This document shows positions 1 to 64,000 of a stretch of 64,000 nucleotides of DNA, in pieces (position 1 is the first letter of the stretch; every line of letters starts with the position of its first letter). Source of the DNA: Gordius sp. MW1. Its lineage: Eukaryota; Nematomorpha; Gordioida; Gordea; Gordiidae. The DNA is taken from contig OZ038527.1 in NCBI GenBank assembly GCA_964036665.1, forward strand, positions 14,787,835 through 14,851,834. Direction: 5' to 3'. The translations under genes and the position numbers were made by a program. Below the pieces are notes generated by a model. The model made no database searches. It saw only the letters and a program-made list of their open reading frames with translations, and was not told the origin of the DNA.

Positions 1-347
1 TGGGCTCACGAAGGCCTACGCCTCTTTCAGGATAGGTCGATCTTTTTTCACTAATTCTGTTTAATATGTTCAATGTTGGCTCCATATTTAAGTAACTCTA
101 AAACAACGCTTTGGCTCTATGAGAAATGATCTATTACATATTATAGATGAATATTTGACCTCGATAGCAATAATACATTCTTATCGAAATCTTAATAAAC
201 AATGTGCAGACCAGCTAAAGAAATTTTGCTAAAAAATATATACTCTTCCAAACAAAGATACATTTATAATAATGTGTTGGTCGAAATCTTCTAAATAAAA
301 TCTTGTCGGTGCTCCAAGGTTGACCAACTTATTTACATTTTTAACAG

Positions 348-22869
<22,522 letters not shown>

Positions 22870-22983
22870 CTTGTGTATTGTATTTTTCATTAATAATCAT
22901 AATATAAATAATTTTTTACTCCTTTATATAAGAAGCATCTAAGTAGTATTTTTGGCTTAATATATAATTTGTATCGCTTTTGC

Positions 22984-22989
22984 AATAAA
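22984..22989 (+). terminator. candidate polyadenylation signal of the dynein gene
   Basis: AATAAA lies 115 nt after the dynein stop codon at a normal spacing for a short 3' UTR. A T-rich stretch follows. No transcript evidence is available. Confidence 0.55.
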
Positions 22990-23560
22990 GTTTTGTTAGA
23001 GACAACTGTTGTTTTACATCATATAGGAAGGAGTATGGTTTTTATATATGATAGTAGAACTGTTAAAGTCCAAGGCGCCACACCCCAAACACGACCGGAC
23101 TGGGTTCGGATTGAAATTTAAAATAAAACTTGATTTGGGCTTAAAAAGTGAAAATACCATTTAATAATAATGATAATATTAATTCGTTACTACAGTGGTG
23201 TCAGAAAAAATGGATACATTTAAATTTAATAAGCTTTAAATATGAAAAGATAATGTTTATTGTGTTTATTTATTTTATTTGTGGTGGGTGTAATGTTAAT
23301 CCAGAAATATTAGGAGTAAAATATAAAGAATGCAACGATTTGGATTGCTATTTTAACATTCATTTTTGGGTATTAAGAAGGCTGTGGCAATATTTTTAAT
23401 TTTAAATACGATGAGTTTGGCAGTATTTTGAAATTTTATAAATTAGTGCTTAAGTCCCAATAGAATCGCGCGAAGGTAAACTTTTTCATAATGCATGTTT
23501 TATTCCTTCAAATTTTTTTCGCTTTTTTCGCATGGAATTCATTTGATATTTATGAATATG
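22990..23560. other. intergenic, no gene seen
   Basis: AT-rich sequence after the dynein gene. A short GGACTGGGTTCGGATT stretch near 23096 resembles the CCCGAACC-rich MITE at 2597-3037 and may be a fragment of that family. Confidence 0.5.
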
Positions 23561-23564
23561 ATTG

Positions 23565-24670
23565 ACGCGCATGTGACCGTCAATCGCTATCTGTCATGGT
23601 CCTTGATTGATCAGCTGGTATCTGACAGTGCGAAATAGAGCGCCGAGAGTATGTGATTCCGGTGCTGTAGTACGTTATTGCGATTCTGGAAAATTCTGTC
23701 GGTACCTACTGGATGATCAGAATGACGCGATGGTACGTAACGTGAACAATACGTGTACGACGAGGTTTCGGATATTAATGTATTTTTGCATGAGCGCACG
23801 TGTATCCCAGAAGCGAATTAATAAGTTTTTCGACGTAAATCGTCGGTACATCTACGGATATGGCGCCTACAGGTGCGGCCTCTAAGGACGCATTTAATTA
23901 ATTCGGAGGCTTAATGCCTGTTATGACCTGTTTTTTTGGCTTAATGCCGTCTCACCTTTTATTAGGTGTGATGAGGTCGAGTTTTCTGGGTGGGCAAATT
24001 GCCCCTGCGCATGAATGTTTTATTCGTTGGAGTGTATTTCCTCGCATGTACGAAGGGAAGTTAATACCATCGTTGTCAGGTCCGAGGTTACCGTTGTGGA
24101 GTTCATAGCTCCCAGGTGATTATGGTAGGCGGAGTTGCATTTATGCGAGATACACCTGATGACATTTTTTGACAGTTGCTGGTGCCTATGTCGGCGCCGA
24201 TAGCTGACATGTGGTATAGCGACGTCACCTAATTTAACGGAAATATCGTACGCTTTGGTCGAGAGGCTAGCAGCTCTTATTGAGAGGCGGCCTAGACGGC
24301 TTGGAGTGGCTAAGATGTTTCTGTCTCGCTTTATGGGGGAAATCAAAGAAACTACTTTGGGTTGCGTTAAACGAAAACCATTGGGTGAAGTATCCCGAAC
24401 CCAAGGACGCCCAATACAATGACAAAACCCTCTCCCCCTAGCAAGCTTGAAGGGTATGGTGCGTTTCAATTTTTACGGTTAACGACGAAATCAGATCAAA
24501 AAGACCAATTGGAAGGCCGAAACAGAAAACGATTCTGGAAACGTTTAATACAATTCAACACGTACACCTGAACAAGGGACAAGTGAAAAAACGTAAAGCG
24601 GTCAATAACACAAATTCGACGACCGTGCTTAGAAGTCAACAATCAGGTCGGAGGAGGTTATCGTGAAGGG
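23565..24670. other. GC-richer block of unknown origin with short open frames
   Basis: About 1.1 kb of clearly higher GC and CG content than its surroundings. Open stretches occur on both strands: 23607-23885 (+), 23914-24108 (+), 24020-24469 (-), and a plus-strand stretch near 24205-24420 that includes LVERLAALIERRPRRLG. Some plus-strand segments in neighbouring frames look protein-like, as if one coding region had been broken by small indels. I do not recognise the family. Options are a decayed transposon gene, an old integrated foreign sequence or a GC-rich repeat. Confidence 0.45.
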
Positions 24671-25560
24671 TATGGTGTTGTAGTCTTACTACACGACTCC
24701 ACTCTCATCCATCTACTCAGCAAGACCAGCTGCGCTCCCCTCATCTTATTTCGCTTATTTATCAGTGTCTGTATACGCATCTTTATGTATACGCGTAGTC
24801 CCTCTCCCCCCATCGTTCTCTACGCGATTTATTTACGTGTAGGAATACATCACATGATACACAGCGAGTATTCCCATCATTATTTACGCGTAGATATACA
24901 TCACATGATATATAAATCAATGCGCGTTCTTTGTTCGCATTCTTTATTTCATATTAATATGATTTCAATCCGCGCTTGATACACATCTTTCTCTTTTTCG
25001 TTAAGATATTCATATAATTTTTCTTCGCTAATTCGCGCGGTTATTTGGGCATCGTAATAATACTTGTAAAGATATGAATAAATAAGTTATAAGGTAAGAT
25101 TGAAAATGCCCATTTAATAATAATGAATAATCATAAACTTTTAATAAGATTAATTCTTTTAACTTTGATTATAACAAAAAGTTAACTTTGCGGGGACTTG
25201 TCATTAATCTAAAACGAATGACAATCGATAAATCACAAAAATTCGAATTTAAAAAAAATTACTCATAAGCGGGGTTACCGATGGTTAATCATGCCATTTC
25301 AAGTAATTATCTATATTTACAATTAACGGTGCCTAATTTAACAACAAGAATTAATTTTGCTCGGGTACATAAAATATTTTTCATTTTGAAATTTTTATAT
25401 ACGCGTTGACAATTAATTACAAATGTTAATAATCATGTAAAAATAATAAAGCATCAATATTCGATCTTAAACAAAGGCCTGCAGTTTAAAGATCCTTGTA
25501 ATGATCCCTATTTCATCGTAAATATCCTAGTACTAATTATTTATATGATTGATGACTATG
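24671..25560. other. intergenic with a short direct repeat
   Basis: Contains two copies of an ATACATCACATGATA string, each preceded by ATTTACGNGTAG (about 24829-24860 and 24883-24911). Tandem TACGCGTA-like strings resemble the inserted DNA at 4332-4875. No gene is recognisable. Confidence 0.45.
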
Positions 25561-25590
25561 TCAAAGCAACGCCTGGCCGGGCACAGCTAG
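25560..25590 (+). mobile_element. Helitron-type 3' end
   Basis: The string GCCTGGCCGGGCACAGCTAG is followed by T. It has the same layout as the Helitron end at 20858: a hairpin-forming GC-rich stretch, then CTAG, then T. The matching 5' end was not located, so element length is unknown. Confidence 0.5.
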
Positions 25591-25689
25591 TTTTCTATAA
25601 CATTGTTTGTCGGTTAAAATTAATTTACATTAAGAAAGTTCGTTCTACTTTAACTGAGAAAATAAGACAGTATTCGAATCAGAGAGGAG

Positions 25690-26100
25690 AAATGCCCGGC
25701 CCGAACCTGTCTGTCCGGGCAACTGTCTTAAATTTTGACTTTCGGGTGGGCCCGGGCGGACACCGTAACAAGATTCTGGCAATTAGGGCTCAATGTTGTT
25801 TTTAAAATAATGTATTATATTGTTTTTATGTATAATTTGTCACTTTTTAATTTGATTTTATAAAGCTTGTTCATCCTAGTTTTTATCAAAAAAAAGCTAA
25901 AATTAAGATAATTTTTTTTTTAAAAATATAACGGTATTAGTCCTAAAAATTTTAAAACACACCATTTTGGGCCGGGCAGTTCGGGCAGCTTTTATAATGC
26001 GGACATGGCCGGGCTGACACATAGAAGGCCTCGGGCGGGCTGATAAATTATAAAATCGGACGGGGTTCGGGCAGAAAGATTTTAACAAATTTGACCTATG
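25690..26100. repeat. CCCGAACC/GGTTCGGGC-ended repeat, probable MITE
   Basis: TGCCCGGCCCGAACC near 25692 and GGGTTCGGGCA near 26064-26074 are in inverse orientation, with further GGGCCGGGC strings inside. The style recalls the hAT MITE at 2597-3037. No clean target duplication was found, so boundaries are approximate. Confidence 0.4.
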
Positions 26101-26211
26101 ATTTGAATTTCTCACAAGCAATCGATTCATATTCATTATTTTATCCCTTTACTAACTAAACAACGACGAAAAGCTCTCTAGTTTTAGGTATTGTAAATTC
26201 TTGTTTCTAAC

Positions 26212-26646
26212 CATAGACTAGATAGACTGCTCATGCAAAATGTTCCAAATGGTAAATTAGGTGTCAAATTTCCCTCCATATAACAACTGGTGTATTTCAA
26301 CCCTGTCATTTTGCGCTATAACAGTCAATATACCTTCCACACTAGTTTATAAATTTGAACGAACAATAAATTAATGTTATACAAAATATAGATGGCGCTC
26401 TATTATTATACAAACTTTCATCACAGTTTTTACTTTTTTAATTTTTATGTATTGTGTTAATGATATTTATTTTAGAATGCTGTTTTTGTTATTAACCCAA
26501 TTCACTATTTTTTTATTTACCTTTTAAGATTATTTAACTTACAAAAATTATTAATGTCTTTATAATCACTACTTTACCATTAACATCAAAATGGTGGAAA
26601 AAAGGGTACACATTTAAGCGTTGATGAGCAGTCTACCTAGTCTATG
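26212..26646. mobile_element. hAT-type MITE, CATAGACTA family, copy 1
   Basis: A 435-bp element with inverted ends CATAGACTAGATAGACTGCT and AGCAGTCTACCTAGTCTATG. It is flanked by the perfect 8-bp duplication TTTCTAAC (26204-26211 and 26647-26654). It is AT-rich inside and non-coding. A second copy at 32601-33081 has the same ends and its own 8-bp duplication, which establishes a mobile family. Confidence 0.9.
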
Positions 26647-27129
26647 TTTCTAACATCCTCTCCATATTTTATCTTATAGCTCCAGGTGCCTATTAGAGTT
26701 GTTAAATTGCTAACTTGCTTCAATTCCAAACGCGAGCACGCACATTGAGTTGTTTAATATGCGTGTTAGCACAATGAGTGCCCGCAAAAATGCTCGAGCA
26801 GCTAGTCCAACCGAGCAGATTGCAGATTTAAAAGAAGCAATTGCTACGCGTTAGTAACTTTAAATATTTGCTCATTTTACATATCACTAGCTGACCCGGC
26901 AAACGTTGTTTTGCCATATTAAAAATATTTTAAAAAAAAATTAAAAAATTTAAATAAGAAAATTTAAAACTACCAAAAAAAATTTAAAAACTCAACTAAA
27001 CGAATAATAACAAATAATTGATATTTTTAAGGGTGGTTAAAAACACAAAAATTTACCTCAATAATGTTCGAATTTAAATTTTCATGAAGCAAATTTTTTT
27101 TAAGTCAAATTTACCTATAATCAAAAAAA

Positions 27130-29008
27130 ACTCGGGCCTTCGGCCCTCGTGGGAAGGGGGAGAAGGGAAGGGAAGAGGGGAAGGGAAGGGGGGACGACTC
27201 ATCTGTACTTCGTATAAATGTATCATATTTGCTATGCAATTTATGGGCGAGAAAGGTGGGAAGGGGCGAGAATGCCTATGGGGGGGGGTATTAAATGCCT
27301 AATGATTAATTAATTATTTATACAAATTTTCCATTATAGGCAAAATGTAATAAAGGCAAAATGTAATATAGGCAAGGGTTAGGGTTAGATTTAGTGTTTG
27401 CATCTAGTTGCGTATTACATTAGTTTTTATGGCCTTTAGTGATTCTGGGTCTAACAAACATTATATTATAAAACAACACAATGTTAAGAATTTGCAGAAT
27501 TGTTGGGAGAAATTTTTTGTTGAATTTGAACAATTTTTAATTAAAAAAATCAAAAATTTGGCCAATGGTCACTTTTTCTCTATTGGTCAGTACCAACAGA
27601 TACTCTATAAGTCAATGATAGCCAAAAAAACGGAAAAAAAATTATGATGCTCACTTTGGCCAATGGTCATTTTTTTCCATTGGTCAGCAGCCAGCACACG
27701 GTAAAAGTGGATATAAATTCATAAGAGTAAAAAAACGAAAAAAAAAATTTCGAATCACATTTTGGCCAATGGTCATTTTTTTCAATTGGTCAGCAGCCAG
27801 GACACGATAAAAGTGGATATAAATTCATAATAGTCAAAAAAAACGAAAAAAAAGTTTTCGAATCACATTTTGGCCAATGGTCATTTTATTCCATTGGTCA
27901 GCAGCCAGCGGACGGCCAAAAAGTCATAATAGCAATGGTAGGAACAGGAACAATCATAATAGTCAAAAAAAAACGAAAAAAATAATTTCGATTCACATTT
28001 TGGCCAATGGTCATTTTTTCAATCGGTCAGGAGCCAGCGGACGGCCAAAAAGTCATAATAGCAATGGTATTAACAGGAACAATCATAATAGTCAAAAAAA
28101 CGAAAAAATAAACTCGGATTCACATTTTGGCCAATGGTCATTTTTTTCATTGGTCAGCAGCCAGCGGACGGCCAAAAAGTCTTATTATCAATAATAGTAA
28201 CAAGAACAATCATAAGAGTCAAAAAAACTCCGGGTTTCTACCCAAAAGCTAGTTAAATTCCATAGCAATTAAAAGTAAACAACTTTTATTTATGTTTATT
28301 GTATAACATTGGTCAGCAGCCAGCGGACGGCCAAAAAGTCATAATAGCAATGGTAGAAACAGGAACAATCAAATAGTCAAAAAAAACGAAAAAAATAATT
28401 TCGATTCACATTTTGGCCAATGGTCATTTTTTTCATTGGTCAGCAGCCAGCGGACGGCCAAAAATTCTTATTATCAATGATAGTAACAAGAACAATCATA
28501 AGAGTCAAAAAAAACTCAGGGATTCTAACCCCAAAACTAGTTAAATTGCATAGCAATTAAAAAGTAAACAACTTTTATTTATGTTTATTACTTAACTAGT
28601 TAAATTGCATAGCATTAAAAGTAAACAACTTTTATCTATGTTTATTATATAACAAAAACTAGTTAAATGCAATTAAAAGTAAACAACTTTTATTTATGTT
28701 TATTATATAACTAGTTAAATTGCATAGCAATTAAAAGTAAACAACTTTTATTTATGTTTATTATATAATAGATAATTTAACAAATCTTATATATAACACA
28801 CCGAGGGAGATAGAGATGAGGGGTGGGGGACCTCTTATGCATTAATTTAAAAAATAACACAGCGAGGGAGATAGAGATGAGGGGTGGGGCACCTCTTTCT
28901 CATGCATTAATTTAAAAAAGCGATAACCTAATATACCCAATGCAAATAGATAGGGAGGGTAACGGACGACGGACACCAAAAAACGAGCCCATAAATTGCA
29001 TAGCAATT
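27130..29008. repeat. minisatellite-bearing repeat block, copy 2
   Basis: The same modules in the same order as 4028-6434: GGCCTTCGGCCCTCGTGGG, purine tract, TTTGCTATGCAATTTATGGG, TTAGGG pair, minisatellite (about 27558-28500), ATTGCATAGCAATT array (about 28535-28770), two GAGGGAGATAGAGATGAGG units and a terminal GCCCATAAATTGCATAGCAA. It lacks the 544-bp insertion of copy 1 and differs in unit number. Identity by eye is high, pointing to recent spread or sequence exchange. Confidence 0.75.
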
Positions 29009-29208
29009 AAAAAAATATCGCGCCTGGCCTTTATGATAAAATATAAACAAAAGGCGGATACGGATACGCATATAGGTTATTTAACGAAAAATAACAAATA
29101 ATTGATATCTTTAAGGGTGGTTAAAAACACAAAATTTTACCTCAATAATGTTCGAATTTAAATTTTCATGAAGCAAATTTTTTTAAGTCAAATTTACCTA
29201 TAATCATG

Positions 29209-29460
29209 GGCGTAGCCAGGTTTTGGATTAGGGGGGGGGGGCAAAACGTTTAAAAGTTCAATTAGAGGGGGGCAAAACATAAATTTTTCAATGTTTTTGC
29301 ATTGAAAAAAATTTGGTTTCGCAAATTAGGGGGGGGGGGGCAGCCGAGGATTTCAATACAAAAACCCTTAAAAATTAAAAAAAATTATGTTTTGCCCCAC
29401 CCCCTAATTAGCCAGGCAGGCGGGGGTAGGGGGCGCGGCTGCCCCCCCTATTTTAACTTA
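29209..29460. repeat. G-rich CATGGGCGTAGCCAGG repeat fragment
   Basis: Starts CATGGGCGTAGCCAGGTTTT followed by long G runs and GGGGGCAAAAC strings, and ends in C-rich strings. Related sequence occurs at 54489-54530 and 52859-53022. It looks like a hAT-associated MITE whose right end is not clear here. Confidence 0.5.
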
Positions 29461-30533
29461 ACTCCAATTAATACAGATGCTTATTAGCGAATTTACACAA
29501 AAATAAAAGATCACTATGGAAATCGTCAAATCTAACACGATTTCCATACACGGATCAATGCCATCCAATTAGATTTTAACGCGTTTTCTTTTTAATATTT
29601 TATTTACCAATGTATTTTACCCATGTGATTATTAGAATAAACTACTATTTGTTTAAAAAAAAAATTGTTTTGGTAAAATAAAATATAAATTACGGTTGCA
29701 TGAAAATTTTTGGATAGTCGAGACCTTTTTTTTTGCTCTCCGGAAAATTGTTTTTCTCCTTGTTTAACGTGCAAAAAATTACAAAATTAGATTTTTTAAT
29801 TTATTTAGCCACGCAGGAGGGGGGGGGGGGACACGACCGTCCTATAATAATAATAATAATTGAAGCAAAAAATGGCTTTGATAGTGCGTAAAAAGTTTTC
29901 ATTTTCCGCAACACATGCCTACTGCATTTATCACCAGACTACCTACACGATAGATAGATAAGATACGCAGCAGTACGTGATGAGGGCATGATTGACGTTC
30001 GATACAACGTCAAAACGCATAAAACCCAATATCTCGAAATCTACTCGACCGATTTGGCTGGAACATATATTAAAACACGCTCCGGAGCGTGGGGAATAAA
30101 CTGTGAAACTTTGAGCCAAATCGGTCCGGTAGTTCTCCAAAATTGGTGGCGGCATACATACATACATAGTTTCATTTTTATATATAAGATAAATAAATTA
30201 AGAAATTTGCCCCCCCCCCTTTTTATTCCGGCGCATATTAAATAACTCTGTGCGTGCTCGAGCAAAGCACATAGTGAGCATTGCTCACGCGAGCAATTTA
30301 ACAACTCTACTATTAGGTGACTCCCAAGTCTTCGAAAAATTAAATATCATGAAAAAGAATTTAAATTAAAATTTGCGAAAAAGAGTAACCTAAAAATATG
30401 CATTTTAGGTGGTTAAAAAGATTTATTGATTTGTAAATATCATGAACGTCTATACTTTTTTTATTTTGATAAAACATCATATTTTAACCAAAAATCACAA
30501 TATTTCTTTATATTGAACGACAAATAGTGAGCA

Positions 30534-30539
30534 TTTATT
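30534..30539 (-). terminator. candidate polyadenylation signal of TELO2
   Basis: AATAAA on the minus strand begins only about 10 nt after the TELO2 stop codon. No better signal was noticed in the next 60 nt, so the 3' UTR could be very short. Confidence 0.4.
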
Positions 30540-30548
30540 GAATTGTTT

Positions 30549-33500
30549 TTACAGGTGTGTCAAGGTCGATGTTTGAAGTTTCTTTGTGATATTAACGGCA
30601 AATTTAAGAGATTTTTCATCTTTCTCTTCTTTTATTATTAACAACAACCATTCAAGCAATCGCTCATCTTTAAAAGCATATTCTTTACTATCCATAGTGT
30701 GGCAGTAAATCAACGCATAAGCGTTTAAAATTGATCTTTTAAGAAAATAATCATCAGTGACTCGCTGCGATTGGAGAAGATCCAGGAGTATATCCAAAAA
30801 TATGGAAAAATCCTAAATTAAAAAAGCATAATTATTTTCATTAATCAATTATTTTATTATGTTCCTAACAAAACTGATAAGGCATTTAAACTAAATTATA
30901 AATATAGGACATCGCTGGGATATAATAAATACCTGCAAGAATCATAAACAACTCTATAACTCATATTACGTATTTAAATTTTGAAAGAATGACAAATTAG
31001 ATATATCCACTGAAGACCAAAATTATGATTTAGTTTGTCTAGTCTAGGTGGTTTCATTGTTATTTAGCCCCTTTGAAGATTTGAACTACGAGCATGACTA
31101 GAGCCAAAAAATAAACTGATCTTACCTAAACCTATCCTAAATAATGAAATTATAAACCAGAGATATTCACAATTTTTATGCCTCCCTAAATTCTAAAAAG
31201 ATTTCCTGAACAATACAATCTTTTAAATCAAAGAAAAAATCTAGGTGAAGTTTGAAATAAAGAAAATGTGAGCTGAATATTTTAAATATGGTAACAACGC
31301 TTCGAAAGATCTAATTAAATATTAATTTGTACCATAAGCTTTTACAGCATACATGATGAATCCTATGTTTTTAAAATCCTACAATACACGAAGGTCCTTT
31401 AAGATAGCAAAATATTATTAACGCGCGCTTTCATAACTAATTAACAAAAAATAATAATATAAGTCGAATAAATATAATTCAGTTTAATAACAACAATCCA
31501 TTCAAGTAACTAAATTTACTGGGTAATTTTTAAAGGTATCTAATATGCAACTCAGGGTGACTAAAAAAGATCCAAAAATCAATGGCTCAATCTTTTTATT
31601 CACATCTCGGTATTTGGTATATTCCTGTATCCATGGCAGGAAAAAAATTATGAGAGGCGACTGGTCTATAAAAACTTTTAAATAAGATTTCTAGTTAATT
31701 ACTAAGATATGTTAAGGTTTAATATAGTTACTTGGGCATGAAGAGATCTTATAAAGTCCCATTCCACGTCGTAATTCATAGTATATAGGTGATCGGCAAA
31801 TTCTTTCATATAATTATCACCAAATAAATATTTCATGTGTGATAAAGTTTGATTATTAATAGTTGATAGCGCAATCATAATAAGCTAAAATAATGTAAAT
31901 ACTAAAATGTGTTTGATATTTGTATAGTAACTTATATTATTTAATGATTATGGGAAAAAATATTTGTTCCAAAATTTCGTAATATATGAAAACATCGAAT
32001 TGACAATAAAAATAAATGCAAATAAATATATGATATTATGTAACTTAATTTAATATTGATCATAAAGGCCCTCATCACACTGCAAATTGGTTGGTCAATT
32101 TATAGTTTTTTTTGCAGCTTGCAAAAATTTTAGCCCCAACAATTCTTGTTTCATTAATATTTATTTAAAATTAAGAGGTCATTAAAATCAAAGATAAAAG
32201 CAAACTAAAAAAAATTGTAATAATTATTTTGAAACTAATATATAAATCAAAATCAATCCCACAATTTTTTCTAACAAGAATTTATATATTTATGCATAAT
32301 TATAACTTTGTTCATAATTTTATTTATGTTTCTTACTTTTCCCCTACCCTTCCAGGTTTTCAGTAAATTATTTTAAAACTTTTTTAAACACCTGCGTAAG
32401 TTTTAGTTTATAAAATATTGATAAAAATTTCACCATAAACAACCTACATTAATTGCTCCATTTTCAAAAATTGTTTTGTGCATCTTTTTTAATTTATAAT
32501 TTTAGATCATCGCAGAGGACCCTGAGACAGCCAAACACTAGACTATAGTTCCATCCATCATTTATATTGGGATTCCGTACTCAGGAAAGTCTGTTGCGAG
32601 CATAGACTAATAGACTGCTCATCCCCTTTTAAAAAGTGTTCCAAATTTTGGCATCCATTTTGAAAAGTGAATTGAATGATTAGGTTTATGCTTATAATGG
32701 TTTCGGCTATTCCCTATATATTTATTTTGGTCTAAAAATGTAGATCTTTTTGAGTTTTATTAACATGAGCTTTTGATTGAAAATTTAAATATTGGTATAA
32801 AAATTAATAATTATCTATAAATAAAATTAACTTTTATAGCGCCATCTACACTTAAACTTATTTTCTAACATAAATTTTGGCCAATTTATATGGTTTGATG
32901 AATTTTTAAAATCGCTATAATGATTAAAATGGGTTGTTTCATGTTATAAGAACAATGATTACTGACCAATACTATCCATCGCTGTACGAATTCCGTTACT
33001 TTTCAAAATGGCGGTCGTTTTTGCAACACTTTTGATGCGTGAAAGTGAATATATAAGAAATGAGCAGTCTATTAGTCTATGGTTGCGAGTGAAATTTAGC
33101 TAATCAAAAATATAACCCTATTAAAACACATCGTAGTTGGAAAGTTTAATTTCATATCCCTAGCCGATAGTTGTGATGTTTCCGAATTATAAATGTGTTT
33201 CTTTTTTGCATTAGATGTTTCCATTTCTTGGTTTTAATTATGCCATTAACCCCTTAAAAAGCTGGAAGGCAGAATAAGCAATTTTAGATTAAAAGCTCAA
33301 TAAGTTTTAGCAAAAATTAACAAAAATAAAAGAATAGGGACATTTGCGCTAGAAATATTTTAAACTGTCATTTTTACATCCGGGTAAAATCCAGAAGTCC
33401 GAACTCAGTTTATTTATTTAGGTTACACTAACACTTAATAGTATTTAAATTTGATATAAACGAACAAGTAAAACCAAAAAAAATTACTTGTAAAATTTCT

Positions 33501-36500
33501 AATTTGAGAGAATAATTATAAATGGCTGTTGGATAAGAAAAAAAATTTGATGCTAAATGCTTTATAATTGTTTGAGGATCCCTGGAAATCAATAATACTA
33601 AAATGGCCTTCCTAGTGTGATTTTCTTTAGATTTTGCATCTAGTTCTAAAGTAAGTATCTTTTGAAACAATGGAAGCAATATTTGTGGAAGATCTGGAGG
33701 CGAATAGGATAATGTATATAAAAAGTTTCTTAGTATAGTTAATTTATCTAGATTCTGATCATTTTCTTCGAGAAATGCAATATTTTTCGTCATACGATGG
33801 TATATCGAATTGTCAACATTGTGAGTGCAAGACAGATAAGACTCATAATTTGTAAGGATTAGAGGATTATAGGTGACCTATAAATATTGTTCACAATGAA
33901 ATTAAAAGTTTAAAAGATCATTCATAATAATTATAAATATGAGTTGGTTGATAGATTAAAATGTTAAGATTTTAATAAACTTTTTCGGACATGTGGCAAC
34001 TTAATTGAAACTTTGATGTACTATCTCCTTCTTGGCTATTAGGCTTGGGATCCCATATTTTATCGGGTTCAAATTGGGTCATATCACTAGATCAAACGAA
34101 CGAATATTAAACTCAATCACGAAATAATTTTGCAAGATACATCATTGTTGGCATTAAAACGTATATAATATTGACTATTTTACTCAATAATTTCCTGAAT
34201 ATTTCTTGATGGCAACGGTTTAAGTAATTCGCTGAATTCAAGTTCTATGTTAGGATTTAGCATGCTCGCGTCTATTTCCATCGCACTCGGCAATAAATTA
34301 TTTACAACATATTTCATCACAATTAATCCCATGTCTTTCACAAAGGGCATTGAACTTTCCAGGTGTAAATTAACCCCTTCAAGTAAGATGCTATTCAAAC
34401 AAAAAGAATTAAAATAGCACACCGTAATATATAAAAAAATCATTAATTAATAATATATTAAAGAAGCTTGAGGAATGCCATATATTAAGGACACTTTTTA
34501 TAACACCAGATAACACAATTTAGATATAATTTCTGTCAAAATAGTTTTTATTTTAAGACCCACTTATTTAATATCACAAGTTCTATGAATAAACGATTAG
34601 GAAAGGTTTATATTGATTAAATCATTATTGTAAAAATAAAGAATTAGACGGCGTCACACTCATTCCATGTGCCTGTGGACTGAATATCATTTGGGATTTT
34701 ACCACGGTCTATATATTTGCCCCATCCAACTCCTCTCCTGACCTTGTGGTCAGTGCATAGAAAAGAAAGGCAACAAAATATTCCTCCCCAGCGGACAGGT
34801 TATTCATTCCCGTAATGGCAACCGTAATCGGAAACTTAGGCGTTAAAGCTCTCGCTTTCTTGAAACAAATTGGAAAAGCGATCTCTAACCTCTCAAAAGA
34901 TTTCAAAGGTACTTTTTTATCACATAAACCCAATTAAAACGTCGAATTTAATACGATTTCCATACACAAATCAATGCCATCCGTTTAGTTTTACCGTGTT
35001 TTTATAATTTTTTAGTCGTGAACGTAATTTTTAATAGTATAATTTAAATAAATGAATCTTATAGACTTAAAAAAATTTATAAGATTTAATAATTCGGATA
35101 AAAAATACACCATTTCCTTTACAAAATACAAATATAAAAGCATTATAAAAAAGTTGAGCTGTATGAGACCATAATCAAGTTATAAGGTTTAGTGGCAGTA
35201 AATGTGATGTGTTGACAAGTTATAAAAAAGTTAATTTATTATAAAAGCTGTGAAAAAGTATCAATTTGACGTGAAACTAAGTATAAAAAACATGTATGAA
35301 ACGAAAGGTTTAATTGCAATCAAGGACCGTTTTCCGCTTTGACCCAACACAAGGGCTATTTCCTAATTGCGACGCACTATAAAAAGTATTTTCTTAGGGC
35401 CCGAGTGCATTTTTAACATCTGTACCAGGGCCATTAAATAGACAAAAGGTTATAAATTATTAAAACATCATCCTTTTTTATTTAAAAATTTTATGTAATA
35501 ATCACTGTGAGGTCGAAAAAAAATTTATATTTACACGATGTCAAATTTGCTTATTTATTTTTGTAATGCAAATCCAACCTAAAAATATAAAAATTTTACA
35601 GGACGAAAAATATTTAAAAAAAAATGCTTGCTAGTTGTGACCCTTTTTTAATTTAATTAATATTGAAGTTATTTTCAAACTCCGATTGCCCATCTCGCAG
35701 ATAATGATCAAATTATATGTTTATTTTTTTTCCAATAATATTTATTTAACATGTATTGTTTATAAGTTTGCATTTGATAAAAAACAAAAATATAATTTGT
35801 TCATTTAATAATTGATTATACCGCCATATAAATGTTTTTAGTGAAAACATAATTTCGAATTCTTGACCATTTCATAGCCGCCCCCAAACTTTTTATAATT
35901 GAAATATGATAATGGGTCATAAAGGAGTGCACATTGTGAAATTCAAACAAAATTGGCTATTATGAAAAAATTTAAAACAAAATTTGATAAAGAATATATT
36001 AATGATAAATCAAATTAGCTTACAATAAAAAATATAGCTGTGGTAAAGTAATTTATTACTTTAAAATTAATTTTTTTCCTGTTTCAAAATTTCCCATCAA
36101 AAGATAGTAAGTATTCAAAATTACTAGCCACTTGGTAGCAGATAGATGTAATTTTTCAGACCAACTGTTGATTAAAAATTCATCACTCCACACAGTACCC
36201 ATTTCAATAAAATCTGAATAAAAAATAAATTAAAATGATTACAGCAATATAACTTCTTAAAACAATTTCAAGGCTAGGATCATATAGAATACAGAATATT
36301 CCATTTATAAAATCATATAAAACAAAAAATTGTAATTTTAACGATGTATTAAATATAAAATTAAAATATCAACTGGGACAATACAATTGCTGTAATAATA
36401 AAAATACTCTTTATGAATGTATAATATAATTAGTTATATAATTATAAATAATACAATTATTGATATTAATTTATAACTTATATTTTATTCATACATTTTT

Positions 36501-37301
36501 GCATTAGATCAGTATCATTTGATGCATTTATATATTGAACAACATTATGGTAATAATTAGAATTAGGTACTGGCTGGTGTATGAGTTTATGAACTAGCAT
36601 GTTTAGGAATTCTGAAGAACATGGCCATAATTTCTGGATTAATTGAACACTGTTGATTTTAAATATCCAAGAACATATATAATACCCGTTTTTTATGGAC
36701 ATTAAGTATTTGAATAACTTTTCCTGTGAAAGGTATCCACATTTGTAAATGTTTTCATAAAAGATAATTAATTTATCCTGATTACAAAGTTTAAATAATA
36801 ATTGCAATATATCTTTAATCAAATTTGTATTAAGAAGGATACATTTTTCCAAAAATATATGTATATGTGTATGATTTGCACATTCTGTAGCTATATATTG
36901 AGTAAATGTGTTAATAAGCTTAGCAAAATATGTATTGATCAGATGAATGTTTGACAATGCTAGGTATGGTATTTCTAATATCATGGTATAGTAATGATTT
37001 ATGTTAAAATTATCATCCTTAAATGGATAAAATATCTCCTTATGAATAAAACATTCTAGTAATTTAATGTGAGCTAACTCATAATTCCTAAAAATATTAA
37101 TAGCCAAAAATGAGTTCATTACTTTTCTGAGGTGACATAATGTAGAAATATATAATATAGTTCATTCCTACAACCTAAATTTAAAACCTCTTTGAAAAAA
37201 AGGGATGTTTCATTTTTTAGCTTAAAACTAGAAAATAAATTCTCTAATTTTTCATATTTTTCCTGGTAATTACACACGCTTCTGGCCATCTGGCGAATTT
37301 G
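30549..37301 (-). CDS. TELO2: TELO2/TEL2 family protein (PIKK-stabilising TTT complex), N-terminus incomplete
   Basis: TEL2 works with TTI1 and TTI2 to fold and stabilise PIKK kinases such as mTOR, ATM and ATR. Exons in transcript order: 37301-37123, 37087-36495, 36213-36060, 34390-34184, 34086-33981, 33877-33488, 31884-31732, 30812-30549. All phases agree; they give 681 codons plus TAA. The best family matches are LEGVNLHLESSMPFVKDMGL (conserved TEL2 core), the ISRDPQTIIKHLASNFF and YNYSLKLEILQ segment, and the C-terminal DILLDLLQSQ and LLEWLLLIIKEEKDE helices. Vertebrate TELO2 has about 840 residues, so N-terminal exons are missing from this model. A further small exon between 33488 and 31884 is possible. 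The sequence is strongly diverged and AT-biased. Confidence 0.8.
32601..33081. mobile_element. hAT-type MITE, CATAGACTA family, copy 2 (TELO2 intron)
   Basis: A 481-bp element with ends CATAGACTAATAGACTGCTC and GAGCAGTCTATTAGTCTATG, flanked by the perfect 8-bp duplication GTTGCGAG (32593-32600 and 33082-33089). It is non-coding. It lies in the intron between the TELO2 exons at 33488 and 31884. Confidence 0.9.
34440..36059. other. TELO2 intron, mostly featureless
   Basis: A 1.7-kb intron between exons 36060 and 34390. Apart from the retroelement fragment at 34767-34937 and its tail, the sequence is AT-rich and shows no exon or transposon ends. Confidence 0.6.
34767..34937 (+). pseudogene. retroelement ORF C-terminal fragment in a TELO2 intron
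   Basis: A plus-strand open stretch from about 34767 with ATG at 34815 and stop at 34935-34937. The peptide contains RLFIPVMATVIGNLGVKALA and FLKQIGKAI, a pattern found at the C-terminus of some retroelement polyproteins. It is followed by CGATTTCCATACACAAATCA, which recurs at about 29536-29560, consistent with a shared 3' tail. Family not assigned. Confidence 0.45.
37088..37122 (-). other. TELO2: 35-nt intron in TELO2
   Basis: Minus-strand reading: exon ...TCAGAAAA, intron starting GTAATGAACTC and ending TATTAATATTTTTAG, then exon GAATTATGAG. Splicing restores a 2+1 split lysine codon and joins two long open stretches that are otherwise in different frames. The CTATTAAT string before the acceptor could serve as branch point. 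Alternatively, this is a frameshift rather than an intron. Confidence 0.65.
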
Positions 37302-38860
37302 CTATATCACAAATAAAATCATGTTTAAAATAACGACAGTTCATAATACTGACAGCTTAACAAATTAGACATTAAATCTAAAATTAAAATTAGCAAAAAA
37401 TATATGATAATATGTTTAAACAAATAATTGTATATAATACTATATATAGAATTATATATAAGCAATCTACATATTTAATATAATATATTATACACTAAAT
37501 TATATAATTAATAAATACAAGTTAGTCTGGTAAAGGGTGGTATATAATTAAGTGTATATAATAAAATATATGTAATAATTTAAAAGCAATTTATACGTAC
37601 TTAATATATTAAATACTAAATTATATAATTAACTAATACACGTAGTTTGGTATAATTAAGCAATATATAATAAATTTAGGTATTATATAAAGGATATCAT
37701 CCGAGTGCTATCTCATGCCTTTAGATTCTTGTTTACAAGGTGATTAATGGAATATTTAGGATGATAATTGATATAGTTTAATAATCTCAGCTTAAACATA
37801 TAAGAGATTTGCTAAAGTTTTTTTGTACTTTAATAGAAAACATATTAAATTTTAAAAGGGCAATCTCTCTAGCCATTAGATTAAATAGAATTTATTCATA
37901 CAATTTATGATGCTATATAACTTAATTAGATCCTTAAAGTTGTAAAGGGATCATTATTATTAGTAATGTGCATGTGATTAGATAAGCTTTTATATTAAGT
38001 TTTTGCTATTATATTTAAGCAAATTTATTTATACCTGAATCACTAACTATATCTATTTTTATCCACCTCAACAAATGTTTACTTATTGGTGTACTGTTAT
38101 ATTGATATATAAGATAATTGATGAAACTCTAACCCCAATTTTTACATTTAATGCTTACAAAAGAGCCTAGAAAAAAAATGCTTTAAAATCTTGTTCTTGT
38201 TTTAAAAAGATCTAATTAGAAAATATTATAGCTGGTTGTGAAAATCTGGTAACTATCAATAACTTTTTAAGAATGTGAATAATTTTATTTTTTACCAAAC
38301 TTAATTTCAAGAAATATCAATAAGCTTAGACTTTATAGCATTTCAAACTTTAAACTCTTATCTCAGCTCAGTATTTTGTGCAATCTTTTGCCAGAGATTT
38401 TAAATTAAAAGTTTAACATTTAACAAGTAGTACTTTTGCAAATCCTTTAAAACTTTCATATGTCTATGCTGACTATATTGCTACTTAACAACATACATTG
38501 TAGCCTTTTATTTGGTATAACTATTGTCAGTATAATGACTTGACTTGTGTCTCGTTCATGTAAAATATTAGAAACACTAAATAAATTTATAATAAATTAA
38601 TAATATGCCATAGACTCTGAAGCTGTTGAAGGGCAAGAGGCAGTAAAACATTTGTAATAAGATTTGTTGGGCCTCTTTTGACTTGTTATATATAGGTATG
38701 AGGAGTAATACAAGATTAATCCTCCTTTTTGGGGCCTAAGATATTCTGGGGAAGCCACTAGGTTAATAAATATAAATTAGTTGAATAGATATAAATACAT
38801 ATTTTGTGTAAATAATGAAATAAATAAAAAAAACTAGGTAGTATAAATATCAAAAAATAC
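37302..38860. other. AT-rich stretch upstream of the TELO2 exons
   Basis: Dominated by TATATAATTAA-type low-complexity sequence. It contains the tentative exon at 38048-38128 and, at 37325-37356, a string that recurs inverted at 46744-46778. Nothing else is recognised. Confidence 0.5.
38048..38128 (-). CDS. candidate upstream TELO2 exon
   Basis: Between GGGGTTAG and a GTTAGT donor, 27 codons are open in phase 0 (NYLIYQYNSTPISKHLLRWI inside). It would join in phase to the exon at 37301. A second donor (GTATAA, a few bases on) would break the phase. No strong family match, so this is tentative. Confidence 0.35.
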
Positions 38861-39304
38861 CTCTGTCCATTTGATTGGTAACATCCATAATTTGTGGATT
38901 ATCAGTAGGTATGAAATGGCTTATTTGTGTATTAGGAGTGGCCACACTTTGCTGGTCTAAAAAAATTTTACAAAAATTAAACAATACAATACTTTGTGGC
39001 TGTTCTTGCCTAACTTAAACTCTAGGCAGTATTCTCAGATAGTTGGTAGAAACACCTATTGACTGGTTTCTTTGTGTATTAGGAGTGGCCACACTTTGCT
39101 GGTCTAAAAGATAAAAAAAAATTAAGCAATACAATACTTTGTGGCTGTTCTTGCCTAACTAAAACTGTAGGCAGTATTCTCATATAGTTGGTAGAAACAC
39201 CTATTGACTGGCTTCTTTGTGTATTAGGAGTGGCCACACTTTGCTGGTCTAAAAGATTACAAAAAAATTAAGCAATACAATACTTTGTGGCTATTCTTGC
39301 CTAA
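38861..39304 (-). CDS. tandemly duplicated small exons (left part of cluster)
   Basis: Minus-strand exons with AG/GT borders: 39304-39284 (remnant of the split copy), 39248-39138, 39103-38993 and 38956-38861, separated by 34-36-nt introns. Units repeat every 145 bp. Each starts AC then QQSVATPNTQ; the first full copy (39248-39138) is open for 36 codons and ends VLVRQEQPQ. All exons begin after one codon base and end with one, so they can be skipped or added without frame change. Copy 39103-38993 has TAA where its neighbour has TTA. The last exon diverges after QQSVATPNTQ (ISHFIPTDNPQIMDV). The protein is not recognised; it may be the N-terminal part of TELO2 or a separate gene. Confidence 0.55.
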
Positions 39305-39469
39305 TCTTAACTACAATGTAGTATATCAACTACTCAGAAATACGCTGAAGCTTTATTAATATGCAAAAATCAACTAAAACATGTGATGATAAAAACACCA
39401 GTATATTACACTAGGAACAACGAACTTAAACGTATATATAAATACAAAGTATTAATCTATGATATTACA
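39305..39469 (-). repeat. 3' LTR of gypsy element 1
   Basis: 165 bp; on the minus strand begins TGTAATATCATAG. It matches 46192-46356 except GTAGTATATC versus GTAATATATC. The pol frame ends a few codons inside it. Confidence 0.85.
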
Positions 39470-42220
39470 TTTCTCCCGAACTCATCATGAAAACGCACAG
39501 GTTTCTTCAAAATTCTTGTAGACCGTCTTATAATAGTTGGATTTTCAGCTATATCAATGTTTGGTTCAAGATTCGCTTTCATTGTCTCTCCATTTGGCAT
39601 AAACTCGGAACGTAGTCTAAATTTTAACTGGTCGGCATGGTTTCTTCGTATTCCCTCATTTGTGCGGACATTATAAGAATAATGGCTTTTCTGTTCAACG
39701 ATCACACCTTTATGCCAACTTGATTTTGTTTCATTTAGAATCCACACTGGATCTCCAACCGTAAATTCTCTATAATTCGTCTTGCGATCGTGATACAGTT
39801 TTTGTTTCCACACGTTTTCCTTCATTTTCCTTCTTGGGTCAACCTTGATCAAATCGATAGCTGTTTGTAACCTTCTCCCAATAAACATTTCTGCAGATGC
39901 TTTTCCAGTAGTCGCTTGAGACGAATTTTGATAACACATAGAACTTGCTGAAGGCATAATTCTTTGTCTAACATCTCCTTCCTTCCTGCCCAGTATCGAC
40001 TTTTTAATGTACGTATAATTCTTTCAGCTAGTCCGTTTGTTTTAGGGTGATAGGGAGTAGACTTTATATATAATATTGTTCTGAACACAGAATTTATGGA
40101 ATTCGATTCCGGTGAATTGTGGTCCGTTATCGGACACTATCTGATTTGGTATCCCAAAACGACAAAACCAATTTCGTAAATGGTTTATTATAATGGATGA
40201 TGTTGTTGATTTCAGGGTCGCCAATTCAACCCATTTCGATAGAGAGTCAATTAAAACTAACCACCATCTGCTCAACGGGTCCTGCTATATCGATATGAAC
40301 GCGCTCCCATACTCGATCAGTCAAACTCCATGGATGCAAAGGTACCGGCTTTTCGATTGGTCTTAACTCTTGACATCCATCACAGCCTTTAACATATAAA
40401 TCTATGTCACGATCCATCGCAGGCCAGTAGACGTATTACCGTGAAATATTCCGTTTCCCGTTATGCCCGGATGACCTTGGTGTAAAATCTTTAACACAAG
40501 TCTTTGTAGGCTTTCTGGAATTATTAAACGATTTCCCAAAAATAGAAGGCCATCTTCATAAGAAATTTCTCTTCTATTATAATACGCTTTCAAATCTATA
40601 TGAAATTTCGACACATCTATTCGCCAATTCCTTTCAATAGCGGGAATTAGTTCTCGACACCCAGTATCCGTCTTATTGCATTCTTCAACATCTCTCTATT
40701 TAATGTCAAATCATCCAACATTAGTAAACCGACATTATTGATGTAATTCGTCGATTCTTCGTCACTATCTTGTATCGTTAACCGGGATAAAGCATCAGCA
40801 CATTGATTCTCCTTACCCATACGATATTTGATATCAAATTGATAAGAATTCAAAAAAAAGGCCCTACGTACGAGCCTATTATTTACCATTTTTGGTAAAT
40901 CACGATTACATCCGAATAACCGCTCCAAGGGTTTGTGATCGGTTGTTAAAGTAAATTGTCTTCCCCGAAGATATTGATTAAACTTTTCAACTCCATAAAT
41001 GATCGCACGAGCTTCACGATCAATGGTTGAATACCTTTTTTCGGCAGTGCTTAAAGTTTGGGATGCATAAGCGATCAGTTTTTCCGAACCGTCCAGAAAT
41101 TTATGAGATAAGACGGCGCCTAACCCCGTCTCCGATGCATCTACTGTAAGGTTTAGTGGCAACGTAGGCATATAAGGAACTAAAGTATCAGAAGATGGCA
41201 GCAATTTCTTAACATCATTAAAAATTGTTTGTTCTGTAGCTGTCCATTTCCACATCACGGAAGAACCGGTGAGTGCATGTAAGGGTGCACATTTTCCATG
41301 TAATCTAGGAATAAAGCGTTCTTGATAATTAACCAATCCCAAAAATGATCGTAGTTCTTTCTTGTTAGATGGTACTTTAAATTTACTTATAGCTTCTACA
41401 CGTTCGTCTGTCGGGTGAATACCAGCTGAATCAATTTTGTGTCCCAAATAAATTACGGAATCTTGGAAAAATTTCACTTTTTCCTCTTCGCTTTCAAACC
41501 GGCATTTTGCATCCTCATTAGTACTTCATTTAAATTTTTTAAGTGATCATTTTGGTTTCTACCTGTAACAGTTATGTCGTCCAATAGTACTCCACTTTGC
41601 GGAATTCCATCTAATAAGTTTTCCATATATCGTTGAAAAAGATTTGGTGCCGTCGCTAAACCAAATGGCAAACGTTTGTACCTAAAATGACCAACATGCG
41701 TAGCAATTGTTAACAATTTTCTACTCTCTTCATCTGCCATCATTTGTAAATACGCGTCGCGTAGATCTATCACTGTGTATTTCTCACCACCAGCTATTTT
41801 TGTAATTAGATCATCAAATGTTGGCAGCATATGATCATTGGTACTAAGGTAGGGGTTCAAAGTAACTCTGAAATCTCCGCAGATTCGAATAGAACCATTC
41901 CCTTTAACAACATTTACCGTTGGTGTGATCCATTTAACTTCACTTAAAGATGGGTGTACCCGTTCAATAATGTTTTGCTCCTCCAACCTTTTTAATTCCG
42001 ATTCTACTTTTTGTCTTAACGGAAACGGTACCCTTCGGGTTTGAAATGCTATTGGCTGGCTTTCATCTTTTAAAAATATTTTGACTTTATAATTCTTAAT
42101 AACTCCGGGGCCATCGCCAAATATAGTTTGATAACGATTAAGTAATAGGGAATCTAATTCATGTTGTAATTTGTTTATTGAAACCTCACCCGGCAGGTCA
42201 AGGTCAAAACGCTTTTATCC
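39457..42220 (-). pseudogene. pol: gypsy element 1 pol (RT, RNase H, integrase)
   Basis: From upstream to downstream: RT (42220-41474) with RICGDFRVTLNPY, VIDLRDAYLQ, LPFGLATAPNLFQ and a VLLDDITV active site where Y is usual before LDD; RT connection and RNase H (41477-40647) with TVDASETGLGAVLSH and TTDHKPLERLF; integrase (40614-39457) with the zinc-binding start, SDNGPQFTG and a C-terminal RSTRILKKPVRFHDEFG. Frame changes near 41475, 40440 and 40080 break it, so it is probably inactive. It copies RNA to DNA and integrates the copy. Confidence 0.85.
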
Positions 42221-42223
42221 AGT

Positions 42224-42736
42224 TGTTTATGAAAATTATGGAAGTTTATTGAAATACTGAAAATATGTATAATGAAATATAATAGTAAAATATGTAAGAT
42301 CAAAATGTTTATGGAAATTATGGAAGTTTATTGAAATACTGAAAATATGTATAATGAAATATAATAGAAAAATATGTAAGATACGATAATGTAAATAAAG
42401 TAAATGATAATGCTTAAGTGTAGGATGATGATGTTTGAATGTATGTATATAGGTGATGTTGTTTGAAATTGAATGTACGTAAATATGTTATCATGACGTG
42501 TATCTGTGTTCTAGAAAATCATATCATTCCTGAATGAATGTGTGTTGTTTATGTTATGTCTTAACATGTGGGTATACGTTGTTCATGTTATGTATTAACA
42601 TGTGTGTATATGTTGTTCATGTTATGGGTTAACATATGTGTATATATTGTTCATGTTATGGGTTAACAAGTGTGTGTTCGGTGTTCATGTTATGTATTAA
42701 CATGTGTGTATATGTTGTTCATGTTATGTGTTAACA
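42224..42736 (-). repeat. 3' LTR of the BEL/Pao element
   Basis: 513 bp. Contains a partial tandem duplication of the 75-bp segment starting TTTATGGAAATTATGGAAG and six variable GTTCATGTTATGNNTTAACA units. It is followed by a C-run and the integrase stop. It has more internal units than the 5' copy. Confidence 0.75.
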
Positions 42737-44176
42737 TTCTGCCCCCCCCCCGTTGAAAGTACTATCATCCAAATTGGTAGATCCGTGAAGAATATCATCG
42801 ATAGGTAATACATGCAGTCTTGTTACTGGCCTTTTGATCAAACCAGCTGATGTTCTTAAAGTAACTACTCTAGTTACTCCATCGGAGCCTGGGTGAATTT
42901 CTTGAATACGGGCTAAAGGCCATTTGAGAGGTGGCGTGTTATCCTCCTTAATTATTACAAGTTGACCGACCATTACATTCTGAAATGATTTTTTCCATTT
43001 TTTACGCATCTGAAATTGATTTAAATACTCCTTTAACCATCGGCGCCAAAATTGCTGTCGTAATAATTCTGCGTGCTGCCATCGAGATAAAGTATTCAAT
43101 TTTGCAGATGTCCAATTAGGTTCAGAGATAGAAGTGAAAGAAGAGACAATCAAAAAATGCGCGGGAGTTAAGCATGATAAGTCATTTGGATCTTCTGACA
43201 ATTGTGTAAGAGGTCTTGAATTAATGATGGCTTCGATTTGAATCAAAAGTGTGGTGATTTCTTCATAAGCTAATAGGGCTTGACCCAATACTCTTCTCAA
43301 ATGATGTTTGGTAGATTTGACGGCTGCTTCCCATAAACCACCAAAATGAGGTGCTCTTGGTGGAATAAAGTGCCAATTAATGCCCTGTTCTGCTAGTTTC
43401 AACTTTATTCTTTCGTGGTTGCTGGGACTAAGTAAAGACTGTAGCTGTAATAATTCCTTGTTAGCTCCAGTAAAAGTGGTTGCATTATCGTAATAAATAT
43501 TGAGTGGTTTACCTCTCCTAGCTATAAAGCGTTTTAAAGCATTAAGAAATGCTTCAGTGGTAAGGTCTAATACTAACTCTAGATGAACTGCTCTTGTATT
43601 AAGACAAACAAACAATGCAGAATAGACCTTAATGAGCTTGCTATTTCGACGTTTACTCTCCCGAATTTGTAATGGTCCAAAGTAATCTAGACCGGTGTTA
43701 TAGAATGGTCTGGTAGGTACAACCCGACAAGTTGGAAGATTGCCCATGATACATTGTTGTGGTCTTGGCTTAACCTTAAAACAGGTAATGCATTTTCGTA
43801 TTACTTGCTTGACAAGAGATCTGGTACTGATGGGCCAATAGGCGGTTCGAACATTAGCTATAGTATTTTGCACACCAGTATGCAAATATTCTTCATGGTA
43901 CATTTTAATTATGAGATTAGTAATGAAGTGATTTTTTGGAAGAAGAACAGGATGTTTTTGACTAAAAGGGACACTTGCGTTTCTTAGTCTTCCGCCTACT
44001 CTGATTACACCATCGTGAAGAAAAGGGGTTAAACTGAGTATTTTATTGTTGTTTGATACCCTATTAAACTTTACAAGGGTATGTAAATCTGTTGAAAAAC
44101 ATTCCATTTGGACTATTTTTAACACAGTTAATGTAGCTTGAGAAAGTTCTGTGGTTGACAAGGATCCATATTTCAA
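42731..44176 (-). CDS. pol: BEL/Pao integrase region
   Basis: An open frame of 481 codons. It contains an H-H-C-C zinc-binding region (HEEYLHTGVQNT to IRKCITCFKVKP), a DDE core with TGLDYFGPL, YYDNATTFTGA and FGGLWEAAVKSTKHHL, and the C-terminal MVGQLVIIKEDNTPPLKWPL segment typical of Pao integrases. It inserts element DNA. The frame is intact even though the rest of the element is truncated. Confidence 0.88.
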   Translation of the reverse strand: MKYGSLSTTELSQATLTVLKIVQMECFSTDLHTLVKFNRVSNNNKILSLTPFLHDGVIRVGGRLRNASVPFSQKHPVLLPKNHFITNLIIKMYHEEYLHTGVQNTIANVRTAYWPISTRSLVKQVIRKCITCFKVKPRPQQCIMGNLPTCRVVPTRPFYNTGLDYFGPLQIRESKRRNSKLIKVYSALFVCLNTRAVHLELVLDLTTEAFLNALKRFIARRGKPLNIYYDNATTFTGANKELLQLQSLLSPSNHERIKLKLAEQGINWHFIPPRAPHFGGLWEAAVKSTKHHLRRVLGQALLAYEEITTLLIQIEAIINSRPLTQLSEDPNDLSCLTPAHFLIVSSFTSISEPNWTSAKLNTLSRWQHAELLRQQFWRRWLKEYLNQFQMRKKWKKSFQNVMVGQLVIIKEDNTPPLKWPLARIQEIHPGSDGVTRVVTLRTSAGLIKRPVTRLHVLPIDDILHGSTNLDDSTFNGGGAEC

Positions 44177-44880
44177 ATGATTTTACATTTAATGTTTGAA
44201 TAAAACCGTAAACAATATGCTATAATTCGTGTCAGTTTCCGAAAATTAGAATATTTTGTTAACAAAGGATTGATCTTACAAATAGTAGAGCAGTGCACTG
44301 TTTTGTGTTCGGGTATATTGGACATATCACTCAAAGACAAATGCTCAATAATAGGACAGTCGCTGGATAACCAAATGGGTCCTGTCCACCATTTTATATC
44401 ATTAACCAACTCACTTGGTGAACAGCCTCTTGATAAAGAGTCGGCTCGATTGTCACTTGTTTGTACATGATGCCAATTGTCAACTTTAGAGTTTTGTTGA
44501 ATTTTTGCTACTCGATTAGCCACAAAGGTATTCCAGTTGCTAGGTGAACCCTTGATCCATGCTAACACTATTGCCAAATCAGTCCAACAATATGTTGTGG
44601 TTTTGGAACTTGAAATGCTAAATGGACAATTTTTAATAATTTTGTTAGCAGAAGTGCCCCGCACAATTCTAGTCTTGGAATTGAAATGCTTTTGATGGGA
44701 GCAACTCGCGATTTGGAGCAAAGAAGTCTACTGGACCAGTTATCATTGCTGGAAGATCGAATGTATATACATGCCCCATAAGTGATTTCGCTTGCGTCAC
44801 AGAAACCGTGAATTTCTATCTTCAAGGGATTCTCATGGCCTATAACACGCCGGGGAATGTCAAGTGAGCTTAAAAGTACA
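44173..44880 (-). pseudogene. pol: BEL/Pao RNase H region
   Basis: Two overlapping frames: 44825-44568 with GFCDASEITYGACIYIR and IPRLELCGALLL (Pao RNase H), and 44721-44173 with TDLAIVLAWIKG, NRVAKIQ and NRADSLSRG. A frame change near 44720 separates them. Confidence 0.75.
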
Positions 44881-45074
44881 AATTAATTTTTAAATGATGT
44901 CCATTTATTGCTAAGATCACTAGGAAGTGTTTCATCCCAAGATTGCTGAAGCTTCCAAAGTTGCTGCATAAATACCTTAGGTCTTGTCAATACAGGCCCT
45001 AGTAATCCAAGTGGATCAAACATTTGAGAAATATGTGATAGAACATTTCGTTTTGATATAGTATCCCTTGAAGT

Positions 45075-45590
45075 TTAATTTTTAATGTTGAATTGAATGT
45101 TGTCATTTTGTGGATTCCAATGGATACCTAAAGTCTTCATGTTACTATGCTTGTCTAACGGTATGATTTCGTCACTAGAAATTGATGGTAGTTGAGTGAA
45201 TAATGAGGTGGAATTTGTGGCCCATTTTTTTAGATTTAATCCAGCTTTTTGTAGCATGGTCTGTATTTGTACTACAATAATTTTAGCTTCTGAAATGTTG
45301 TGTGCCCCTGTTAATAAATCGTCAACATAAAAATCTCTTTGTGCTATGCGTGCTCCAATTGGGAACTTGTTGCATTCATCTTCAGCCACTTGTTGAAGAA
45401 CTTTAGTAGCTAAGTAAGGTGCTGATGAGGTTTTATAAGTAACTGTAAGTAAGTCAAAGGATTGAACAGGATGTGATATTTCATCTCGCCACAGTATTCT
45501 CTGCAATTGAGTATGTGCTGGATTAATCAATATCTGTCTGTACATTTTTTCGATGTCTGCTGTGATTGCAATATTGTGACTACGAAAATG
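45075..45590 (-). pseudogene. pol: BEL/Pao reverse transcriptase, C-terminal two thirds
   Basis: Begins at the LTR with ITADIEKMYRQILINP and continues with SFDLLTVTYKTSSAPYLATK and FYVDDLLTG, the YVDD catalytic centre. A stop at 45075 separates it from the connection region (QMFDPLGLLGPVLTRPK around 44975-45020). The fingers region is missing. Confidence 0.8.
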
Positions 45591-45999
45591 TTTATGGAAA
45601 TTATGGAAGTTTATTGAAATACTGAAAATATGTATAATGAAATATAATAGTAAAATATGTAAGATCAAAATGTTTATGGAAATTATGGAAGTTTATTGAA
45701 ATACTGAAAATACATATAATGAAATATAATAGTAAAATATGTAAGATATGATAAAGTAAATAAAGTAAATGATAATGCTTAAGTGTAGGATGATGATGTT
45801 TGAATGCATGTATATAGGTGATGTTGTTTGAAATTGAATGTACGTAAATATGTTATCATGACGTGTATCTGTGTTCTAGAAAATCATATCATTCCTGAAT
45901 GAATGTGTGTTGTTTGTGTTATGTCTTAACATGTGTGTATACGTTGGTCATGTTATGTATTAACATGTGTGTATATGTTGTTCATGTTATGGGTTAACA
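45589..45999 (-). repeat. 5' LTR of the BEL/Pao element
   Basis: 411 bp, same order of motifs as 42224-42736 but with fewer GTTCATGTTATG units. It ends GGGTTAACA and runs into the gypsy gag fragment. Confidence 0.75.
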
Positions 46000-46200
46000 T
46001 ATCGATGTGAGATAGGCCCATATACGCCAATATCAGCGTGGTGGCCTTCTTATCCAAATTTTCAATATTCCTGGCCCTAAAAATATTTTCAATCGTAAAA
46101 ATATAAGATTCAATCTTATCTGTAGGATTGTAACTAGGAATGATGTCCATGGCCAAAGAATATATGTAGACCGCGCCAATAAATGTAGTATTCTTAACTA
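46000..46200 (-). pseudogene. gag: gypsy element 1 gag, N-terminal fragment
   Basis: The peptide includes MDIIPSYNPTDKIESYIFTI and LDKKATTLILAYMGL, a gag pattern with helices. It is cut off by the BEL/Pao LTR at 45999; the rest of gag is absent on the other side of the nested element. Confidence 0.55.
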
Positions 46201-46356
46201 CAATGTAATATATCAACTACTCAGAAATACGCTGAAGCTTTATTAATATGCAAAAATCAACTAAAACATGTGATGATAAAAACACCAGTATATTACACTA
46301 GGAACAACGAACTTAAACGTATATATAAATACAAAGTATTAATCTATGATATTACA
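46192..46356 (-). repeat. 5' LTR of gypsy element 1
   Basis: 165 bp, partner of 39305-39469. On the minus strand the internal sequence after it reads ATACTACATTTATTGGCGCGG, with a possible primer-binding site in TTGGCGCGG. Confidence 0.8.
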
Positions 46357-46549
46357 GGCAGTATTCTCATATAGTTGGTAGAAACACCTATTGAATGGCT
46401 TCTTTGTGTATTAGGAGTGGCCACACTTTGATGGTCTAAAAGATTACAAAAAAAATGAAGCAATACAATACTTTGTGGCTGTCCCTGCACAATTAAGGCT
46501 CGAAACAACAGTGGATTAGATGCAGAGATAGATGGGAGATTATTCTGGC
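46357..46549 (-). CDS. tandemly duplicated small exons (right part, upstream of the gypsy insertion)
   Basis: Exon 46549-46472 (26 codons, including LPSISASNPLLFRALIVQ and ending QGQPQ) is followed by a 36-nt GT-AG intron and then exon 46435-46357, a copy of the QQSVATPNTQ unit that runs into the gypsy LTR. The phases (1 in, 1 out) match the left part of the cluster 7 kb away. The first exon's end (LIVQGQPQ) resembles the end of each repeated unit (VLVRQEQPQ), so the 145-bp unit spans the end of this exon, an intron and the start of the next. A start codon was not located. Confidence 0.5.
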
Positions 46550-47099
46550 CTAGATAATATAAATTTGAAAATAAATGAAATTGCACTTGTAGGCATGAAT
46601 AATAATTGAAAATATTGCACTTTGTGATATGGTAAAATTTTAAAATAAACGGTAAAATGAAAGTTATAATGATTGGTTGTTTACTTAAGATATATGACAT
46701 ATCCTATAAATTTGAGTTGCGAAAATGTGTTTGAATTTGATAGGTTGTCAGTATTATGAACTGTCGTTATTTTGAAACAGAAGCGAACAAATAATCTAAA
46801 GTTTATCTACAATATATAATATTAACACTAATTTTTGATTATTTTCTGTCAGGAATATAAATAATTCTGTTTTGCATTTATCTTTTAAAAGTTATATATC
46901 ATTGGAACATACATACATACACTTAGGTTAAATTTTGTATAGGTTAGTTTAATATTACTATATATTACATTTACAACTATAACAAAAAGTATAATATATA
47001 TTGTATACATAAATCATATATTCTATATAAAATAAGCACACTTTTTTGCAAGTTTTATGACTTTTCGCCAGCTGTCCATTTCGTCAGATGGGTTGGATT
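46550..47099. other. AT-rich spacer upstream of the minus-strand exons
   Basis: Would hold the promoter and first exons of the minus-strand cluster if that gene starts here, but no start codon or promoter motif can be supported. 46744-46778 is an inverted near-copy of 37325-37356. Confidence 0.4.
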
Positions 47100-47286
47100 T
47101 GTAATAATTGTCTTTGGTATTATCAACTTTATTAGGAATAATTATAATTAGCGATACAGAATATAAATGAGCGATAAAGATAATATTCCGGAAGAATTGT
47201 TGATGGATGGATGATTGAATTGGTTGAAAAGTTCGAAGTGTGAGAATGTCAGTTTGTTACTTCTCGCCAAAGTCTAAACCGCCACA
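47100..47286 (-). repeat. 3' LTR of gypsy element 2
   Basis: Plus-strand ends TGTAATAATTG and AAACCGCCACA; partner of 51253-51442. Confidence 0.85.
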
Positions 47287-47727
47287 ATACTCCCCTTCCA
47301 GATATGTTTAATGTTTTAAATATGTCGATAGGAATTGGCTTAAAATTATGTGATGTATTCCCGAAGATTTTTCGACCAATGGACTTTTCTGCCTTTTCGA
47401 GTTACTTCGACTGGTTCTTCCGCTTCTTGTGTCGGTGCTTCGGCTTCAGTTTCGTCAACGGTCTGATAGGATGGCTCCTCTCTACTTAGATGGCAGGGTT
47501 TTAATCTGTCTATTGAGACTGAATCTCTTTTACCATTTTTTTCTATTACGAAGTATTTTGGTTCGCGTTTTACTACTTTGCACCGTCCGTCATACGGTGA
47601 GGTGAGTGGCCTGCGAACTGCGTCGTTTCTGACGAATACATGAGGAGTTTCAGATCTTGACTAACCTGTTCTTTTGACTTCCTGTGGTGTTGCGGTATGG
47701 GGTATGCTATTGCAATCATTGTCCTTC

Positions 47728-48542
47728 TTAGTTTGTTACAAAGTTATGCAGTTCCATTTCCGGTTGTTGGTTGGCCTCAGGTAGCTGTAGAAAAAAGTCT
47801 CCAGGCAGTCTTATGTTGGTTCCATATACGAGTTCGGATGGTGTTAGTCCAATGTGTTCCTTGATAGTGGCACGAATACCAAGTAACACGATTCGAAGAA
47901 CTTCACTCCATTTGATTTTTTCGGTGGCTTTTAAAGATGCCTTCAATTGCCTGTGGAAACCTTTTTACGAGTCCGTTGGCGGCTGGGTGATAGGCAGTGG
48001 TTCTTATGTGCTTGCATCCTAGCGTGTTGGATAATTGTCTGAAAAGTCCTGACTGAAACTGCGGTCCTCTGTCTGTAGTAATTGTGCTTGGGACATCGTA
48101 ATTGGCTATCCAACCTTCGATTAACTTGGAAGCGATCTCTTCGGTAGATGTTTCTTTGAGTGGAACGGCCATAGGCCATCTCGAGAAACGATCGATTGCT
48201 GACAAAATGTGAGTAAACCCATTTGAAGATGGTAGTGGTCCAACTAAATCGACATAATCTTGCGTCTGGATGTGCGAAAGTCCCGGGCGTCGTTATAGTG
48301 TGTTTATGAACTTTGTTTAGTTGGCATTTTAAACAACACTTAGCCCAATTTCTAACGTCTTGGTTCATTGACGGCCAGACCACACGATTTGTAATTAGTT
48401 TCAGAGTGGCGCGTATGCCTGGGTGTGATATAGCGTGAAAATGGTCAAAAACTGTTTTTCTGAGTGTTTTAGGAATGACCGGCCGAGGTTTGGCAGTTGA
48501 AAGATCGCAAAGAATTTTTCTCTCGGATCCTGGAATTGGCAA
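47728..48542 (-). pseudogene. pol: gypsy element 2 integrase
   Basis: Overlapping frames. 48542-47943 has the zinc-binding region (HFHAISHPGIRATLKL to WAKCCLKCQLNKV). 48205-47903 has the DDE core (FSRWPMAVPL, TTDRGPQFQSGLF, ANGLVKRFP; the catalytic E position is uncertain). 47946-47728 has LGIRATIKEHIGLTPSELVY. Disrupted by frame changes near 48250 and 47945. Confidence 0.8.
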
Positions 48543-48649
48543 TAACTGTAACTGATGATGAATCCTTTAAGCTTTTCAGGGATTTGTCATTTATTTGTTG
48601 TCTGCTAATCTCTTCTAGATCGGGCATTCCTGGTAACTTGATAGCATCC

Positions 48650-49650
48650 CTAACCGAGAAAGTGCGTCCGCGACTGAATTCGCTTCGCCTTTGATATATT
48701 GTATATCTGTGGTGAATTGAGATATAAAATATAGTTGCCTGGTTTCTCGCGGCGAGTATTTTCAGGTTTCGCATTAAATGCGTAGGTTAAAGGCTTATGG
48801 TCGGTAAAAACGGTGAAGTGTCGTCCTTCTAACATGTGTCTGAAGTGTTTGATAGATAGGTAGATGGCGAGGAGTTCTCGACTGAATGTGCTGTACCGTG
48901 ATTGAGCTGGCTGAAGCTTAACCGAAAAAAATGCCACAGGCGAAGTTTTTTCTGCTACAGTTTGTTCCAACACTGCACCCATCGCTGAACTGGATGCGTC
49001 TGTCGTCAACGTAATTTTGGTTTTTGGGCTGGTGTCCAAAAAATTTAGGGTGGTGAATTAGCCGAGCGCGGCTTTAGCTTTGTCGAACGCTTTCCTCTGA
49101 ATGTCGTTTAAAGCCAGGGATATCCGAGGGTATTTGAGTATGTCAGTTAATGGCTGTAGGGTTTGCGCCATTCCTCGTAAGAATCTCCGGTAGAAATTTA
49201 GCATACCGAGGAATCTGCGAAGTTTTTTACTCGAATCTGGAATTGGAAAATTTTGTATGGCATCAATCTTCTCCGGTAGGGGGGTTATACCTGTAGAAGA
49301 TATTCTGTGTCCAAGAAATTCTAATTCTCCGACTCCGAATTGGCACTTGTCGGGATAGATCCTCAAATCATATTCTTGTAGACGTTGAAGAACGGTTTTT
49401 AGGAGCCTTTCATGGTCCGCGTCGGACGAGCTAGCTAATAGAATATCATCTATATATGCGTAGGTTCCTTCTATATCTCTTAAAACTGCGTCGATAAACC
49501 TCTGGAAGGTTTGTGCGGCGTTCTTTAGCCCATTCTATGGAATTCGAAAAGCCCGAACGGTGTCGTTACGGCTGTCTTGCAGATGTCGTCTTGTGCAACC
49601 GGAATATGATTGCTAAAAACAGTTTTTCCGCATGGATTTGCTGTGAAGTC
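48650..49650 (-). pseudogene. pol: gypsy element 2 RT core and RNase H
   Basis: RT core in two frames near 49400-49650, with [11 protein letters not shown] and AYIDDILLAS (intact YIDD). 49366-49058 carries the RT end (FLGHRISSTGITPLPEKI). 49039-48650 carries RNase H with TLTTDASSSAMGAVLEQ and FTDHKPLTYAF. At least three frame changes. Confidence 0.8.
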
Positions 49651-50407
49651 ATGTATGTGGGGTATTGGGTATCGGTCGGGAACCGACTTTATTCAAGCTT
49701 CTATAGTTCCCGCAGGGTCTCCAGTCGCCTGACTTTTTGACAGCCAAATGTAATGGGGATGCCCAATTACTTTTTGACTCACAGATGATACCTAGTTCCA
49801 GCATGTATTCGAACTCCTTTTTGGCTGCACTTAATTTATCGGGCGTTAATCGTCTGGGGCGTGAGTGCTGGGCTGGGCCTTTTGTCAGAATGTGGTGTCG
49901 TACGTCGTGCTGTGGGAATTGACCCGTAAAGTTTAATGGTGATGTGAGCGACGGAAAGTCTTTTATGGCCTCGAATTTAGAATTCTGATGAGTGAATGCT
50001 ACACGAATTCCAAATGTTTGGTGCTGTGAGGCGAATCCTTTTGAGGATAGATGTGTCACTCCGTCGATTAATCTTTTGTTTTTAATGTCCACAATTAGAT
50101 ATTGTTTGTGTAACAGGTCAGCTCCTATAATCGGTGTGTGAACGTCTGCTATCAGGAAAATCCATTGTATCTCACGTCTTAGGCCTAGGTTTAGAGCTAA
50201 CATCTTTTGTCCAAAGGTGCAAATGTTGCTTTTGTTGGCAGCTTGCAATACCGGACCATTTGGAATTTTTGGGACATTGGCTGGCGGTGGAATAATACTC
50301 ACTTCGGCTCCGGTGTCGATGAGAAATTTTTGTTTTGACGTTTGGTCAATAATGTAGAATAGACGACTGTTTGAATTCATGCCAGCAGTAGCCGTCGTCT
50401 GAACCAC
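49649..50407 (-). pseudogene. pol: gypsy element 2 protease and RT start
   Basis: The aspartic protease motif FLIDTGAEVSIIPP is followed by PIIGADLLHKQYLIVDI. The RT N-terminus has KKEFEYMLELGIICESKSNW and ASPLHLAVKKSGDWRPCGNY. Frame changes near 49660 interrupt RT before its core. Confidence 0.82.
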
Positions 50408-50415
50408 TCGGCCTG

Positions 50416-51233
50416 TTAGTTTATTTGATTGTCATCACTGAAGGCGCAGGGCTTTACACATTTGCGAGCCTTGTCCTGTAATTTGGGATGATAATAACAG
50501 TATGGGTGTTTTTGTGCCCTGTTCCGTGAATTACTTCTTGTTCGTACTCTTCCATGGTAGGATTGTTGAGATAAATTGTTTATCTGTAACTCCAAGTTAC
50601 TAATTTTTTGTGTTAAATCTTGTATTGCCTTGTCACTATCTGTGGATTTAGCTATAGTAGTAATATAATTATTTTGTAAAATTGTTTCATATATTCGGTC
50701 AGCGACTTCAGCTAAACTTGATAGAGATTTTTCTTCCCCTAAACAGGTTAGAATTCCAGTAACTTTAGGCATTTTGTTTACCCATAAGTTCTTGAGAAGT
50801 GTATCGCTCATTTGGTGTTCTCCTAGTAAGGACTTTAAATGTCGTAAGAGTTGACTTGGGGATTTGTCGTTTAAACATCCTTAAAGAGCTTTTGGATTCT
50901 CTTTGAGTCACTTTGTCCAATTCTTTTAACCAATGCTTGTTTTAAGGCATTATATGGATTCTCTTCTGGGATGTTAAGGATGAGATCAGCGACCTCCTCT
51001 GCCACTTTTATGGGGAGAGATTCTAATAAATATGCATATTTTACCTTCTGAAAAGTTATCCTCCTGGTTGAGAATATAGCATCGACCTGTGCTATCCAAA
51101 CTTGAATGTTCCTAGAATGGAATTCAGGGATTTTGATGTGGACAATTGATTCCTGCTTGATACCTCCAGTAGTAGAAGTGTTTATTGGTATTTCCTCATT
51201 GGAAGTTGAAAAATCAGTAGGTTGCGTGTTCAT
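50416..51233 (-). pseudogene. gag: gypsy element 2 gag
   Basis: Two frames. 51233-50871 begins with ATG 20 nt inside the element and has IKIPEFHSRNIQVWIAQVDA and IPEENPYNALKQALVKRI, a gag capsid pattern. 50811-50416 continues with LLKNLWVNKMP, a coiled segment (LTQKISNLELQINNLSQQ) and a basic C-terminus with CYYHPKL. A frame change near 50840 separates them. Confidence 0.75.
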
Positions 51234-51252
51234 GTTTAGTAGGGGTTACCAA

Positions 51253-51442
51253 TGTAATAATTCTCTTTGGTATTATCAACTTTATTAAGAATAATTATAA
51301 TTAGCGATACAGAATATAAATGAGCGATAAAGATAATATTCCGGAAGAATTGTTGATGGATGGATGAATGAATTGGTTGAAAAGTTCGAAGTGTGAGAAT
51401 GTCAGTTTGTTACTTTATCTCGCCAAAGTCTAAACCGCCACA
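51253..51442 (-). repeat. 5' LTR of gypsy element 2
   Basis: Plus-strand ends TGTAATAATTC and AAACCGCCACA. Contains ACTTTATCTCGCC where the partner has ACTTCTCGCC. Confidence 0.85.
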
Positions 51443-52390
51443 GACTTGTAATGTTGCGTCAATTACTATTTTGCTCGCGGCATATTACTTATGTCTTGAA
51501 ACTTAATTGACTCATTTACATTACCTTACTACTTCGCGACGTTAATTGACCAAACACATATAACTCGCATTCACAACTAAATGTAATTGATTTATTCAGT
51601 TAATTCGCGATTATATAAAGGCGTTTAAAACACTTCTTCATACTTTTCGAACTCTTTTCTTTTCCCTCACTTTATTATATACCTTCAATAAAGAGTCTCC
51701 CTTCCCAATAGATTCATTACAAATCATGTAAGGCTATGTATTCTTGATTCAAAGTGATAAATAGCAAATCGTAAAAAGGCATTTATTAAACGTTCCATTC
51801 CCGAGCGCAATCGTCGCGTTCGTTAATTTGATGTTATTGTTTACAAATAATAACACACCTTGCACTTCATTCTTTAAATCTGACATTTTTGCATTTTTAC
51901 AATCCACATAATATCATTTTTTTGAATAATGGTTGAGGCAATGCTCAGCTTAAAGAAATGGATGTGGGATTTTTGTTTAAGATAACATCAAACAATAGTT
52001 TTCATTCACTTGTTCTATACAAGTTTGATCTAGGAGGTCAACCTTAAACTTTCTAAATTTAACCAACAATCAAGAATTCTCAAAACTATAATCAAAAAGT
52101 ATTCATCATTGAATGAATTTTTTCTCATTTATATTCTTTGTATAAATTCATTGGACATCGAGAGAGATCACTAAATAGTGATGGAAGTAAACTCTAAGGG
52201 CACCTAAGTGTTTTTACCTGCGGGTGCAGAATCTTGCTTTTGTGATTTATGGACTAATTATTCCTTCAACATGAGATTAATTCTATAACAAAAATTTCAG
52301 AAGATCACTTTTTGATAGATGTTCAGCTCTTTAACATCACTACTACTACATACTCATGTGGATTACTAGCAATTTTATTACCGTCTACAC
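51443..52390. other. intergenic, no gene seen
   Basis: AT-rich spacer between the gypsy and hAT elements. No open frame with family resemblance, no RNA gene and no repeat ends were recognised. Confidence 0.55.
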
Positions 52391-52858
52391 CAGTAACGTA
52401 GCTGGGGGGGACCCAAGAGCAAAGACCGGGCCCCATGGGCCCCCACAAGGGAAAAATCTTGGGCCCCGTAAGCCATTTTTTTTATTTTATCTCAAATAAG
52501 AAAAAATATGAAGATTATAATTATCTTTGAATATAACTTTTAATTATAATATAAAGCCTAAATATTTGTTAATAAATGCAATTTCAACGGTTAATAGCCT
52601 TATATTAACTATAAATGATATTAGAAGAGGATCACTATCAAATTCTTTATAATAAGGCGAGAGATTTAGCTTCAATTTTTGATTTAGTACCTTATAAACG
52701 TATCAAAAAATCAAAAAAGTATGACACTTTTTACTCTTTTGAATCTACCAATTCATTAATGGATTTCGAAATTGATTTATAGTGATAGAATAATAGCAGA
52801 ATTAAACCTAAGATTTTCGGAAATTATTTGTAATCTATAAAGGTCCTTAGATGGTTTC

Positions 52859-53022
52859 ATGGGCATAGCCAGAATTTAAATTAAAGGTGGGCAATAATGA
52901 TTTAGGAGGGGGCAAATTTTTTTCATATTTCAGCCATAATTTTAATAAATTTCAACAAAATTTTGGATTTAGAGGGGGGCAGCCGCCCCTCTGCCCCCCC
53001 CTCCTTGGCTAAGCCCATGGAA
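52859..53022. mobile_element. MITE nested in the hAT element
   Basis: The ends CATGGGCATAGCCAG and TTGGCTAAGCCCATG are inverted repeats around G- and C-rich subterminal sequence. The flanks GATGGTTT and GAAGGTGT agree at six of eight positions, suggesting a worn 8-bp duplication. Confidence 0.65.
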
Positions 53023-53163
53023 GGTGTAAACCCTTCATCCCCTTTTTTGCGATAAATCTCTTTTATCAGAAGTAATTAATCATTATGAATTAACACTGCA
53101 AGATGCTGAAATAATAATGGCAAAAAATTATTTAAATAAAATGCAATGATATTTTTTCACTTA

Positions 53164-53860
53164 TTAAAATTTTGCCCTCAATAGAATAATTTTAACTATC
53201 CCAGGAACTTCATGCTCATGAGAAGGATCGTTCTCATTGCTAAAATGGATTAAAAATATCTTCATCACAATTGGACAAGATAGGTTATCTTCCTTAGCTT
53301 TATTGAGCTTAGAGCATAACTTTATAAATGTTATTCCCCCGGATGATATTATAAATTCGTTTGCAACATCGAGTAAAAGGCGTAATGAACTACTATAAAC
53401 TTGTTTAAACTTTTTAACACTTTCAAAATATATTAAAATATTATTAAATTTACGAAAATTCCATCCTGGATTCAATTTAATTGTCCATCTCACATGCTTA
53501 TTGTTTAACATATCTAGCATATTTTTATGTACCACATGCACATAAAAAGCCAATGATTTTCCAAAAAATAGTTTGGACACCATTTTTTCCTCTTTATTAG
53601 TGATATCCCATCAAAAGTTTGATAAATTAATATTAATAACAAATTCCTGAATTTTGTAGACAATAACGCATCAAAACTTGCAAGGGATAAAAATCCCCAA
53701 AAAATTCCTTTTGGTGTACCATTGGATTTAACAAAATGTACACAAACGCTAAGTTGTTCTGTGCATCTCACATATCTAATTTCATCTAAAATTATTAAGT
53801 AAAATTTTGTTTCATTTAATTTTGACAGAATATTTTAAGGTTCATTTAGCCGTTAAATTT
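53164..53860 (-). pseudogene. hAT transposase relic (ZMYM1-like domain)
   Basis: Open pieces 53771-53514 and 53583-53164 with upstream similarity to 53860. The order LNETKFYLIILDEI (D of the catalytic D-E-T), RCTEQLSVCVHFVKSNGTPK, then YQTFDGISLI (the usual QGYDGA position), and AFYVHVVHKNMLDML (usual YVHC-H-LNL) follows hAT transposases related to ZMYM1-like proteins. Key residues are changed and the frame is broken near 53580, so it is dead. Confidence 0.7.
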
Positions 53861-54729
53861 ATTAGTTCATTTTAATTTTTAGATGGTGTAAAGGGGGGGG
53901 GGGGGCTGTGCAAATAAATCTATAATATTATCAGGGGCAACAACTTCTAAATACTCTTCTCGAACGAATTTTAATTTCATAATTAATTTTTTTTATATTT
54001 TATGTTATAATTACGCCTTTTGAGGATCTAGCCTTAAAAAAGAGTTTTAAATGTTCTCATTGTTTTCCTGATATAAATGTTGCCTGAAAATGCAATAATG
54101 CATATGTAAAATTAAAATTTGTAATATATATGGCCAGATTTTTTGGAATTGTGTTGTGGCAATAAAATTTTTTATAAAAACTTTGTATAGTTTTTTTACT
54201 ATTTGTATTATTTTTTAAAATGTCAACGATTTCTTGTCAATATCCCCGTTCCACTTACAATTTTTATACAAAAACTTATTATACCAAGTGAAATTTTCTA
54301 TATTGTTTCAACTACATTACTTTGTTTTATTAATGAATAAATTTTATTTATTTTATGCCCTATAAACATGAGGGTCTAAGACATACCAGTGTGATGTTAT
54401 TAGAAAAAAGACACAAAGTAGTAGCGGAATTTTAAGTTTGTCCAACGTTTATGAGGGAAAAGGGAAAAATTTTTCATTTGCGTTTGACCCATGGTCGTAT
54501 CCAGGTTTTGGATTAGGGGGGGGGGCAAAACATAATTTTTTTTTAATTTTTAAAGGTTTTAGTAGTTAAATTTTTTTGTCCCTCCCATAGCTTGACCAGC
54601 TCAGCCCCCCCCAAGGCAAAATAGCTAGCTACGCCACTGGTCTACACATTATTACGATGAGGGAATACTCAAATATCCTATTATTTGATATACAACTTTG
54701 TAATAAGAGATAGAAGAAAACAAATCCAA

Positions 54730-55165
54730 TTATTAATTGCTATGCAATTTATGGGCTCACTTTCCATTTTCCGATGTCTTGTCTTGCACCGAATGTCTTG
54801 CACCAAATGTCCTGTCACGCTTTTCGTCGTATTACCACTGAGACCGTTTGGATGTGGGTTCGAATCCCAGGGAGGCCAAACTTTTTTTATTTTTTTTAAC
54901 TTAATATATTGTTCTTGTTACTACCATTGATAATATGACTTTTTAGCCGTCCGTTGGCTGCTGACCAATGGAATAAAATGACCATTGTTCAAAATGTGAA
55001 TCGAAATTATTTTTTTTGAATCTTATGATTGTTCTTATTACTACCATTGATAATATGACTGTTTGGCCGTCCGCTGGCTGCTGACCATTGGAAAAAATGA
55101 CCATTGGCCAAATTGTGAATCGAATTTTTTTTCGTTTTTTTTGTTAAAATTAATAATTAAACTGT
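54730..55165 (-). repeat. inverted fragment of the minisatellite repeat block
   Basis: Starts with ATTGCTATGCAATTTATGGG, the inverse of the block end, and contains two minisatellite units on the minus strand (GGCCGTCCGCTGGCTGCTGA and ATGACCATTGGCCAA on the plus strand). Third copy of the family in the window. Confidence 0.65.
54838..54877 (+). repeat. tRNA-like B-box sequence
   Basis: GGTTCGAATCC at 54857-54867 matches the tRNA T-arm/B-box consensus and is followed by a T-rich run. The GGGAGGCC after it has no matching 5' acceptor strand at the right distance, so this is not an intact tRNA gene; a tRNA-derived SINE fragment is more likely. Confidence 0.35.
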
Positions 55166-55455
55166 GCCCCCCCCCTTACAAGAGCCTATGCCTCTACTGA
55201 TATGGGTCCCTAATCTACCCCCGTATTAATTGCCCAATTTTAATTAGGGGTCATCTATGAAATGGAACTCCAAAGGAGAGAGTTCGTTGTTGACGGCTAG
55301 GTGTACAAGTCCCTCTGTAAATCCTGGTAGGGCTTGGGGTGCTAAAATTAATATTCTTAGTATACAAAAGGGTTCAGGAGATTTAATTCATGAGAAATAT
55401 GCACCAATATATGAAGATAAGCTTGGTTGCTTAAAGGAAGGTATTTTTTCCATTA

Positions 55456-56978
55456 CCCCGCGTTCGTGATGACACGCGAATTGTGAATTAGTTCGCGCGA
55501 AAATAACAAATGTATTAATTAAATAGAAGGCGTTCATAGTGAAATCGCAGACGATTATTTTCGCACGCGGCAAAAAGCGAACAAAATAAGATACAACTCA
55601 TTTTGTATTTTTCGCGCTATGGTGAAAAAATTGCAATTGCATAAGATCTGATCAATGATATTCGGGATATACCAATGATATATGACAAATTCCATAATGA
55701 ATATAAGGATATCAACAAAAAGAATGAAGAATTTGAGAAATTAGCCCAAAAATATTTGGTCTCAAGTAATAATATTACTTTAAAATGTTTATTATAATAC
55801 TTTAGGTGAAGATATAAAAGCAAGATGGAAGAATCTGAGAGACACATATATGAAAGAGTTGAATAAGGCCAAAAATCTTAAAAGTGGAAGTGGTTTGACC
55901 ACATCTTATTGGCCTTATTTTACTGTGATGGACTTTTTAAGACCTACCTTAGAACCTAGTCAATGGTCTAGTCTAGATGACTCAATAATGTTTGGAGAAG
56001 ATATATCATTTAACCTAGATAGCATGTGTTCTGAGGCTTCAACTTCTTACAAGGAAAATAACAAGGAAAATGGTAAATTTATAAAGCTTATTTTAATTAA
56101 TATTCATATAGAACCTCCAACTCCAATTATTGAAAAGAAGAGAAAGAAAAGTGCAGAAAACAACTTTTTGGAGAAGCTTTTGGACCTTGAAGTCAAAAAG
56201 CAGAATAAACCAGCTGTCATAGCTGTACTTGAAGAAACACTGAACAAAAGATCTGACAAGGGCAGAGAAAAATTATCTAAAAAAATAATATTGGAATGCT
56301 TAACCTTTATATCAGATGATGAATAAAAATTTTATTATATTTGTATCATATATATGTACAGAGTCAATAAAATAAATATGGGTTGAAAAGTGGAGGATAT
56401 TGCATTACATGTTTTAATCAAAATATAATGTATAGTTGATATTCCTATCTTATGTGAATAGCTTATTGATGGATAAGAACTTCCACAGGCCAAATATCTA
56501 AATTAAGATGTGTTAAAAAATTTAAAATGCTTACCTGATAGTTATCATCAATTTTTCTTCGGGTGAAATGGAATATGCATAGTTTGTTCTCTGTGATTTT
56601 ATCTTGGTAGTTATTTTTTCTAATATATAATAAAATGTTTCCTAAAAACTATAGAAAACTAATTCATTATTATACCTTGCTCATCCTAAAATAATTGAAG
56701 AATTTCACTGGAGAGTTCAATAATTTAGGAAAAGTAGTGTGATATTCACTCTCTTTCATCCTATTTACATTGATCTTATTTACATTTCTTTTTTTCATAG
56801 CATAATATAAATATAAGTATTTTAACGTTAGGTGTGAAACCATGTTAAGTTATAAGCGAATCAAGCGAATTAAATCGCACGCATTATGAACAACGATCGC
56901 GTGCGAATTGCTTAAACAATTTCGCGAAAAAAATTCGCTTCGCTTTTTTTCGCTTCGCGTGTCATCACGAACGCGGGG
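55456..56978 (+). mobile_element. PIF/Harbinger-type transposon carrying a MADF gene
   Basis: 1523 bp with 25-bp inverted ends starting CCCCGCGTTCGTGATGACAC, identical on both sides, and a TTA duplication (55453-55455 and 56979-56981). TTA duplications and a Myb/MADF-type accessory gene are features of PIF/Harbinger. No DDE transposase is encoded, so it depended on another copy. Subterminal TTCGCG and CGCGAA strings are repeated inside both ends. Confidence 0.85.
55648..56326 (+). CDS. MADF-domain DNA-binding accessory protein of the Harbinger element
   Basis: Exon 55648-55765, 40-nt intron, exon 55806-56326, with an optional 39-nt intron at 56073-56111 that is also open. The N-terminus LINDIRDIPMIYDKFHNEY and the VSSEDIKARWKNLRDTYMKE segment form a MADF (Myb/SANT-like) domain with conserved W. 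A lysine-rich stretch (IEKKRKKSAEN) and a helical C-terminus follow. In Harbinger elements such proteins bind the ends and help import the transposase. The start is unresolved: an ATG at 55619 lies in another frame. Confidence 0.7.
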
Positions 56979-57500
56979 TTAGACTTAAAGAGAATGCTCA
57001 ACCTAGGTTTTGCCCAGCGAAGAGTGTTCCTTTTTTGTGGCGTAAACAGGTACAACAGGTTTTGGGTAAATAGCTAGCCGACGGTGTAATAGAACCCGTT
57101 GAAATTTCCGAGAGGGCTACCCCACTGGTTCCAGTTAAGAAGTCGGATGGGTCAATTAGGGTATGCGCGGATTATAGAATAACGGTCAGTATATATGTGG
57201 TCGACGTTAAATACCCATTACCCATATTAGAATGTATTTTATCTAATTTGCGTGGTGCAAATTATTTTTCTAAGATCGACCTTGCAAACGCCTATTTACA
57301 ATTAAAGGTTGATTGCAAGACGGCGTTAGTTTTAACTAATAACACTAACCAAGGGATGTTTGCTTTTAAAAGATTACCTTTCGGTCTTAGTGTGTCAGCG
57401 CCGATTTTTCAAAAACCATGGCATCCTTGTTTGCTAACATAGAGGGTGTAATTAATTATTTAGACGATATCTTGGTTACTGGATCTAATAAAAACGAGCC

Positions 57501-58367
57501 CGGCCGGTGGCTCAGGGAAGAAGGGAGAATGCAATAAGACATGCTAATACGAGGGGAGGACGGCGGGCTCAAAGAGCGCTTCGAAGAAGGTGCGGAGGTT
57601 GTGGAAGATGGGATGGCACCTACCCCCAATGTGCGAAACTGAGCGAGGCGCAGTTGCACATCAGAGTAGGGCAGAGAGGGCGTCATTGAACAATGCGGGA
57701 GTGCCGCTGGTTTGAGCGGGTTAGGGCTACAACGGAAGGGTTGAACGTGCTCCCGCAAGGGGCAAACGTTTTATCTTATGCAACACGTTGTGTAGCTCGT
57801 ATTGTGCGTATCAGCTCGGGCACGGTGGTATCCACTCTTGACGGCCTAACCCCTGCTATAGGTATAGCTCCCAACTATACGACGCCTGATAACATAACAG
57901 CCACGGATCAGCAGGCGCCCTTAAATCAAAAACTATCATTCATGACATCTTAATTTTTTTAAAAATTGCCGTCCGCCTCTTCATCAGCACCCACCGAAAA
58001 CACATCTTCCTCCATTAACATATGTTAATCCGTGGCTGTTATGTTATCAGGCGTCGTATAGTTGGGAGCTATACCTATAGCAGGGGTTAGGCCGTCAGGA
58101 GTGGGGACCACCGTGCCCGAGCTGATACGCGAATAGGAGCTACACGGCGTGTAGCATAAAATAAAACGTTTGCCCCTTGCGGGAGCAAGTTCAACGCTTC
58201 CGTTGTAGCCCTAACCCGCTAAAACTCAACCAGCGGCACTACCGCATTGTTCAAAGACGCCCTCTCTGCTGTACCCTGATGAGCAACTGCGCTTCGCTCA
58301 GTTTCGCACATGGGGGGTAGGTGCCATCTTCCACAACCTCCACACCTTCTTCGAAGCGCTCTTCGAC
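57501..58367. repeat. GC-rich unknown sequence, copies A (+) and B (-) forming an inverted pair
   Basis: Copy A runs forward from about 57501 to 57920; copy B runs in reverse from 58367 to about 57940. Both encode, with indels, the peptide run GLTPAIGIAPNYTTPDNITA preceded by ISSGTVV. GC content is far above the surroundings. They meet near 57930-57960 around AGGCGCCC and AAATCAAAAACTATCATTCA. The protein family is not recognised. Confidence 0.6.
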
Positions 58368-58675
58368 TGTATTAAAAGGCGTTTCAGATTTCCAATTCAC
58401 AATAGCCGAATATTAGAACTTTATTTTCCCAAAATTCATATATTATTACATTTACTTTTCTTAAATCAATAATGATAATATTACGGCAATCATGCTAACG
58501 ATATATTTTCTTGTTTTAACATTAATCGATATTACAGTATATAATATGAATCATGATACAAAGGGGGGGGGGAATCTTGCAGCAGGCGCCGGTAAATTAT
58601 AAAGTTTCGTGTGACGCAAAGGGGATGGGGGAATATTTCGAGATTTTGCAGCAGGCGCCCGTAAATCAAAAAGTA
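58368..58675. other. AT-rich spacer between unknown copies B and C
   Basis: Contains a G-run near 58565 and two CAGCAGGCGCC strings (58579-58589 and 58650-58660), each followed by GTAAAT. No coding sequence seen. Confidence 0.5.
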
Positions 58676-59190
58676 TCATTCATGGCATCTTACTTTTTTT
58701 AAAAAATTGCCGTCCGCCTCTTCATCAGCACCCACCGAAAACACATCTTCCTCCATTAACATGTGTTGATCCGTGGCTGTTATGTTATCAGGCGTCGTAT
58801 AGTTGGGAGCTATACCTATAGCAGGGGTAAGGCCGTCAGGAGTGGGTGGATACCAACGGGCCCGAGCTGATATCCGCAATAGGAGCTACACGCCGTGTTG
58901 CATGAGATAAAACGTTTGCCCCTTGCGGGAGCACGTTTAACGCTTCCGTTGTAGCCCTAACCCGCTCAAACTCAACCAGCGGCACTCCCGCATTCTTTAA
59001 TGACGCCCTCTCTGAAGTACCCTGATGTGCAACTGCGCCTCGATCAGTTTCACACGTTGGGGGGTAGGTGTAATCTTCCACAACCTCCGCACCTTCTTCG
59101 AAGCGCTCTTCGAGCCCTCCGTCCTCCCTCGTATTAGCATGTCTTGTTGCATTCTCCCTTCTTCCCTGAGCCACCGGCCTCACAGGGGTT
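58676..59190 (-). pseudogene. GC-rich unknown gene fragment, copy C
   Basis: Two overlapping frames: 59183-58836 (including REDGGLEERFEEGAEVVED and RVRATTEALNVLPQGANVL) and 58879-58676 (including GLTPAIGIAPNYTTPDNITA and ending VGADEEADGNFLKKVRCHE). A small insertion near 58850, absent from copies A and B, shifts the frame. It is acidic with no signal peptide or known domain that I recognise. It is bordered by AGGCGCCCGTAAATCAAAAA, also found in copy A. Confidence 0.5.
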
Positions 59191-59254
59191 AAGTTGGGTT
59201 CATATAAAGAGCGTAGACGGGGTCATTTACCTACAAACCATAGAATGGGCGGGA

Positions 59255-60084
59255 AGCTTCTCCTAAATGAAAATACTCCAATGCCGAAACCTGTTTGGAG
59301 AGGCATATTTTCCCGATGTGATTTTAGGTATGGCATTTGTAACATGTAGCAAAGCGAAATTTACAAGTAGAACGGAAATGGTTACCTCCGCATGCGAAGC
59401 ATTTGATATTTGGTATCGGCTGTTTGTTGGTCACCGTATGAATAGGTTCCAACTGTTCGTCAACATATGACTTTGAAAACTAGCACGTTCAATTGACCTG
59501 GCAAGATCCAACACCCCTTGCCAAGTCAGATTATCCACAATCAACAATCCCTCTACAATTTTACCATTTTGTAATCCAGCTACGAAACGGTCTCGTAGAT
59601 TCTCCTCGAGAGTCGACCCGTAATTACAATTGATAGAAATACCTTTCAATCTTGCCGCAAATGAATCAATGTTTTCACCTTCCAATTGTAGGCATTTATG
59701 GAATTTGTATCTATGTACAATAGCACTCAGCGTGAGGGAGAAAAAACTTTTCAAGGTGGCAACTATCTCTTCGAATGATTTTTGCAACAGATCCGATGGT
59801 GAGAGAAGATTTATTAGTAATTCGTAATTCTGCGTGCCAATCACCGTAAGGAAAAGAGATTTCTTATCTCCGCCAACTACTAGATGGTAATGGTTAAATT
59901 GTGAAATGTAAAGGTCGATATTATCGAAAGGAATATATGGGTGGAAGTTAAGCGAAGAAGTCGACCGCGCCATTATTGAATCTTCAGAAATACAAAAAAC
60001 GAAGACTGGTTTCTTATCATATAAGTTTTGTATATCTTGCTGTAGCTCGACTTTTCCCACACTCGCTATCTCCTTGATTTTCAC
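59255..60084 (-). pseudogene. gag: gypsy gag (element 4), minus strand
   Basis: An open frame 60084-59431 with HPYIPFDNIDLYISQFNHYH, KKSLFLTVIGTQNYELL and RYKFHKCLQLEGENIDSFAA, the capsid region of gypsy gag. Downstream (59255-59430) are two zinc knuckles, the first CFACGGNHFRSTC, the second CYKCHT with a stop before NHIGKIC. Pol is not present next to it; the unknown GC-rich copies follow instead. Confidence 0.75.
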
Positions 60085-60195
60085 ACACTCTTACCCATTA
60101 ATTAACTCATTAGTTCTTTTCCCTCTTAGTTAATATTCCCACACACTCTCCCATTAATTATAATATCATTAGTTACTTTCTCTCGTAGTTTTTAG
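60082..60195. repeat. 57-bp direct repeat between head-to-head gypsy elements
   Basis: Two adjacent imperfect copies: CACACACTCTTACCCATTAA... and CACACACTCTCCCATTAA..., each ending with a CTCTTAGTTAATA or CTCGTAGTTTTTA string. It may be a remnant of LTR or leader sequence. Confidence 0.5.
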
Positions 60196-60387
60196 ACGTT
60201 AGGATTACATCATCGATCATTTGAGTTTTGTACTTGTAAACAAGTTCACCTTCGTTATTTTAAGTACATTTATTCTTCCCACGCTTTTCCCTATATATTA
60301 CCAATTTATCGCATATATTGATTCTTGCTTTTTCGCATTTATAATTCTTCTTGCTATTTTCCGTTCTTGTAATCGAAGCTATAAAAT

Positions 60388-61060
60388 ATGGCGCGGTCGA
60401 ATTTTAATATACAATTCCATCAATATAGTCCTACAGAAAGCTTCGACCTATATTTGTCCCAATTTAATCCTTATCACAATGTTGTCGGTTCCGATAAAAA
60501 ATCCTTATTTCTTACGGTGATAGGAGCCCAAAACTACGAATTACTTACAAATCTTATTGCCCCCCAGGACCCAGCAAACCTTCCTCTTGAAGATATGTTT
60601 AGCCCTAAACTTCTATTCTCCTAAATTAAACCCAATCGTACAACGCTACAAATTTAATAAGCTGTCCCAAATGGATGATGAAACCATCGATGCATTTATA
60701 GCAAGATTAAAGCGTGTGGCAACCATTGCGAATTTGGATCGAACCTTGAAAGCTGCCTCCGTGAAAGGTTTGTAGCTGGATTACAGAAAACAAAGATCGT
60801 TGAACGCCTTTTAGGCATCGAAAATTTGACATGGCAAATTGCGTTGGACACCTCTCGTGCCATGGAAAGGGCAGAACTACAATCACAATTATTGAATCAT
60901 TCGGAAACAGTTCATTTGGTGAAACCCAGGTCTTTAAATTATAGTTATTCATGCGGGGGTAATAATAATCGGGCCACGTGTAAATTTCGAACTGCATTTG
61001 TTTTAAATGTCAAAAAAAGGGACACATTGGGAAAATATGCAAGAGCGAATGTAGTGGTAC
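60388..61060 (+). pseudogene. gag: gypsy element 5 gag
   Basis: Broken frames with FDLYLSQFNPYHNVVGSDKK, FSPKLNPIVQRYKFNKL and DAFIARLKRVATIANLD. The zinc knuckles are damaged: SCGGNNNRATC has lost the histidine, and the second lacks its cysteines. Confidence 0.72.
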
Positions 61061-61104
61061 GCTTCATCAGGTTAATTATTCCGAGGGATATTCATCATTT
61101 CCCA

Positions 61105-62125
61105 CTTACACATTAAAGGTAAATGATCTGGGTGTTAATTTTGAAATAGATACAGGGTCATCAATGACAATGGTGAATAGAGGAAATATTGTAGTACGGA
61201 ACGTCTCTCCACTCAAACTATCTTAAAGAGTTATAATGGTACAACCATACCAACTAAGGGAAAAACCGAGGTGACAGTATTTGAAAATGGCAAACGATTT
61301 TAATTACCGCTAATCATATCAGAAGGCCATGGCCACAACATCTTAGGACGCGATTGGTTGCAACATTTTCCCCATATCCTAATTCGGCAAATAAATGGAT
61401 TAAAGATGATACAACTCCCTCTTCAATCAATATGGTTAATTGTTCCAATAATTTGAATGATATTACTAAAAAACATTCTTCGTTATTTAATAATAAATCC
61501 ACCGGAGTTATTGATTTTTATACAACACTTAAACTTAAACCCGAATCCTCTCCTAATTTTTTTCGGCTCAGACCAATCCCTTATTTTATTAAAGAAAAAG
61601 TGGACAAGGAGTTAGACCGACTAGTTAATGAAAGGGTTTTGAGATCTGTAAATTATGCCGATTATGCAGCACCCATTGTTACTGTTATTAAAAAAGATAG
61701 GGACTTAAGAATTTGTGGTGATTTCAGAAATTTGAATAATTGTCTAGTGGTTGAAAAATACCCAATTCCCCGCATCCAAGACTTGTTTTCTAAATTAGCA
61801 GGTTTTAGATATTTTTCCATATTAGACCTCAATGAAGCCTATTATCAAATTAAAATTACTGAAAAATCACAAACTATATTATAACAATTATTACCCACCG
61901 TGGTCTTTTTAAATATACACGACTTCCATTCGTAATTGCTTCTGCCCCAGCAATTTTTCAGCGCTTCATAGACTCATTATTTAGGAACATTATTGGTGTC
62001 GTAATATAATTTAGACGATATTATCGTGGCTGGGAAAACAATTAAGGATCACAATAAAAACCTCGAAACAGTGTTCAAAATATTAGATGAGGCTAACATA
62101 AAATTAAAATGAGAAAAATGTAATT
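61105..62125 (+). pseudogene. pol: gypsy element 5 protease and reverse transcriptase
   Basis: The protease motif EIDTGSSMTMVNRG lies near 61140-61182 and GHNILGRDWL near 61328. RT (61354-61884) has YAAPIVTVIKKDRDLRICGD and FSILDLNEAYYQI. A stop at 61884, then RLPFVIASAPAIFQRF and a damaged LDDIIVAGK near 62010 in another frame. Confidence 0.8.
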
Positions 62126-62158
62126 TTTTTCAAAAATCAATTAAAATATCTTGGACAT

Positions 62159-62872
62159 ATGATAAACGAGGAAGGAGTTCACACAACTAACAAAAATACT
62201 AAGGCAATTATAAATGCTCCTGATCCTACATCAATTAAGGAATTACAATCTTTTTTAGGCATGGCTACCTATTATGCTAAGTTTATACAAAATTTTTCGA
62301 CTCTAGCCCAACCCTTGTATAAATTATTAAGAAAATCTGTAAAATGGAGTTGGGCACAAGATTGTATCGATGCGGTTAAAAAGATAAAGAAAAAAATAAT
62401 TAATGCTCCTGTTTTAGTTCATTTCAATCCTCAATTACCATTGCTACTCTCCACCGATGCTCCAGCGGAAGGTATCGGCGCCGTTTTATCACATGAAATT
62501 AAAGGGTACGAGCATCCCATTTCTTTTGCCTCGCGCACACTCAACGCAGCGGAGAGAAATTACAGCCAAATTAAAAAAGAAGCGTTAGCAATTATATTTG
62601 CATTTCAAAAATTCAGAGAATATATTTATGGTCAAACCTTCAATCTAATAACAGACCACAAACCATTATTATCAACATTTAATCAAACCAAAAACGTACC
62701 ACTAGCCGTGTCGGCGCGACTTCAAAGATGGGCTTTATTTAAAACACCGTACCAATTTAATATTAAATATAAGAATACCAAAGAAAACGCTCGTGCAGAT
62801 ATGCTCTCAAGGTTAGCTGTTCCTGACGAAACAATATCTCAAGAGGGAGATAATTGTGCTATTTACGAATAA
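62159..62872 (+). pseudogene. pol: gypsy element 5 RT connection and RNase H
   Basis: An open frame of 237 codons with LQSFLGMATYYAKFIQNFST, LLLSTDAPAEGIGAVLSHE, YSQIKKEALAIIFAFQKFRE and LITDHKPLLSTF. It ends with RADMLSRLAVPD. All RNase H landmarks are present although upstream RT is broken. Confidence 0.82.
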
Positions 62873-62905
62873 ACATTTAAGCAATTCCCAATTACATCGG
62901 CAGAT

Positions 62906-63960
62906 GTGGCCAAACATACCCGTCAAGATCCTGTTCTAGGACAAGTCTATAATTACGTACTTCACGGTTGGCCCAAAAAAGTGGAATCGGAACAAGTCGT
63001 GTACCATCAACGCCAAAAAGTGTTAACAACGCTAAAAGAATGCCTTTTCTGGGGATATAAAGTGGTCATTCCACAACGATTAAGAAAAGGCATTTATATA
63101 TGCTCCATTTAGGCCATCCTGGTATGACCCGCTCTAGGATTCTAGCCCGTCAACATTTATGGTATCCAGGTATCGATAAGGACATCCAAAATTATGTTAA
63201 TAATTGTAAAAATTGCCAAGAGTGGTTTTCTGGAACACCAGAATTAGCTCCCCAAAAATGGACAAACCCTGGTAAGCCTTGGTCTAGGTTACATTTAGAT
63301 TTTTTGGTCCCATTCACGATTATTATCTAATTTTGGTCGATGCATATACCAAATGGCCAGAAATAGTCCCTATGACCAGCATAGTGCATCGTGCACAATA
63401 AATGCCCTCGAATCGATATTTGCTCGTTTCGGACTACCAAATTCCATTGTTTCAGATAATGGTCCATAATTTACAAGTGCTGAATTAAAGGAATATTGAA
63501 GGAAAAATAATATTCGAAACATTTATTCCAGTCCTTACCACCCTCGTTCTAATGGGGAAGCCGAACGTTTTATTCGAACTTTTAAAAATTTCCTATATAA
63601 GTCGCAAAATTTTAAAAATGATAAATTATTTAATTTCTTGTTTTCTTACAGGAAAACTATCCATCCTACAACTGGTTTTACCCCAGCAGATTCGTTAACC
63701 AAAATTCACCCCTTATGTTTGTTTAGCTTTTTAAAACACACATGACGGAAGGGGAACTTAAAGAGGATAATTTTATTAGAAGAAAATTTTTAATCGGTGA
63801 CAAAGTCTGTGAGAAATTTTACAAGTAGTGACAAATTGTGGTGCAAAGGAGTCGTTCGTAAAATACTTGGTCCCGTTTCTTACGTAATCGAAACAGAAGA
63901 AGGTATGATGTGGAAAAGACATGGCGACCACATAAGGAAACGCTGGATACAATAATAGAA
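62906..63960 (+). pseudogene. pol: gypsy element 5 integrase
   Basis: 62906-63112 carries the start; 63100-63330 the zinc-binding region (LHLGHPGMTRSRILARQHLW, CKNCQEW) and PWSRLHLDF. Broken DDE pieces follow near 63335-63620 (LVDAYTKWPEIVPM, SDNGP, YHPRSNGEAERFIRTFKNFL). A C-terminal region reaches about 63955. Several frame changes and stops. Confidence 0.78.
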
Positions 63961-64000
63961 GAAGAATTGCCTACAGGTGACAACGCCCGGCCCCTCTCCT

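Follow-up and report, generated by a model that had tools for sequence, protein, structure and literature searches.

A probable exon-unit minisatellite next to the zinc-finger exon of FLYWCH/MULE-type DNA transposons in Gordius sp. MW1

Introduction

Among described systems, the Phantom (Muta) MULEs come closest to the element analysed here. They carry a FLYWCH domain followed by a MULE domain, have inverted ends, produce 8-10-bp target-site duplications and give rise to non-autonomous derivatives (PMC6446971, PMC5225508). The same FLYWCH-then-MULE order is found in five Gordius lineages (L049, L058, L059, L060 and L061), and the element in our sequence has both inverted ends and an 8-bp duplication. 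Muta1 is predicted to contain two exons and Muta5 three (PMC5225508), and the available sections of the two papers mention no tandem exon array, whereas tandem repeats lie just 5' of the FLYWCH exon in all seven Gordius lineages whose upstream DNA was read. Minisatellites in or beside the ORF of MULE-related transposases are a further likeness: in Rehavkus one lies in the C-terminus and in aphid Phantom one follows the ORF, although the sections available do not list these as exon-intron units preceding a zinc finger, as is the case here (PMC6446971). A literature search including the accessible parts of PMC6446971, PMC5225508, PMC3169594 and PMC13359780 brought up no transposase gene described as having tandem exon arrays.

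The sequence analysed, referred to as the window, is a 64,000-nucleotide stretch of contig OZ038527.1. Tandem duplication of symmetric exons with retention of frame is familiar from titin, Dscam and similar host genes; the present case differs in that the gene is mobile, TRF matches within arrays reach 93-97% (window, L049 and L058) and up to 43 units occur. Many short symmetric exons are also found in the secreted-protein genes known as schistosome micro-exon genes and gall-aphid bicycle genes, while here the gene encodes a transposase, whose exons follow one another in tandem with near-identical sequence.

Results

TRF places the window array at 38917-39304, with a period of 145, 2.7 copies and 93% matches. 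Boundaries checked base by base on the minus strand give a unit of 145-147 bp, in which an AG acceptor, a 111-nt exon and a GT donor are followed by an intron of 34-36 nt. The array introns measure 36, 34 and 36 nt, all GT..AG, and the complete exons are phase 1 with lengths that are multiples of three. The recurrence of a minus-strand unit every 145 bp with these splice-like ends, proposed in a preliminary description, is thus borne out, as are the LIVQGQPQ exon ahead of the array (46549-46472) and the claim that each duplication of the exon-intron unit adds a symmetric phase-1 exon. The features are as follows.

46587..46596, minus strand: possible first exon (ATG CCT ACA A), proposed from frame and phase only, with a 37-nt GT..AG intron after it
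46472..46549, minus strand: 5' exon preceding the array, 78 nt, phase 1, SQNNLPSISASNPLLFRALIVQGQPQ (LIVQGQPQ)
46356..46435, minus strand: left part of array exon 1, interrupted by a Gypsy-type insertion
39284..39304, minus strand: array exon 1, right part, carrying TAG; 10 nt absent at the junction
39138..39248, minus strand: array exon 2, 111 nt, open, NQQSVATPNTQRSQSIGVSTNYMRILPTVLVRQEQPQ
38993..39103, minus strand: array exon 3, 111 nt, containing TAA
38861..38956, minus strand: last, divergent exon of 96 nt with MDVTNQMDR|G at its end, which shows homology to the exon preceding FLYWCH in other lineages

Two of the three 111-nt-type exons are therefore broken, and here too the preliminary description was accurate: one copy holds a TAA (39103-38993) and another, which also carries the TAG, is split by retrotransposon sequence (46356/39304), the interrupting elements being nested.

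The window unit gives at least 104 matches at at least 40 places on contigs C1-C8 (best 40 of 85 candidates), so the array cannot be a chance arrangement. Sequence downstream of the array is common to all 20 fetched loci and the upstream side to 19 of them; in 12 of the 20 other loci colinearity reaches as far as the end at 37311-37319. Plain satellite DNA, that is, long arrays independent of any element, was rejected on the shared array flanks. A genome-wide non-coding satellite had been named beforehand as the finding that would count against new exons; the unit is indeed dispersed, but inside transposons and not as a satellite. The element and its later insertions are as follows.

37316..46785, minus strand (coding direction): non-autonomous DNA transposon of FLYWCH/MULE type, about 2.4 kb long once the retrotransposon sequence inserted later is subtracted, delimited by inverted ends and colinearity with other loci
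37308..37315: target-site duplication of 8 bp, first flank, agreeing with its partner at 7 of 8 bases
46786..46793: partner copy of the 8-bp target-site duplication, second flank
38597..38757, minus strand: half FLYWCH zinc-finger exon with a stop, VASPEYLRPQKGG...SESMAYY* (Pfam PF04500)
39305..46355, minus strand: later insertion, Gypsy-type LTR element (type read from frames), with no match above 60 bp in 20 other loci
about 42226-46003: BEL/Pao-type element (type read from frames) nested in the Gypsy-type element

The terminal inverted repeats are imperfect (in the window the two ends agree at 42 of 46 bases), and the same ends are found in other copies. Counted in an 8-bp register from the flanks of the 19 copies with both ends, target-site duplications match at 8/8 bp in 12, at 7/8 in two (the window included) and are lacking in five. 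A frame of the inner BEL/Pao-type element encodes an integrase zinc-binding domain and DUF5641; the right junction of the Gypsy-type insertion is without a clean duplication. The half FLYWCH domain scores 24.4 bits against a cut-off of 23.6 and covers profile positions 1-35 of 62, the second half being missing; the FLYWCH part of the Pfam query is identical to the window's FLYWCH exon. Among the matches listed (best 150 of 202 candidates), no PF10551 match to a MULE transposase domain lies inside the window element, and 37316-38960 holds no stop-to-stop frame longer than 59 aa. The window element is a non-autonomous derivative.

Among the FLYWCH matches listed (best 150 of 282 candidates) there was no autonomous member of the window's own subfamilies. 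Within that same set, matches with an identity of 79% or more are confined to frames no longer than 98 aa; of those in longer frames, L054 (67%) and L049 (65%) come closest, leaving aside L055, which has 74% identity and a 118-aa frame in which no MULE domain was seen.

Across the window and 28 fetched loci the number of full units per array ranges from one to eight, L044 and L051 having one only. Purifying selection on the array exons was looked for in private variants and dN/dS and was not found. Private variants are without synonymous bias, with N37 X6 S6 in subfamily A (four 5'-exon rows left out) and N11 X1 S7 in subfamily B, and comparison of the two subfamilies gives dN 0.149 and dS 0.17. 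Several array copies contain frame-breaking indels, and in subfamily B the acceptor region of the last exon is altered such that, on our reading of the sequence, its inclusion would shift the frame. With array-exon changes showing no purifying selection, the array in non-autonomous copies decays like neutral DNA. Over the 30 codons compared, the window FLYWCH exon differs from that of L051 by one nonsynonymous change and from L057 by four, with no synonymous change in either. For one tested pair of L054 modules dN is 0.234 and dS 0.24, and for FLYWCH and the next region in L049 versus L058 (160 codons) dN is 0.30 with dS saturated.

The seven lineages read (window, L049, L054, L058, L059, L060 and L061) are a non-random sample of the many present, L058 having been chosen for its long open frame. 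Boundaries were set for six array types, all with phase-1 exons of 63-123 nt in multiples of three and introns of 31-69 nt. In L049 the array is 94 bp x14.8, with 63-nt exons (the first 69) and 31-nt introns (one 38), and in L058 it is 144 bp x12.8, divided as 75 + 69, the donor that keeps a multiple of three having been taken out of two possible ones. The L059 unit is 81 + 34/35, and ten complete arrays of 4-43 units all lie 174 bp from their FLYWCH match. L060 has exons of 69, 96 and 123 nt, stepping in length by 27 nt only, with 41-nt introns and, at some acceptors, two AGs and hence a choice of boundary. In L061 an exon of 78 nt is joined to an intron of 47, the second copy lying partly inside the fetched 331 bp. 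L054 contains older modules about 70% alike, counted as tandem repeats with boundaries not set. Introns of 31-41 nt are very short, which counts against a splicing reading.

No stops occur in the 15 L049, 12 L058, four L059 and four L060 exons read from DNA. In five of the six types the unit length is not a multiple of three; maintaining the frame there therefore needs intron removal. The unit sequences show no similarity across the five types compared. The exon after the array is homologous (MDVTNQM in the window, VETTNQM in L049, MEVTNEM in L058, IDVTNQM in L059 and VDATNQM in L061). MULE matches over the cut-off follow the FLYWCH exon in five of the six other lineages (L049, L058, L059, L060 and L061; in L049 FLYWCH scores 35.1 and MULE 32.2 bits). 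L054 has a 206-aa FLYWCH frame with no PF10551 match beside it among the matches listed (best 150 of 202). L059-lineage elements with four to 43 units have identical FLYWCH and MULE match scores.

Geometry was also compared with shuffled sequence: 7-26% of 1000 shuffles per unit pass the criteria, as do three of five real units (L058 and L060 fail). As the test failed to single out real units, geometry alone is not used as proof.

Discussion

The 145-bp units probably make up the tandem exon region in the gene of a FLYWCH/MULE-type (Phantom-like) DNA transposon. This gene would have a favoured site of exon duplication, and the array would be a minisatellite with an exon as its unit. The favoured site would lie just 5' of the exon that runs into the FLYWCH zinc finger. 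There, a short exon may be duplicated head to tail together with its very short intron, copies being gained or lost most likely via unequal exchange or slippage. Such changes leave the transposase frame intact, since every exon has a length divisible by three and sits between two phase-1 introns, and the array would thus behave as a minisatellite. We infer from sequence that splicing and translation of the arrays in autonomous elements give the protein an N-terminal segment of variable length and little constraint. The copy in the window is a dead-end passenger: its gene terminates halfway through the FLYWCH domain, and later insertions have broken its array.

The evidence for a cellular host gene, the setting assumed in the preliminary description, is the exon-like frame and splice sites and a frame further along the same strand with a weak, below-cut-off Telomere_reg-2 match. 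This setting has next to no probability for the window array: array and shared flanks occur at at least 40 places, with shared ends and target-site duplications, and the array belongs to the 5' part of a transposon gene that recurs throughout the genome. A non-coding minisatellite, an intronic or 5' untranslated repeat grown from one ancestral exon-intron piece that never entered the protein and whose splice-like ends are passengers of duplication, deserves more weight, though we think it rather unlikely. Array exons with dN about equal to dS, the frame-breaking indels, single-unit geometry that is not rare in shuffles and the minisatellites known at MULE transposase ORFs (PMC6446971) would all suit it; against it, all six types with set boundaries have phase-1 exons in multiples of three (with the donor chosen in L058), L060 exons change length only in 27-nt steps, and the L049, L058, L059 and L060 exons read contain no stop.

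It is also conceivable, though quite improbable, that units in non-autonomous elements are kept as cis-acting DNA, for example as binding sites for transposase or silencing factors, with the exon geometry a relic. Arrays do persist with variable copy number where the element's gene is truncated, and MULE ends are known to carry subterminal tandem repeats (PMC5225508), yet the repeats here are internal and outside the inverted ends, L044 and L051 are down to one full unit, and unit sequences of the five types compared are dissimilar. Returning to the exon-unit minisatellite, the birth and loss of new exons proposed at the outset holds in that copies are gained and lost. For the window copy, new exons in a functional sense find no support, as no selection keeps its array exons coding; the idea gains support from other lineages, where arrays of open phase-1 exons lie 5' of a FLYWCH/transposase region whose dN is far lower than its dS.

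Exons thus seem to have arisen and been lost again and again in the FLYWCH-transposon gene. We consider it an even chance that spliced exon minisatellites are a feature of the whole transposon group. Tandem arrays of near-identical phase-1 exons (63-123 nt), parted by introns of 31-69 nt, would then occupy one conserved position and be renewed separately from lineage to lineage, with 4-43 exons in L059-lineage elements of identical FLYWCH and MULE match scores, and would give transposases an N-terminal repeat of variable length. Exon duplication is usually regarded as something that happened rarely and long ago in host genes. In this single genome there are hundreds of near-identical exon-intron units, and their copy number differs between closely alike elements, so that exons and introns of 31-41 nt can be followed directly as they arise, disappear and are homogenised. 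Gene predictors may take such arrays for new host exons, which calls for caution. The arrays would also mean that a transposase gene can tolerate, or make use of, an N-terminal repeat that changes fast.

Structure and dispersal of the window element

The preliminary description had placed a tandem exon-intron unit on the minus strand, with one copy holding a TAA and another split by an insertion. The unit is borne out at 38917–39304, and the two altered copies are array exons 3 and 1, respectively, of the predicted gene below.

Predicted exons of the window element
46549–46472, minus: 5' exon, 78 nt
from 46435, cut at 46356, resuming at 39304, minus: array exon 1
39248–39138, minus: array exon 2, 111 nt
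39103–38993, minus: array exon 3, 111 nt, with TAA
38956–38861, minus: last exon, 96 nt
38757–38597, minus: terminal exon, half a FLYWCH zinc finger

The predicted introns (36, 34, 36 and 103 nt) are phase 1 throughout, and the terminal exon, covering positions 1–35 of the 62 in the Pfam FLYWCH profile, scores 24.4 bits against a cut-off of 23.6. Array exon 1 contains a TAG. There is no MULE match inside the element among the matches listed, nor a stop-to-stop frame longer than 59 aa downstream of the array; the element is therefore a non-autonomous derivative.

In the genome to which the window belongs (12 contigs, 212 Mb), the array unit has 104 matches at no fewer than 40 places on contigs C1–C8 (best 40 of 85 candidates). 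Twenty stretches (L009–L028) were fetched for flank comparison: all have the array's downstream flank in common, at least as far as 38831, 19 share the upstream side at 46356–46786 (the exception is L026), 12 are colinear as far as an end at 37311–37319, and none has a match longer than 60 bp to 39305–46355. The array is therefore part of an interspersed element of ~2.4 kb, into which a 7-kb block (39305–46355 in the window) was inserted later. This block is Gypsy-type and itself contains a BEL/Pao-type element (types read from their frames); it is without a clean target-site duplication, and 10 bp of the host unit, in array exon 1, were lost at the junction. The ends of window-type elements are imperfect inverted repeats, and among 19 copies with both ends an 8-bp duplication is perfect in 12, matches at 7/8 in two (including the window) and is absent from five. 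Two such elements (L009 and L010; C3:24588914–24601179) lie in inverted orientation with ~10 kb between them.

Elsewhere in the window, a dynein heavy chain gene has exons at 9904–17386 on the plus strand (frame 16877–17386: Cytoplasmic dynein 1 heavy chain 1 as top PDB match, E 1.4e-53, and Pfam AAA_lid_11; frame 9904–10383: Pfam AAA_9). A possible host gene (33431–37119) is the transposon's immediate downstream neighbour and shares its minus-strand orientation; in it, a 121-aa frame weakly matches Telomere_reg-2 (20.2 bits, below the 23.6 cut-off); a 213-aa frame adjoining the element has no Pfam match. Similar 106–128-bp and 58-bp tandem repeats at 5046–6168, 27624–28775 and 54887–55132 share a CCATTGGTCAGCAGCCAGC-like motif, on the opposite strand in the last, and are probably another repetitive element.

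Array turnover in the window family

Two subfamilies, A (including the window) and B, differ by ~15% in the array, with L026 and L028 outside both. Full units per array range from one (L044, L051) to eight (L009). A distinct intron is retained in the terminal unit of 25 of 30 groups and occurs in 1 of 73 interior units, the single exception coming from two arrays pooled in L021, so growth seems to take place among interior units. Long arrays such as L009 intersperse two exon haplotypes, which suggests block duplication.

We aligned 107 units in rows covering >90 model positions, which leaves out the window's split exon; dropping four 5'-exon rows and leaving six L026/L028 units uncounted gave 53 A and 44 B units. 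Acceptor AG and donor GT are each kept in 50/53 A and 44/44 B units, and the frame is open in 42/53 and 36/44, with indels in nine and five, respectively. Private changes (A: N37 X6 S6; B: N11 X1 S7), set against expected N/X/S fractions of about 0.69/0.05/0.26 and 0.64/0.06/0.30, give no sign of purifying selection on the array exons of these units, and between A and B dN is 0.149 and dS 0.17. A stop is present in 3 of the best 150 of 193 candidate units from a protein-guided search, one of them in the window. On our reading of the sequence, the last exon of subfamily B would be skippable, not usable.

Arrays in other FLYWCH lineages

Of the further FLYWCH lineages matched in this genome, we read the sequence preceding the FLYWCH exon in six: L049 and L054, chosen as the closest long-frame FLYWCH relatives, L058, picked for an 893-aa frame, the copy-rich L059 and L060, and L061, taken without prior view. 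All six have tandem repeats there (7/7 counting the window family).

Predicted array units
L049: 94 bp x14.8; exon 63 (first 69), intron 31 (one 38)
L054: older modules ~70% alike; exon boundaries left unset
L058: 144 bp x12.8; exon 75, intron 69
L059: exon 81, intron 34 or 35
L060: exons 69, 96 and 123 with an inner 27-nt repeat, intron 41
L061: exon 78, intron 47; copy two partly inside the 331 bp fetched

Unit sequences show no similarity beyond chance among window A, L049, L058, L059 and L060. The exon after the array is homologous between lineages: MDVTNQM in the window corresponds to VETTNQM (L049), MEVTNEM (L058), IDVTNQM (L059) and VDATNQM (L061), and the intron preceding FLYWCH is 35, 33, 38 and 36 nt in these four, respectively. 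MULE matches above cut-off lie directly downstream in L049, L058, L059, L060 and L061; beside L054 there is none among the matches listed. Over FLYWCH and the next region, dN is 0.30 with dS saturated for L049 against L058 (160 codons), and 0.42 and 0.37 in L054 pairs (dS 2.0 and saturated), and array units of L049, L058 and L059 are about 96–99% alike. From these comparisons we infer that the FLYWCH region is constrained and these three arrays are young, and hence were renewed after the lineages split.

In the L059 lineage, 11 elements have identical FLYWCH scores and identical MULE scores. Ten carry arrays of 4, 4, 6, 8, 8, 9, 14, 15, 34 and 43 units (from the best 150 of 178 candidate matches), spaced 115–116 bp (one 112, one 119) and starting exactly 174 bp from their own FLYWCH match. 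We call these complete, as all are gap-free and close with a unit whose own frame is shorter (47 aa); the eleventh, with two units 2.4 kb off, is incomplete or interrupted. The longest array contains two consecutive occurrences of a nine-spacing pattern, a higher-order repeat. Stops are absent from the best 150 of the 178 L059 matches, in a protein-similarity search that favours open units, and from the best 150 of 492 L060 candidates. Relatives of the L058 unit, by unit sequence, occur at 18 further places with 2–3 units apiece, 17 at 81–85% and one at 64–74%.

Among 39 FLYWCH matches taken, ten head-to-head inverted exon pairs lie 3.4–17.5 kb apart.

Inverted FLYWCH exon pairs (genome G000)
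C1:3788009/3791509
C1:18493987/18511605
C2:6414964/6420287
C3:21126284/21132888
C3:21985016/21989348
C4:18008335/18013227
C4:19169473/19174129
C7:6436352/6441726
C8:22139374/22144004
C8:35091617/35102417

L060 has one inverted pair (C1:18494324–18511411), its units spread over 17 kb. The mirrored array positions suggest foldback-like elements in which two divergent transposase genes would both carry exon arrays. In stretch L050 (2517–3093), a 104-bp tandem repeat of six copies, with weak tblastn rows only, sits between a different, ZSWIM-type MULE gene and a window-type element.

Mechanism and relation to known elements

A likely cycle would begin with duplication of an exon-plus-short-intron unit through unequal exchange or slippage, which, the exon being symmetric, would carry no frame cost. 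The array would then expand, contract and homogenise further, and spread through transposition; in dead copies it would decay neutrally. A shuffle control indicates that unit geometry by itself proves little. Boundaries were set for six types, and five of these have a unit length not divisible by three. Unspliced read-through of those five would change the frame, and the simplest reading is that introns would be removed where the downstream transposase is constrained. Splicing is not forced in L058, where unit and intron are both multiples of three and array exons and introns thus form a single 893-aa open frame (1133–2968); in this lineage either of two GTs could serve as donor.

The FLYWCH-MULE elements described here match Phantom or Muta as these appear in excerpts of PMC5225508 and PMC6446971, the latter of which also places minisatellites at MULE transposase ORFs, at the C-terminus in Rehavkus and after the ORF in aphid Phantom. 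Exon-intron arrays find no mention in the excerpts of these two papers, PMC3169594 and PMC13359780.
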